Assembly: GCA_024230295.1 (NCBI GenBank)
Contig: JAAERN010000152.1
Coordinates: 1-54,750 of the forward strand
From: Planctomycetota bacterium
Lineage (GTDB): Bacteria > Planctomycetota > Phycisphaerae > Phycisphaerales > SM1A02
Direction of reading: 5' to 3'
Length of the DNA stretch: 54,750 bases
Part shown: positions 1 to 54,750 of the stretch, piece after piece
Numbering within the stretch: position 1 is the first letter of the stretch
How the letters are laid out: each line of letters starts with the position of its first letter
Translations under genes and position numbers: made by a program
The notes under the pieces: model-generated
Seen by the model: the letters and a program-made list of their open reading frames with translations, nothing else
Told to the model about the DNA's origin: nothing
Databases searched by the model: none

Positions 1-47
1 CTAGGAGTCGGCTGATTCTGATATTTGTTTGAATGTAAGGGAAGCCG

Positions 48-878
48 CTATACGAGCTTGGCTTTGGCGATCAACACTCCAGCCGCATCGGAAATACGGA
101 CACTCGTTCCGGCAAGCAGGTTGGGATCGAACTGTATCGCAACACTATCAAAGACACGGTCTGTTCGGAGCAGGGCTGTTCGTTGCACGCTGCCATCACT
201 CGATGTGAAGTCGACTGTGCAGGGTCCATCGTGTCCCATGAGATCCATGGCAAACAAGAAGCACTCGCCAGTCTTTTCGTCGATTGATACGCGAACAAAT
301 CCTTGTCCATCAGCCGCAGCCAAATACCGGTGCTGCGCGGTGGGGCTGTTCATCATTTTGAGGAATGGAGCGTAGTTCTCGCCGAGCGACCGTTCAATCG
401 TTTGGCCGGTCTGGAGTCGCACCGCTTCGGCCATCATTCGGTCAAAGTGTCGCTTGCTGGAAGTTGAAGTCACAACCAGGGTCAGGCATACGCCAAGAAG
501 TATCAGTGCTGCCATTCGCCAGGTCCATACCGATCCGATGAAGCTCGACCGTTGTGGGGCGAACTGCATGGGATTCCTCGAGGTTTGGGCCGAATATTCT
601 CCCATGACAAGACCGGCCGAGTTGAGCGCCATGGCGGCATGAATCCGCCCAAGGGTCCGGACACGGAGATGCTCCGGCGGATTGACCGACGGCAGCAATC
701 GCTCGTCTGTGGCGATCTCTTCCTGAATCCGGCGGATCTCCGCTTGGACATCGGGGGTAAGAGCCAAGAAGGCTTGTTCGAAGCGGACCTGTTCCGGCGA
801 TTCCAGAAGCCCGTAGGCGTCAAGAATGGCCATCTCAGCCAACTCGTGTGACGGTATCGATATGTGCTCAGAAGTCAT
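48..878 (-). CDS. Membrane anti-sigma factor (RskA-like)
   Basis: Predicted anti-sigma factor that would hold the adjacent ECF sigma factor at the inner membrane. The protein has 276 residues: a cytosolic N-terminal part (about 1-115), one membrane helix (about 122-138) and an extracytoplasmic C-terminal domain of about 135 residues. The N-terminus (LAEMAILDAYGLL, then acidic helices) resembles the anti-sigma-K/RskA fold. No H-x3-C-x2-C zinc motif is seen, so it is not a ZAS-type anti-sigma. The start ATG overlaps the sigma stop codon as ATGA, showing translational coupling. The signal that releases the sigma factor cannot be read from the sequence. The gene pairing and topology make the role likely. 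Confidence 0.75.
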   Translation of the reverse strand: MTSEHISIPSHELAEMAILDAYGLLESPEQVRFEQAFLALTPDVQAEIRRIQEEIATDERLLPSVNPPEHLRVRTLGRIHAAMALNSAGLVMGEYSAQTSRNPMQFAPQRSSFIGSVWTWRMAALILLGVCLTLVVTSTSSKRHFDRMMAEAVRLQTGQTIERSLGENYAPFLKMMNSPTAQHRYLAAADGQGFVRVSIDEKTGECFLFAMDLMGHDGPCTVDFTSSDGSVQRTALLRTDRVFDSVAIQFDPNLLAGTSVRISDAAGVLIAKAKLV

Positions 879-1561
879 GGTTGTGTTCTCTTGTTCATGT
901 TCGCCCCAATGTTCCGCTGGGATGCAGTTGAATCCGGAAGATCCTCGTTTGCGTTCGATCTGAGCCGCGCAAGCCCCCTGCTGAGTGCTGACTTGACGGT
1001 CCCCAACGGCACTTCAAGTTGGATTGAGACCTCTCTAAGCGTAAATCCTTGCAAATACGACCGTTCGATGACCGATCGCTGAAGCTCCGGGAGCAAGGCC
1101 AAACTTCTTTGAAGTTTTGTAAATCGTTCTTTCGCAACGAGTTTCGACTCGTTTCCTTCCTGAAATCCCTCGTTGCTAGCCTTCATTTCCGTAGTTCTAG
1201 GCCGGACAGCTGACCGCCGGATTCGATCGATGACATGCCTCCGGGTGAGGAGCATCACCCAAGTCACCAGTTTGGCCCGGTTGGGATCGAATCGCTCTGC
1301 GGTCTTCCAGAGCCTCAGAAAGACCTCCTGTACGGCGTCCTCAGCCTCCGCATCGGAGGGCAGCAATTGGCGGGATCCGCGGAACACGAGGCCTCCAAAG
1401 CGGTCATAGAGCTCAGAAACGGCGGTTTCGTCACCAGCCGCCACCCGCTGCATCAGTTTGAGATCGTCGTCGATAGCACCGAACTCCTGTGATTCGCAGG
1501 GAGCCTCACGATTGGGCCAACGACCACAATACCACGCTGTCCCAGCCTCCAATATGGCCAA
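875..1561 (-). CDS. ECF-type RNA polymerase sigma factor
   Basis: Alternative sigma factor of the sigma-70 ECF group, which directs RNA polymerase to a small regulon. Region 2 is visible as RVAAGDETAVSELYDRF, then AEDAVQEVFLRLW and the region 2.4 stretch ending RRHVIDRIRR. Region 4 is near the C-terminus as LREVSIQLEVPLGTVKSALSRGL, a helix-turn-helix. The protein is up to 228 residues. The first 25 or so residues look unlike the family, and no ATG, GTG or TTG lies between the TTG at about 1552 and the ATG at 1453, so the true start is uncertain. It sits directly upstream of its membrane anti-sigma factor with an ATGA overlap, and the two form one regulatory unit. Confidence 0.88.
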   Translation of the reverse strand: MAILEAGTAWYCGRWPNREAPCESQEFGAIDDDLKLMQRVAAGDETAVSELYDRFGGLVFRGSRQLLPSDAEAEDAVQEVFLRLWKTAERFDPNRAKLVTWVMLLTRRHVIDRIRRSAVRPRTTEMKASNEGFQEGNESKLVAKERFTKLQRSLALLPELQRSVIERSYLQGFTLREVSIQLEVPLGTVKSALSRGLARLRSNANEDLPDSTASQRNIGANMNKRTQP

Positions 1562-1705
1562 TCTGGGCTAGATTCACGGATGCTGGCCTTCTATTGAAAA
1601 AACGCTATCAGAATGGGAATCGGGCTTTCGGGTTGGAGGTATCAGCCGCTATGGTTGAGGCTGGTCGCGTTGTTTGAATGAGACCAAAGCAAGTAGAGGA
1701 TCTCG

Positions 1706-2560
1706 ATGCGAACACAGCGTGCTGCTGATCGAGGGTCCGGGCGGCGAGCATTTAGCCTTGTAGAGCTAATGGTTGTGATCGCTGTTATCTCAGTTCTGCT
1801 CGGGCTGTTGATGCCCGGGCTTGCGAGAGTTCGCCAGACCACATATCGAGTGCTAAGCGCAAGTAATCAGCGGACGCTTGGCCAGGGACTCAAGATGTGG
1901 ACGGGGCATCGTCGAGGGAGACTTCCCGAAAGCCGCGTACTTCTCAACGTCCCCGAGGGCCAAGAACCCGCGCTTGGTGAACTCATGCGGACCTATGCGC
2001 CGCTGGCCGATGACGAAATGTATTCAGGTGTTGACTCCCTGTCTCCAACGGTGCTTCAACGGGACGCTGTTCGGCGACGAAAGCCGAACGGTTGGTTTGT
2101 GGGAGAATCGGGCTGGGATGGTCTTGGCCATCTATTTGCACAAGGTCTCGTTCCTGAGTCATCTGTGTTCTATTCACCGGCACACTGGGGTGAGCACCGG
2201 CACGAACGCTACGAGGAATATTGGGAGCCACCTTTCGGTGGATTGGACTCACAACCCGACATTGTGATCTACGGGAATTATCACTACCTCGGTCATCTCA
2301 ATGACTCAGGCAGGCTCGTTCGGTTTGACCGTGATCCGACCCGAATTGTCGTGACCGATGGAATGCGTCGAAGAAGCGACTTGAATCACCGCATCGGGAC
2401 AAACGTCCTTCGTGCCGATGGATCTGTTGAGTGGAAGAGCCAGCCAACGCTCATTAAGACACTGCCAACAGAGGATTCCAACGGGATCTCGATGCTGGAT
2501 CACAACACTGTTATTCGAGGGGTCTTCGCCGATCCTTGGAAGCCTGAGCACTCGAACTAG
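1706..2560 (+). CDS. Pseudopilin-like protein with prepilin N-terminus and H-X9-DG motif
   Basis: Type II secretion/type IV pilin-like protein of the large planctomycete family with an N-terminal methylation motif. After a basic leader of 15 residues comes AFSLVELMVV, in which Ala takes the place of the usual Gly before the cleavage site and Glu stands at +5, followed by a hydrophobic helix to about residue 36. Near the C-terminus His is followed nine residues later by Asp-Gly (HRIGTNVLRADG), the H-X9-DG signature of the family. Length is 284 residues. A GAGG ribosome-binding site lies 6 bases before the ATG. The substrate or assembly partner is unknown, and no secretion ATPase or GspD gene is nearby. 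Confidence 0.8.
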   Translation: MRTQRAADRGSGRRAFSLVELMVVIAVISVLLGLLMPGLARVRQTTYRVLSASNQRTLGQGLKMWTGHRRGRLPESRVLLNVPEGQEPALGELMRTYAPLADDEMYSGVDSLSPTVLQRDAVRRRKPNGWFVGESGWDGLGHLFAQGLVPESSVFYSPAHWGEHRHERYEEYWEPPFGGLDSQPDIVIYGNYHYLGHLNDSGRLVRFDRDPTRIVVTDGMRRRSDLNHRIGTNVLRADGSVEWKSQPTLIKTLPTEDSNGISMLDHNTVIRGVFADPWKPEHSN

Positions 2561-2627
2561 CGGACCGCAAAAAAGCTCTCGCGGTGTTTCCTCACAATTT
2601 GTGCGGCGACGTGTGCCGTCCCGGCGT

Positions 2628-3551
2628 TCACTCGCTGTATTGAATCATCTGAGCACGATGGCGACCGAAGCCAGGATCGATCACCTTGATTGCGGATACG
2701 CCCGAATCGGGGCCACGATCAAGTACATGATCGAGGCGATAGAAGGGCCATGATCTGGGGTAGGTGCCGCCCCAGCCTTTGCCGGTCCGCGACCACGATG
2801 GTGTAAAGCCGCTTCGAATCTGTCTCAAGACACTGCTCGTCTGCGTGAGATTGAAGTCGCCGAGAATCATGTTTGGCTCTTGATCAACCCGCTTGAGCAA
2901 GGTTCGTAAATTACGCACAACGACGGATCGTGATATTGCAGGATCCGATGGCAGGTCAATGATGAGGATGTCCAGTGGTTTACCAGAGGGCAGTTGAGTG
3001 ATCAAAGAGACGACGAGAATGTCGTCTGCCCATGCAACTGTGCGGGATTGGATTACAGGGAGTCGGCTTGCGATCAGAAATGGCCCCCGAAAGAGAACGG
3101 TGTGCTCGTCGCTCCATGCCCGGAATGCGTCGGACGAGGCGGCACGACGCGCGCCCTCTACGATCAAAATGTCAGGATCTTGTCCCACCATGAATTGGCC
3201 ATACTTATCCGTCACGCCTCCAATTGGACCAGCTGTCCACTGGAGAATCCGAATTTCGGACTGTTGAGTCACCTGCCCGCCATTCCATCGAGGCGATACG
3301 TACTCAATGGTCCCAAGGAGGGGGAGCAACAGGGCGACAGCCGACCATCGGCGTCCGAGGAGTTTCCAACCACTGAAAACGAGCAGGCCTCCCGGAACCA
3401 GTATGAGGCCTGTCAGCCAGAGAAACCATTGTGTGAACCACCAACGATCTCCGAACAGGAATCCGATCATCCACGCCAATACGCAGATTGATCCGGCGAT
3501 CAATAACGAAAAACCAACGCTTTGGCGGAGCTTCGATCCAGGCTGTTTCAT
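2628..3551 (-). CDS. Membrane-anchored endonuclease/exonuclease/phosphatase family protein
   Basis: Member of the EEP (DNase I-like) superfamily of metal-dependent phosphodiesterases and phosphatases. Three hydrophobic helices occupy about residues 12-82, so the catalytic domain is predicted to face the periplasm. Family motifs follow in order: an Ile-Leu-Ile-Val-Glu strand, the ILGDFNLT loop (metal/catalytic Asp-Asn), YRLDHVL with the conserved Asp-His, and a terminal G-RHRAQ His. The Ser-x-H ending of canonical members is only loosely kept (GRHRA). The chosen start (3551) overlaps the stop codon of the upstream transporter gene as ATGA; a longer reading frame to 3584 also exists. The substrate (nucleic acid, phospholipid or sugar phosphate) is not evident. 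Confidence 0.75.
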   Translation of the reverse strand: MKQPGSKLRQSVGFSLLIAGSICVLAWMIGFLFGDRWWFTQWFLWLTGLILVPGGLLVFSGWKLLGRRWSAVALLLPLLGTIEYVSPRWNGGQVTQQSEIRILQWTAGPIGGVTDKYGQFMVGQDPDILIVEGARRAASSDAFRAWSDEHTVLFRGPFLIASRLPVIQSRTVAWADDILVVSLITQLPSGKPLDILIIDLPSDPAISRSVVVRNLRTLLKRVDQEPNMILGDFNLTQTSSVLRQIRSGFTPSWSRTGKGWGGTYPRSWPFYRLDHVLDRGPDSGVSAIKVIDPGFGRHRAQMIQYSE

Positions 3552-5368
3552 CCGCCGTATACCAGCGGTGCCAAGAAAGCGCAAAGCAGACCAATCAAGA
3601 TCGTCAGTGGAATACCGAGCCTTGCGTAGTCAAGGAACCGATAGCCGCCAGGTCCATACACCATCAGGTTGGTCTGATAGCCAATGGGGCTGATGAAACT
3701 ACATCCGACTCCGAGCATCAGCACGAAGACAATGGGCGCAGTGCTGTGTTGCAGGGTTTCCGCGATCGTCATGCTGACCGGGAAGAGAAGGGCGGCTGCG
3801 GCATAGGTAGTGATGAACTGCGAGAGCACTGCGCCGGCAAGAAAGATCACGAGAAGCATCGGAACAATTCCAACATCGCTTCCAAACTGGGCGATGAATG
3901 ATCCTGCGATATCAGAGAGCCCAGTGGATTGCAGGGCGTTACCGATACCGATTGCCCCTGCAATTACGAGCAGTACTTTCAATTGCAGACCATCTCTTGC
4001 TTCGGTTCCTGTAACACAGCGGGTAAGCACCATGGCCAGCGCGCATCCCCAAACAGCAGCAACACGATCGATGGGTGCAAACACGAGAAGCAAGACGAGC
4101 ACGCCAAGGATCGAAAGCGCAACGGGCGCAAGGTTATGCCGGACTGGGATGCTGTCGGGAACATTGGTGACAAGAAAAAACTCGGTGCTTTCCTTCCATG
4201 TTTGGCGGAAGGAGAGACTCGTTTCGATCAGCAGCGTGTCTCCAGGCTTCATCACGATGTCGCCGATTTTTGCCTCGATCTGTTGCCCCTGGCGATGCAC
4301 GGCCAGAATCACACCGTCGTAATGAGTTCGGAATCGAGCCTGCCGAATGCTCTTTCCCACCAGCGGGGAGTTTGCTGAGACAGCAGCTTCCACGAGCGTT
4401 CGATGAGATCGAGAGATATCAAGCTTGTCGGACTGGGCATCGTCCGGTTCCAGCCCCTTGATACGCCGAAGGTCCAGAACCGACTCAAGCAGGCCGACGA
4501 AAGAGAGCCGATCTCCTTCTTCCAATACCGTGATCGGCTCCACCGCTGGAAGCCGAACGCCACCTCGCTCGATGCTGCTTAGAAATAGTCCTGGAAGTTG
4601 TCTGAGCCCGGCCTCTTCAATTGTTCTGGAAGCGACAGGCGAACCCTGCGGGATTACGAGTTCGACTTGGTAGTTGCGGGCATCAACTCGCGACGGCTCA
4701 ATGGCGGGTGTTCGAATCGGCAACAGGGCGGGAGCCGCCAGCAGGATGAACGCGATGCCGACGATGAGCGCCGGGAGTCCGATCGCCGCAACGCCAAGAA
4801 ACTGTGTGACTGCGGTTGGGGGCAACATGCCGAGTTCGCGCGCCCAGAGTGAGTTGCCCGAGTCGAACCATGACACCCACTCTTCCATCACAATGATGTT
4901 CGAGGCAGTACCGATGAGTGTGAGTTTGCCACCCAGAATGGCTGCGAAACTGAGCGGCATAAGTAGATGTGACGGGCTGATTCTCAGTCGCCGCGACCAC
5001 TCTCTCACAATTGGAATGCAGATCGCCACAATGGGCGTGTTGTTCATGATGCTTGAGAGCAGCGAGACCGGAACCATCAATCGAAATTGGGCTCCAGAGG
5101 TCGTCTGAGGATGACCGAGGAGCCGCCGAGCGTAGTGGCTGATGGCGCCAGTTCGTTCCAAGCCCGTTGCGATGATGAAGAGCCCGGCAAGCATGAGGAC
5201 GGCAGTCGATGCAAATCCCGAGGTTGCATCGCCGACATCGACGACACCACCAACCATGAGCATGGCGAGCCCCCCGAGGATGGCGACATCCATCCCCATG
5301 CGATTGGAGACGAGCGAGCCAATGACGGCCAGCAGGACGGCGATCGTGTACCAGGCTTGGAGGTCCAG
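3548..5368 (-). CDS. SLC13/DASS-type anion transporter with two RCK_C domains
   Basis: Membrane permease of the divalent anion:sodium symporter family, related to bacterial sulfate/dicarboxylate transporters with regulatory inserts. Hydrophobic helices fill both halves, and the middle (roughly residues 230-400) holds two RCK_C/TrkA_C-like domains that in relatives bind small ligands. The first ATG (5299) would delete the first conserved helix. In the same frame upstream, DLQAWYTIAVLLAVIGSL reads as that helix, and a CTG at 5368 lies 9 bases after an AAGGA ribosome-binding site. I therefore infer a CTG start, giving 606 residues. The 3' end overlaps the next gene by ATGA. The preceding HAL2/CysQ-like gene ends 17 bases upstream, which hints at sulfur metabolism, but the transported anion is unproven. 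Confidence 0.82.
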   Translation of the reverse strand: MDLQAWYTIAVLLAVIGSLVSNRMGMDVAILGGLAMLMVGGVVDVGDATSGFASTAVLMLAGLFIIATGLERTGAISHYARRLLGHPQTTSGAQFRLMVPVSLLSSIMNNTPIVAICIPIVREWSRRLRISPSHLLMPLSFAAILGGKLTLIGTASNIIVMEEWVSWFDSGNSLWARELGMLPPTAVTQFLGVAAIGLPALIVGIAFILLAAPALLPIRTPAIEPSRVDARNYQVELVIPQGSPVASRTIEEAGLRQLPGLFLSSIERGGVRLPAVEPITVLEEGDRLSFVGLLESVLDLRRIKGLEPDDAQSDKLDISRSHRTLVEAAVSANSPLVGKSIRQARFRTHYDGVILAVHRQGQQIEAKIGDIVMKPGDTLLIETSLSFRQTWKESTEFFLVTNVPDSIPVRHNLAPVALSILGVLVLLLVFAPIDRVAAVWGCALAMVLTRCVTGTEARDGLQLKVLLVIAGAIGIGNALQSTGLSDIAGSFIAQFGSDVGIVPMLLVIFLAGAVLSQFITTYAAAALLFPVSMTIAETLQHSTAPIVFVLMLGVGCSFISPIGYQTNLMVYGPGGYRFLDYARLGIPLTILIGLLCAFLAPLVYGG

Positions 5369-5384
5369 TGGAGTGCGTCCTTAC

Positions 5385-6413
5385 TCAGGCGTGGCAGAGC
5401 CCCATGCTCTGGCTCGCTTCGACGAGGCGGGGGTGAAGCCCTGCGGCGGCGGCAATGATGCCACGATTGACCTCCAGACGCGAGCCGTGTCCAAAGTCAA
5501 GTGGGTTTCCACAGACATCCGTGACGATGCCGCCGGCTTCTTCAGCCAAGAGGCATCCGGCGGCGTGATCCCAGATCTTCTCACGGTACTCGGCACTGGT
5601 CGGTAGACGGAGGTAGGCATCGGCCTGTCCGCGGGCAAGAACTGCGTACTTGGCTTGGCTGTCAAGACGTACGGGTTCCGCCTCGACGCCGATAGAGGTC
5701 AGCATTGTGTCGGTGTCAGAGCGGTTCGAATGCCCTGCCTCGACGCTTGCGCATGTCCGTACGGGGTGGCCGGGTGTCCAGGGCGTGCAGTTGATTCGGA
5801 CGGGGGTCTGGTCCGGCGAGGCGTCGGGATACTCCCAGGCCCCCTCGCCTCGGGCCGCCGCATAGAGCGACCCGCAGCCGAGCACGTCGGGCTCACTGAG
5901 CGAGGCGCCACAGTCAATCGGCAGATTCGGGCATCCCAGCACGCCGAGCGTGACTTGGCCCCGTTCGATGCGGCCGAGCGCAATAGCGTACTGCTGCCCT
6001 CGAAGAAAGCCCTTGGTTCCATCGACTGGATCCAGTGTCCAATAGGCGTTGGCAGACCCGTCGTGGTTGCACGCGTCAATGGCCTGTAGCACGTCGTCTT
6101 CACTCGTAAGTGGTCGCCACGTTCGTACGACTGCGACGACGGCCTCGCGGATGGCAGTGTGATCGTCTTGCCGCAGTGCCGCCGCGTGCTCCTCGCCTAC
6201 AACGAGGCAATCTTCAGCGGCGGTGATTCGCTCAGCGAGGACCATCGCCACGATCGCCTGGGCTGCGTAGTCCGCCACCGTGACCGGAGAGCGGTCATCC
6301 TTGGCGTGCTGGCTGATGTCCTCCCGGCTTGCCTGTACCGCTCGGGTGGCGGCGGCCGCTGTGGCCACGGCCTCGAGGGCGGGTTGGAGGAGCGTCATTG
6401 TGTGTCCGGTCAT
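5385..6413 (-). CDS. 3'(2'),5'-bisphosphate nucleotidase-like phosphatase (HAL2/CysQ type)
   Basis: Inositol monophosphatase-superfamily enzyme most like HAL2/CysQ, which hydrolyses 3'-phosphoadenosine 5'-phosphate to AMP and so removes a by-product of sulfate assimilation. Lithium-sensitive family motifs are all present: SPVTVADYAAQ near the N-terminus, VGEE, the metal-binding LDPVDGTKGF, and WDHAAG near the C-terminus. The size of 342 residues suits the eukaryotic-like HAL2 branch rather than the shorter E. coli CysQ. A second in-frame ATG lies five codons on (6398). The gene follows the atpA terminator and precedes the SLC13-type transporter by 17 bases, so these two probably form one operon. 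The exact substrate (PAP, PAPS or an inositol phosphate) is inferred. Confidence 0.82.
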   Translation of the reverse strand: MTGHTMTLLQPALEAVATAAAATRAVQASREDISQHAKDDRSPVTVADYAAQAIVAMVLAERITAAEDCLVVGEEHAAALRQDDHTAIREAVVAVVRTWRPLTSEDDVLQAIDACNHDGSANAYWTLDPVDGTKGFLRGQQYAIALGRIERGQVTLGVLGCPNLPIDCGASLSEPDVLGCGSLYAAARGEGAWEYPDASPDQTPVRINCTPWTPGHPVRTCASVEAGHSNRSDTDTMLTSIGVEAEPVRLDSQAKYAVLARGQADAYLRLPTSAEYREKIWDHAAGCLLAEEAGGIVTDVCGNPLDFGHGSRLEVNRGIIAAAAGLHPRLVEASQSMGLCHA

Positions 6414-6474
6414 GGTGTCCCCTTCATCGGCAGAGACACCGCAAATGCTGCGACTTTGGTCTGTACCAAAGAAA

Positions 6475-6507
6475 GACCGGCGGTGCCACTATGTGGCGCC
6501 GCCGGTC
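6475..6507 (-). terminator. Strong intrinsic terminator after atpA
   Basis: A 15-base-pair GC-rich stem with a three-base ATA loop and a single mismatch, read on the minus strand. It is followed at once by the T-rich run TTTCTTT. It lies about 20 bases past the atpA stop codon and ends the ATP synthase transcript before the HAL2-like gene. Confidence 0.85.
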
Positions 6508-6527
6508 CAATTGGTTCTTGAACTGCG

Positions 6528-8081
6528 TCACCCTGCGGCGACGAAGCCTGCTTTGTATTCCTTGATTGCGGCAGCGAATTGATCGCCGATCTTCTTGAAA
6601 GATCGCTGCTCAACCAGTTCGTCACGAAGCGGTTTCCCAGCACCGTTGAAGTACTCCAGAAGTCCTCGCTCGAACTCGTGGACTCGGTCAAGATCGACAT
6701 CATCCAAATAGCCCTGAGTGCCTGCGAAGATCGAGATGCACTGGTCGATTACGTCGTAGGGGGCATATTGGCCCTGCTTGAGCAGTTCCACCATGCGACC
6801 GCCGCGATCGAGCTGCTGCTGGCTGGCGACGTCGAGTTCGGTACCGAGCTGGGCAAATGCTTCGAGTTCACGGAATGCAGCGAGGTCGAGCCGGAGCGAA
6901 CCGGCGACTTCCTTCATTGCCTTGATCTGAGCATTGCCACCGACGCGGCTGACCGAGATGCCGGCGTTCACGGCGGGGCGGACGCCAGAGGCGAACAGTT
7001 CGGGCTGCAGGTAGATCTGGCCGTCCGTAATCGAAATGACGTTGGTCGGGATGTACGCGGACACGTCACCTTCCTGCGTCTCGATGATCGGCAGTGCCGT
7101 CAGCGAACCACCACCGTTTTCGTCGGAGAGTTTGGTGGCTCGTTCCAGAAGGCGGCTGTGAAGATAGAAGACGTCTCCGGGATAGGCTTCGCGGCCCGGT
7201 GGGCGGCGGAGCAGCAGGGAGAGCTGCCGGTAAGCAGTTGCCTGCTTGGAGAGATCGTCATACACACACAGAGCGTGCTTCGGAAGCTTCCCATCCTTGC
7301 CCTGATTCATGAAGTACTCGGCCATGGCGCATCCAGCGTAAGGCGCGATGTACTGAAGGGGGGCGGGCGTCGAGGCGCCAGCATTGACGATGATGGTGTA
7401 GTCCATCGCGCCGTGCCGCTGCAGGGTGTCAACGACGGCCATGACCGTCGAGTCCTTCTGGCCTACGGCGACGTAGACGCAGACGACGGCATCGTCAGTT
7501 CCCCAGAACTGCTTCTGGTTGATGATGGCGTCGAGTGCGACGGCGGTCTTGCCCGTCTTTCGGTCGCCGATGATGAGTTCACGCTGGCCCCGGCCGATGG
7601 GAATCATCGAGTCGATGGCCTTGACGCCGGTCTGTAGCGGCTCGGTCACCGGTTGCCGGGCGGAGATGCCCGGTGCGACGATGTCGAGCTTCTGGGTGGC
7701 GGTCGTCTCGATCGGTCCGCGTCCATCGACTGGGTTGCCAAGAGGATCGACAATGCGGCCAAGCAACGCTTCGCCCGCTGGTACCTGGAGCAGACGGCCG
7801 GTCGTCTTCACCGTGTCACCCTCACGAACCGCGAGGTTGTCACCGTAGATGACAGCGCCGACAGTGTCGGACTCCAGATTCATCGCCTGCCCCATGACGG
7901 GCCCGCGATTGGTGTCGAACTCAAGCAGTTCACTGGCCATGCACGAGGAAAGGCCATAGACGCGGGCAATGCCGTCGCCGACCTCCACGACTCGGCCAAC
8001 TTCGGAGACTTCCAGTTCGCTTGAGAACTGTTCGATCTCTTGCTTGATAACTGCGGTAATTTCGTCGGTCTTGATCTTCAA
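6528..8081 (-). CDS. atpA: ATP synthase F1 subunit alpha
   Basis: Alpha subunit of F1, the non-catalytic nucleotide-binding partner of beta in the alpha3beta3 head. Family landmarks are [16 protein letters not shown] near the N-terminus, the P-loop GDRKTGKTA, and [16 protein letters not shown] place the start at TTG 8081, which has an AGGA ribosome-binding site 9 bases upstream, begins LKIKTDEI and gives 517 residues, close to the usual 510. An upstream ATG at 8153 would run 58 bases into the preceding gene and adds residues unlike the family. It is the last gene of this ATP synthase cluster: atpG, atpD and atpC do not follow, and a strong terminator lies directly downstream. Confidence 0.97.
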
Positions 8082-8095
8082 GGGTCTGTGTCCTG

Positions 8096-8860
8096 TCAGT
8101 CCGTGGAACCGGACTGCTGCGTTGGTGCCCCGTTTTTCGGGGCAATCTCCCACTCGGCGGTCACACTCGCGGTGACCGTCACCATGCCTCCGCTGATCGC
8201 GGGGGCGGAATCACTATCCATGGATCGCATCTTGGCTGCTCCTGCCATGAACGCGTGCTCGACGGGACGCGGCGGCGAAGCGTTCGCGCCGTCGAGGGAA
8301 ATACGAAGAAGCTGTACCAGCCCGACGCCCGAGGCGTCGGCCAGGCTTGTGGCATCAGCGATGGCGTGCTCGGCTGCCTGCCGAATTGCCTGCTGGCGAC
8401 TTGTTCTGGGGTCGGCCAACGTGAAGTACAGCGACCCGATGTCGTTGGCGCCTGCTTTCGCAGCCTTCGCCACCAGCATGCCCGCAATGTCCATGCGAGT
8501 CGATGTCACCGACAAGTTGGATCGGACCGAGTATCCGACAATTTCAGGCGTCCACGTGTTGGCGTCTGCGTTTCGTGGCCGCGGCTTCCACTGCGGCGTG
8601 ATGTCGTAGCGGCCGGTATGCCATTCGTCGTGCTTTTTGAAGCCAAGATCGGTGACAACAGCCACCAGTGAGCCCATCGTGCGATCGACCTCCGAGCGTG
8701 CTTCGTCAACTGTTGTCTTGCTCGCACTCGCACCGATCGTCAGCGAGAACTGGTCTGCGGCGACCTCTAATCGGGCATCGCCATTGACTGTCAACGTGCA
8801 CGGCGCCGCGACGCAGGTCGCGGATGCCAACGCAGTCAACATCACGGCAAGGCGAATCAC
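8096..8860 (-). CDS. Secreted SIMPL-domain (DUF541) protein inside the atp operon
   Basis: Exported protein of the SIMPL/DUF541 family (relatives include YggE and BP26), whose members are periplasmic or outer-membrane associated and of poorly known function. A signal peptide is visible at residues 1-18, ending near CVAA. The mature part starts [21 protein letters not shown], typical of the first strand of the domain, and covers the rest of the 254 residues. It starts with GTG overlapping the atpH stop as GTGA and ends 14 bases before the atpA start, so it must be co-transcribed with the synthase genes. SIMPL proteins are not known parts of F1Fo, so the position is unexpected. Confidence 0.85.
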
Positions 8861-9480
8861 GTGAAGTGTTCCTCTTGGTCGGGGACGGACATGAAGTCAC
8901 TCGGCGTGTCGGAGATGACTCGGTTGCCCTGAACCTGAAGACCTCTCTCGAACTGCTTCAATCGTGCTGCGACTGAGCCATCGACAAGCGTGTCTCCGAT
9001 GCGGATCTTGATACCGCCGATGAGCGAGGCATCGGTCCAGGCGTGAAGTACTGGCTCCTTGCCGAGAATCTCATGCAGTCTGCTGCTGAGCAACTTCTGG
9101 CTATCGGCGTCGAGCGATACCGCAGTCCACGCGTCAACTTCGATGCGTCCCCATGCCTCTTGGACCATTTCATCAAAGGCCGCATGAATAGTCTCAATCC
9201 GTCCGATCCGGCCATTGGTATTCAGGACGAGCATGAAACGGAGTACCAGATCGGTGACTCGGTCTGCAAAGATTGTCTTGATACCAAGTGCGCGTCGGGC
9301 TGTATCGATTACGGGAGAATCAAGATACTCGCGGAAGTTGGTGTCACTTCGGACCAGTTCGCACACCTGCTCCAACTCGTCTGCGACCTCTAGGATCTTG
9401 TCCCGTCCCCCAGCCTCATTACAGAGGTCAAACAGGCTTCGGGCGTAGATACGGGCCAGGGTGTCGGTCTGGGCGGGCAT
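8857..9480 (-). CDS. atpH: ATP synthase F1 subunit delta
   Basis: Delta (OSCP-like) subunit, which links the top of the F1 head to the b-subunit stator. The N-terminus DTLARIYARSLFDLC is the typical opening helix of the six-helix domain. The C-terminal signature is visible as SLIGGIKIRIGDTLVDGSVAARLKQF. At 207 residues it is somewhat longer than the usual 175-185. It begins 17 bases after atpF and shares a GTGA overlap with the SIMPL-domain gene downstream. Its place between atpF and atpA matches the standard operon order apart from that insertion. Confidence 0.95.
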   Translation of the reverse strand: MPAQTDTLARIYARSLFDLCNEAGGRDKILEVADELEQVCELVRSDTNFREYLDSPVIDTARRALGIKTIFADRVTDLVLRFMLVLNTNGRIGRIETIHAAFDEMVQEAWGRIEVDAWTAVSLDADSQKLLSSRLHEILGKEPVLHAWTDASLIGGIKIRIGDTLVDGSVAARLKQFERGLQVQGNRVISDTPSDFMSVPDQEEHFT

Positions 9481-9497
9481 GGTCGAATCTCGATTAC

Positions 9498-10028
9498 TCA
9501 GCCAGCGTTGGCCTGAGCAAACTCCTGAAGGGTGCGGTCAACCAGATCGCGCTGGTCATCCGCCGAAATTTCACGCTCGAGAATCCGTCCGGCAATGGCC
9601 GACGAGATATCTGCAGCGTGAGCGTTGATGTCCTTGATGGCCGCCTCACGGGCGGTATCGATTTCCCTGTGGGCTTGTACCCGCAGTGAACTCAGCTCGG
9701 CCTCCGCCTTGGCGCGAAGGTCAGCCGCGGCTTGCTCGGCACCGGCACGTGCTTTGGCGATCAGTTCATTCGACTCGACGCGGGCAGCACGAAGTGCATC
9801 TTCTTGCTGCCGCAGCGCGTCCGCAGCCTCAGCCCGGGCGGCCTCGGCACGTTCGATTTCACCGCGGATCTTCTGATCACGCTCATCCAGCCCGGTCAAA
9901 ATCTTGGGCCAGACCAGAACGGCGGCAACGCCGAAGAAAATCAGAAAGACAACGACCGTCGTGACGAGCGTCAACCATTCAACTTGAACGGGGTTCGCTC
10001 CCGCTTCGGATGCAAGAATGTGCAGCAT
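9498..10028 (-). CDS. atpF: ATP synthase Fo subunit b
   Basis: Peripheral stalk subunit b of Fo. One membrane helix (about residues 18-40, LVTTVVVFLIFFGVAAVLVW) is followed by a long charged, Ala- and Glu-rich coiled coil to the C-terminus, in which AHREIDTAREAAIKDINAHA is typical. I choose the ATG at 10028 because TGGAG lies 7 bases before it, giving 176 residues. A further ATG at 10055 lies inside a strong intercistronic hairpin and is unlikely to be used. There is only one b-type gene here, as in non-photosynthetic bacteria with a b2 homodimer. The synthesis rate relative to subunit c may be set by that hairpin. Confidence 0.95.
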   Translation of the reverse strand: MLHILASEAGANPVQVEWLTLVTTVVVFLIFFGVAAVLVWPKILTGLDERDQKIRGEIERAEAARAEAADALRQQEDALRAARVESNELIAKARAGAEQAAADLRAKAEAELSSLRVQAHREIDTAREAAIKDINAHAADISSAIAGRILEREISADDQRDLVDRTLQEFAQANAG

Positions 10029-10052
10029 CGCGTCGCTCCAGAAGTGCATGCA

Positions 10053-10083
10053 CATTCCTTCGGGGTGATTCCCCGAAGGAATG
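10053..10083 (-). other. Perfect 13-bp intercistronic stem-loop between atpE and atpF
   Basis: Thirteen uninterrupted base pairs close a five-base loop (stem 10053-10065 with 10071-10083). It lies in the gap between the atpE stop and the atpF start. No T run follows on the minus strand, so it looks like an RNA-stabilising or processing hairpin rather than a full terminator. It could help keep subunit c more abundant than subunit b. Confidence 0.8.
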
Positions 10084-10099
10084 CGTCATGCGAACTTGA

Positions 10100-10597
<498 letters not shown>

Positions 10598-11527
10598 TTA
10601 GTGAGCCAAGGCCCCTTCGGGGGCATGAGACTCGTCATGTTCCTCGTGCTCTTCGTGATGGTGTGTCATCTGACCGATGAACACCGTCGTAAGGAACATG
10701 AAGATGAAAGCTTGAAGGAATGCGACGAACAGTTCCAAGAAACTGATTGGAATCGCCGCAATGATGGATATCAGAGAAATGCTGCCCGATGTGACCCAGT
10801 TCATGGTGCTGGCGTAGGCCATGGTGCCAAAGGATGCGAGCACGGCCATCAGGGTGTGACCGGCGACCATGTTGGCGAACAGACGAATGGCCAGAGCAAC
10901 CGGCTTGATGAACAGGCCGAGGAGTTCGACTGGCAGCATGATCGGAAGCAGATAAAGCGGAGCACCACCAGTGAGGTGGCTTGCCCAGCCCTTGACGCCA
11001 AGCGATCGGAAGCCTTGATACTGGATGGCGACGAACGATATCAGTGCCAGTCCAAGCGTGACTGCGAGATTGGCTGTGGCGGTGCCGCCGAACAACATCC
11101 AGCGATCATCGGGTGAATTAAGTCCGGTGACGGCATGTTGCAAATCAAGTGTCGGTACAAGGCCGAGCAGATTGCATGTCAGAATGAAGAAGAAGAGCGA
11201 GAGCAGGAAGGGCAGAAATCGCCGCGTATCTGCCCCGAGGATCGGTCGGATGGCGTTCTCAATGAGGTACATCGAAATGACTTCGATGAGTTGAGCGAAT
11301 CTACCTCTCGTGAGATGTCGGTCGGTACCCAGATCTTCTTTCCCCGTCTTGATGGCAGCGGCGGCCCATAGCAGTACGGCCATACCGATAAGCCCCGCCA
11401 CGACGAGCGTGATCATGTGCATGCTCAGACTGCCGTGAATCCACGGAACCTTCTGATCAATGATGTGGTGAATCGGGTTGTCGGACGCCAGCAGGTGGAT
11501 CATCGGTAGTTTGGGGCTCGGGAACAC
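10598..11527 (-). CDS. atpB: ATP synthase Fo subunit a
   Basis: Subunit a, the membrane channel that passes ions to the c ring. Several transmembrane helices are clear, and the essential Arg lies in the conserved helix as ALAIRLFANMVAGH. FLELFVAFLQAFIFMFLTTVFIG is the typical last helix. At 309 residues it is longer than the E. coli protein (271). The extra length is partly a long N-terminal part and partly a His/Glu-rich tail (HHHEEHEEHDESH) that could bind metal or sense pH (inference). The reading frame begins with GTG at 11527; an ATG at 11503 (MIHLLASDN) is an equally plausible start. It follows the two small AtpI/AtpZ-like genes. Confidence 0.95.
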   Translation of the reverse strand: MFPSPKLPMIHLLASDNPIHHIIDQKVPWIHGSLSMHMITLVVAGLIGMAVLLWAAAAIKTGKEDLGTDRHLTRGRFAQLIEVISMYLIENAIRPILGADTRRFLPFLLSLFFFILTCNLLGLVPTLDLQHAVTGLNSPDDRWMLFGGTATANLAVTLGLALISFVAIQYQGFRSLGVKGWASHLTGGAPLYLLPIMLPVELLGLFIKPVALAIRLFANMVAGHTLMAVLASFGTMAYASTMNWVTSGSISLISIIAAIPISFLELFVAFLQAFIFMFLTTVFIGQMTHHHEEHEEHDESHAPEGALAH

Positions 11528-11572
11528 AGTCCCTAGAAAGTCACCTGAAGTTGAAGAGCCGTTCGGGGCCGC

Positions 11573-11989
11573 TCAATGTGCTTCCCGCTTGAACCGGCGG
11601 GCAGCAATTATGGTCTCGCCGATGAGTACGGGAACGAGTCCCGCAAGCGCGCCGATGAGCAGAGGGCCCGCCGGCAGGCGAGCCGCAAAGTATAGCAGCA
11701 GGCAGACTCCAATGGTGCCGACGATGCGACCTGTGGAGGCGGCCACAAGCAGCCCGCCCCACAACAGGATGGGCCGTGGCTTCCATGGCCGGAGCACGAG
11801 AACAACGGCACCCGACACGACCCCGGTGACACCAATCGCAAGCAGCCCAGGCCCAAGTGCCGAGTCTCCCCAGGAACCAAACTGGCACACAATCAGCCAT
11901 ATGACCGCTACTGCCGCTGGAGCTCCGAACGCAACGCCGAAGAGCGCCTTCCCAGGGAGCGCGATAGCTGGTTGAAGATCCCCACTCAT
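11573..11989 (-). CDS. Small membrane protein at the AtpI position of the atp operon
   Basis: Protein of 138 residues with about four hydrophobic helices (near 13-35, 45-65, 74-98 and 104-126) and a short basic C-terminus. It overlaps the preceding atpZ-like gene as ATGA and precedes atpB by some 45 bases, the place where atpI or a similar assembly factor is usually found. AtpI-type proteins assist c-ring assembly or Mg2+ supply, and that role is inferred here from place and topology, since I see no diagnostic motif. Reading frames on other registers of the same stretch lack these hydrophobic patterns and are disregarded. Confidence 0.7.
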   Translation of the reverse strand: MSGDLQPAIALPGKALFGVAFGAPAAVAVIWLIVCQFGSWGDSALGPGLLAIGVTGVVSGAVVLVLRPWKPRPILLWGGLLVAASTGRIVGTIGVCLLLYFAARLPAGPLLIGALAGLVPVLIGETIIAARRFKREAH

Positions 11990-12246
11990 CGGTCTCGCCG
12001 CTCCTTCTCAAGCCGTCGATTTTCTGCCATTGCGGAGTGAATAAAGCCGGTCATTCCCACCAGAACCCCGGCGACCGCCCCCACGATGATCCACGTTCGC
12101 TCAAAGCCAAATGCCCAATCGGCCAGCCAGCCCAGCAGCGTGCCGGCGACGACTTCGGTGGTCAGCGTGAATCCCATGGCCGAGAGTCGCCAGAGACGAT
12201 TTTGATCGTCCGGGCTGCCATTTCGCTTACCTGTGGGGAGAACCAT
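11986..12246 (-). CDS. AtpZ/AtpI-family protein (F1Fo accessory subunit)
   Basis: Short protein of 86 residues with two membrane helices (about 24-46 and 50-70) joined by a short turn with ADWAFGFERT. It resembles the AtpZ/AtpI family (putative F0F1-ATPase subunit), whose members commonly sit in front of atpB, support ATP synthase assembly and have been linked to divalent-cation transport. It starts only 9 bases after the nuoI stop codon and overlaps the next gene as ATGA. This ties the NADH dehydrogenase subunit and the ATP synthase into one probable transcript. A second in-frame ATG at residue 24 would remove the polar N-terminus. Confidence 0.75.
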   Translation of the reverse strand: MVLPTGKRNGSPDDQNRLWRLSAMGFTLTTEVVAGTLLGWLADWAFGFERTWIIVGAVAGVLVGMTGFIHSAMAENRRLEKERRDR

Positions 12247-12255
12247 GCGGCGCCG

Positions 12256-12813
12256 CTACATCGGTTTCTCATCGCAGGTCTGGTCGTAGACCTGGAGGAG
12301 TTTGGTTTTGTCGAAGATCATCTCGTTACGGCTCAAGCCGACGATCTCGTATCGCGGGGTCAACTCGATGGCATCCACCGGGCAGGCCTCTTCGCACATA
12401 CCGCAGAAAATGCATCGCAACTCATCGATATCGAACTGCTTTGGGTATTTCTCCCGATCATCCCAAGGGGCTTCATCAGCGACGATGTGGATGCAGTTTG
12501 CCGGACAGGCCGTGGCGCACATGAAGCATGCGACGCATCGAACCCGTCCAGCATCATCGCGATTGAGCCGATGGACGCCGCGAAATGTCTGCTTGTACTG
12601 GCCACCTTCAAGAACGCCGTAGTGCTCTCGGCGATCCTCCGGGTACTGAAGCACCCGGATGTTCGTGGTCTTCTTCCCGTCCCGCCCAACATTGCCTAGG
12701 CAGTGGCGGAGGGTCGTTCCGAGCCCCTTGAAGACTGCAGGTAGATACAAACGATCCGCACGGCTCATGGGCGCAGGAGTGACATCAACGATCTGGTTGG
12801 GTTCAATCGACAT
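12256..12813 (-). CDS. nuoI: NADH-quinone oxidoreductase subunit I
   Basis: Ferredoxin-like subunit of respiratory complex I that carries clusters N6a and N6b between the peripheral arm and the quinone site. Two complete 4Fe-4S motifs are visible, CVACFMCATACP and CIFCGMCEEACP, spaced as in NuoI. The flanking parts (TTLRHCL at the N-terminus, QYPEDRRE, and IFDKTKLL near the C-terminus) are also NuoI-like rather than those of a free ferredoxin. Length is 185 residues. No other nuo gene is in the window. It lies directly upstream of the ATP synthase genes with a 9-base gap, so it appears to be the first gene of that operon. Confidence 0.9.
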   Translation of the reverse strand: MSIEPNQIVDVTPAPMSRADRLYLPAVFKGLGTTLRHCLGNVGRDGKKTTNIRVLQYPEDRREHYGVLEGGQYKQTFRGVHRLNRDDAGRVRCVACFMCATACPANCIHIVADEAPWDDREKYPKQFDIDELRCIFCGMCEEACPVDAIELTPRYEIVGLSRNEMIFDKTKLLQVYDQTCDEKPM

Positions 12814-12858
12814 AGAAGTCGGGATGGTACGGAATCCACGTGTTCCCTGAGTGGCCCA

Positions 12859-14457
12859 TTAACCGTTTCGCCAGAATCGAGGGTGGAAGAGCACAAGGAT
12901 GACAAACACCTCAAGCCGCCCGACGAGCATCAGGAAGCACAGGAAGACCTTGGAGGTGTCACTGAACCAGCCGTAGTTCTGGATTGCTCCGACTCGATCG
13001 AGCCCCGGGCCAACCGTACAGATGGTTGCAAGGCTTGCAGTCGCGGCGGTAGCGAAACTGCAATTCGTCGATTCTGCTTCCAGGGCCTGTAACACGACTG
13101 CCCCAATGCCTAGAAGCAGAATGGTTCCCAGAACATAGGTCACCACATTGAGTTTCTGTTCCCGGTCGATGACCTGGCCGCTGACTTTGAGGGGTCTCAC
13201 GACGTCGGGCCTAAAGAACCGCTCAAGCTCACCCCAAAGCACTCGGAGTGAAATCCAGATTCGAACAACTTTGACACCGCCAGCGGTCGAACCAGCCGAG
13301 CCACCGACGAACATCAGAACGATAATCATGGCCTTTGCTGCGAAGGGCCACAGGTCAAAATCGAAGGTGACGTAGCCGGTTGTTGTTTGTTGGGACACCA
13401 CGGTGAAGGCTGCAGCTCGGAGACTCTCACCGCCTGTTGCTGCGACCTCACTTCCATTACTCAAGACAAGTGGTTCGCCGTGCCCGACGAGGGCGGCGGT
13501 CACCAGCGCCGTGCCACCGAGCAGGCAAAGCAGATAGATTCGAAACTCTGTGTCCTTGAGCGCAGACTTCCATCGCCCCTTGAGGAATGCGAGCAGCACC
13601 GTGAAGTTTGATCCGGCGATCACCATGAACACGACCAGCACGATTTCAGCGGCAAGCGACTCGGGCCTGGCGATGCTGGCGTTGCGGGTGCTGAAGCCAC
13701 CAGTAGCGAGCGTCGTAAACGTGTGGTTTGCTGCATCGAAGAGGCTCATGCCAGTTACAAGAAGCAGGATGATTTGCGCTGCCGTAAGACCTACATAGAG
13801 TGTCCAGAGTCTCCTTGCGGTCTGTTTGATGGTTGGTCTGACGCCTTCCGGATCTGGTCCAGGGGACTCGATTCGGAAGAGTTTTTTGGCTGCGGTTCCA
13901 AGGCCGGGAAGGATGGCGACAAACAGCACGAGAATGCCAAGTCCGCCGAGCCACTGAATCAACGATCTCCAGAGGAGCAGTGAACGCGGCAATGCTTCGA
14001 TATCGGTCAGGATCGTTGCGCCGGTCGTTGTCATGCCGCTCATGGCTTCGAAGTAGCAGTCGATGACCGAGTGAAACGGGTGGTTCTCCGGAACGCCGTT
14101 CGCCAGCGTTGCCCAGACCAGGAACGGGCAGGCCGCAATGGCGGCCCCAATGACCCATGAGCCCGTGGTTACGAGTGCCGCGTCCTTGCGACTCATTCGA
14201 TAGGTTTGGCGGCTCATGGGGCCTGGTCGAATTTTCGACCTCATGGCCGCTTCAACGGATCGGTGGCCATACCACCACGCGAGCGTGCCGACAATTGCGG
14301 CAGCACCGCCGGAACCGATCAGGCTCAACTCCGCCGCATCAAGTATCAATCCGCCCTCGCCGGGAATTAGGAAGAAGATGATTCCTACCAGCGCAAGGAG
14401 CGAGCCGAGCAAGAGCCCGAGTTTGCCCCACTGGGCCAGCACGAATCGAAGATTCAC
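12859..14457 (-). CDS. trkH: Trk potassium uptake system, membrane subunit
   Basis: K+-translocating subunit of the Trk/Ktr superfamily. The protein has 532 residues with many membrane helices. The four pore loops typical of the family are readable as MSGMTTTGAT, TTLATGGFST, SQQTTTGYVT and TASLATICTVGPGL, each with the filter-type Thr/Gly. The start is GTG and overlaps the trkA stop codon as GTGA, so both subunits are made from one message in about equal amounts. Channel opening is expected to be controlled by NAD(H) or ATP binding to the TrkA partner. Confidence 0.93.
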   Translation of the reverse strand: MNLRFVLAQWGKLGLLLGSLLALVGIIFFLIPGEGGLILDAAELSLIGSGGAAAIVGTLAWWYGHRSVEAAMRSKIRPGPMSRQTYRMSRKDAALVTTGSWVIGAAIAACPFLVWATLANGVPENHPFHSVIDCYFEAMSGMTTTGATILTDIEALPRSLLLWRSLIQWLGGLGILVLFVAILPGLGTAAKKLFRIESPGPDPEGVRPTIKQTARRLWTLYVGLTAAQIILLLVTGMSLFDAANHTFTTLATGGFSTRNASIARPESLAAEIVLVVFMVIAGSNFTVLLAFLKGRWKSALKDTEFRIYLLCLLGGTALVTAALVGHGEPLVLSNGSEVAATGGESLRAAAFTVVSQQTTTGYVTFDFDLWPFAAKAMIIVLMFVGGSAGSTAGGVKVVRIWISLRVLWGELERFFRPDVVRPLKVSGQVIDREQKLNVVTYVLGTILLLGIGAVVLQALEAESTNCSFATAATASLATICTVGPGLDRVGAIQNYGWFSDTSKVFLCFLMLVGRLEVFVILVLFHPRFWRNG

Positions 14458-15803
14458 AGGGCGGCCCCGGCATCGAGCAGTGTACGTATGGCTACGGCGT
14501 CACTTGCGGTTGTGAGAACGATCATGTGCCTGCCAGCAATGATGCGCATATCACCTCCCGGTACGAACGCCTTCCCATCCTCATCTTCACAGGCCAATAC
14601 GAGTAGCGGTGGTTCTCGGTCAAGTTCCACAAGTGTGCGATTGATCAGTGGAGCAGCGTGCCCAACCCGAATGCGCATCAGCTCAAGCGTATCGTTGAAG
14701 AATCCCTCGATTCGCTCGTAGGCATGGCAGTGCAGCGCGCGACTGATGGCTTGGGCAGCAGCCTGCCGTGGATTCCAAGTGTGGTGAATTCCGAGTTCCT
14801 GCATAAGCGGCTCGAACTCGGCGTGCCGAATGACCGGCATGACGACCTCGACACCGCATCGACGAGCATAGGCACAGGCCAACATGTTCTGTTCATCGGA
14901 GCGCATCGACACAAAGGCGTCTACGCGGTCGAGATGTTCGTCATTGAATACTTCGGGCTGACCAGGATCGCTCTGTATTACGGTGATCCAGTCCAGTTTC
15001 TCGCCGAGCACTTCTGCTCGTGAGAGATCCGATTCGAAGAGGCGGATGTCGAAGTTCCGCTTTCCGAGAAAGCGGCACAGCCACACTGCTGCCGCGGGGC
15101 CCCCTGAAATCGCGATGTTCTGACGCCCATACCCGCCTGCGCAGAAGAACTGCTTTGCCGCCTGCAGGACCTTGCGTTCGGACACCAGCGTCACGATGTC
15201 CTCAGCTTCGACGGCGGTCTCGGCGGATGGTAGAAAGGCCTTCCCGTGGCGGGTGACGGCTGCGAGGCGGGCGCCTCGAGGAAGACCAAGCGACTTCAAT
15301 GGTTGTCCGATCGCAGGAGCGCGACTATTTACCTCGACCTGTTGCAATTCGATTCCGCTGCCGGCGAAGTGCTCGATGGCAATTGCAGCCGGATTGTGAA
15401 GCCGTGATGCCATCCCAGAGGCCATGGCACGATCGGGGGAGAAGAGTCGATCGACTGAGAAGACGGCCGCGTAGTCCAATTCCTCGTCCAAGAGAAACAT
15501 GCTGTGGTCGACTCGAGCGAGCGTCCGCTGCGCGCCGAGGCATGCAGCGATGTCGCAAATCACCAGATTGACTTCATCAATGTCGGTTGTAGCGATGACG
15601 GCATCAGCAGTTGCGGCGCCTGCCGCCCTTAGCGTACTTGCCGAACTTGCCGAACCTTCCACGACGGCGATGTCGAAGTGTTCTTCGAGGTAGTTCAACC
15701 GAGATTCGTCCTGATCAATGACGGTGACGCTGTCGCCACGGCCAGTCAGCATTTCGGCGGCCGCACCGCCGATATCGCCGCCACCACAGAGAATAATGTC
15801 CAT
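14454..15803 (-). CDS. trkA: Trk potassium uptake system, regulatory NAD-binding subunit
   Basis: Cytosolic RCK ring protein that gates TrkH. It has two tandem RCK modules, each an RCK_N Rossmann fold followed by an RCK_C domain. The first nucleotide-binding loop is intact (IILCGGGDIGG at the very N-terminus, with an acidic residue later at the end of the second strand). The loop of the second module is weaker (AISGGPAAAVW). I chose the ATG at 15803 because GAGGA lies 5 bases before it; an ATG four codons upstream is also in frame. Product 449 residues, matching E. coli TrkA (458). The gene is the first of a two-gene operon with trkH. Confidence 0.92.
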   Translation of the reverse strand: MDIILCGGGDIGGAAAEMLTGRGDSVTVIDQDESRLNYLEEHFDIAVVEGSASSASTLRAAGAATADAVIATTDIDEVNLVICDIAACLGAQRTLARVDHSMFLLDEELDYAAVFSVDRLFSPDRAMASGMASRLHNPAAIAIEHFAGSGIELQQVEVNSRAPAIGQPLKSLGLPRGARLAAVTRHGKAFLPSAETAVEAEDIVTLVSERKVLQAAKQFFCAGGYGRQNIAISGGPAAAVWLCRFLGKRNFDIRLFESDLSRAEVLGEKLDWITVIQSDPGQPEVFNDEHLDRVDAFVSMRSDEQNMLACAYARRCGVEVVMPVIRHAEFEPLMQELGIHHTWNPRQAAAQAISRALHCHAYERIEGFFNDTLELMRIRVGHAAPLINRTLVELDREPPLLVLACEDEDGKAFVPGGDMRIIAGRHMIVLTTASDAVAIRTLLDAGAAL

Positions 15804-16020
15804 GTCTGTCCTCATTTAGCAGCTCAACAGAGCGGCATCGCCCGCAGTGTATCCCCCAGCCATCCCAAATCGATGTGTCCGAGAACCTTGTCCTTGACGA
15901 GTGCGGCTGCGGTCTGGATACTGATATCTCAGCAGCAGCTGGCTGTGGGGCTGGCACGGATCTCTGGACGACAAATACCGTGATCGCACGACTCATTAAC
16001 GTGTGGGGAAGGACGGCCCG

Positions 16021-16356
16021 ATGGGTACAGTCACCAAGAAGGATCTGATTGATCGCATCGCGTCCGAAACCGGCCATAGAAGGGCTGATGTAAAGGGCAT
16101 CGTTCAGGCTTTTCTGGATGATGTGATCAAGGAACTCTCCGAGGGCAATCGTCTTGAGTTCCGAGACTTTGGCGTGTTCGAAACTCGCGAACGTGCGGCT
16201 CGTGTGGCGCAGAACCCGCGAACGCTTGAGCGTGTTCCTGTCCCCGCCCGCAATACGGTGAAGTTCAAGGTTGGCCGGCTGATGAAGATGGCCGTTGAAA
16301 CCGCTGATGAACAGTCGATGGACGGCACGCGGTCAAGAGGTGGTGCGGAAGTCTGA
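16021..16356 (+). CDS. HU/IHF-family DNA-bending protein
   Basis: Histone-like nucleoid protein of the HU/IHF family, which binds and bends DNA as a dimer. Typical features are TKKDLIDRIA at the start, the saddle sequence LEFRDFGVFETRERAARVAQNPRT, and the DNA-arm Pro region followed by VKFKVGRLMK. The RDFGVFETRER stretch and the Asn-Pro-Arg-Thr are closer to IHF subunits than to HU. About 111 residues from the ATG at 16021, which has an AAGGA site 7 bases upstream; an in-frame ATG at 16003 lacks one. The C-terminal tail of some 15 residues is not conserved. It lies directly ahead of dnaB. Confidence 0.9.
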   Translation: MGTVTKKDLIDRIASETGHRRADVKGIVQAFLDDVIKELSEGNRLEFRDFGVFETRERAARVAQNPRTLERVPVPARNTVKFKVGRLMKMAVETADEQSMDGTRSRGGAEV

Positions 16357-16363
16357 AACTGTG

Positions 16364-16382
16364 GGATCGCTTCTTGCGATCC
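16364..16382 (+). terminator. Short hairpin between the HU/IHF gene and dnaB
   Basis: A perfect 7-base-pair stem (GGATCGC with GCGATCC) around a TTCTT loop, just past the HU/IHF-family stop codon. The following bases contain only a short T run, so termination would be partial at best. Confidence 0.4.
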
Positions 16383-16453
16383 GGTGATCTTTGAGCGACG
16401 ATGAGATTGAGGATGAGGCGGAAGCGAGAAGCTTTTGCCCGCGGTGATGTGAC

Positions 16454-17926
16454 ATGAGCGGTTCTATGACACGGCAGGTTTCCCCACGCGACGATCAATC
16501 ATTGGCGGAACTATTCAATGCATTGCCGCCGAGCGCTCTTGAGGCGGAAATGAGTCTGATCGGCTCAGTCATTCTCGATCCGGATACTTGCGGCGATGTC
16601 ATTCAAGTCCTTCGCGGGCCGGATGATTTCTTCAGACCGACACATGCTGAACTCTGGTCAGCCATCCTGCATCTGTACGACAACCATCAGTCAGTCGACG
16701 TTGTGCAACTGCAACAATTGCTCGAAGACCGCGGCACGCTTGAGCGGGCTGGCGGGCTCGCTTACATCGTTGAGTTGGCCGACTCTGTTCCAAGTGCTGC
16801 CAATGCAGTGCATTACGCAAGAATCGTTCGCGAGAAGTCGATGGTGCGGCAACTCATTTCGGCGGCCGGTGAAATTCTGCGAGATGCCTACGGCAATCCG
16901 GAAGCGGCAACAGACTTACTCGACGAGGCGGAGCGGCGGATCTTCAAAATCGCCCAAGAGTCTGAAACCAGAAAGGCAGCTGGCCTTTCGGAATTGATTC
17001 GAGAGGCTATCGAGCGGTTGGAGCAGTCAGACGGGCAGGCACTGACCGGTGTCGGTTCGGGCTTCTCGGATCTCGACGTGCTTACCGGGGGGTTTCAGCG
17101 AGGCGAATTGATCATCCTGGCGGCGAGGCCGTCGATGGGAAAGACGGCGTTGGCGCTGAACGTGGCGGAACACATCGCCAGTCGGGGCGAGTCGGTGGGG
17201 GTCTTCAGCCTGGAAATGGCAGCGGGGCAGTTGGTTCAGCGTGTGCTGGCGAGCCGCTCGGGAGTCGACGGCGATCGCATGCGTCGCAACGCATTGCGAT
17301 CGAATGAATTCAGAGCACTGTTTGCCGCATGCGATGAATTGCGGTCGGCGCCGATGTATATCGACGACACGCCCGGTCTCACGCTGCTTCAGTTGCGTGC
17401 CAAGGCGCGGCGCATGAAACAGAAGCATGGTCTCACCGCGATCGTCATCGACTACCTGCAACTCATGACGTCCGGTCACCGTACCGAATCACGGCAACAG
17501 GAAGTCAGTGAGATCAGCCGTGGTGTCAAGGCACTCGCCCGCGAGTTGGATCTCCCGGTGCTATGTCTGAGCCAACTCAATCGAGCCGCTGAGCAGCGAG
17601 AGGGCCATCGGCCCCGCATGAGCGATCTGCGTGAGTCAGGCTCTATCGAGCAGGACGCCGACGTCGTCATGATGCTGCACCGAGAGGCGTATTACCACCG
17701 AGATGAAGAGTGGCGGGACGACAACCCCGACAAACTTAATCTCGCCGAGCTCATCATCGCTAAACAGCGAAATGGACCGACCGGGACGGTCAAACTGAAT
17801 TGGGACTCAAGGTGTACACGCTTCCAGGAATACGTTGAGGTACCCGCTAGCGGCGGGGACTCTCAGCCATGGATACCGCCACCGCCACCGCCATCTGGCG
17901 GGAGCGATGACGACTTGCCGATTTAG
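16454..17926 (+). CDS. dnaB: Replicative DNA helicase
   Basis: Hexameric 5'-3' helicase of the replication fork, loaded at the origin and active in the cytosol. The N-terminal domain begins PPSALEAEMSLIGSVI, which is diagnostic. The RecA-like C-terminal domain has the Walker A loop AARPSMGKTALAL (about residues 222-234), then GVFSLEM, the Walker B strand IVIDYLQLM, the LCLSQLNRA motif and GSIEQDADVVMML. No intein interrupts it. The last residues form a proline run followed by an acidic end (PPPPPPSGGSDDDLPI), an unusual but harmless-looking tail. Length 490 residues, slightly over the family norm of 450-470. An ATG four codons downstream is an alternative start. Confidence 0.96.
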   Translation: MSGSMTRQVSPRDDQSLAELFNALPPSALEAEMSLIGSVILDPDTCGDVIQVLRGPDDFFRPTHAELWSAILHLYDNHQSVDVVQLQQLLEDRGTLERAGGLAYIVELADSVPSAANAVHYARIVREKSMVRQLISAAGEILRDAYGNPEAATDLLDEAERRIFKIAQESETRKAAGLSELIREAIERLEQSDGQALTGVGSGFSDLDVLTGGFQRGELIILAARPSMGKTALALNVAEHIASRGESVGVFSLEMAAGQLVQRVLASRSGVDGDRMRRNALRSNEFRALFAACDELRSAPMYIDDTPGLTLLQLRAKARRMKQKHGLTAIVIDYLQLMTSGHRTESRQQEVSEISRGVKALARELDLPVLCLSQLNRAAEQREGHRPRMSDLRESGSIEQDADVVMMLHREAYYHRDEEWRDDNPDKLNLAELIIAKQRNGPTGTVKLNWDSRCTRFQEYVEVPASGGDSQPWIPPPPPPSGGSDDDLPI

Positions 17927-17955
17927 TGGCTGGTGTCAGGCCTATTGGTGGCTGG

Positions 17956-18993
17956 TCAACTGCTGCCAACGACGCACCAGACCATCACACTGACCCAGCC
18001 GATGAGGATCAGGCCGCCCCACAGGCGTGAAAGTGTGTGATGCCCGACGACCGGGTGCGTGGCTGTTCTTGGAATCGGTCTACGGAGATAGATCACACCG
18101 ACTGCCAGTGTTGAGAATGCCATGGCGGAAAGTGAGCTCCACCCAACGTCATGGGGGAGTGGAACGGGCCGCACGAGCGACGTGATGGCCAGCACGCTCA
18201 GGATGTTGAAGAGGTTTGATCCAATAACCGTACCGAGCGCAAGATCAGACTGCTTTCGCCTCGCTGCGAGGATCGCGGCGAAGCTTTCAGGAAGACTCGT
18301 TGCGATAGCTACGACCGTCAGTCCAATGATGGCTTCGCTCAGTCCGAAGTGTCTTGCGATGTTGACGGCGCCGACCTCGGAGAGTTTGGCACCGAAAATG
18401 AGCATTCCGAGTCCAAGCAGAATGAGCCCGGCGGTCGTGATTCCGCGTAAATCGGACGACACCGCGATTTCGGGTGTGTCATCGTTGCTTCCTCTGGCGA
18501 AGCGATGCAATATCACAATTGCTATTGGAAGTCCGCAGAGAAGCAAAATCCCGTCAACCCTTGTGATCTCATCGCTGAGACTGATCATGATCAGTGACGC
18601 AAGTTCGGCCAGAATCAGTAACGGAAAGTAGACTCGGCGGACGCTGCGATGGGCAATCACGGGGTGTACCAGGCAGGCAATGGCCAACACAAGTCCGATA
18701 TTCGCGATATTGGACCCGATCACATTGCCGAAGGCAAGATTGGCACCTGCCTCTCCTGAAGCAGCCGCCACGACATTCAGTGCTAACTCCGGGGCGCTGG
18801 TGCCAAATGCGATTACGGTTAGCCCGATGACGAGCTGGGATACGCCCAGCCGCGTTGCCATGGCTGCGGCGGACTCCACAAGAAAGTGTGCACCTACCAA
18901 AAGGAGTGCAAGACCACCCCCTAGCAACGCGATGGATAAAAGCATCGAGAAGGGATTGGAGGACTGAGAGAATGCTTCCAGAAGTGCGAGCAT
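17956..18993 (-). CDS. Calcium/sodium antiporter (CaCA family, YrbG-like)
   Basis: Inner-membrane cation exchanger of the CaCA family. The two inverted alpha repeats are clear. The first reads VIAFGTSAPELALNV with GNVIGSNIANIGLV; the second reads TVVAIATSLPESFAAI with GTVIGSNLFNILSV. The conserved Glu of each repeat (APEL and LPES) and the GSN motifs coordinate Ca2+ or Na+. The protein has 345 residues and about ten membrane helices, in line with E. coli YrbG (325). An internal ATG at 18942 (MLLSIALLGGG) fits the family start better and would remove 17 residues. The gene diverges from the ECF sigma factor next to it. Confidence 0.88.
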   Translation of the reverse strand: MLALLEAFSQSSNPFSMLLSIALLGGGLALLLVGAHFLVESAAAMATRLGVSQLVIGLTVIAFGTSAPELALNVVAAASGEAGANLAFGNVIGSNIANIGLVLAIACLVHPVIAHRSVRRVYFPLLILAELASLIMISLSDEITRVDGILLLCGLPIAIVILHRFARGSNDDTPEIAVSSDLRGITTAGLILLGLGMLIFGAKLSEVGAVNIARHFGLSEAIIGLTVVAIATSLPESFAAILAARRKQSDLALGTVIGSNLFNILSVLAITSLVRPVPLPHDVGWSSLSAMAFSTLAVGVIYLRRPIPRTATHPVVGHHTLSRLWGGLILIGWVSVMVWCVVGSS

Positions 18994-19028
18994 CAGTACG
19001 GCCGATTGTAGGTGGATGCCCCGACCCC

Positions 19029-19658
19029 GTGCGATCGGGGCCTCGATCGTATGCTGTCACCCGAGAGGAGCGACGTCTGGATTCTCAGGATGCCAAGTTG
19101 CTGATCGAGCGTGCCGCCGCTGGCGACGATGTCGCGTGGCGAGAGTTGGTGGATGCATTTGCACCACGAGTCCACGCCCTTCTGGTGGCCAACTGCGGCG
19201 ACCACGATTTGGCCGAAGAGATCACCCAGTCCAGTTTCTGCACCGTGGCGACTAAGGTCGGTACGTACGTGGAACAAGGGAAATTCGAGGCGTGGCTCTT
19301 CAGAATCGCCATGAATCGGCTCCGGGATGAAATGCGGCGGAGAAAGAGGCAGGCGATCCCCGTGTCGGCTGAGGTCCTTCGCCCTGTAGCCCGTACCGGT
19401 CGGGAAGACCGTCCTCGGCATCAGCGGCTTGATTCTGAGACAACACAGGCTCTCTGGGAGGCTGTGGGGGGGCTTGCCGAGGCTGACCAGCAGGTACTTC
19501 ATCTCCGGCACGTGGCAGGCTTGGGGTTCAAAGAGATAGCTGCTCAACTTGAGCAGCCGATAGGAACGGTGCTCGCTCGCCACTTCAGGGCACTCAAACG
19601 ACTTCGGGAGGCTCTGGGGGATGATATTGCAGAGGAATTCGCCCAGAGAGGGCAATAG
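19029..19658 (+). CDS. ECF-type RNA polymerase sigma factor
   Basis: Sigma-70 family ECF factor. Region 2 is readable as ERAAAGDDVAWRELVDAF, then DLAEEITQSSFCTVA and KFEAWLFRIAMNRLRDEMRRRKR. Region 4 is VLHLRHVAGLGFKEIAAQLEQPIGTVLARHFRALKRLRE in outline. The start is unclear. GTG 19029 is the nearest canonical codon; a CTG at 19077 (residues LDSQDAKLL follow) has a good AGGAG site 6 bases before it and begins nearer to the conserved part; an ATG at 18972 is also in frame. The gene is followed 42 bases later by a membrane protein and then by a secreted helical protein, which together look like an envelope-sensing cassette. Confidence 0.85.
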   Translation: MRSGPRSYAVTREERRLDSQDAKLLIERAAAGDDVAWRELVDAFAPRVHALLVANCGDHDLAEEITQSSFCTVATKVGTYVEQGKFEAWLFRIAMNRLRDEMRRRKRQAIPVSAEVLRPVARTGREDRPRHQRLDSETTQALWEAVGGLAEADQQVLHLRHVAGLGFKEIAAQLEQPIGTVLARHFRALKRLREALGDDIAEEFAQRGQ

Positions 19659-19700
19659 AAGCGGCAAGATCCTGCGAGGATCGCCGTTGGAGCCAAGACT

Positions 19701-20252
19701 ATGACTGAATCCCCACATTGGAATGCCCCTGATGATGCGTTTGATCCTCGGTGTGATGACATCGACGCTGCGCTCGACGCTGCGCTCGACCAGTCAGCAC
19801 CCCGAGAATCCCCCGAGGGATTGAGCCAGCGGGTTGCCGATGCCAGTCTTCCGTTTCTGGAGATTGGCCGGGCCGCGAGCCCCGCCCGTGTGGCAGTTCC
19901 GCAGTTTGCGAGGTTGGCCCTTGCTGCTTGTCTCGTGATTGCCGCAGTCGTGGCTTTCTGGATTGTCGGGCGGCAGCCATCTCCGCGGAGTATTGATGAC
20001 CTGCATGTGCGAATCTCGGAGCCCGACGGATTTAGTACGATTTCAGAGCGGAGCCCCTTCGAGCGACTCAGAGGATTACAGATGATCAACGAGCTGGATC
20101 TTGAGTCAGCGGTTGGCGATTTGGAGGGCGTGGTCTGGGCGATTCAGAATGGTGCCGCCTCCCGCATGATCCTTTCACCCGGCGAGACACCGCTGGAAGC
20201 AGTTGAAAATGAACTGGATTTGGTCCGTGTCGTGGCCCGACTTGACGGATGA
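19701..20252 (+). CDS. Single-pass membrane protein, possible anti-sigma factor
   Basis: Unknown protein of 183 residues with one membrane helix at about 69-89 (FARLALAACLVIAAVVAFWIV). The cytosolic N-terminal 65 residues are acidic and contain a DAALDAAL duplication encoded by a 12-base tandem repeat (19764-19787). The C-terminal 95 residues would be periplasmic. No zinc motif is seen. Because it follows an ECF sigma gene and has the right topology, an anti-sigma role is a reasonable guess but not shown by sequence. A GGAG site lies 8 bases before the ATG. It overlaps the next gene as ATGA, so the two products are made together. Confidence 0.62.
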   Translation: MTESPHWNAPDDAFDPRCDDIDAALDAALDQSAPRESPEGLSQRVADASLPFLEIGRAASPARVAVPQFARLALAACLVIAAVVAFWIVGRQPSPRSIDDLHVRISEPDGFSTISERSPFERLRGLQMINELDLESAVGDLEGVVWAIQNGAASRMILSPGETPLEAVENELDLVRVVARLDG

Positions 20253-20848
20253 GCTTCACCATGATGACAACACGCCGGCCTTCGATCGGACTCTGCTGGA
20301 TACTGGCGGCGGTATGCGTCGCATTGACTTTGCACGCCGGGGGCCAACTTCAAGCTGATGGTGAGGCAATGGCCTCACCTCCATCGGTGGATAGTGCGAG
20401 TTTCGTGGACCACTACCTGGAGGTGGCCGAGGAAATCGACCCGGCGCTTGCCGAGCAACTTCGCTCTATGTGCCAATCCGACCCAGTGAGGTTCTCCAAG
20501 GCACTTCGCCAGTTGGGACCAACGCTGAGCGAGCTGGTGCATCTTCGCCAGAGTGATCCACAACTATTCTGGCGAAAGATTCGAGAGCTCCATCTTGAGG
20601 CCACGATCGAAACGCTGGCCGCCAATATTCGGTCGGCTCGCGGCCGTGGCGAGACGGTGAACCCCGCGACGGAGGTTCAACTGCGTGGCTTGGTGGAAGC
20701 TCAACTTGGAGCGAGGCTCAAGTCTCGTCACCAGTATTTGGACAAGATGCGACAAGAACTTGAACGGGCCGAAGCCGAACTCTCCAAGGAGTCGGACAAC
20801 TTCAGCGCGTCCGTAGGTGAACGCGTCAGGTGGCTTCTCACTCGCTGA
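20249..20848 (+). CDS. Secreted helical protein of the ECF cassette
   Basis: Exported protein of 199 residues with no recognised family. A hydrophobic leader at about 12-33 fits a signal peptide or anchor. The rest is mostly charged helix: LAEQLRSMCQSDPVRFSKAL, then a segment rich in Arg, Glu and Gln (near 125-180) with the look of CpxP, Spy or CnrX-type periplasmic sensor helices. It is translationally coupled to the upstream membrane protein by ATGA. The order sigma, membrane protein, periplasmic helical protein resembles the metal- or stress-sensing cnrYXH arrangement, but no His/Met cluster for metal is evident. The sensor role is inference from context. Confidence 0.6.
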   Translation: MSFTMMTTRRPSIGLCWILAAVCVALTLHAGGQLQADGEAMASPPSVDSASFVDHYLEVAEEIDPALAEQLRSMCQSDPVRFSKALRQLGPTLSELVHLRQSDPQLFWRKIRELHLEATIETLAANIRSARGRGETVNPATEVQLRGLVEAQLGARLKSRHQYLDKMRQELERAEAELSKESDNFSASVGERVRWLLTR

Positions 20849-21822
20849 GCCGCTGCCGACTGGCCCGGCTTGGCTTACTATCGGGCATGCCGTTGCAGCG
20901 ACATGCCATGACCATCGACCGCCGACGATCGACTTGGATCGCCGGCGGTTTTCTTGGCTTGGTGGTCCTCCTCGCCATTGTGAGCCTCCCGTGGACGCTC
21001 GGCGCAGCGCACGGAGGATCCGAACGATGGTTTGAAGCGGTTGCTCCTGAGAAGGCACTGCAACCGCCCTCGCTTGATACTCCAGGCTTGTGGCTTGGAA
21101 CAGATCGGCTCGGCCGGAGTGTGACTGCCCGAATACTTCTGGGTGGTGGCATTTCGCTTGTGGTCGGCCTGGCGGCGGCCAGCACATCGCTGATATTGGG
21201 AACCGCGTGGGGGTTGGGAGCAGCACTGTCAGGTGGCCGTATCGATGCCATCATGATGCGGATTGTGGATGTGCTTTACGGTCTTCCGTCAGTGCTGCTT
21301 GTCGTTTTGTTGGCATTTGCGATGGATGGACTTCGCGAGCGGACGTCATTTGCAAGCGGTGGCGGTGCACGCCTGCTGCTTGATCTTGCGACACTCTGGA
21401 TTGCGATTGGTGCCGTGAGCTGGTTGACACTCGCCCGAGTTGTTCGCGGTCAAGTACTGAGCCTTCGGGAGCAACCATTCATCGAGTCGGCCCGATTGGT
21501 AGGAGTACCAACAGGCCGACTCGTTCGAAAGTATTACCTGCCATGGCTCGTAGGTCCGGTCGTTGCTTGCACCGCACTGATCGTCCCGATGGCAATGCTT
21601 TCAGAGGCCTTCCTGAGTTTTCTCGGTATTGGCGTCCAAGAGCCGCTCCCAAGCTGGGGGAACATGGCGGCCGATGCCCTTTCTGAACTCAACCCTGTCC
21701 ACTCACGATGGTGGTTGCTGCTTTGGCCGTGCGCATTGATCGCTGCCACACTTGTTTCATTGACCGTGCTGGGCGAGTCCATTCGTGTCGCGGTTGATCC
21801 GAGACAGCGGGAGGCGGCATGA
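20830..21822 (+). CDS. Oligopeptide-type ABC transporter permease (DppC/OppC-like)
   Basis: Inner-membrane permease of a peptide/nickel-type ABC importer. Features are the OppC-type N-terminal helix (about residues 40-58), the LGTDRLGRSVTARIL motif just before the permease domain, and the EAA-like loop with EAFLSFLGIGVQEPLPSWGNM in overview. At 330 residues it has normal size if translation begins at 20830. That start overlaps the previous gene by 19 bases; in-frame ATGs at 20887 and 20908 are alternatives. The ATP-binding gene follows with an ATGA overlap. The second permease (OppB), the binding protein (OppA) and OppF are not in the window, so the transporter is incomplete here. Confidence 0.87.
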   Translation: MASHSLSRCRLARLGLLSGMPLQRHAMTIDRRRSTWIAGGFLGLVVLLAIVSLPWTLGAAHGGSERWFEAVAPEKALQPPSLDTPGLWLGTDRLGRSVTARILLGGGISLVVGLAAASTSLILGTAWGLGAALSGGRIDAIMMRIVDVLYGLPSVLLVVLLAFAMDGLRERTSFASGGGARLLLDLATLWIAIGAVSWLTLARVVRGQVLSLREQPFIESARLVGVPTGRLVRKYYLPWLVGPVVACTALIVPMAMLSEAFLSFLGIGVQEPLPSWGNMAADALSELNPVHSRWWLLLWPCALIAATLVSLTVLGESIRVAVDPRQREAA

Positions 21823-22622
21823 CTTCCGCCGTTCTAGAAGTGGTGGATCTGGAGATCCGGTTGCGGGCTGGCCCCGTACTTGTTGAGAAGTTATCGCTGA
21901 GCATCAGTGCAGGTTCGATGACGGCGCTTGTTGGCGAGTCGGGGAGCGGCAAGACGCTCTCCGCAATGGCGATTATGGGATTGCTTCCACCCGGCATCAA
22001 TCGGTCAGGCGGTTCCATTCATGTCTGCGGCGACGACGTCAGCAATGGGCTTGGAGCATTTCTTGGTCGCGATGTCACCATGGTCTTTCAGGAGCCCATG
22101 ACGTCGCTGGACCCTGTAATGCGGATAGATCGCCAACTTCTCGAAGCCCGGCGACGGCGAGTGAGATGCCGGGGGCGGCGGGGGCGCGCCTGGTGCGTGG
22201 GTGCACTGAGTGAAGTTGGAATCGATGACGCCGAACGAGTTGCAGCCGCGTTTCCGCATGAGTTGAGCGGAGGCATGCGGCAGCGAGTGCTCATCGCAAT
22301 GGGACTTGCCCCAGAGCCAAGGTTGATTCTGGCTGACGAACCAACGACTGCGCTGGACGCAATCAACCGTCGCGATGCTTTGGAACTCTTGGCCTCGGCG
22401 ACCAGGAAGGGGGCGGGTGTGTTGCTCATTACCCACGATCTCGGTTCAGTACGTGGCTGGGCGGATCACATCGTCGTCATGCGAGGTGGCCGCTGCTGCG
22501 AGCAGGGCCCGACCCTGCAGGTGCTGGAGAATCCCAAGCATCCGTATACCAAGGGGTTATTGGAGTGCGTGCCGCAGCGGGGGCACAGGGGTCCGTTGCC
22601 CGAACTTCCCGCTGGAGGTTGA
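21819..22622 (+). CDS. Oligopeptide-type ABC transporter ATP-binding protein (DppD/OppD-like), short C-terminus
   Basis: ATPase subunit coupled to the OppC-like permease. The Walker A loop GESGSGKT, the Q-loop MVFQEPMTSLDP, the signature LSGGMRQR and the Walker B strand LILADEPTTALD are intact, followed by the H-loop LLITHDL. The protein ends soon after NPKHPYTKGLLECVP, where OppD and DppD normally continue for 50-60 residues with a Cys-rich oligopeptide-transporter C-terminal domain. Length is 267 against about 320. In the same frame the sequence after the stop stays open for some 40 codons but shows no Cys cluster, so an ancient truncation rather than a sequencing error seems likely. Confidence 0.85.
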   Translation: MTSAVLEVVDLEIRLRAGPVLVEKLSLSISAGSMTALVGESGSGKTLSAMAIMGLLPPGINRSGGSIHVCGDDVSNGLGAFLGRDVTMVFQEPMTSLDPVMRIDRQLLEARRRRVRCRGRRGRAWCVGALSEVGIDDAERVAAAFPHELSGGMRQRVLIAMGLAPEPRLILADEPTTALDAINRRDALELLASATRKGAGVLLITHDLGSVRGWADHIVVMRGGRCCEQGPTLQVLENPKHPYTKGLLECVPQRGHRGPLPELPAGG

Positions 22623-22955
22623 ATCCGCTCTTGGCAATTTCTTGGGGGCATCTTCCTTTCTGATGAAGCCCCTGCTCAGGCAAAGATTGCGACCGTCCTG
22701 AAGGCATCAAATCCGCCGCTACGGCATCGTGAGGGCTGATGGAGTGGCATCTGGGGATGTTCACCGAGCCATAGATACGCCCATGTGCTTACGCCCGGCC
22801 GGAGCTCCAAGAGATCTTCTCTGTTGGAGATGTTTGAAAAACAGTCGAACCAAGAAACGGCTTTCGGACGTACGTCTTGTCGGGGTGTCTCCCTTGCTCA
22901 AGCTCAGCGCTTGCCCCAAAGGAGCACCATAGATGCCACCTGCAGGAAACCTCAC
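22623..22955 (+). other. Non-coding gap with an inverted-repeat-like segment
   Basis: About 330 bases between the ABC ATPase and the next gene, with no supported coding region. A segment near 22880-22925 contains the interlocked motif CTTGCTCAAGCTCAGCGCTTG. Its reverse translation looks like the Leu-Ser-Leu-Ser-Lys-Gly reading often given by dispersed palindromic repeats in other bacteria. Only one copy is seen here, so its repeat nature is untested. A promoter for the downstream gene probably also lies in this gap. Confidence 0.35.
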
Positions 22956-23705
22956 ATGCCGAAGACCGCAGCCACGACCCCTCCTCGTCACCCAGCTTCA
23001 AGCAATGGTCCGATCGAAGCGATTCGATCTGCAGCAGCGCTTGGAAGATGGCACGTCCCCGCGTTAGCTGGCAGCGAATCTTCCTTGCCATATATCGCGT
23101 TGGAGGGCGACGAGCCTGTCGCGCTGCTCTTCACAACCCGCCGAAAATCCAATCGTGCAATCAATGGTTGGATTGGCGAGGTCGCTGATGTTTCCATTCA
23201 GAGTGTTCCCCTCGATCGAAGTGCGGCGCTCAAGATGCTCGAACGTCTGCACTCTCGCGGTCTGCAGTGGGTTCGGATTGACCACGGTCCGCAGAGTATT
23301 CGGCTCCCCATAGAGCCCTTGATCGGTGCGATGCAGCAAGCCTGGGAGCAGCGAGCATCGCTTGATCCAGCGCAGTCGGCATGGGCATGGCTTGCCAGGC
23401 AAGACGAAGTGCTCATGCTCCGCGACCCCTCTGCTACGAGCCTGCCCTTTGTCGAAATCTTGAACGAAGCACCTTCGATACGTCTGTTTGTCAGTCGCCG
23501 TCGTGCGATGGCCCGAGCAGTGCGCTTGTCACTCCATGGTGACACCCAGCCCGACCAGACTATGTCGTTGACTGGAGCCTCTACCATTGAGTGTCTGAGG
23601 CGTTTGGCGCATCTCGGCGTCGATCAAGTGATCATCGAGCAGCCAGGTGGTGTCAAGCGTCTCTCGCTCTCGGCTCTTCTGGATCATGCTCGGAGGGCGG
23701 CGTAG
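22956..23705 (+). CDS. Uncharacterised protein of 249 residues
   Basis: No family recognised. The ATG at 22956 has an AGGA site 8 bases upstream and is preferred over a longer frame from 22785, whose first 57 codons look non-coding. The protein is soluble, without a signal peptide or membrane helix. It holds repeated patterns of the kind LFTTRRKSNRAINGWIGEVADV and IRLFVSRRRAMARAVRLSL, and its ends resemble each other (short beta strands with Arg pairs), which may mean two related halves. It stands alone on the plus strand, with its own probable terminator downstream and the opposite-strand cluster converging on it. Function unknown. Confidence 0.65.
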   Translation: MPKTAATTPPRHPASSNGPIEAIRSAAALGRWHVPALAGSESSLPYIALEGDEPVALLFTTRRKSNRAINGWIGEVADVSIQSVPLDRSAALKMLERLHSRGLQWVRIDHGPQSIRLPIEPLIGAMQQAWEQRASLDPAQSAWAWLARQDEVLMLRDPSATSLPFVEILNEAPSIRLFVSRRRAMARAVRLSLHGDTQPDQTMSLTGASTIECLRRLAHLGVDQVIIEQPGGVKRLSLSALLDHARRAA

Positions 23706-23734
23706 GAAACACCTAGAAAGTCACCAAGAAACAT

Positions 23735-23779
23735 CGACGGCCTGATTCAACGGCATCTCTTGCCAGGATCAGGCCGTTG
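23735..23779 (+). terminator. Hairpin terminator between converging genes
   Basis: A 10-base-pair stem (ACGGCCTGAT with ATCAGGCCGT, extended by a G-T and a C-G pair) around a 21-base loop, followed by TTGTTG. It lies about 30 bases past the stop of the 22956 gene and in front of the converging gene at 23832, so it may serve both strands. Confidence 0.5.
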
Positions 23780-23831
23780 TTGCCTATAGATGACTGGTGC
23801 TAGCGTGGAGGCCAACTCGGTTCAAGAGTGA

Positions 23832-24176
23832 CTACACATTCTCCGATGGAATCTCGGCCACTTCACCGGCAAGCTTCTTGTCGATATATCGCTGAATCCA
23901 ACGGTCGAACGACTTTCCAGCAGCCATATCCCGGCCCGAGAACCGAACGCTCGCGATTGTCGAGATTGCGATTTCCCTACGGTCTGATCCATCGGCGAGC
24001 TCAAGCCAAATCGAATTGGCCGTTTGATTGAAGGCATAACCAACCTGCGTGGTGCCATCCAATGAGACGACTGTTACATCCCCCCGATAGGACAACATCC
24101 AAGCGAGCGTCTGCTCGCGGGTGGCTGCGCTGAATTGAATGTCCAGGCCTTCAGAGGGACCGCTCGGGGAACTCAT
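23832..24176 (-). CDS. Uncharacterised small protein
   Basis: Soluble protein of 114 residues without a recognised domain. It is predicted to be mainly beta strand: WMLSYRGDVTVVSLDGTTQVGYAF followed in outline by SIWLELADGSDRREIAIS and a short helical end rich in Lys and Glu. The pattern of two antiparallel strand pairs suggests a small barrel such as an Sm-like or PilZ-like fold, but I see no binding motif. The gene is coupled to its upstream neighbour by an ATGA overlap and closes the minus-strand cluster that also contains a response regulator and a lipid A acyltransferase. Function unknown. Confidence 0.6.
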   Translation of the reverse strand: MSSPSGPSEGLDIQFSAATREQTLAWMLSYRGDVTVVSLDGTTQVGYAFNQTANSIWLELADGSDRREIAISTIASVRFSGRDMAAGKSFDRWIQRYIDKKLAGEVAEIPSENV

Positions 24177-24625
24177 TCCGGCTCTATCCCGATCCCGGTT
24201 TCCAAATCAACCAGTCGCCACTTGCACTTTCGGCCAAGTCGCATGATTGCTAGACCGGCGATCTCCTCTTCAGTGATGGTCAAGAGGATTTGGGTGAGAG
24301 GATCTTGGTCTGGGTTCAGTTCTAATCGGAATCCCGGGCCCCACAAAATGTCATCGCCGGCTTTCTCCGGCGCAGTGTTGAGTGTGGCAAGTTGCTTTTC
24401 AACATCGCGCCGATGGCCAAGTCCTCCTGCGGGTGGCGCAGATTCTCGGGGCACAATGGCGTATTGCTGTGGCACGGTAACTCCAATTCCTAACTGAGTC
24501 TGCATGGTAGCAGTCTTGTGCTGGCTGGCCACCTCTCGGAAGACTCCGGGGGTGAGAGTCAGTGCACCCGTGCGACCACCGCCACGAGGCCTACGAGAGA
24601 CCCTCTTCCGGCTGCGACTCCGCAT
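24173..24625 (-). CDS. Uncharacterised basic protein
   Basis: Protein of 150 residues without a known family. The N-terminal 20 residues are highly basic (SRSRKRVSRRPRGGGR), the middle is Gly/Pro-rich, and a C-terminal part with LTQILLTITEEEIAGLAIMRLG and WRLVDLETG looks like a folded helix-strand unit. A start at the ATG 24505 (MQTQLGIGV) would remove the basic part, but the longer form begins only 10 bases after the response regulator gene and fits the tight spacing. It overlaps the next gene as ATGA. The link with the response regulator suggests an output or partner role, which is inference. Confidence 0.55.
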   Translation of the reverse strand: MRSRSRKRVSRRPRGGGRTGALTLTPGVFREVASQHKTATMQTQLGIGVTVPQQYAIVPRESAPPAGGLGHRRDVEKQLATLNTAPEKAGDDILWGPGFRLELNPDQDPLTQILLTITEEEIAGLAIMRLGRKCKWRLVDLETGIGIEPE

Positions 24626-24634
24626 AGCGTGCGA

Positions 24635-25054
24635 TTACACATCCTTGGCGGAGTTTGAGTTCCCACCGCGGGTGCACGAACGCCCCGCCAGACGTTGAAT
24701 GGCTGCGATGAGTGTCTCGAGTGGTACGGGCTTTGTGAGATATTCATGAACGCCAAGTGTTCGGGCATACCGTTCGTGCCGCCGACCCTCATTGGCCGTC
24801 ACCATGACGACAATCGGCGGTGTTGACGTTTCTCGCAGTTCCTCCAACACAAGGAATCCAGACCGCTTCGGTAGCATCATGTCCAGAACGATGATCGGTG
24901 GTTCGTGGCTTCTCCACAACGCAATGGCTTCATTGCCATCGGCAGCCTGAATGACATCGGCACCTTCACTTCGAAGAGCAATCGCTATACCCGCGCGAAT
25001 GTCCTCGTCGTCATCTACGACCAGAATGCTGAGATCTTCAAGTCGGCTCGTCAC
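24635..25054 (-). CDS. Single-domain response regulator (CheY-like)
   Basis: Receiver-domain protein with no DNA-binding or enzymatic output domain. The acidic pocket ILVVDDDEDI, the phospho-acceptor Asp in IIVLDMMLPKRSGF, the Thr switch in VVMVTAN and the Lys in YLTKPV are all present, so it should be phosphorylated by a histidine kinase encoded elsewhere. About 139 residues from the GTG at 25054. An ATG at 25132 would add a non-conserved N-terminus and overlap the upstream acyltransferase gene by 47 bases. The stretch after the receiver domain (SCTRGGNSNSAKDV) is short and unstructured. It probably acts through protein-protein contact, possibly with its downstream neighbours. Confidence 0.87.
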   Translation of the reverse strand: MTSRLEDLSILVVDDDEDIRAGIAIALRSEGADVIQAADGNEAIALWRSHEPPIIVLDMMLPKRSGFLVLEELRETSTPPIVVMVTANEGRRHERYARTLGVHEYLTKPVPLETLIAAIQRLAGRSCTRGGNSNSAKDV

Positions 25055-25085
25055 ACCGTGAGTATCGCGGAGGAAGCAGCGGGAG

Positions 25086-26123
25086 TCAAAGCCTCGTTGG
25101 GTTTCCAGTTGCCTCTTCATTCGACCGCTCAATGACGGCGCCGGACTCGTCGGGCGAGAGCCAAGGAAGAGAGCGAATGCGATCTTGCAGTCGGCGCGGC
25201 ATGGTCTTTCCTTCCCGCACGTGCTTCGGCCGGCTCTTCCATCGCCGGTGGATCCAGAGATACTGTTCAGGTCGTTGTCGAACCAGCTGCTCCAGGCCCT
25301 GTGTATATCTCGCAGTCACGTAATAGAGCGGATCTTCCTGGTCCTTCCAGTCGCTCGGGTGAATGATGTCTCCAAGGACAATCTCATAGTCCAGATCGAG
25401 TGTGCGCCTTCGAGCCATGGCAACCACGATCGGTATCTCATACTGCATAGCAAGGAGTCCGATCGACTTGTAAGCGGATGCCAGGCGGCCGAAGAACGGC
25501 ACGAAGAGTCCATGATCGCCTGCATTCTGATCCGCAATGAAGCCCAGCCGACCACCGCCTTCCAGAATGGCCTGCATGCGAGGCGCGGCCCCCCATTTCG
25601 TAAGGACTTTGAGCCCCCACGCCTCCCGGATACCAAGCAGCCAGCGGTTCAGATACGGATTGTCTAGTGGCCTTGCAAGTGCGTGCATTGGGTATCCCGC
25701 CACGGAGAGCCCGTATCCGAGCAGTTCCCAATTGCCGAGGTGGCCGGTGAGCATCAGGAGTGGCTCCCCCGATGTCAGCAGGGGAATGACGTCGCGTGCG
25801 GGTTCAACATCTAGATGGCGGGTCCAAGTCGACGGCTTGATACACCGGCCCATAAGAACGGAATCTACCGCGGCAACCTGAAACAGATGTCCGATGGATG
25901 CTTTGGCGATCTGCCTCTTGGCCTTGGAGCCAATGTCGGGAAAGCAGGCCTCCAGATTGTTCTCAGCCCGATGCAAGTGGCGCCGAACCAGACCGGCATA
26001 GCAATTGCCGAGGTGGCCGAATGTTTCCAGATTACGCCTGGGAGGAAAGCACTGGATCAATGAGGAAAGTACCCGCGCTGGCAGGTACTCGGCCATGTTT
26101 CTGAGCGGCGTTCGCCGGGGCAT
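25086..26123 (-). CDS. Lipid A biosynthesis acyltransferase (LpxL/HtrB family)
   Basis: Membrane-associated acyltransferase that adds a secondary acyl chain to a lipid A precursor or a similar lipid. The catalytic H-x4-E motif is present as GHLGNWELLGYG. The substrate region GFIADQNAGDHGLFVPFFGR matches the DQ-x-G block of the family, and YLWIHRRWKSRP is the typical C-terminal signature. Length 345 residues from the ATG at 26123; the frame extends to a TTG at 26171, which would overlap the preceding gene. It lies 16 bases after that gene. With the lpxI-type gene further right, it supports a lipid A-containing outer membrane. Confidence 0.9.
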   Translation of the reverse strand: MPRRTPLRNMAEYLPARVLSSLIQCFPPRRNLETFGHLGNCYAGLVRRHLHRAENNLEACFPDIGSKAKRQIAKASIGHLFQVAAVDSVLMGRCIKPSTWTRHLDVEPARDVIPLLTSGEPLLMLTGHLGNWELLGYGLSVAGYPMHALARPLDNPYLNRWLLGIREAWGLKVLTKWGAAPRMQAILEGGGRLGFIADQNAGDHGLFVPFFGRLASAYKSIGLLAMQYEIPIVVAMARRRTLDLDYEIVLGDIIHPSDWKDQEDPLYYVTARYTQGLEQLVRQRPEQYLWIHRRWKSRPKHVREGKTMPRRLQDRIRSLPWLSPDESGAVIERSNEEATGNPTRL

Positions 26124-26139
26124 GAGGTGCTGCGGGGAC

Positions 26140-27516
26140 TCAGAGGTCCGTACGCCCCGTGAGGATCTCAAGCCTTGTCTGGTTGAGCACAGGAATCCTT
26201 GCTTGCTGTGCTTGGTGCAGGAGTGCTTGATATGTGTCCACTGCAGTTCGAAGGCGGCGATACTCGTTCATCGCTTCCGTTGAACGCTGATTGACACCTG
26301 GCTGGATCGGATTGCGAGGCTTCGTACCCAGCACAAGGAAATCCAAGTCGCCAGGGATTTCGGTTCCAGTCACGACTTCTCCGCCCCATCGACTGATGCG
26401 ATCGCGGAGATACTGTGCCTCGTTCAGCGTTGCCTTGCCGTCGTGGTCAAGGTCATACTTGCCATGGACGAGGAAGCGAAACTTGTACTCGGGATCGTAG
26501 ATCGCGTTGGTGATCACGTTTCCTGGAGTTACAGGGCGACCTTTTACCCGCCGGATCACCTTGGCAGTTGCGCTGGCATCGCCAATTTTGATGACCTGAA
26601 TGCTCGCCTTGCCACGCGCGTTCTCGTCTTCGGACTCGGCCTGAATCTGGTCAGCCGACTCATAAACCTCGAAGGTCATCCCCAGAACGATCTGGTCATT
26701 ACGACCACGGTCGATATACACCATGTCACCGCCGCCGACGATGTCGAGGATGGTGCCATCTACCAATGCCGCTGGATTCGTGGCATTCAAGCGATCGCGA
26801 TTCAATCGGGCATCGAGATCCCGAAGTTTCGATGAGAGCATCTTGTTGTTCTTGGTGAGTCGATCAACTTCATCTTGCTGTTCACTGATGGTGCCGTTCA
26901 ACTGATCGCGTGCAGTTGCCTGCATGCGACCGAAGTCACTGACCGCTTTCTGAATAGCAGTTGCGTGCCGACTATCGGCTTCCGTATAGCCCTTGAGCTG
27001 TTCGGACTCTGCTGCAAGCAGCGCATCCCTCTCGCTCCCGGCTTCTTGGAGCTGCTTATCAAGCCGATCGCGATCCTGCTCTGCGTTTGCGGTTCGCGCT
27101 GTCAATGCGGAATTGGCAGCGGTCAGGTCTGCGATCCTGCGAGTGGCATCTGCAACGGCAGAAGCCATGGATCCGCCTTCTGCAAGCCCCGCTTGTGTTC
27201 TCGCAGCGGCCAAGTCAGGGAAGCTCGCGTCTGAATTACCAAAGGTGAACTGCCGCAACGCTTCATATCGATCATTTAGATGACCCATAAGCGTGTCGCG
27301 GCCATGTGATGTTTCAAGTCGTTGGAACCACGGGGCATTACGTTCGGCCAATCGGACAAACGAGCTGAGGTTCTCATCAGCTTTGGCAGCTTCTTCCTGG
27401 GCGGCTTGCAACTTTCCCCACAGGAGAATAGAGCCCGCCAGAAGCAGGACGGTCAGTAGGACGAACACGACCAGTGAGATGGTGACACCGGTTCCGGCAG
27501 AACTTCGAATGGCCAT
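26140..27516 (-). CDS. Membrane-anchored coiled-coil protein with BRCT-like C-terminal domain
   Basis: Protein of 458 residues that I cannot assign to a named family. It has an N-terminal anchor helix (about 13-33), then a long coiled coil (about 35-240, rich in Ala, Gln, Arg and Asp), then a beta-rich segment with VDGTILDIVGGGDMVYIDRG. The last 110 residues end in FLVLGTKP, a helix with YQALLHQAQQARIPVLN and the final LEILTG. Those read like a BRCT fold (Gly-Gly turn, Val-Leu-Gly strand, Lys/Gln-Ala-x4-Pro-Val-Leu). An EF-hand-like loop DLDHDGKATLNE lies inside it. By topology the domain would be periplasmic, whereas BRCT domains are usually cytosolic. It heads the acyltransferase and response regulator cluster. 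Confidence 0.72.
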   Translation of the reverse strand: MAIRSSAGTGVTISLVVFVLLTVLLLAGSILLWGKLQAAQEEAAKADENLSSFVRLAERNAPWFQRLETSHGRDTLMGHLNDRYEALRQFTFGNSDASFPDLAAARTQAGLAEGGSMASAVADATRRIADLTAANSALTARTANAEQDRDRLDKQLQEAGSERDALLAAESEQLKGYTEADSRHATAIQKAVSDFGRMQATARDQLNGTISEQQDEVDRLTKNNKMLSSKLRDLDARLNRDRLNATNPAALVDGTILDIVGGGDMVYIDRGRNDQIVLGMTFEVYESADQIQAESEDENARGKASIQVIKIGDASATAKVIRRVKGRPVTPGNVITNAIYDPEYKFRFLVHGKYDLDHDGKATLNEAQYLRDRISRWGGEVVTGTEIPGDLDFLVLGTKPRNPIQPGVNQRSTEAMNEYRRLRTAVDTYQALLHQAQQARIPVLNQTRLEILTGRTDL

Positions 27517-27697
27517 GAGGCGAAAGGTCTCCTGGGTATCCCGGACGGGGGATCAGATAGGGTCGAGCGAGAAAGTCTCCCGCCATGTGTTCGGTCGTCA
27601 AGATGCCAGAAGCTCTTTGGACTTAGAACACACTGCGGAAGGCTCTTCAGGGGCCACAGGGCTGGCCATGAGGGGGGTGATTCTACGGCAGTTTCCG

Positions 27698-27720
27698 CTC
27701 TCGTGTTGGCGTGACGAGAG
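27698..27720. promoter_or_regulatory. 7-N9-7 inverted repeat upstream of the lysine aminotransferase gene
   Basis: CTCTCGT and ACGAGAG separated by 9 bases, in the gap between two divergent genes, some 95 bases before the aminotransferase start. It has the size of an operator for a dimeric regulator. Lysine aminotransferases of actinobacteria are controlled by Lrp-type proteins, which gives a candidate type, but the binding protein is unknown here. Confidence 0.4.
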
Positions 27721-27814
27721 TGCTTCTGTCAGGAGGCACTGGCGGCCTCTCAGGGCCGATGTACCATACCCGGCTCCCCCCATTCAGTCCTGAACGTACC
27801 CGAGGAGCCGATTT

Positions 27815-29143
27815 ATGCAGGCCAGCGAAGTTCTCCAGAGTCTTTCTAGGCACCAACTCGTCGATGGCTACCCATTGGTGGTCGATCTGGAGAAGTCTCA
27901 GGGATCGTGGATTCATGACGCCGCCAGCGGCGAGAAGTATCTCGATGCCTTTACTTGCTTTGCATCTTGGCCCATTGGGTTCAATCATCCCGGAATGCAA
28001 GAGCCAGAATTTGAGATGGCGCTCATGCGGGCGGCCCAGTCGAATGTCGCCAATGCCGATCTGTACACCGCCGAGATGGCGGACTTTGTGCGGACATTCG
28101 CGACGCACGTGACCCCAGACGGATTCCCGCATCACTTCTGGGTTGCCGGCGGCGGCTTGGCGGTTGAGAACGCGATGAAGACAGCCTTCGATTGGAAGGC
28201 GCGTCGTCTGGGTCGCAACGACTACTTGGCCGACTGCAATGATCTTTCGATCGTGCACTTCCAGCAGGCCTTCCATGGTCGGACCGGCTACACCATGAGT
28301 TGCACGAACACGCTGCCCGACAAGATCGGCCTGTTCCCCCGGTTCCCATGGCCGAGGATTCACAACCCCGTGTGCCAGTTCGACACGGACGGCAATGTGT
28401 GCAACGACATCGAGGCTGAAGAAGCCAAGGCGTGCGAGCAACTCGACAAGGCATTCGCCGAGAGCGCCGATCGAATCGCGGGCATCCTTATTGAGCCCAT
28501 GCAGGGCGAGGGCGGTGACAACCACTTCCGTCCGGAGTTTATGGCGAAACTTCGCAAGTATGCGGACGAGCACGACTGCCTGCTGCTCTTCGACGAAGTG
28601 CAGACCGGCTTCTTCGGCTCGGGCAAGCCGTGGTTCTGGCAGCATCAGGGCGTGGCCCCGGATGTCGTGGCCTTCGGCAAGAAGTCGCAGGTTTGCGGTA
28701 TCTACGCCGGCGGCAAGGTCGACGAGGTCGAGCAGAACGTCTTTAAGGTCTCCAGCCGAATCAATTCGACATGGGGTGGCAACCTCGTGGATATGGTTCG
28801 CTCACGCAGATTCATCGAAATTATCGTGCAAGACGGCCTCGCCGAGCATGCGATGGAATTGGGCGATCGACTCAAGGACGGTCTGCGATCGATCGCAAAG
28901 GACACTGGCGCGTTCAACAATGTCCGCGGATGCGGCACCTTGATCGCCTGCACGTTCCCGAGCCCTGAGCACCGAGCGGCGGCCATTACAGCCATGTTTG
29001 ATCGCAAGGCGATGTCGTTGCCCTGCGGAGTCGACTCAATGCGATTCCGTCTGCCGCTGACGATGACTTTCGATGAACTTGATGAACTCCTGAACCGAAC
29101 CGCCGAGTCGATTCGCTCGGCGCATGCCGCAACGCTTCTGTAA
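27815..29143 (+). CDS. lat: L-lysine 6-aminotransferase
   Basis: PLP-dependent class III aminotransferase that moves the epsilon-amino group of lysine to 2-oxoglutarate and gives 2-aminoadipate semialdehyde (piperideine-6-carboxylate) and glutamate. Signatures of this particular family are FASWPIGFNHP (about 49-59), GGLAVENAMKTAFDWK, IGLFPRFPWPRI, EPMQGEGGDNHFR, the Asp of LLLFDEVQTG and the PLP Lys in AFGKKSQVCG (Lys289 or 290). Length is 442 residues, matching the mycobacterial enzyme (449). A GAGGAG site lies 7 bases before the ATG. The expected next enzyme, a semialdehyde dehydrogenase, is not adjacent, so whether the gene serves catabolism or another lysine-derived product cannot be told. 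Confidence 0.92.
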   Translation: MQASEVLQSLSRHQLVDGYPLVVDLEKSQGSWIHDAASGEKYLDAFTCFASWPIGFNHPGMQEPEFEMALMRAAQSNVANADLYTAEMADFVRTFATHVTPDGFPHHFWVAGGGLAVENAMKTAFDWKARRLGRNDYLADCNDLSIVHFQQAFHGRTGYTMSCTNTLPDKIGLFPRFPWPRIHNPVCQFDTDGNVCNDIEAEEAKACEQLDKAFAESADRIAGILIEPMQGEGGDNHFRPEFMAKLRKYADEHDCLLLFDEVQTGFFGSGKPWFWQHQGVAPDVVAFGKKSQVCGIYAGGKVDEVEQNVFKVSSRINSTWGGNLVDMVRSRRFIEIIVQDGLAEHAMELGDRLKDGLRSIAKDTGAFNNVRGCGTLIACTFPSPEHRAAAITAMFDRKAMSLPCGVDSMRFRLPLTMTFDELDELLNRTAESIRSAHAATLL

Positions 29144-29154
29144 TTCAGGGTCAA

Positions 29155-30135
29155 TCAGCCTGGCAGATCGTCTTGGGTTCGAAATTCCAGAACGCCAGGC
29201 AGCAATCGCTGCTGAAGTTCAAGTAGTTCGGGACACTGATGCACGACGCCATGCTCGAACAGTTTGTCCCCAAGATCGGGATCACTGACCCGGATCGAAT
29301 GTGTGGAGCCGTCCATGTTTGAGATGTTGATCCGGTTGGGATCCCACAGGGCCGGAATGTCGTACCAGACATATGTGTCCTGATCGGGATGAACCAAGAA
29401 TCCGCTGTGATTGAAGCCAACCATTCCCATGTTTGCTCCGGCAGGATCATCCTCTGCAATTGAGCACATCGTTTTGGCCGGTTGCTTGATGCTCATGCTT
29501 GTCGCGCATGGCACGGCGTACTTGACGAAGTCGGGTTCAGTAAACGGTCCCGGTGGAGTACTTCCACTCGGCCAATAAAAGTCCTCTGCGCACACATTGA
29601 CTCCAACAAAGCCGTTAAGCGAGTAGGATCGAATACGTGTCGAGGGATCCATCGGTGAGCGATAGGCGTCTACGCTCCCATCGAGATAGTCCCAAGCCGC
29701 ACCGTCGCTGAGTGCCTTCGGGAGTTCGGCGTTGAAATCGCCACCATCCAGTGCTACAAGCCGGCGAGGCAGATCTGGCGAGTCTGGGTTGTAGTCACGG
29801 ACCCAGAATCGGTCGATGGCATCCTTATACAAGGCATCAATGTGCCTGCCCTCAACGGCGTACATGGGATCGCTTACAAACTGCGGGTACGGATCAGTCG
29901 CCCATATCTCTGTTCGTGGATGAAACAATCTCCCCTCATGGTCCGCTGCGAATTTGGATTGAGCATGAGAGATCTGCCGCTGGCGTGCCAAATCGGCGGC
30001 CGACATGGCAGACGCGTCAAGTCGCTGCACGCCGACAAGAACCAACGCAGCGAGCGCGGCGAGAATTGCAACGACAACCATCAACTCGATGATCGTGAAC
30101 GCGCGTGTCATAGTGGTGAGTGGTTTCAGAGGCAT
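29155..30135 (-). CDS. Pseudopilin-like protein with prepilin N-terminus
   Basis: Second member of the planctomycete prepilin-type family in this window. After a short leader, AFTIIELMVVVAIL shows the prepilin cleavage motif, again with Ala in place of Gly before the cleavage point and Glu at +5, followed by a membrane helix to about residue 38. The C-terminal part has a NRINISNMDGS segment at the place of the H-X9-DG motif, but the His is not kept. Length is 326 residues. An internal ATG at 30111 leaves a leader of only three residues before the motif and is less likely. Its start overlaps the end of the upstream GH13 gene by 10 bases. Confidence 0.8.
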   Translation of the reverse strand: MPLKPLTTMTRAFTIIELMVVVAILAALAALVLVGVQRLDASAMSAADLARQRQISHAQSKFAADHEGRLFHPRTEIWATDPYPQFVSDPMYAVEGRHIDALYKDAIDRFWVRDYNPDSPDLPRRLVALDGGDFNAELPKALSDGAAWDYLDGSVDAYRSPMDPSTRIRSYSLNGFVGVNVCAEDFYWPSGSTPPGPFTEPDFVKYAVPCATSMSIKQPAKTMCSIAEDDPAGANMGMVGFNHSGFLVHPDQDTYVWYDIPALWDPNRINISNMDGSTHSIRVSDPDLGDKLFEHGVVHQCPELLELQQRLLPGVLEFRTQDDLPG

Positions 30136-32144
30136 TGGCCAAATGATGCAATTACGCTTAGGAGGTCGTCAACATTGGTGACTCCATCACCTGTGACATC
30201 CGCATCAGGTGTTCCCCAGGATGCAATGACTATGAGAAGATCATCCACAGAAACAGCGCCATTGCCGTCAAGATCGTTCAGGCAGGGGGGAGATTGAGAA
30301 AGAATTACCATCGAGTATGCACCGAATTGCAGTGAGGCACTAAAGGGAAGCCCATCTCGGGGCGTATTTTCGACCAGAATATCCCCCATCAGATGGTCGC
30401 CGAACTCGGGATCATAGCCCGTCCAGTCGCTGTTGAAGCGGACCTTCCACGTACCGCCCGTCGGGAACCCGATTCGGTAGTCATCCCAGTCCTGATTGCG
30501 GAAGTTTGCCAGAATGATCACATCGTCGCCCACGCCGCCGTCCCTCCAGCGGTGCCAGCCGACGACCTTGTCCCCGTCATTGATGTGATGCACATTGACG
30601 TGTTCGCCGGTGAGCCCTCTGGTATTCCCGTTCTTGTTGAGCCTTGCTGCGATCAGGTCCCGGTACAGATCGGTGATCCCAGAAAAAGTTTCGGCGCGGC
30701 TCCAGTCGAGCGGCTCGGCATCGGTGAACCATTCGTCCTCAAGAAACTCCTGTCCCTGGAAGATCATCGGAATGCCGGGTGAGGTGAACATGACGCCTGC
30801 TGCCAGCGTTGAACGCTTTTTGGAGTAGTACGACTCGGCGTTGCCCGGCCAGATGGCTTCGGGGACGCGGCTACGGCCGTTGGCGACTTCGTCGTGCGAT
30901 TCGGTGTAGATCACTCGTTGGAACGGAGTGTCGTTGTAGGCGAAGGTGATCGCATCCTTGATGGCCCACATGTTGCGGTATTCGTCATCGGAAGTTTCGA
31001 CAACCTCTCGTACGGGATGCACAAACCACGGATCCCACTGAGCATCAAACCCCGCGCCGCCGGAACTCGTGGGCCTGGTAATCCAGTGGTTGTTGCTCAT
31101 ATCTTCGGCAACGATCAGCTTTTCGGGATACAGCGTATTGAGTTCGTCATTGACCCACTGCATCCAGGACCAGCCGTCTGGGTTGTTGCCCTCGTCGGTC
31201 CACTCGATCCATCGCGTTCCATCCATGCGGATACCGTCGATGTGATACTCGTCAAACGACTGCATGACGGCGTCTTGCATCCACTGCCGCACCGCCTCCT
31301 CGCCGAAATTCGGCCTGGTGCTTCCCCATGGCGTATGGGCGCGGTCGTCGTTGTAGAAGTAGATGCCACCGAGATCATTTTCGGTCCACCCGTCGAACTG
31401 CCACGCTCCGAGGTCGGAGGGGCCGAGATGGTTGAAGACGACATCGAGCATCACTGCGATACCTCGCTCATGGCAGGCATCGACAAGTCGTTTGAACTTC
31501 TCCGGCCCGCCGTAATAACTCTCGACAGAGAAGATGTGCCCCGGGTTGTAGCCCCACGACTGGTCGCCCGCGAACTCGTTGATGGGCATGAATTCGAGCG
31601 TATTGATGCCGATATTCGCCAGATAGTCGAGATGCGCGAGTACGCCGTCGAAAGTCCCCGGGAATCCTCCACCATCGGTGACGCCGAATGTTCCGGGGTG
31701 CATTTCGTAGATCACCATTTCATTCCAGTTCGGCATGGAGAAACTGTGTTCCCATACATACTCGTCAGGATCGGCGATGATGGACTTGCCATTGGAACTG
31801 GTCAACTTGCGGGCCCGAGGGTCATTCCGCCAGTACGTATTGCCATCGTTGAGAATAATGAACTGATACTCGTGCCCGGCCCATACGCCGGAAACGTCCA
31901 GACTCCAGAGGTCCCCGTCTTCGGGTGAGAGCGGATGGGTATTGGTGGCCCAGTTATTGAATGAGCCCGTCAGATAGACCGCGTCGGCATGCGGCGCCCA
32001 TGTTCGGAAGGTCGTTCCCCAGTCATCATTGTCCTGATAGACAGTGGCGCCCATGCCCGGGCGAGTGGAGACTTCCCCCATCGCCGGGCTACCGATCGCG
32101 GCGAGTGCGCACGCGAGAAGGCTGATTTGGTGGAGTCGTTGCAT
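30126..32144 (-). CDS. Secreted GH13 branching-enzyme-like glucanase with dockerin-like tail
   Basis: Exported alpha-glucan enzyme. Order of parts: a signal peptide (1-23, SPAMG end), a CBM48/E-set domain (about 35-130, FRTWAPHADAVYLTGSFNNW), a GH13 barrel (about 145-560) and a C-terminal pair of EF-hand-like repeats (DLDGNGAVSVDDLL and DVTGDGVTNVDDLL). Catalytic motifs: region I DVVFNH, region II GIRMDG with the nucleophile Asp308, region III VAEDM with the acid Glu347, region IV ESHDE. CBM48 plus these regions match glycogen branching enzymes, which are normally cytosolic, so a secreted form is unusual. The repeats look like the Phycisphaerae dockerin-type tail and may attach the enzyme to the cell surface or another protein. 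Confidence 0.88.
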   Translation of the reverse strand: MQRLHQISLLACALAAIGSPAMGEVSTRPGMGATVYQDNDDWGTTFRTWAPHADAVYLTGSFNNWATNTHPLSPEDGDLWSLDVSGVWAGHEYQFIILNDGNTYWRNDPRARKLTSSNGKSIIADPDEYVWEHSFSMPNWNEMVIYEMHPGTFGVTDGGGFPGTFDGVLAHLDYLANIGINTLEFMPINEFAGDQSWGYNPGHIFSVESYYGGPEKFKRLVDACHERGIAVMLDVVFNHLGPSDLGAWQFDGWTENDLGGIYFYNDDRAHTPWGSTRPNFGEEAVRQWMQDAVMQSFDEYHIDGIRMDGTRWIEWTDEGNNPDGWSWMQWVNDELNTLYPEKLIVAEDMSNNHWITRPTSSGGAGFDAQWDPWFVHPVREVVETSDDEYRNMWAIKDAITFAYNDTPFQRVIYTESHDEVANGRSRVPEAIWPGNAESYYSKKRSTLAAGVMFTSPGIPMIFQGQEFLEDEWFTDAEPLDWSRAETFSGITDLYRDLIAARLNKNGNTRGLTGEHVNVHHINDGDKVVGWHRWRDGGVGDDVIILANFRNQDWDDYRIGFPTGGTWKVRFNSDWTGYDPEFGDHLMGDILVENTPRDGLPFSASLQFGAYSMVILSQSPPCLNDLDGNGAVSVDDLLIVIASWGTPDADVTGDGVTNVDDLLSVIASFGQCL

Positions 32145-32197
32145 GATTAGATCTTGAGTATACCCCGCGATAGTGACCTTCTAGAGCCTTAAAGGCA

Positions 32198-32223
32198 ACC
32201 CCCGCGGCGTTGGCCGCGGGGGT
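32198..32223 (-). terminator. GC-rich hairpin between two secreted-protein genes
   Basis: An 11-base-pair stem around a GTTG loop (stem 32198-32208 with 32213-32223). It lies about 27 bases past the stop codon of the gene ending at 32250 and before the GH13 gene. The T tract after it on the minus strand is short (TTGCCTTT), so efficiency is uncertain. Confidence 0.6.
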
Positions 32224-32249
32224 GCTGTATCAAATTCAGATTGTGATGA

Positions 32250-33383
32250 TCACGGGCATACGTTGCCGAAGTTGCCGATCAGGAGCAGCAGGTCATCGAC
32301 GCCCGTAGTGCCACTGTCGTCGATATCGGTCGGGCAGTCATTGCCGCCACCGAGATCGCATTCTTCACAGATCGAGTCTTCACCAATCCAGAGACCGCGG
32401 CTGGCATCGCAATGCTCTGCCGTGACACTTTCCCAGCATTCGCCATTGGCGAAGCAGCAGGCGCCAGTGATGGCGGGGATGCATGACTTCGTTTCATCAC
32501 CTATCGAGAAGTACTGCGGACCATCGATGTTGGCAAAGTTCACGAGTCGCGGCTCACCGAGATTCACGGTGCCGCCAAGTCCATTGAGGATCTGGTTGGA
32601 GACATACGCATGGTCCGCAGCATTGACGAATGCGCAGATCTTGACGTCGTCAAAGGGAAGTCCCTCATGGTCCCAGTCGAAGAGTACGAGTGGAATCTCG
32701 ATCTCTATGCCGGTATCCACTATGACCTCGTCGGGTGCGCCACAGTCTTCGCCATCGCCACCGATGACACCACCGATATTGCTGTTGTTGATGGCAACGC
32801 GAATGCCATAGTCCCCGACGCTGGGTTCAATGTAATCGACGCCTTCAAGGTTGTATGAACTGCCACTGCCCGCGTAGTCCCCGACGCCGTCGCCGTAGGT
32901 ACGCAGTTCTGCGTAGTCGATGTAGGAGACAATGCCAGAGTCGGTATCGTTATCACCACAGGTGATCGACAGGTAAAGATCTGGCTCGATTCCATCGTCA
33001 AATGTCAGCCCATTTCCGGTGCCGTCGTCGCCCATGCGTTGAAGAGCACTGAAGCTGACGTCTGGATTGATGCCGAGAATACTGTTCTGACCACCAGCAC
33101 GGGCGTCGATGAACAGTTCGATCTTGTTGTGGTTGCTCTCGATGTTGCCACCAAGATGAATAAAGAGGCTTCCGCCAGCGATGACCGCGCTGCCACCGTC
33201 CAGTTCGGATCCGAAGGCGTATCCAACATGATCACTGGTGTTGTCGCCGAAGCCAGTGCTGTTGTTTTGGAGGGATGCAACCGGTCCATAGACGGCGTCG
33301 CGTGTTCCATCGACGGCCGGTGGACCTGCGACGGCAGTTCCTCCGAGTAGGGCAGAACAGCCTGCGGCAATGAAGGTCTTCAT
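32250..33383 (-). CDS. Secreted protein with a C-terminal dockerin-like repeat
   Basis: Exported protein of 377 residues without a recognised catalytic domain. A signal peptide (MKTFIAAGCSALLGGTAVAG) is preceded by a GAGGAG site 9 bases before the ATG. The mature part is acidic and Gly/Asp/Asn-rich, of the kind found in surface and adhesin proteins, with many beta-type segments and a Cys cluster near 300-350 (CCFANGECWES, EHCDAS). The end holds one EF-hand-like repeat, DIDDSGTTGVDDLLLLIG, similar to the tail of the nearby GH13 protein. The shared tail suggests the same anchoring or sorting mechanism. Function unknown. A weak terminator follows it. Confidence 0.72.
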   Translation of the reverse strand: MKTFIAAGCSALLGGTAVAGPPAVDGTRDAVYGPVASLQNNSTGFGDNTSDHVGYAFGSELDGGSAVIAGGSLFIHLGGNIESNHNKIELFIDARAGGQNSILGINPDVSFSALQRMGDDGTGNGLTFDDGIEPDLYLSITCGDNDTDSGIVSYIDYAELRTYGDGVGDYAGSGSSYNLEGVDYIEPSVGDYGIRVAINNSNIGGVIGGDGEDCGAPDEVIVDTGIEIEIPLVLFDWDHEGLPFDDVKICAFVNAADHAYVSNQILNGLGGTVNLGEPRLVNFANIDGPQYFSIGDETKSCIPAITGACCFANGECWESVTAEHCDASRGLWIGEDSICEECDLGGGNDCPTDIDDSGTTGVDDLLLLIGNFGNVCP

Positions 33384-34022
33384 GGTGATGTGCTCCTCGC
33401 TCAATCTCTCTTGTTTGGGACCGGCTGACGCACGAATCCCGTTCCTCAATTCCTTAGGCCCAACTCTCTCTTCAAACTAAAGTAACCTCTGTTGACCAGC
33501 CAGCAAAAACTCCGCAATATTACATCCTAAGTCCGTTTCGGTAGCACCACTGCAGATATTCGGACACTATCCAAAGTCTTCATTGATCGTGGGCAGCGCG
33601 TGCAGAACTCCGCAAATCCATTTGGTGGAGATCCTGTGGCGATTCGGAGTGTGGAAGGCTGATAGGACGGACTCCTCGAGGAGCCGGTACAGGGCATCCG
33701 CATCGCGGGTGGAACCCCGGTAACGACCATGGGATCGCCATTGCGAAAACGGTCAATCATGATCTGATACTAGATGGCGTCACGTGTCCAGTCGGGAGTC
33801 TCAAGGTGCATTGGGATTTCACTGAATCGATAAACGGATGACAGCCGCCGTGTGGCGCTGCCGTCATGAACCAAAAAAAATGTAACGGTCATCGGATTGG
33901 AGGATGTACACCTCTTGATGACGCTGAGCGTCGTGACGATGATTCCCTGCACCCTCCACTTCCTCGCAGCGCAGAAGCAGTTCATCGAAGGTCTGGGAAG
34001 CGGGGCGGTCAAGGGTAGACGC
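33384..34022. other. Long intergenic region between divergent genes
   Basis: About 640 bases between the secreted dockerin-like protein gene and the ABC ATPase gene. I see no coding region that I can support: the few frames on either strand lack family signals and ribosome-binding sites. It must hold the promoters of both neighbours. A stretch near 33838-33885 has an imperfect inverted repeat next to a run of eight A (on the plus strand), but it does not form a clean terminator for either gene. Confidence 0.5.
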
Positions 34023-35126
34023 ATGGCTGAAGTACGAATGACAGGCGTGACCAAGGCGTTCCCCGGCGGTGTGACTGCCGTGGCCTCATGTGATTTGACG
34101 ATTCCGAACGGCCAGTTCACCGTGCTGGTCGGGCCAAGTGGATGTGGCAAGAGTACGACGCTGCGGATGATCGCCGGACTCGAGGCGGTGAGTAGCGGAA
34201 CCATTCACATTGGCGATCGTGTTGTCAACGATGTTCCACCGCGGAACCGCAACGTGGCCATGGTGTTCCAGAACTACGCGCTCTATCCGCACATGAGCGT
34301 CGAGAAGAATCTCCGGTTTCCGCTTGAGCGTCGGCGGGCGACAAGTTGGTTGAAGGCGCTCATGTCAGATAATGAACGGTCTCGGCGCCGCGATGAGACT
34401 GCAGTGATCGGCGAGCGAGTAGCCGAGGTTGCGGCGCAGCTAGAGATCGACACGTATTTGCGCCGGTTTCCCAGAGAACTCAGCGGCGGCCAGCGGCAGC
34501 GAGTGGCGCTCGGCCGCGCACTTGTGCGAGATCCAGAAGTATTCCTGCTGGACGAGCCGCTGAGCAACCTCGATGCGCAGCTGCGCCTCGCGATGCGCAC
34601 AGAACTACGCCAATTGCACCGCAGGCTCGGGGCGACGATGATCTACGTCACCCACGATCAAGAAGAAGCGATGGCACTGGGTGATGTGCTCGTGGTCATG
34701 AAAGACGGCGTGATTCATCAAGTGGGGGCACCGCGAGAGATCTATGAGCAGCCCGCCGACCGATTTGTCGCTTCTTTTGTCGGAACGCCGCCGATGAACC
34801 TCGTGAAGGGTGAAGTTCGAGGTGGCAACTTTCACACCACGACCGGCGCCTCGCTTCCGGCGCCCGCAGGCGCATCAGGCGGCCTCGCCGTGCTCGGCAT
34901 TCGCCCCGAGTCGATTCGCGTGGATGGTGCAGGCGAACTTGCGGCAACGGTGACCTCGATCGAGCGACTCGGAGACCGCATGGATGTCGTGTTGGATATC
35001 GGTGGCGTCAACATCACTGCTCGGAGTGAGCCCTCGGACATTGAAGAAGGCGATCAGTGCAAGGTCTCGGTCGAAGAATCCGGCATCCATCTCTTCGATG
35101 TGCATGGCAAGCGAACGTCAGGCTGA
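34023..35126 (+). CDS. Sugar-type ABC transporter ATP-binding protein (MalK/UgpC/MsmX type)
   Basis: ATPase of the CUT1 carbohydrate importer family. The N-terminal NBD has Walker A GPSGCGKST, Q-loop VFQNYALYPHMSV, signature LSGGQRQR, Walker B VFLLDEPLSNLDAQLR and H-loop YVTHDQEEA. The C-terminal third is a MalK-type regulatory (TOBE) domain with VLGIRPESIRVD. The ATG at 34023 has an AAGGG site 7 bases before it and gives 367 residues; the frame continues upstream but without family similarity. An insert with Arg/Ser (ALMSDNERSRRRDE) between the Q-loop and signature lengthens the helical domain. No permease or binding protein is adjacent, so it may be a shared MsmX-like energiser. Confidence 0.9.
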   Translation: MAEVRMTGVTKAFPGGVTAVASCDLTIPNGQFTVLVGPSGCGKSTTLRMIAGLEAVSSGTIHIGDRVVNDVPPRNRNVAMVFQNYALYPHMSVEKNLRFPLERRRATSWLKALMSDNERSRRRDETAVIGERVAEVAAQLEIDTYLRRFPRELSGGQRQRVALGRALVRDPEVFLLDEPLSNLDAQLRLAMRTELRQLHRRLGATMIYVTHDQEEAMALGDVLVVMKDGVIHQVGAPREIYEQPADRFVASFVGTPPMNLVKGEVRGGNFHTTTGASLPAPAGASGGLAVLGIRPESIRVDGAGELAATVTSIERLGDRMDVVLDIGGVNITARSEPSDIEEGDQCKVSVEESGIHLFDVHGKRTSG

Positions 35127-35151
35127 AACTCGCTGACCCGGAAGTCCGGAC

Positions 35152-36375
35152 CTACCCAAACAACGTCGCCACCACCGCCTGTGAGTGAATGAAGTTGTTG
35201 CCGCCGATCGGGCCGAATTCGCCGGCTGCGAAGAAGCCGGCGAGGGGTGGTTCGCCGAGTCGTTTGCGGACGATGGCTGTGTCGTGTCCAACGCCTCCAA
35301 AGAGCTGCTGGCCTCGGCCATTGCACGTGACGAGAAATGACGCGAATGGTGGATCGTGGAGTTGCTGCCCGTCGAGGAGCAATTGCAGATCTTCATGCGC
35401 GGCTTGCGCGTCGCGGAGATGAATCTGAATCGTTTGGCCGCGGCGAGGAAGTTCGCCGATGGCCAAGGCCTTCTTTTCATCATCAACGCCCAGGACATTC
35501 CGCACGACAAAGTCGCCTCGCCCCAGCTGTTTCTGGCCCGCATCGATCGCGCGGCCGACGAGGAGTCCACCTGAGAGCAGTTCCCGCTCCTGTTCCGGCA
35601 ATTCCCCAAGCGTGTCACGAACGACATCCAGTGCCGGGCGTCCGCTGAGTCCGGTGATCACGTTGCCATCACAGTCCGTGATAACAATCGGCGCCCCGAC
35701 TGGGCGGCATCCCTGGCTGACGATTGTTCGCACATCGATGTCGCCCGAGATCGTCAGACCAATGGCGCCAGCATCCTGTACGACATCATCGAGAATCAGG
35801 CGATTGCACGATGGTTGCGAGGCACCCGAGAGGAGCCCCCCGGTGACCGGGACGGCATGGCCGCCTCCGAGGCAGCCGCCGATTGCTGGAAGCATCCGTG
35901 TGGATGGAGTCGAGAATGGATCCGCCAGGATGAGTACACACCGCGTATCGCTGGCGATGTCGAGTCGCGCGGCCAACGCCTCTGGCTGAGAGATCGGAAT
36001 CGGATCCCACGAGGCCGTCCGCCACGGCGCGAGCCGCACGCGTTTGGGACCGGGAAACCGCATGGCCAGAGCGGACATGCCGCTGAGCCCTTCGAGTTCA
36101 CGACCATCGCCAAGTACGGACTCGGCTGTGGCTGCCAGAAGGTGCCCTGGCACGAGCATGCGGCGAAGATCGTCGCAGGCCTGTGGGAGGGCTGCGGCGT
36201 GGTGGAAACTGGCAAAAAGAAGCACGATATCGGGGCTTCTGCCCCCAAGGCCATCATGCAACGCGCCCGCCACCTCGTCTGCAGCAGTGCGAGTGTCGTG
36301 GTGTTCGCTGGTCGCCGAAACGGATCGCCACGCTTCGACGTCCCCGTGTTGTGTGGTCGTCAGCACGGAGCCCAT
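35152..36375 (-). CDS. FIST-domain protein (FIST_N/FIST_C)
   Basis: Protein of the FIST family, a sensory module thought to bind small ligands and often found in front of signalling domains. The FIST_N part covers the first half (IVLLFASFHHAAALPQACDDL and LLAATAESVLGDGRELEG are typical) and the FIST_C part the second half, with GRDFVVRNVLGVD-like sequence and the closing CNGRGQQLFGGVGHDTA and GFFAAGEFGPIGG. No kinase or cyclase is fused. About 407 residues from the ATG at 36375; an upstream in-frame extension is not FIST-like and overlaps the divergent gene. It shares a short promoter region with the squalene-hopene cyclase gene. The ligand is unknown. Confidence 0.82.
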   Translation of the reverse strand: MGSVLTTTQHGDVEAWRSVSATSEHHDTRTAADEVAGALHDGLGGRSPDIVLLFASFHHAAALPQACDDLRRMLVPGHLLAATAESVLGDGRELEGLSGMSALAMRFPGPKRVRLAPWRTASWDPIPISQPEALAARLDIASDTRCVLILADPFSTPSTRMLPAIGGCLGGGHAVPVTGGLLSGASQPSCNRLILDDVVQDAGAIGLTISGDIDVRTIVSQGCRPVGAPIVITDCDGNVITGLSGRPALDVVRDTLGELPEQERELLSGGLLVGRAIDAGQKQLGRGDFVVRNVLGVDDEKKALAIGELPRRGQTIQIHLRDAQAAHEDLQLLLDGQQLHDPPFASFLVTCNGRGQQLFGGVGHDTAIVRKRLGEPPLAGFFAAGEFGPIGGNNFIHSQAVVATLFG

Positions 36376-36438
36376 GGTACTCGCAGTGTTCCCGTGACCG
36401 AAAGCAACTTCGGGCGATCCCGTACCATAGGCGAAATC

Positions 36439-38445
36439 ATGAGTGTTCAATCGAAGGTCGATGTGCATGCAGCAGCAGAACAGTGTGTTCAGCGGGGTGT
36501 TGCTGCGCTGCGAGAACTTCAGCGATCGGACGGTCACTGGTGCGGACTCTTGCAGGGCGACTCGATTCTGGAGAGCGAATATCTACTGATGAAGTTCGCC
36601 CTCGGGCAGGAGGCTGAACCTCTTCGGGACGGCTCCGGTCGAAAAACGCTTGAGCGGATTGCGTCCGGCCTGCGGCGGCAGCAACGTGAAGATGGGACAT
36701 GGGGGCAGTATCTCGGGGCAGATATGGACATGAGCGCCACGGTGAAGGCGTACTTTGCGCTCAAACTCATGGGCGACTCGCCCGAGGCACCGCATATGCA
36801 GCGGGCTTGCGCCGCAATACGGGCCGGCGGTGGTGCCGAAAAAGTAAACACCTTCAGCAAGTTCTATCTCGCTTATCTCGGGCAGGTGTCATGGAATGCC
36901 GTGCCGACGATTCCTCCGGAGATCATCTTCTTGCCGCGGTGGTTCTATTTTCACCTCACGAAAGTGAGCGCGTGGACGCGGGTGATGATTCTCCCGCTCG
37001 CGCTCACGACGGCACTGCGACCGACGCGGGCTTTGCCAGATCACATGGGGATCGATGAACTATTCGTAGATGAGCGGGCTCGGCACCGACTCGGCCAGAC
37101 CGTAGAGGCGCCTTGGTTCTGGCGGATGTTCTTCGGCACCATCGACCGTTCACTCAAACTACTCCACCACATCGGTGGAACTCCGCTGCGTGGCCTTGCC
37201 AAGCGGCGCTGTCTGAACTGGATTCTCCGACGGGCGAGTCAGGATGGCGAGGCGGCGACCGACGGCCTCGGAGCCATCTTCCCGCCGATGGTGTACATCC
37301 AGATCGTGTTGTACGCGCTTGGTTGGAAACGCAGCGATCCGGTGGTCCGTCGCGCCGAAAAGGATTTGGATGATTTATTCGTCGAGCAATCGGACGAGCA
37401 TGGCGACTTCATCATGATTCAGCCGTGTCTCAGCCCGGTCTGGGACACCGGTTATGCGCTCTATGCACTTACCGAGTGCGGGCTGAGGGAGGGTGACCCG
37501 AGTGTCGATGCGGCGATGGAGTGGTTGCTCGATAAGGAGTGCACGTTCCGTGGCGACTGGGCAGATGCTGTCAGTTTGCCAGACGACGCGAGCGGCTGGT
37601 ACTTCGAGTACCACAATGCGTGGTATCCGGATGTCGACGATACGGCGCAGGTTGGAATGGCACTGCACCGGACCAAGTCGGCCGAGGCAATTGCGGCGTC
37701 GGGTCGCGGTGTGAAGTGGCTTCTCGCCATGCAGAACCACGATGGTGGTTGGGCGGCGTTTGATCGCACAAAGCACCGGAAGATTCTCGAGTACATCCCG
37801 TTTGCTGATCACAATGCGATGCAGGATCCATCGTGCCCTGACATCACCGGCCGAATTCTGGAGTGCCTTGCGTGGCATGGTTATACGACCAGCGATGAAG
37901 TCGTTCGAAACGCGATTCGATACATCAAGGCCTGCCAGACTGAGGACGGTGCTTGGATTGGGCGGTGGGGCGTGAACTATCTCTACGGCACGTGGCAAGC
38001 ACTGATTGGGCCGATTCGCTGCGGTGTTGATCTGCAGGAATCATGGGTGCAGCGGGCGGGATCGTGGGTCAAGTCGTGCCAGCAGGAGGACGGGTCCTTC
38101 GGCGAGACCGCTGCCTCATACATCGATCCTTCACTCAAGGGGCATGGCCTGAGCACGGCGAGCCAAACTGCTTGGGCGGCGATGACACTTGCGGAGGTAT
38201 TTGGCGGGAGTGACACGTCAGTGACCCGAGCTGTCGAGTGGCTCTGCAGTACGCAACTTGATGAGGAAGCCGCCGAAGATCCGGAACAGAATCCAGATGG
38301 AGACCCTGCCGGTTCATGGCGTGAACTTGAATACACCGGCACGGGATTCCCTCGCGCCTTCTACCTTCGATATCACATGTATCGGTTGTATTTCCCGCTC
38401 ATGGCGGTTGCTCGGTGGCGATCGCTGAGCGATCCAGGAAAGTAG
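36439..38445 (+). CDS. shc: Squalene-hopene cyclase
   Basis: Monotopic membrane enzyme that cyclises squalene to hopene or diplopterol, the core of the hopanoids that stiffen bacterial membranes. The protonating Asp motif is present as DVDDTAQV, and several QW repeats are seen (QREDGTWGQY and QQEDGSFGETAASY among them). Length 668 residues, near the bacterial norm of 630-670. The ATG at 36439 lies 63 bases from the divergent FIST gene. The frame is open much further upstream (from 35815), but that part shows no cyclase signal. The gene ends 7 bases before a converging gene. An HpnB/CrtQ-like glycosyltransferase lies about 7 kb to the right. Confidence 0.94.
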   Translation: MSVQSKVDVHAAAEQCVQRGVAALRELQRSDGHWCGLLQGDSILESEYLLMKFALGQEAEPLRDGSGRKTLERIASGLRRQQREDGTWGQYLGADMDMSATVKAYFALKLMGDSPEAPHMQRACAAIRAGGGAEKVNTFSKFYLAYLGQVSWNAVPTIPPEIIFLPRWFYFHLTKVSAWTRVMILPLALTTALRPTRALPDHMGIDELFVDERARHRLGQTVEAPWFWRMFFGTIDRSLKLLHHIGGTPLRGLAKRRCLNWILRRASQDGEAATDGLGAIFPPMVYIQIVLYALGWKRSDPVVRRAEKDLDDLFVEQSDEHGDFIMIQPCLSPVWDTGYALYALTECGLREGDPSVDAAMEWLLDKECTFRGDWADAVSLPDDASGWYFEYHNAWYPDVDDTAQVGMALHRTKSAEAIAASGRGVKWLLAMQNHDGGWAAFDRTKHRKILEYIPFADHNAMQDPSCPDITGRILECLAWHGYTTSDEVVRNAIRYIKACQTEDGAWIGRWGVNYLYGTWQALIGPIRCGVDLQESWVQRAGSWVKSCQQEDGSFGETAASYIDPSLKGHGLSTASQTAWAAMTLAEVFGGSDTSVTRAVEWLCSTQLDEEAAEDPEQNPDGDPAGSWRELEYTGTGFPRAFYLRYHMYRLYFPLMAVARWRSLSDPGK

Positions 38446-38452
38446 CGCGAAA

Positions 38453-39115
38453 CTAGAACGGTGCGGGCGATTCCAGCACGAGCGATGCTCCGGTCTCCGG
38501 ATGTTGAACGCGGAGCATTGTGGCGTGAAGGCATAAGCGGTCCGCCAGTTCGAGGCCCTTCGGAGGGGCGTACAAGTCATCACCGAGAATCGGATGACCG
38601 ATGTGCAAGAGGTGCAGTCGCAATTGGTGACTGCGTCCGGTTCGTGGAGTGAGTTCGAGTCGCGTTCGATCGCCGAGCCGATCGAGTACGCGCCACGCAG
38701 TTTCGGATGGCTTTCCTTGATCGGGATCGACGCACTGCCGCGGGGGGTTGTCCAGATCCTTGCGTATCGGCGCATCAATACATCCCTCGTCGGCATCTGG
38801 TGATCCCAGGACGATGGCCTCATATCGCTTGGATGTATGCCGCTCTTGAAACTGAATGCTCAGATTGCGGTGCGTGGCTGCGTCGAGTGCCAGCACGATG
38901 ACACCCGAGGTGTCACGATCCAGCCGATGCACGATGCGAGCGCCAGGGAAGTGATCCTGAGCCCGGGACACGAGACAGTCAGCCTTCTCGGGGCCAATGC
39001 CAGGTACCGAGAGCATGGGTACGGGCTTGTTGAAGGCCACGACCCACTGGTCGCTGTACAGGACCTCAGGGAGACCGGGGGGAGCTTTGGGATGTTCAGA
39101 GTGCCCATGCATGTG
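38453..39115 (-). CDS. RluA-family pseudouridine synthase
   Basis: Pseudouridine synthase that isomerises uridines in rRNA or tRNA. The RluA signature with the catalytic Asp is clear as IVHRLDRDTSGVIVLA. Further family blocks are YEAIVLG, TPRTGRSHQLRLHL and HPILGDDLY. No S4 domain is visible at the N-terminus, so it fits the shorter RluA/TruC-like branch. Length 220 residues from the ATG at 39115 (MHGHSEHPKAP); a longer frame to 39247 overlaps the divergent lipoprotein gene. The exact target uridine cannot be told from the sequence. Confidence 0.9.
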   Translation of the reverse strand, partial: HMHGHSEHPKAPPGLPEVLYSDQWVVAFNKPVPMLSVPGIGPEKADCLVSRAQDHFPGARIVHRLDRDTSGVIVLALDAATHRNLSIQFQERHTSKRYEAIVLGSPDADEGCIDAPIRKDLDNPPRQCVDPDQGKPSETAWRVLDRLGDRTRLELTPRTGRSHQLRLHLLHIGHPILGDDLYAPPKGLELADRLCLHATMLRVQHPETGASLVLESPAPF

Positions 39116-39140
39116 TGGCGGGTATCGTAGGGGGCCTGCG

Positions 39141-39752
39141 ATGCCGTGCCGACTCTCCATACTGACGTTGATTGTCGCCACCGTTTCAATTGGATGCGAA
39201 ACCAAGCGGGTGGAATACCGAAAACGCCCTGCGTGGATGAGCATCATGGGCGGAGATCAGGCCGCTGTGAGCGTTCGTGAGGATGGAACAGAGGTTCACT
39301 GGATTGAGGATCGCTCACGAGAGCTTCATGGATTTGAGCAGACGATTGGTGGCGAACAAGTCCGAATTCGTACAGACCATGAGGATGGGACGATTGAGCT
39401 TCGAACGGTGCTCCCCATGCACCTGGTAGTCAACCTACTGGAGTGCCTGCGTCGAAGTGAGTATCGCGTTATATGGACGCAACTCATTTCCTCGGAGCAA
39501 CGAGACTGGTATGAAGCGCGTGGCGATGGTGGTTACGACGAGTTTCTGTCGTGGTTTCAACGGCACCGTAAGGATCTCGCCACGCTGCTCAATCGAATGC
39601 ATGCCGGAAAAGTGTTTGGCGAAGTGATGATCTCGACGGGTGACGAGTACGGAACCGTCGGGCTTCGCCCCAACGTTGCCTATGACTTCAAGCTCAACGG
39701 GATCAACATCACACGCGAAGATGGCGAGTGGAAGATCTCGGGTGTCTATTGA
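39141..39752 (+). CDS. Putative lipoprotein of unknown function
   Basis: Exported protein of 203 residues. The start (ATG 39141, with AGGGGG 6 bases upstream) is followed by a short signal peptide with a lipobox-like end, LIVATVSIGC, so Cys would be lipid-modified. The rest is soluble, with strand-rich patterns (VSVREDGTEVHWIEDRS, EQVRIRTDHEDGTIELRTVLP in outline) and a helical stretch around RDWYEARGDGGYDEFLSWF. No family recognised. It diverges from the pseudouridine synthase gene (25 bases between starts) and converges with clpC. Likely an envelope component. Confidence 0.65.
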   Translation: MPCRLSILTLIVATVSIGCETKRVEYRKRPAWMSIMGGDQAAVSVREDGTEVHWIEDRSRELHGFEQTIGGEQVRIRTDHEDGTIELRTVLPMHLVVNLLECLRRSEYRVIWTQLISSEQRDWYEARGDGGYDEFLSWFQRHRKDLATLLNRMHAGKVFGEVMISTGDEYGTVGLRPNVAYDFKLNGINITREDGEWKISGVY

Positions 39753-39777
39753 GCGAACACTCGGCTGCCGCCGATGA

Positions 39778-42294
39778 TCAGACGCCAGCCCCTTCAGGGT
39801 CAGCAGGTGATTCCGCCTCGGGAAGTGCATCGGCTTCGAAGGACAGGTGATCGTCGCCCTCATTATGGGTGACCTTGATCAATTGTCCCTCGCTGTATTC
39901 ACCTGCGAGCAGTGACTCGGCCAGCGCGTCCTCGATGTACGTGCTGATCGCGCGGCGGAGCGGCCTAGCGCCGAAGTCCGGGTTGTAGCCCTTGTTGATG
40001 AGGAAGTCTTTCGCCTTGGGTCCGAGGGTCATGTCCATCTTCTTGTAGCGAAGTCGATCCACAACTTTGGACAGTTCCATATCGATGATGTGGTAGAGGT
40101 CCTCCTTGAGGAGTGGCCTGAAGACCACCGTGTCATCGAGTCGGTTGATGAACTCGGGGCGGAAGAACTTCTCCACCTCACTCATGAGCGAGGTGCGAAT
40201 CTTTTCGTAGTCTTGAATTTCCTCGCGCTTGCCGAAGCCGAATGAGGAGCCACCCTTGATGAGGTCGCTACCGATATTGCTGGTCATGATTACGATGCAG
40301 TTCTTGAAGTCGACTTTGCGACCGAATGAGTCGGTCAGCCGACCTTCTTCCATGATCTGCAGCAGCATGTTGTAGACGTCTGGGTGAGCCTTCTCGACTT
40401 CGTCAAGAAGGACGACGGCGTATGGACGTCGGCGAATCTTCTCGGTGAGCTGGCCACCTTCTTCGTAGCCGACGTATCCGGGAGGGGCGCCGACGAGTCG
40501 CGAGACCGTGTGCTTCTCCATGTACTCGGACATGTCGAGATAGATCATTGCATCCGGGTCACCGAACATGAACTCACTGAGCGCCTTGGCGAGCAAAGTC
40601 TTGCCGACGCCGGAAGGTCCGACGAAGAGGAAACTGCCCATGGGTCGGTTTGGATCCTTCAGGCCGCTTCGCGCCTTACGAATAGCGCGGGCGACTTGCT
40701 TGACGGCGTCATCTTGACTGACGACCGTCTGATGCAGTTCTTCTTCCAACTTAAGTAGCCGTGCGCTCTCTGCCTGCTCTAGGCGGGTGAGTGGAACGCC
40801 TGTGATTTTGGAAACGGTTTCGGCAATGACATCCGCATCGACTGTGCCGACGACTTCGCTCATGCGATCTCGCCACTCACGCTGCACGGTGTCCTTCTCC
40901 GCCCGCGCCTTTTCAGCCTGATCACGAAGATCAGCAGCCTTCTCGTAGTCAGCGGCCTTGACGGCCTCTTCCTTCTCGACGGTGAGCATTTCGATCTTGG
41001 TCTCAAGTTCCGCCAAATCTGGCGGCTTGGTCATGGATCGGAGACGCACCATGGCGCCTGCCTCGTCAATGACGTCGAGCGACTTATCCGGCTGCACACG
41101 CGAAGGCATGTACCGCGTGGAGAGTTCAACGGCTTCAGCGATGGCACCATCTGTGATGGTGATGCGGTGATGCTCCTCATACTTGATGCGGAGGCCTTTG
41201 AGAATCTCAACCGTCTGTTCCGCATTCGGCGGCTCCACGGCGATGCTCTGGAAACGACGTTCAAGTGCCGAGTCCTTCTCGATGTACTTGCGGTATTCGT
41301 CGAACGTCGTTGCGCCGATGCACTGAATCTCGCCTCGGGAGAGGGCGGGTTTGAGAACATTCGAAGCGTCGATTGCGCCTTCGGCACCACCGGCGCCGAC
41401 GAGCGTATGGAGTTCATCGATGAAGAGGATGACGTTCTTGGCGCGGCGGACTTCGTTCATGACCGCTTTGATTCGCTCTTCGAATTGGCCGCGGTACTTC
41501 GTTCCGGCAACCATCATGGCGAGGTCCAAGACGACGACCCGCTGGTCATGCAGCAGATCGGGGACGTCCTTATTGATGATGCGCTGCGCGAGCCCTTCGA
41601 CGATGGCGGTCTTGCCAACGCCAGCTTCGCCTAAGAGCACGGGATTGTTTTTCGTTCGGCGGCACAGAATCTGGACGAGTCGCTCAATTTCACTGTTTCG
41701 TCCGATGACCGGATCGAGCTCTCCGTTTCGCGCGAGTTCGGTCAGATCGCGACCAAAGCTGTCGAGCGCTGGGGTTTTGCTCTTGCCGCGGCGAGGGGAG
41801 GCTGCGGGCGCTTCGCCTTGTCCTTCTTCGACTTCTTCCATGTCCTCAGGCTCGATGCCGGCTCCGAGAAGGTTGAGAACTTCCTCGCGGCCGTCTTCGA
41901 GTTTGACGCCGAGATTCATCAGCACCTGAGCGGCCACGCCGTCTTGCTCACGCAGGAGCCCAAGCAGCAAGTGCTCGGTGCCGACGTAGTTGTGGTTGAG
42001 GTGGCGTGCTTCTTCGATCGCGTATTCGAGCACTTTCTTGGCCCTGGGCGTCTGGGGAAGTTTGCCCATGGTCACCATTTCGGGGCCGCTCTTGACGAGT
42101 TTCTCGACCTCGAGTCGGACCTTGCGGAGATCTATCTCCAGTGCCTTCAGTACGTTGGCACCGACTCCCGACCCTTCTTTGACCAGACCCAGCAGAATGT
42201 GCTCGGTGCCGATGTACTCGTGGTTGAAGCGCTGGGCTTCCTGATTCGCCAGTGCCATGACCTTTCGGGCGCGATCGGTGAGGCGTTCAAACAT
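39778..42294 (-). CDS. clpC: ATP-dependent Clp protease ATP-binding subunit ClpC
   Basis: Class I Clp/Hsp100 unfoldase that feeds proteins to ClpP. Two Clp_N repeats (about 1-150, [16 protein letters not shown] and [16 protein letters not shown]), a first AAA+ module with GEAGVGKTA and [14 protein letters not shown], a middle domain with a UVR-like stretch ([20 protein letters not shown]), and a second AAA+ module with [14 protein letters not shown] and [14 protein letters not shown]. The UVR-like insert and double N-domain identify ClpC rather than ClpB or ClpA. Length 838 residues. A GGAG site lies 7 bases before the ATG. A 9-base inverted repeat lies some 45-70 bases upstream of the start and may control heat or stress expression. 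Confidence 0.95.
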
Positions 42295-42337
42295 CGGAGG
42301 TCTCCGGGGTCAGGGGGTAGTTGGAGCGGGATCGTCC

Positions 42338-42363
42338 TGCATCATCGATATCGGGATGATGCA
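42338..42363 (-). promoter_or_regulatory. 9-N8-9 inverted repeat upstream of clpC
   Basis: TGCATCATC and GATGATGCA, nine perfect base pairs, separated by 8 bases, lying 44-69 bases before the clpC start. The geometry resembles CIRCE (9-N9-9), though the sequence is unrelated. No T run follows, so it is more like an operator than a terminator for the lolD-like gene upstream. The regulator is unknown. Confidence 0.55.
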
Positions 42364-42460
42364 ACAGGCGTTCCAGTCTATTCCGAAACTGTCGATCGTT
42401 GTGGTTAATGGACCTGCCAAGGTTGCGGGAATCGTGCTTCCAGGCGTCATTTTGGACGGA

Positions 42461-43195
42461 TCAGGCCAATGTGGGAGAATCTTCAACGGATTGAGCTGAC
42501 CCCGCCGCGGCTGCCGGACCAAGAACCCCGTCCACCAACCTCCCGTCTCGGTCTGCCCGATTCGCGATCTGCTGGTCATGGGTCACCATCACGATGGTCA
42601 GGCCATCACGGTGGGCTTCAGCCAGCAAGTCGAGAATCTCCTTGCCTGTATGGACATCGAGATTGCCGGTCGGCTCATCGGCCAGCAGAATCTGAGGATC
42701 ATTGGCGAGGGCTCTGGCAATGGCGGTCCGCTGCCGCTCGCCGCCGGAGAGTTCCCTTGGGCGATGATGCAGACGGTGGGAGAGCCCGAAGCGATCGAGA
42801 AGTTCGCGTACGCGCCGGCGAGCGGGCCCTCCGCCGATACCTCCCGGCACGAGGCCAGGCAGCATGGCGTTCTCGAGCACAGTGAGTTCGGGGAGCAGGT
42901 GATAGAACTGAAACACGAATCCCACAGTTCGTGCTCGGTAGCGGTCGAGCGATCGTGTCGAACGCTTTGCGAGCGGACGCCCCTCATACCGAATATCACC
43001 GCCGCCTGTGTCAGGCCGATCCAGTCCGCCGAGCAGATGTAGCAGCGTGCTCTTTCCAGATCCGCTGCTTCCAAGTATGGCGAGCCACTCGCCGCGATCG
43101 ACCTTGAGTGAACATCCCTTCAAGACCGGGACATCGACATGGCCGAGCCGATACGTCTTGCGGAGATCGCATACTTCCAACAGTGGGCTACTCAT
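42461..43195 (-). CDS. lolD: Lipoprotein-releasing-type ABC ATP-binding protein (LolD-like)
   Basis: ATPase partner of the LolC/E-type permease encoded just upstream; together they would extract lipoproteins from the inner membrane or act in a similar MacB/FtsX-type process. Motifs: Walker A GSSGSGKST, Q-loop GFVFQFYHLLPELT, signature LSGGERQR, Walker B ILLADEPTGNLD and H-loop MVTHD. The VFQFYHLLPELTVLEN stretch is characteristic of the LolD/MacB group. About 244 residues from the ATG at 43195, which overlaps the permease gene by 8 bases; an ATG at 43219 is also in frame. The C-terminal 30 residues extend past the family norm. Confidence 0.87.
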   Translation of the reverse strand: MSSPLLEVCDLRKTYRLGHVDVPVLKGCSLKVDRGEWLAILGSSGSGKSTLLHLLGGLDRPDTGGGDIRYEGRPLAKRSTRSLDRYRARTVGFVFQFYHLLPELTVLENAMLPGLVPGGIGGGPARRRVRELLDRFGLSHRLHHRPRELSGGERQRTAIARALANDPQILLADEPTGNLDVHTGKEILDLLAEAHRDGLTIVMVTHDQQIANRADRDGRLVDGVLGPAAAAGSAQSVEDSPTLA

Positions 43196-45056
43196 ACCGA
43201 AGTGCTCCGACCGGATCAATGTCGGCTGCGCGTGCAGCGGGAATCGCAGCAGCGATGACGCTGCAGATCACCGCGCCCAGAGCAGTGATCCAAGCACTGG
43301 GCCAATCCACGGTATCGGGTACATCGGTGAAGTAATAGACCGCCGGGTCCCACAGAACAATGCCACCCGAGCTTCGAATGAGCAACTCGCCCGCCCCCAT
43401 TCCTGTGAGAACGATTGCCACGAGTATTCCAAGTAGCAGTGGGAGGAGGCGTCCGCTCCGAAGTTGAAGTGCAGTCCAGAGAATGACTCCACCGGCGCAT
43501 GCGAGCATTGCGATGCCAAGCCAGAGCGGTGGATGAGACATCTGCTCATGGATACCCGGCATGTTGACCGTGACCAGCCAACCGAGTCCGACTCCTGTAA
43601 TGGCGCCGAAGATCCCGACGAAGAGTCCGTAGAGAAGGAAGATCCACACAATCCCCATCCGTGAGGCGCCAACGCTTCGAAGAATGCCAATATCGCGCGT
43701 CTTCTCATAAACGATCGCCCAAAAAATCGCCACGATCAGTGCTCCGCAGACGAGATACACAATGGAAAAGAGCGTCCGCATCAGTTCCCGTTCTTTCTCA
43801 ACCGGGCCAATGAACGATGCGTTCTGTTCTTCCCAAGTGAGGACTCGGAGACCAGGATCGCGATCTAGCCGTGGGACGTTTCGGCCCGCACTGGCGCACG
43901 CGGATTCAAACTCTCCATAGGTGTTATGGACAAGCTCTCTCAGTTGTTTCGGATCGACTCCGTTCTGCCCGCGAACGAGAATCATGGTTGCTTTGGCGGG
44001 GGTTGTTCCAACGACTCGTGTTGGATCATCGGGGCTTACGATTTCGGCGGCGTCTAGGTTGGTCAGGTCCTGGACGATGTTGAGAGGAACCATGATCCGC
44101 GTCTGATCGATGAGAAACACGCCGCTGGCGAACTCATTGGCGAAGGGAAGAACGATGCTCTTGGGATCGAGCATCCCACCGCGGCTGTCGATCGGAAGCG
44201 TTGTGAGGGTTGCTTCATGGTTCGGCATCCACCAATACCCACCGCCAGAAATGGCATAATCGCCGGTGCTTGTGCGCTCGTTTGCCTTTGATACGTGTAG
44301 GCCGCTAACAATTGCTGGTCTGCTATTGCGCTGGAGCGATCTACCATCGGCGAGCACAAGGCCTGAATCACCGAGCCTCGAGTCGAACGAGTCGAAATCG
44401 CGCATGCCATCGTCGCCAATGACGACACGCAACTTCTCGGGTGCCCAAGTCAGATGGAGCATCCTCTTCGTGAGATCCTCTGTCGTAGCGTTCTCCGCGA
44501 GTTTGCGAAGCACCGAGGGCTCAGCGCCCTCGACTTCGTCGGGGGCGGACTCTTGAAGCAGCCGAATCTTGCTAGGTATGTCCAGACTCGCGACCAATGC
44601 AGGTGCGCGGTCCCGCATACGGTCCCACCGCATCATAGCTGCCGTATCGGAAGGAATTTCAGACCACTTGAGCGTGTCGGTAAATCCGGTGACTTGCGAG
44701 AATGAACTCGGGTCGACTCCCCAAATCTGAACTTGCTCACTCTCTTTGGCATCGCCCGCCGGGTATGGCATGCGGAGCAGCCCCCACGTATCGACTACGG
44801 GCGTGGCGGCTTTGACATCTGCCTTGGACTGAAGTTTGGTAATCAGATCGTCGTAATAGGGGATGCCTCGGATGGGATAGGTGATGACGACATCACCCAT
44901 CAGCGTCTGCCCGGAAGATCGAATCATGTCGAGAAATCCGGTCATGACCGAGATCACAACGATGACGAGTGCGACGCACAAGGCCACCGCAGCCACAGCC
45001 AGAAGCGGAATCATCCGCGTCATGAGATATCGGCTGGTTAGGAGTGGTTGGTACAT
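43188..45056 (-). CDS. LolC/LolE-type FtsX-domain permease, enlarged
   Basis: Membrane subunit of a lipoprotein-releasing-type ABC complex. One N-terminal helix (about 16-42) with the family start YLMTRMIPLLAVAAVALCVA, a large periplasmic domain, and a C-terminal FtsX domain of three or more helices (about 455-610) with ARAADIDPVGALRYE at the end. The usual length is about 400-415 residues; here 622, with most of the extra in the periplasmic part (about 50-440). The last motif, alanine-rich then P-x-G-A-L, is typical of LolC/E. With lolD downstream it makes a two-component homodimer system, as found in many non-proteobacterial lineages. Confidence 0.83.
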   Translation of the reverse strand: MYQPLLTSRYLMTRMIPLLAVAAVALCVALVIVVISVMTGFLDMIRSSGQTLMGDVVITYPIRGIPYYDDLITKLQSKADVKAATPVVDTWGLLRMPYPAGDAKESEQVQIWGVDPSSFSQVTGFTDTLKWSEIPSDTAAMMRWDRMRDRAPALVASLDIPSKIRLLQESAPDEVEGAEPSVLRKLAENATTEDLTKRMLHLTWAPEKLRVVIGDDGMRDFDSFDSRLGDSGLVLADGRSLQRNSRPAIVSGLHVSKANERTSTGDYAISGGGYWWMPNHEATLTTLPIDSRGGMLDPKSIVLPFANEFASGVFLIDQTRIMVPLNIVQDLTNLDAAEIVSPDDPTRVVGTTPAKATMILVRGQNGVDPKQLRELVHNTYGEFESACASAGRNVPRLDRDPGLRVLTWEEQNASFIGPVEKERELMRTLFSIVYLVCGALIVAIFWAIVYEKTRDIGILRSVGASRMGIVWIFLLYGLFVGIFGAITGVGLGWLVTVNMPGIHEQMSHPPLWLGIAMLACAGGVILWTALQLRSGRLLPLLLGILVAIVLTGMGAGELLIRSSGGIVLWDPAVYYFTDVPDTVDWPSAWITALGAVICSVIAAAIPAARAADIDPVGALRYE

Positions 45057-45146
45057 CCGGTCGGTGGGGGGATGGTAGCAGCGGACTCACAGAAAGTCGC
45101 GAACGCCTTCGGGGTAGTGCCCGAGCCACGCGTCAGTAAACAGGGC

Positions 45147-45851
45147 TTATTCGGAGGTGCCTCGCCCATGCCTCTCTGCTCTGAGCAGCGGACTTCCAAG
45201 TGACTGCGCAAGTTCGCATGGGACACCGATGTCCACGGTGTGAATCTCTCCCGTCCACCTCACGGACTCTTGCTCCATAAAGCCAAGTTTCCAACCAGCA
45301 AATGTGGCGGTGGCATCGGCTCGGACCGCTAAGCCCAGAGGGCATCCCGTATCCGCATCGAGTCCGGAGGGTAGATCAATGGCCAGCACCTGCGCTTCGG
45401 TGCTATTGATCGACTCAATCAACTCCCTGATGACCCCCTCAACCTCGCGATCGAGTCCAGTTCCAAGTAATGCATCAACCACAAGATCTACATCATTGGC
45501 ATCAGTCCACGGAATGATGTCAATTGACATACGGTGAACAGTGGCGGCATTAGCCGCCGCATCGCTTCCCTCACGCGGCATACCGATTGGTGTGAGCGTG
45601 ACATCGCAGCCGGCATTGTGCAGATGGCGGGCCATCGCCCAGCCATCACCGCCGTTGTTCCCTGGGCCACACACGACATGGACGCGAGTGCGTGAACCGA
45701 GCATCTGAAGCGCGACCTCCGTGGCACCCCGTGCCGCATTCTCCATCAGCACGATGCCCGGGATCCCATAGTGGCTGGTCGCCTGAGCATCGAGCTGCCT
45801 GGATGCGGCGAGGTCCATGATATACATACGATCTGCATCGATCAGAGTCAT
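45147..45851 (-). CDS. nnrE: NAD(P)H-hydrate epimerase (YjeF_N domain)
   Basis: Repair enzyme that epimerises the R- and S-forms of damaged NAD(P)HX so that a dehydratase can restore NAD(P)H. Only the YjeF N-terminal domain is present (about 234 residues). Characteristic parts are LMENAARGATEVAL, the Rossmann-like VVCGPGNNGGDGWAMARHL, VDALLGTGL and AIDLPSGLDADTG. The C-terminal ADP-dependent dehydratase domain (NnrD) found in fused homologues is missing, so that gene should be elsewhere. Two starts are plausible, ATG 45851 (MTLIDADRM) and ATG 45827. The gene diverges from the glycosyltransferase gene and the two start regions nearly touch. Confidence 0.9.
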   Translation of the reverse strand: MTLIDADRMYIMDLAASRQLDAQATSHYGIPGIVLMENAARGATEVALQMLGSRTRVHVVCGPGNNGGDGWAMARHLHNAGCDVTLTPIGMPREGSDAAANAATVHRMSIDIIPWTDANDVDLVVDALLGTGLDREVEGVIRELIESINSTEAQVLAIDLPSGLDADTGCPLGLAVRADATATFAGWKLGFMEQESVRWTGEIHTVDIGVPCELAQSLGSPLLRAERHGRGTSE

Positions 45852-45858
45852 GCGGGCG

Positions 45859-47097
45859 ATGGTATCCAGGGATGTTGGCTTCGTGGGTCGATACACTCTC
45901 GCCCCAGTGTCCACTCTCTCCATCCTGTCCATCGTGTTCGCAGTACCCGCCATCGGCGGCGTGATCTGGTGGGCAGTCGTGACAATTCGTCTTGGCCGAA
46001 TGCTCTCGACCGGACTCTCGCTTCGGCGTGGCCTCGAGGGGTTGCCGGATTCGCAGTCGTTGTCAGTTGTGATACCGGCATACAACGAGGAACGTGTCAT
46101 CGGCCACTGCGTCGACACGTTGCTGGCTCAGGATGTGGATGACTTGGAAGTCATTGTTGTCGCCGATCGTTGCACAGACGACACGGAGTCGATCGTCTCG
46201 GATCGTGCTGCTCATGATTCCAGGATTCTCTTGATTCGCAACAAGGAGTGCCCCCCGAGTTGGGCGGGCAAGTGTAACGCGGCTCGGATCGGTGCGGACC
46301 ACGCTACGGGTGATTGGATTGCATTCATAGATGCCGACACGAGAGCAGCCCCCGAACTTCTTCGAGCGGCGCTCAATGAAGCGCAGCGACGAGAAACCGG
46401 ACTACTTAGTCTGCTGACCGACCTCGAATGCACGCGTTGGTTCGAGCGATCAACCCAGCCCGTGGCCATGATGGCACTGCTATCGTTATTTCCACCGGAT
46501 GCGGTCAATCGCGATGATCGAGGAAGGACATTCGCCAACGGCCAGTTCATGTTGTTTGATCGCGACTGGTATGACAAGGTCGGTGGACACGCCGCAGTCA
46601 AAGATGACCTACTTGAGGACATCGCTTTTGCTGGCAAGGTCAAACAGGCTGGCGGGCGTGTCAACGTACTTCGCGCAGACGGACTGTTGTCCTGCTCCAT
46701 GTACGGTGATCGTCAAGCTTTCATGCGGGGTTGGATGCGAATTTTCTTGGAGGCGACTAAGCGACGGCCCCGCTCACTTCGTAAGCATGCAGTCCGCCAG
46801 TTGCTGCTTGGCTGGGTGATTCCGGCGATCAGCGTTGCTGCTGTTGTGGCCGGCCTTGGCGCAGGAGGATTTTGTGGTGGCCTTGCGGTCGTTGCCGGTG
46901 GGCTCTCTGTATTCCAACAACTTGGAGCGTTGGTTTGGACTTGGCAAATTGGACGGCAGCCTATCTGGTCCGTCCTTCTGTACCCGATCGGTAGTTGGAA
47001 TGTGTATTGCACGATGCGGTGGGCGGAGAAGGCATTGCGATCGGGAGAACCGATCAAGTGGGGTGGTCGGGAGTACGTTCTCGAACCGAACGACTAG
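45859..47097 (+). CDS. Membrane glycosyltransferase family 2 (HpnB/CrtQ-like)
   Basis: Membrane-bound GT2 enzyme. One N-terminal helix, then the GT-A domain with VVIPAYNEERVIGHC, VVADRCTDDT, the D-x-D-like FIDADTRAAPE and a CPPSWAGKCNA loop. This is followed by the acceptor block LLEDIAFAGKVKQAGG and R-x-x-R-W-like GWMRIFLEATKRRPR, then two or more C-terminal helices. The PPSWAGK loop is shared with hopene-associated HpnB and carotenoid CrtQ glycosyltransferases. The start is unsure: ATG 45859, ATG 45850 or GTG 45907 (VSTLSILSIVF). An shc gene in the same window makes a hopanoid-linked role attractive, but it is inference. Confidence 0.82.
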   Translation: MVSRDVGFVGRYTLAPVSTLSILSIVFAVPAIGGVIWWAVVTIRLGRMLSTGLSLRRGLEGLPDSQSLSVVIPAYNEERVIGHCVDTLLAQDVDDLEVIVVADRCTDDTESIVSDRAAHDSRILLIRNKECPPSWAGKCNAARIGADHATGDWIAFIDADTRAAPELLRAALNEAQRRETGLLSLLTDLECTRWFERSTQPVAMMALLSLFPPDAVNRDDRGRTFANGQFMLFDRDWYDKVGGHAAVKDDLLEDIAFAGKVKQAGGRVNVLRADGLLSCSMYGDRQAFMRGWMRIFLEATKRRPRSLRKHAVRQLLLGWVIPAISVAAVVAGLGAGGFCGGLAVVAGGLSVFQQLGALVWTWQIGRQPIWSVLLYPIGSWNVYCTMRWAEKALRSGEPIKWGGREYVLEPND

Positions 47098-47102
47098 CAG
47101 GC

Positions 47103-47918
47103 CTACTCCAGGCCTTCCTTCCATTCCTGAATGCGATCAACGTCGGTCATCACGTAGGACAGTGGTGTCACGGTGATGCATCCATCTCTGATGACATCCA
47201 CATCCGAGCCTGCGGTTGTGCTTGTGAACTGCATGCCTTCGCCCGCGGCCCAGTAGTAGACCTGTCCAGCAGGGCTTTCTCGCCTCTCAAAGCCTTCGAG
47301 CAGCGGGGCTGCATTCATGCCGACGACTTTGATCGGGGGGATTGGTGCATCGGCCGATTCGATCGGCGGAATATTGACATTGAGTACTTCGTGTGGAGTC
47401 AATGGTCGCATCGCGAGGATGTTGTCGATGACTGTGCGTGCAATCGCAGCAGCACGATCCCAGTAGATATTCGTGCGATCTCGCAGGTAAAGACTCACGG
47501 CAATGGAAGGCACGCCGAGAAACGCAGACTCGATGGCTGCGGCCACTGTTCCTGAATACAAAATGTTGATACCCACGTTGGCACCACTATTCATGCCGCT
47601 GATGGTGAGGTCGGGGCGGTCCGATTCGCCGAAGTGTTCGGGCCAGAGTGATCTGATGGCGAGTTTGACGCAGTCGGCTGGTCGGCCATCAACAGCAATG
47701 CCGCCGAAGTCCGGTGTCACCTGTACCGGTTCGACCATGAGCGGGTCGGTGTAGGTAATGCCATGACCAGCTGCACTTTGCACCGTCAGGGGTGCTGCAG
47801 TCCAGATATCGCCGAGGTCTGAGATCGCTGAGTGCAGCGAGACGATTCCCGGAGCGTGTATTCCGTCATCATTGGTCAAGAGGATCCGCATACGAGCCAT
47901 TCTACAGGCCTTGCTCAT
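47103..47918 (-). CDS. surE: 5'/3'-nucleotidase SurE
   Basis: Metal-dependent nucleoside monophosphate phosphatase of the SurE family, a stationary-phase survival protein. The metal site starts with LLTNDDGIHAPG near the N-terminus. The conserved SGMNSGANVGINILYSGTVAAA region holds the Ser and Asn of the active site, and VDGRPADCVKLA is also typical. About 271 residues from the ATG at 47918. The family usually begins MRILLTNDDG, which here is the ATG at 47891, so nine residues may be extra. A perfect AGGAGG lies only two bases from the 47918 ATG, which does not settle the choice. It follows the TonB-like gene by 6 bases. Confidence 0.92.
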   Translation of the reverse strand: MSKACRMARMRILLTNDDGIHAPGIVSLHSAISDLGDIWTAAPLTVQSAAGHGITYTDPLMVEPVQVTPDFGGIAVDGRPADCVKLAIRSLWPEHFGESDRPDLTISGMNSGANVGINILYSGTVAAAIESAFLGVPSIAVSLYLRDRTNIYWDRAAAIARTVIDNILAMRPLTPHEVLNVNIPPIESADAPIPPIKVVGMNAAPLLEGFERRESPAGQVYYWAAGEGMQFTSTTAGSDVDVIRDGCITVTPLSYVMTDVDRIQEWKEGLE

Positions 47919-47924
47919 GACCTC

Positions 47925-49016
47925 CTATCGGTACACGAGATTGAAAGGGATCGAATAGGTTTGATCATCCTTGAGCGCCTTGAGCTTCTCTCCACGAGCT
48001 CTCCACGTATAGAGCGAACTGACAACCTTGCTCTCATAGCCCCTCGTGGTGTTGCCGGATTCCCAGAATGGCTTCTTGGTCTTTGGATTGATCCGTTCGA
48101 TCCAAACTCGGGCCACCTTGCCATCCGATGAAAAATCGAGCAGGACGGTCAAGCGGACGACATTGCGAAACTGCATGTCCTCGAAGGTGGTCAAAGTCAA
48201 GTGCCGCGTATTGACTCTGAGCCCCTCGGCGGAAACCGGACCGCCTCGCTTCTTGATATTGACCTGAGTCTTTGTTGTGGCATGCGATTGCCGATTGCTC
48301 GGTTGCTCAACGGGTGGAAGATCTTCGGCACCCGGCTGCGCTGTCCCCGGTTTCTGCGCAGGAGGTCCCGGTTTCGGTGCTTGATCGCCAGGGGGAGGTC
48401 GCTTGGGGCTGGGTTGTGAAGGAGGGGCAGGCTGGCTCTGAGGTTGTGGTTCAGCCGGCTTTGCAGGAGGTGGTGCTGCTGTTTCAGGCTGTTCTGCGGG
48501 CTTCTCGGCGTTGGCGTCCTCGGTTGTTTCCGAATTCTTTGGCAAGGCTTCATCGGGAACCTCGGGAAGCGGTTCGATGGCTGGTCTCGCTCGTGGAGGC
48601 GCCGTGTTGTCCGTTTCAGGCTGTGGGTCCTCCACCGGCTGCGGCTCGGCCGATTCAGGTGGTTGTGGCTCGGCGGCCTGCGGTGACTTGGGCCCTGGTG
48701 TCCCTCCGCCACCGACATCGCCCCCGCCCATGTCAAAGCGGGCTTGTTCCAACTCGGCAAGCCTTGCCATGTGCTCCTGATACTGCTCATAGCCAATCCA
48801 AGTCAGCGTAGAGGTGTCGGATTTTTCGATGCCGAGTTTGATCTCAGGCTCGTCTGGTAGGTCAGGTTCGAAAGCGGGGGGCCGAACCGAATCATCTGCT
48901 TGAAGTTGATCAGTACCGATCTGTAGGTCGGCGGTCAGCCCTGGCACGATGATCATTGCGTTGACAAGTAATGACACCAAAACGCCGATTCCGAGACGTG
49001 TTTCGTCGGACTTCAT
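47925..49016 (-). CDS. TonB-like/energy-transducer protein with Pro-rich linker
   Basis: Protein of 363 residues built like TonB or TolA: one N-terminal membrane helix (about 10-30, IGVLVSLLVNAMIIVPGL), a long Pro/Glu/Gln/Ala-rich linker (about 75-240) and a C-terminal globular domain (about 265-363) with RLTVLLDFSSDGKVARVWIE. It could span the periplasm and transfer energy from an ExbD-type motor to the outer membrane. The start overlaps the exbD stop codon as ATGA, so the two are coupled. The linker has several KP- and PP-rich stretches (PPPAKPAEPQPQSQP). The C-terminal domain does not clearly match classic TonB, so the outer-membrane partner is unknown. Confidence 0.72.
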   Translation of the reverse strand: MKSDETRLGIGVLVSLLVNAMIIVPGLTADLQIGTDQLQADDSVRPPAFEPDLPDEPEIKLGIEKSDTSTLTWIGYEQYQEHMARLAELEQARFDMGGGDVGGGGTPGPKSPQAAEPQPPESAEPQPVEDPQPETDNTAPPRARPAIEPLPEVPDEALPKNSETTEDANAEKPAEQPETAAPPPAKPAEPQPQSQPAPPSQPSPKRPPPGDQAPKPGPPAQKPGTAQPGAEDLPPVEQPSNRQSHATTKTQVNIKKRGGPVSAEGLRVNTRHLTLTTFEDMQFRNVVRLTVLLDFSSDGKVARVWIERINPKTKKPFWESGNTTRGYESKVVSSLYTWRARGEKLKALKDDQTYSIPFNLVYR

Positions 49017-49432
49017 GGCCCGCCAGCCTGGCCGACGAGTTTGATCGCGATTCCCGCGTTGTGCAGCCGATCCCATGCGGCGGTCAGCAACGGACCACGA
49101 TCAATGGCACCATTGCCGTCTTCGAGAATGATATAGACGACGGTGTCCGGCTCGCTCGTGCGAGCCTGATCTATGGCGGTAAGCATTTCATCGAGGCCGG
49201 TTTCCGTTTGCCCGACGAAGATCGCCCCATCGAGTCTGAGCGTGACAGCGATCGCTGGAAGTGGTTCTGTGGATTCGCCAGATGCGTAGGACTCAAGTGG
49301 CACCGGAAGCATGTCCACTCGAACCATCAAGACCATGGCATACACAAAGAACGTGAGAATGAGAAACACGACATCGATCAGTGGCATCAATTCGATGCGC
49401 ATGTCTGGATCAGTACGTCGAAATCGCAGCAC
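49013..49432 (-). CDS. ExbD/TolR-type biopolymer transport protein
   Basis: Small inner-membrane protein that with ExbB/TolQ forms a proton-driven motor. After a short cytosolic N-terminus comes ELMPLIDVVFLILTFFVYA, with the essential membrane Asp of the family. The periplasmic domain (about 50-139) contains the expected VTLRLDGAIFVGQ and VYIILEDGNGAIDRGPLL pattern. It starts with GTG. Length 139 residues. No ExbB/MotA-like gene is in the window, so the motor stator must be encoded elsewhere. It is coupled to the TonB-like gene by ATGA and follows a STAS gene after 3 bases. Confidence 0.87.
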   Translation of the reverse strand: MLRFRRTDPDMRIELMPLIDVVFLILTFFVYAMVLMVRVDMLPVPLESYASGESTEPLPAIAVTLRLDGAIFVGQTETGLDEMLTAIDQARTSEPDTVVYIILEDGNGAIDRGPLLTAAWDRLHNAGIAIKLVGQAGGP

Positions 49433-49435
49433 GAA

Positions 49436-49822
49436 TCAATCCTCGTCCGCATCGACTCCACTGCCGGGACCGATGCCGAGTTGAATTTCGGCGAGCGCCG
49501 TCGTGACGTCGGTGGCGAAGGCGAAGATGCGATCCAGCCCTGTAGCAATCATTGCTGACCAGATTGTATCCGTGACACCACAAATCAAGAGCCGCCGATC
49601 AGTCATCTCCAGCAGTTTCCGCACTCGGAGAAGGCTGCCGAGGTTCGACGAGTTGACAGAGTTCACTTGGGCCAGATCGATGATGATGTTCGGTACATCG
49701 GAATCGCCATCGTGTCGGATCTCATCAATGCGATTGACGAGTTGGTCCATGTCGTCCGAGAACAGTGGTTCGTCGGAGAGTTCAGCGATTGTGATGGTGT
49801 CGGACCAAGATTTGAGCGGCAT
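49436..49822 (-). CDS. STAS-domain protein (anti-anti-sigma type)
   Basis: SpoIIAA-like STAS protein of 128 residues. The phosphorylation site region reads DLAQVNSVNSSNLGSLL, in which a Ser follows the Asn-Ser as in SpoIIAA and RsbV, so regulation by a serine kinase/phosphatase pair is likely. NIIIDLAQVN is the strand before it, and the C-terminal helix is LAEIQLG. The gene is the first of the run STAS, exbD, TonB-like, surE, and lies downstream of gyrA. No kinase (RsbW) or PP2C phosphatase is in the window. Confidence 0.8.
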   Translation of the reverse strand: MPLKSWSDTITIAELSDEPLFSDDMDQLVNRIDEIRHDGDSDVPNIIIDLAQVNSVNSSNLGSLLRVRKLLEMTDRRLLICGVTDTIWSAMIATGLDRIFAFATDVTTALAEIQLGIGPGSGVDADED

Positions 49823-49837
49823 GTCCTTTGAGCCCTC

Positions 49838-49857
49838 CCATTGCGATCCTGCAATGG
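49838..49857 (-). other. Small intercistronic hairpin between gyrA and the STAS gene
   Basis: CCATTGC and GCAATGG pair over 7 bases with a 6-base loop in the gap between the gyrA stop and the STAS start. No T run follows, so it is more likely a processing or stability element than a terminator. Confidence 0.35.
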
Positions 49858-49900
49858 TACACGCATGCTCAGGGGAGCCGGGTGAGAAGAGGGGCTCAGA

Positions 49901-52486
49901 TCAGGTTTCATCCTCGATTTTGGCTGCGGCGATGACGCGGTCGCCCGCCTTGAGATTGACAAGACGCACACCCTGTGTGTTTCGACCAATCCTGCTGATC
50001 GAATCGGCCGGGATGCGAACCAGCATGCCACTCTCACTTGCAAGCACCATGCCATCGGCATCATGGACATTCCGAATGGACACAACCTGACCATTCCGGC
50101 CTTCGGTGCGGATGTCACGCCTGCCCTTGCCGCCACGTGACTGTGGGCGGGTGGAACCATCTTCCGACTGAACCAGATACTCCACCATTGGTGTTCGCTT
50201 ACCGTAGCCGTTGGCGGTCACTGTCAGCAGGTCGGCATCATCATCAACACGTACAAGCCCGACGACTTCATCACCTGACTTCAGGTCGATACCTTTGACT
50301 CCGGCTGCGACGCGTCCCATGACCCTTGCATCGGCTTCATTGAATCGAATTGACATACCGCTTGAGGTCGCAAGCAGAATGTGATGGTCGCCGCTGGTAT
50401 GGACAACTCCGATGAGATCATCGTCGTCACGAAGATTGATCGCATTGATGCCAGCAACATTGACGTTGCGATAGTCCCGAAGCGCTGTTCGTTTGACCTT
50501 GCCCTGCCGAGTGGCGAACAGCAGGAAGTCTTCGCCCTTCTCAAAATCGTCGATGGGCAGACATGTGACGACTTGTTCTCCATCACGGAGCCGCACGAGA
50601 TTGACGATAGCGCGGCCCTTCCCGGTGCGTGATCCTTCCGGAACCTGCCAGACCTTGAGCTTGAAGACCCTGCCGAGATCCGTGAAACAAAGAAGATCTG
50701 CGTGCGAGTTGGCCGTGAAGAGCAATTCGGTGAAGTCGTCATCTTCGATCTTGCCGCTTTTGACGCCTCGTCCGCCGCGTCCCTGCTCACGGTACGTGTC
50801 GGTGGGGAGTCGCTTGATGTAGCCGCGGTGTGTCACCGTGACGACAACATGGTGTTCTGGGATGAGATCGCCGATGTTGTAGTCGTCAGCCTCGCTCTCT
50901 TCGATGCGAGTCTGTCGTTCCGTACCGAAGGTGTCTCGAATCTCGACGCAATCCTCTCGGATGATGTCCAGAATTCGCTGCTCGTCGGAGAGGATGAGTT
51001 CGTACTCCTCGATTTTCTCAACGAGTCCGGTGTAGTCGGCGACCAGTTTCTCAATCTCAAGCCCGGTCAATTGGATGAGCCGCATCGCGCCGATGGCTTC
51101 GGCCTGAACGCGGGAAAGTGCCGTGCCTTCCTCGCCGCCGCATTGCTGCATCAACATCGATGGGATGCTTGCTGCGTACGGATGATCCGGGGCGATTCGG
51201 AACCGTCGCTCCATCAGTTTGCCGATGGCTTCTTCGCGAGTTTGGCTGCCGCGAATGAGGGCGATGACCTCATCGATATCACACACGGCGAGAATCAGGC
51301 CTTCCAGCCGATGTGCTTGTTTTTTCGCCTCGCGCAAGAGGTGTTCGGTCCGCCGCCGCACGACATCTCGGCGATGGTCGATGAAGCAATCAATCAATTG
51401 CCGCAGCCCCATGGTCCGCGGGCGCCCGCGATCGAGCGCGATGTTGATAATGGACACCGTGCTCTGCAGCGGCGTGAACTGATAAATCTGTCGCTCGACG
51501 ATTTCCGGGTCGGCGCCGCGTTTGAGTTGCACCACGATGCGGGTGCGGTGTTTCTTCCCGGAGAAGTTCTTGATATCCGCGATCCCCTGAATGCGATCTG
51601 CCTTCGCGGCATCGACCATCTTGTCGATCAGGTTGTTTTGTACGACCTGATAGGGGATCTCATCAATGACGAGGCACTCTCGCCCCTTGATAGTCTCGTG
51701 GTGCACCTTGCCACGCACGATGACTCGGCCACGACCCGAGGCGTACGCATCAGCGATTCCGCGTCTACCGACGATCGTGCCTCCGGTCGGGAAGTCCGGT
51801 CCCGGAATGATTTCAAGCAGTCCGGTGAGATCAATCGAAGGGTCGTCGATGACTGTAATGATGCCGTTGCAAACCTCAGTGACGTTGTGGGGTGGCATCG
51901 AGCACGACATTCCCACAGCAATACCGCTCGAACCGTTGATGAGCAGGTTCGGAAAGCGTGCTGGAAGAACAGTCGGCTCAGTGCGAGTTTCGTCGTAGTT
52001 GGCGATGTACTCGACCGTGTCGAGCTTGATATCTGAAAGCATCTCCGCTGCGGCGCTCGTGAGTCGGGCTTCGGTGTACCGCATGGCGGCCGGAGGATCT
52101 CCGTCAATCGATCCGAAGTTTCCCTGTTTGTCGATGAGCGGCACTCGCATCTTCCAGTCCTGGCCCATATTGACGAGGGTTGGATAAATGACTGATTCAC
52201 CATGCGGGTGGTAGTTGCCGGACGTATCGCCCGAGATTTTGGCGCACTTTCGATGCTTGCGACCTGGGGAAAGGCTGAGATCGTTCATGGCGACGAGAAT
52301 GCGGCGCTGCGAAGGCTTCAGTCCGTCGCGGACATCGGGCAGTGCGCGGTCTGTGATCGTCGACATCGCATACGTGAGATAACTGTCGTGCAGTTCTTGA
52401 TCGACGCGCTGCTCGATGACATGGCCGATGTTGTCCGGCTGTGACTGGTTGTCGTCCGAAGTGTCGGGACGCTCTGCGTCGCTCAT
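49901..52486 (-). CDS. gyrA: DNA gyrase subunit A
   Basis: A subunit of the type IIA topoisomerase that adds negative supercoils to DNA. The catalytic Tyr137 lies in AAMRYTEARLT. The breakage-reunion domain opens with LHDSYLTYAMSTITDRALPD and contains RFPNLLINGSSGIAVGM. A GyrA box (QGRGGRG) lies in the C-terminal beta-pinwheel, which distinguishes gyrase from topoisomerase IV. Length 861 residues, normal. An AGGAA site stands 8 bases before the ATG. In the quinolone-resistance region the residue at the E. coli Asp87 position is Pro102 (HPHGESVIYPTLV), while Ser98 fits Ser83. gyrB is not adjacent here. Confidence 0.97.
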   Translation of the reverse strand: MSDAERPDTSDDNQSQPDNIGHVIEQRVDQELHDSYLTYAMSTITDRALPDVRDGLKPSQRRILVAMNDLSLSPGRKHRKCAKISGDTSGNYHPHGESVIYPTLVNMGQDWKMRVPLIDKQGNFGSIDGDPPAAMRYTEARLTSAAAEMLSDIKLDTVEYIANYDETRTEPTVLPARFPNLLINGSSGIAVGMSCSMPPHNVTEVCNGIITVIDDPSIDLTGLLEIIPGPDFPTGGTIVGRRGIADAYASGRGRVIVRGKVHHETIKGRECLVIDEIPYQVVQNNLIDKMVDAAKADRIQGIADIKNFSGKKHRTRIVVQLKRGADPEIVERQIYQFTPLQSTVSIINIALDRGRPRTMGLRQLIDCFIDHRRDVVRRRTEHLLREAKKQAHRLEGLILAVCDIDEVIALIRGSQTREEAIGKLMERRFRIAPDHPYAASIPSMLMQQCGGEEGTALSRVQAEAIGAMRLIQLTGLEIEKLVADYTGLVEKIEEYELILSDEQRILDIIREDCVEIRDTFGTERQTRIEESEADDYNIGDLIPEHHVVVTVTHRGYIKRLPTDTYREQGRGGRGVKSGKIEDDDFTELLFTANSHADLLCFTDLGRVFKLKVWQVPEGSRTGKGRAIVNLVRLRDGEQVVTCLPIDDFEKGEDFLLFATRQGKVKRTALRDYRNVNVAGINAINLRDDDDLIGVVHTSGDHHILLATSSGMSIRFNEADARVMGRVAAGVKGIDLKSGDEVVGLVRVDDDADLLTVTANGYGKRTPMVEYLVQSEDGSTRPQSRGGKGRRDIRTEGRNGQVVSIRNVHDADGMVLASESGMLVRIPADSISRIGRNTQGVRLVNLKAGDRVIAAAKIEDET

Positions 52487-52567
52487 GAATGGGCTTCCTC
52501 AGGCGCGGCGGAGACTCCCGGCTCCGCAGCGTTACCGTGTCTCCGTATTGTATTGGAAACGAGGCCC

Positions 52568-53182
52568 TCAGACGGCCTGCGCGGCCTTTGTGAAGAGCAG
52601 GAATTCACGGTTTCCCATTGCTCCTCCACGGCTACTTTTACCCCCCCGAACGGGCGAAATTGTCGTGCCGAGCGAGCGGAGTCCCATACCCTCAAGTCCA
52701 TCGAGAACTGCGTCGAGCATTTTCTGGGCGATCTCATCGCTCAACCGACCATCGTGGAGATGTTCACGACGCTGATTGGCATCTAATTCATAGTGGGGCT
52801 TGATGAGCGACACGATCTGGCCGCCCTCAGAGAGCCACTTCATCGCAGCGGGCAAGGCATGCCGCTGGGGGGTCCAGCCCAAGTCGACCACGACCAGGTC
52901 CACGCCATTTGTGGGAGGCAACGCGTGCAACGCGTTGGTCCGCTCCATGACCTCGACCCGGGGATTCTGGCGGAGTTTCCAGGCGAGAATGCCATATCCG
53001 GTATCTACGGCAGTGACCGATTCGGCACCGTGGCGGAGTAGGCAATCGGTAAAGCCGCCGACATTGCATCCAAGATCCGCACATCGCAATCCAGTGACGT
53101 CGATTGAAAAGTGTTGCAGGGCGTGTTGGAGCTTTGCGCCTGCGCGAGAAACCAAGGGCGGCTCGGTAGGAGGCTCGTTCAC
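52568..53182 (-). CDS. TlyA/FtsJ-type RNA methyltransferase without S4 domain
   Basis: S-adenosylmethionine-dependent methyltransferase of the TlyA group, whose members 2'-O-methylate rRNA. SRAGAKLQHAL is the typical first block. The SAM-binding ADLGCNVGGFTDCLL motif follows, then VDLVVVDLGWTP and LIKPHYEL. The catalytic K-D-K-E arrangement is compatible with these. Length is 204 residues against about 250-270 for TlyA, because the N-terminal S4 RNA-binding domain is absent. It starts with GTG and overlaps the lpxI stop codon as GTGA, which couples it to lipid A synthesis in expression. The exact RNA target is unknown. Confidence 0.8.
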   Translation of the reverse strand: MNEPPTEPPLVSRAGAKLQHALQHFSIDVTGLRCADLGCNVGGFTDCLLRHGAESVTAVDTGYGILAWKLRQNPRVEVMERTNALHALPPTNGVDLVVVDLGWTPQRHALPAAMKWLSEGGQIVSLIKPHYELDANQRREHLHDGRLSDEIAQKMLDAVLDGLEGMGLRSLGTTISPVRGGKSSRGGAMGNREFLLFTKAAQAV

Positions 53183-54021
53183 GTATTCGTTCCTGCGACT
53201 CCCACGAGTGCAATGCGGGCCTTGTCGCAGGCTTCGATGACCTTTGGGCGATCGATCAGAATGACTCGGCCAGCACCCACAGCAATGCAGCCACAGCCCG
53301 CAGCCGCGAGCCGGGAAACCGTGTCGGTGCCGATAGTCGGCACATCGGCTCGGCTGTCGTGATCGTCCGCTGCAGTCTTCAGGAGTGTCCAGCCCGATGC
53401 GCGGCAGAGCGTTCCCGCACGTTCGATCATGCGGTCCGTCCCTTCAACCGCTTCGACTGCAATGACGTCTCCTTCACGAACGGCAATGGCTTGACCAATG
53501 CCCATGTCGGTGAGGTTGTGAAGCATGGGCCAGCCGAAGGCGATGTCATGCTGCTGCAAGTTGCTTGGCGAGGTATTGCCGAGCGTTCCCTCGGTTGCAA
53601 GATGGTCTGGAATGTGGGTTGTCGAGTCGATGAGTGTGACTCCGCCTCGTTGTAGTTCATCGGCGACCGCAGCCAGCACGGCGCGGTCTCTGCGATCGTG
53701 TCGAAGCCGACGATACCACAGCCGGATGGCTCGCCAGTCCGGCAGGTCGCGGATCATCCGGAATGGGTCGTGCATGCGAGTCTTGGCGACTCGGCCGACC
53801 ATGACGGCTTCGGCCACATTCCAACGTCGAAGTCGGCGAAGCCAACCTCCCGGACGATAAAGACTGACTTCAGACCACTTGGTGCAGAGGGTGCGAAGTT
53901 CGGGGTCGGCGTGTCCTCGGAATGCCACGCATGCAACGTCGAGCCCGGCCTCGCGCATTCCTTGTGCGACGAGAACCGGCAAGCGACCTTCTCCCGCGAT
54001 CAGTCCGATGGTGGCAGGCAT
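53179..54021 (-). CDS. lpxI: UDP-2,3-diacylglucosamine pyrophosphatase LpxI
   Basis: Enzyme of lipid A synthesis that splits UDP-2,3-diacylglucosamine to lipid X and UMP, replacing LpxH in many bacteria (formerly DUF1009). The N-terminal GLIAGEGRLPVLVAQGMREAG is diagnostic. VGRVAKTRM and the C-terminal block around GQAIAVREGDVIAVEAVEGTD complete the two-domain structure. Length 280 residues, as usual. It starts 19 bases downstream of the LOG-family gene and overlaps the methyltransferase gene as GTGA. With the LpxL-type acyltransferase at 25 kb it indicates lipid A production. No lpxA, B, D or K is in the window. Confidence 0.9.
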   Translation of the reverse strand: MPATIGLIAGEGRLPVLVAQGMREAGLDVACVAFRGHADPELRTLCTKWSEVSLYRPGGWLRRLRRWNVAEAVMVGRVAKTRMHDPFRMIRDLPDWRAIRLWYRRLRHDRRDRAVLAAVADELQRGGVTLIDSTTHIPDHLATEGTLGNTSPSNLQQHDIAFGWPMLHNLTDMGIGQAIAVREGDVIAVEAVEGTDRMIERAGTLCRASGWTLLKTAADDHDSRADVPTIGTDTVSRLAAAGCGCIAVGAGRVILIDRPKVIEACDKARIALVGVAGTNT

Positions 54022-54040
54022 ATGCGCAGACTATCCAAGG

Positions 54041-54628
54041 TCAATCGGGTCCGGAGGGAACCATCTTGGTGGGGTCCACAAGACCGCCTTTTGTGCGGAG
54101 TAGCCGCTCCACGGCCACGATGCCATCATCTTCGACGAAAAAGAGATCGCGGGCCGAAGCGCGGACGAACCGATGGTGTACGAGGTCGTCGAGCATGAGA
54201 AGCAGCGAGTTCATCGCGCCGTCGATATTGACCAGCCCGATCGGTGAGCCATGCTCGGCCAACTGCCGCCCAACGAGGGCTTCGAAGAATTCCTCAAGCG
54301 TGCCGAGTCCTCCAGGAAGAACCAGTACACCGTCGGCCAACTCAAGCAGTCGGCGACGGCGTTCTCGCATCGTGTCATAGACCTCCAACTCGTCGCAGTC
54401 GCGCGATGCCTGCTCAAGTTCGACCAACCTCTGCGTGGTGATGCCGATGAGCCTTCCACCCTCGGCCTTGCAGCCTCGTGCCAGCGCGCCCATCAATCCG
54501 ATGCTTCCACCCCCGTAGATCACGGTGACGCCGTGAGTAGCGAGGGCCCGTCCAACGGCTTCGGCGGCGTCATGAAGTCGTTTGGAGGCCCGAGTGGATG
54601 AACTGCAATAGACCGTGATGTGTTCCAT
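54041..54628 (-). CDS. LOG-family protein (cytokinin riboside phosphoribohydrolase-like)
   Basis: Protein of the LOG/TIGR00730 family, whose characterised members release free bases from nucleoside 5'-monophosphates. The hallmark PGGxGTxxE motif is LPGGLGTLEEFFEAL, and the N-terminal nucleotide-binding YGGGSIGLMGALA is intact. Length 195 residues, typical. In non-plant-associated bacteria the real substrate is usually an AMP-like nucleotide rather than a cytokinin. It precedes lpxI by 19 bases on the same strand and is likely the first gene of that operon with the methyltransferase gene. Confidence 0.88.
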   Translation of the reverse strand: MEHITVYCSSSTRASKRLHDAAEAVGRALATHGVTVIYGGGSIGLMGALARGCKAEGGRLIGITTQRLVELEQASRDCDELEVYDTMRERRRRLLELADGVLVLPGGLGTLEEFFEALVGRQLAEHGSPIGLVNIDGAMNSLLLMLDDLVHHRFVRASARDLFFVEDDGIVAVERLLRTKGGLVDPTKMVPSGPD

Positions 54629-54691
54629 GGACGTTCAGGGTATCTCGGCTGATGACTGGCTGCGGAGCCCCATGTCGGGCATCATGGGTGT

Positions 54692-54750
54692 GTGACCACG
54701 CACGTACTGCTACTGCTTCCAGCCGCATTCCTTGTCGGTCTGGCTTTGAC
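54692..54750 (+). CDS. Possible start of a membrane protein, cut by the window end
   Basis: A GTG at 54692 opens a frame of 19 complete codons up to the edge, reading a hydrophobic start (HVLLLLPAAFLVGLALT-like pattern). It diverges from the LOG-family gene. Too little is present for a family call, and a chance frame cannot be excluded. Confidence 0.3.
   Translation, partial: MTTHVLLLLPAAFLVGLAL

Follow-up and report, generated by a model that had tools for sequence, protein, structure and literature searches.

Why should a gene for a SIMPL-domain (DUF541) protein stand between atpH and atpA in a bacterial atp operon, and does its product belong to the F1Fo ATP synthase? The question is raised by a 54,750-nucleotide stretch of a Phycisphaerales genome, here called the window. 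A sequence-only reading of it had described the gene as coupled to its neighbours and had proposed that the product may be a new accessory component of the synthase. The standard bacterial atp operon has the order I-B-E-F-H-A-G-D-C. The order B-E-F-H-A is the same in the window, but an additional SIMPL cistron lies between H and A, and atpG is not next after atpA, which is followed instead by an inositol-monophosphatase-family gene. In reading order, the operon comprises the AtpQ-like gene, a 138-aa ORF, atpB, atpE, atpF, atpH, the SIMPL gene and atpA (Table 1). Both the GTGA overlap with atpH and the 14-base spacing to atpA were found in the sequence as they had been described. The atpA start was set by homology at a TTG, where most relatives have GTG. 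The SIMPL gene gave the only PF04402 match in this genome, and a promoter and terminator scan returned nothing that exceeds shuffled sequence.

Table 1. Features of the atp operon and of the genes upstream of it in the window.
Feature	Position	Strand	Basis
SIMPL (DUF541) gene, 254 aa, GTG start	8096..8860	(-)	PF04402, 142 bits
GTGA overlap of SIMPL start codon and atpH stop codon, 4 nt	8857..8860	(-)	sequence
Gap from SIMPL stop to atpA start, 14 nt	8082..8095	(-)	sequence
atpA, F1 alpha subunit (start TTG at 8081)	6528..8081	(-)	TIGR00962, 776 bits
atpH, F1Fo delta/OSCP subunit	8857..9480	(-)	PF00213, 131 bits; TIGR01145 above cut-off
atpF, Fo subunit b	9498..10055	(-)	PF00430, 91 bits
atpE, Fo subunit c, with signal-peptide-like N-terminus and Ala-rich extension	10100..10477	(-)	PF00137, 55 bits
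atpB, Fo subunit a	10598..11527	(-)	PF00119, 180 bits
138-aa hydrophobic ORF	11573..11989		
AtpQ-like gene (ATPase_gene1)	11986..12246	(-)	PF09527, 26.9 bits vs cut-off 26.6
NuoI-like two-cluster ferredoxin gene	12256..12813		TIGR01971, 112.2 bits vs cut-off 113.05
TrkH-like and TrkA-like genes	12859..15815		named by eye from translation

The upstream part of the locus deserves a short description of its own. The 138-aa ORF occupies the place of atpI, and profile searches against Pfam and NCBIfam gave no family match for it. The AtpQ-like gene has the NuoI-like gene immediately upstream; in the window's family, many slot-carrying genomes likewise gave such a match on the atp stretch read, and none of the f2 genomes listed did (f1, f2 and f3 denote families, and "slot" the position between atpH and atpA). 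The Trk-like genes adjoin the NuoI-like gene, upstream of the atp operon.

The SIMPL identity of the product, as claimed, is borne out by a PF04402 match spanning residues 23-237 and profile positions 1-205 of 205, with 142.1 bits against a cut-off of 25.2. As for the claimed signal peptide, the N-terminus, judged by eye, is of the export type: a helix at residues 3-13 of the model is followed by a VAA/APC stretch, and a hydrophobic N-terminus is likewise visible by eye in an alignment of 24 rows. An AlphaFold2 monomer model computed from 24 aligned rows (mean pLDDT 86.6) consists of an N-terminal helix followed by the SIMPL domain and recovers the fold of the solved members. The best solved match is BP26, the 26 kDa periplasmic immunogenic protein (PDB 4hvz), which has the SIMPL domain and the fold in common with the slot protein (profile E 3.2e-41; for the predicted model, Foldseek E 4.8e-15 and Z 13.5 over 196 residues at 3.3 A, with 25% identity). 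BP26 is described in PMC9696568 as assembling into a barrel of 16 subunits; the model of the slot protein is of the monomer. The fold of a SIMPL-like protein from Campylobacter jejuni (PDB 7c50) is also alike (Z 12.9, tied with 4hvz, over 184 residues at 4.9 A), at 16% identity. Entry 10am, with nine chains, matched in sequence (E 1.2e-7) and is absent among the fold matches shown.

YggE of E. coli, which lies outside the atp operon and is linked to oxidative-stress defence, belongs to the same domain family. The slot protein nevertheless scored only 55.4 bits (residues 6-210) against the YggE model NF008299 (oxidative stress defense protein), far under its cut-off of 249, and thus falls in the SIMPL family without qualifying as a YggE by the NCBI standard. 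A PHROGs search returned a single unnamed family. Among the other hits, the many ribosomal and PII-like chains that have part of the same fold (VIA) were not read as kin, and a proteasome chain match (E 0.0028) was put down to chance.

The gene is not unique to this genome. In a first sample of 61 genomes including its own, 37 came from the window's family; 18 of these carry SIMPL between atpH and atpA, 16 have atpH and a closed atpH/atpA junction (25-176 nt in all 16), and the assemblies of the remaining three (G003, G009 and G016) gave no match for atpH. Among the 18 carriers, the gene of G004 is interrupted by two contig ends, and one of these contigs (L171) has the SIMPL-atpA end only. Within the window's genus the slot gene is present in eight of nine genomes, the ninth being G003. 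A second SIMPL match was obtained in 3 of the 18 slot genomes, so the slot copy is the sole one found in 15. The survey was extended to 301 Phycisphaerales genomes of 147 genera with a profile (A1) that was built from slot genes and whose scores therefore favour them. SIMPL matches were detected in 88 genomes, and in 40 of these, from 25 genera, the gene is attached to atpH and/or atpA (30 genomes of the window's family, 1 of f3 and 9 of f2). The survey suggested by the sequence-only reading thus does find a conserved slot gene among relatives. Three of the 40 are irregular: SIMPL adjoins atpA with atpH on another contig (G058), SIMPL adjoins atpA with another gene separating it from atpH (G258), or SIMPL follows atpH with atpA inverted behind (G038). 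None of the 48 remaining genomes with a match has an attached SIMPL locus: 51 loci of 47 genomes have no atpA, atpH, atpF, atpE or atpB on the stretch read, and in G040 the SIMPL gene lies about 10 kb beyond atpA. Junctions of genomes with no SIMPL match were read in part, and copies that are very divergent may have escaped detection there.

Outside the order, the arrangement was seen neither in 15 loci of the same class, nor in a phylum sample of 294 genomes (27 loci, two of them from Phycisphaerales, flanked by no more than 1.5 kb to either side), nor in six loci of other phyla read up to 4 kb. Ten loci that do have it are Phycisphaerales or Phycisphaerae records of several projects; they are included among the genomes counted above and are not extra cases. 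No earlier report of an atpH-SIMPL-atpA arrangement was found among the titles and abstract beginnings searched in the PMC open literature.

The coupling geometry was tabulated for all slot carriers except G004 and G058 (41 of 43), with start sites read mechanically. The first in-frame SIMPL start lies at -4 relative to the atpH stop in 25 and at -1 in 7, and the claimed overlap with atpH is conserved, in its 4- or 1-nt form, in 32/41. In the window's genus, all seven complete genes (the window and six congeners) end 14 nt before atpA; elsewhere this gap ranges from -4 to 479 nt. Start-stop overlaps are common in bacterial operons generally, and in the same operon the AtpQ-like gene and the next ORF likewise overlap by 4 nt. 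The SIMPL dN/dS ratios (Nei-Gojobori) were 0.10-0.21 in four congeneric pairs, at large dS; a fifth pair was saturated, and an atpB row (G000-G008) that looks like an alignment failure was excluded. Ratios for atpA were 0.03-0.05, and those of SIMPL were higher than for atpA and mostly higher than for atpF and atpH. Judging from these ratios, the SIMPL gene is under purifying selection, yet evolves faster than its neighbours.

The history of the gene was evaluated on two trees. The SIMPL tree contained 103 domains, i.e. 113 distinct rows minus 10 shorter than 190 aa (the G004 gene among them). By maximum likelihood, a single branch (support 98/86) separates all 42 attached rows from the 61 unattached ones, and this branch recurs in 96% of 200 bootstrap trees. 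The host tree was made with FastTree from the joined atpB/E/F/H/A proteins of 92 genomes, 42 of them with the slot gene, a set enriched for carriers. On this tree, some inner branches of which are weak, a single gain requires eight losses, and unordered parsimony gives nine changes. The slot gene thus seems to have been gained once, long ago, and then kept in place or lost. Together, the single tree group, the one gain with eight losses, the conserved overlap and the low dN/dS mark it as an old, selected atp-operon cistron.

Three genomes call for comment. G038 (f3) lies beside G827 and G745, inside the f1 rows, in the SIMPL tree and with the split-operon f2 genomes in the host tree (support 0.377); since its position differs between the two trees, descent is not entirely clean and the gene may have been transferred between families in this case. 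In G825 and G158 (L257:5086-5865 and the slot ORF of L127), the slot genes have SIMPL-tree branches of 1.69 and 1.78, the host atp-gene branches being 0.07 and 0.25 in a tree made by a different method. Their reading frames are open and the 4-nt overlap is kept. A later replacement of these low-scoring genes by an unrelated SIMPL was rejected, as both lie inside the slot group. They do so on long branches, which makes their exact place less sure, and they are most likely fast descendants rather than later insertions.

The explanation that we favour, at roughly even odds of being correct, is that the junction of atpH and atpA received, in a single insertion, a gene for an ordinary exported SIMPL protein like BP26 or YggE, and that this gene has remained a regular atp cistron. 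The insertion would have taken place in an ancestor of a large part of the Phycisphaerales. SIMPL would be read from the atp mRNA and started by re-initiation of ribosomes finishing atpH, in which case its amount would track that of the synthase. After export and cleavage, the product would fold in the periplasm, where it would probably form a BP26-like oligomer and may perform the general envelope and oxidative-stress work ascribed to the family, its dose being tied to the energy-converting membrane. The preserved overlap with atpH suggests that shared expression is useful. SIMPL may accordingly be pictured as a useful yet dispensable companion of the synthase, and not as one of its parts. 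Its dispensability is apparent in the window's family, where the search at E 0.001 detected no SIMPL gene in 13 of the 16 slot-less genomes with atpH, the other three being G024 (under the cut-off), G025 and G034. Close relatives therefore keep the synthase without the slot gene and mostly without a substitute from the same family, so the role is not essential in this family.

The main rival to such usefulness is that shared expression is merely tolerated. The location would then be irrelevant to function: SIMPL would sit in an insert-tolerant junction, from which it can be deleted but hardly relocated without breaking an essential operon. We consider this possible, if somewhat unlikely. The junction indeed holds other inserts: a gene of the 23S rRNA IVP family in G040 (PF05635, 124 bits), an IS200-type transposase in G251 (PF01797, 108 bits), a transposase match under the cut-off (19.2 vs 23) beside the inverted atpA of G038, and, in G258, an FG-GAP gene that separates atpH from SIMPL in convergent orientation. 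A gene located at a junction that takes unrelated inserts need not serve the synthase. Slot-less junctions are moreover closed up, and in 16 sampled slot-less f2 genomes no atpA follows atpH within the stretch read, the operon being split at the very junction that holds SIMPL in relatives (L109, L113, L130-L134, L136, L138, L140, L142-L145, L160 and L165). On the other hand, a passenger does not need the start-stop overlap that most carriers have kept, common as such overlaps are in operons, and SIMPL still adjoins atpA in G058, where atpH lies on another contig, and atpH in G038, where atpA is inverted.

That SIMPL instead serves F1Fo as an accessory or assembly factor specific to this lineage, at work on the periplasmic face of Fo, appears improbable, even if a true accessory subunit is possible. 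Consistent with it are the single SIMPL group, seen only attached to atp genes, the kept coupling geometry, the export-type N-terminus and a covariation of rates with atpH. A synthase part would be expected wherever the form of the synthase that it serves is retained, but the gene shows eight losses in the 92-genome tree and is absent from 16 of the 34 family-sample genomes with atpH.

Evolutionary rates were compared in order to evaluate such a partnership. In a first comparison (31 genomes, and 19 with nuoI), SIMPL covaried with atpH only, with a residual rho of 0.54 in both. The comparison was then controlled with GrpE, trigger factor and EF-Ts in 28 genomes (53 branches); 30 had been chosen, of which 28 had every gene, and MreC, matched in 19/30, was left out. 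The SIMPL-atpH value was 0.41 (p 0.002), while SIMPL-GrpE reached 0.45 (p 0.001) and SIMPL-trigger factor 0.28. The values for atpF (0.02), atpA (0.07), EF-Ts (-0.06) and atpB (-0.37) were around zero or negative, and the positive control atpB-atpF gave 0.54. Two reduced runs gave 0.39 and 0.36 for SIMPL-atpH, and 0.59 and 0.42 for SIMPL-GrpE. The covariation with atpH was thus rejected as a sign of partnership, because the unrelated GrpE equals atpH and the signal is not specific. If anything, the rate data would argue a little against a partnership with the membrane subunits, three controls being few.

Subunit c was also considered. In many sampled Phycisphaerales its usual hairpin is, by eye, preceded by a signal-peptide-like start and an extension rich in Ala and Glu; the extension is missing in some relatives, e.g. 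G040, G044 and G049. A pairing of SIMPL with this periplasmic extension, an obvious docking site, was rejected since, by eye, slot-carrying and slot-less genomes have it alike, which speaks against the accessory factor as well. The sequence-only reading is therefore partly supported. The gene is a conserved atp cistron, but no specific support was found here for an F1Fo component, in view of the eight losses, the 13 of 16 slot-less genomes without any SIMPL, the unspecific covariation and a junction that takes unrelated inserts.

A more specific proposal, which we regard as a long shot, is that the slot protein forms a BP26-like ring, produced in step with the delta subunit via the overlapping start, and that this ring docks to the periplasmic side of Fo, or shields it, under a condition met by only part of the order. 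If true, such a condition would account for the strict linkage as well as for the repeated losses. The signal-peptide-like start and N-terminal extension of subunit c would sit at the proposed docking face. Finally, an assembly artefact or chance ORF can practically be dismissed: the genome is a 180-contig assembly, but the arrangement recurs in other assemblies from several projects, which makes it neither chance nor an artefact of this one, the PF04402 match is far above its cut-off and dN/dS is well under 1.

SIMPL proteins are widespread and poorly understood. The slot group, seen only next to atp genes and in 25 of the 147 genera sampled from one order, connects them with energy metabolism through expression, and the slot-carrying genomes and their slot-less relatives form a comparison set for SIMPL function. 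The locus also indicates that a highly conserved bacterial operon can keep a foreign cistron for a very long time.
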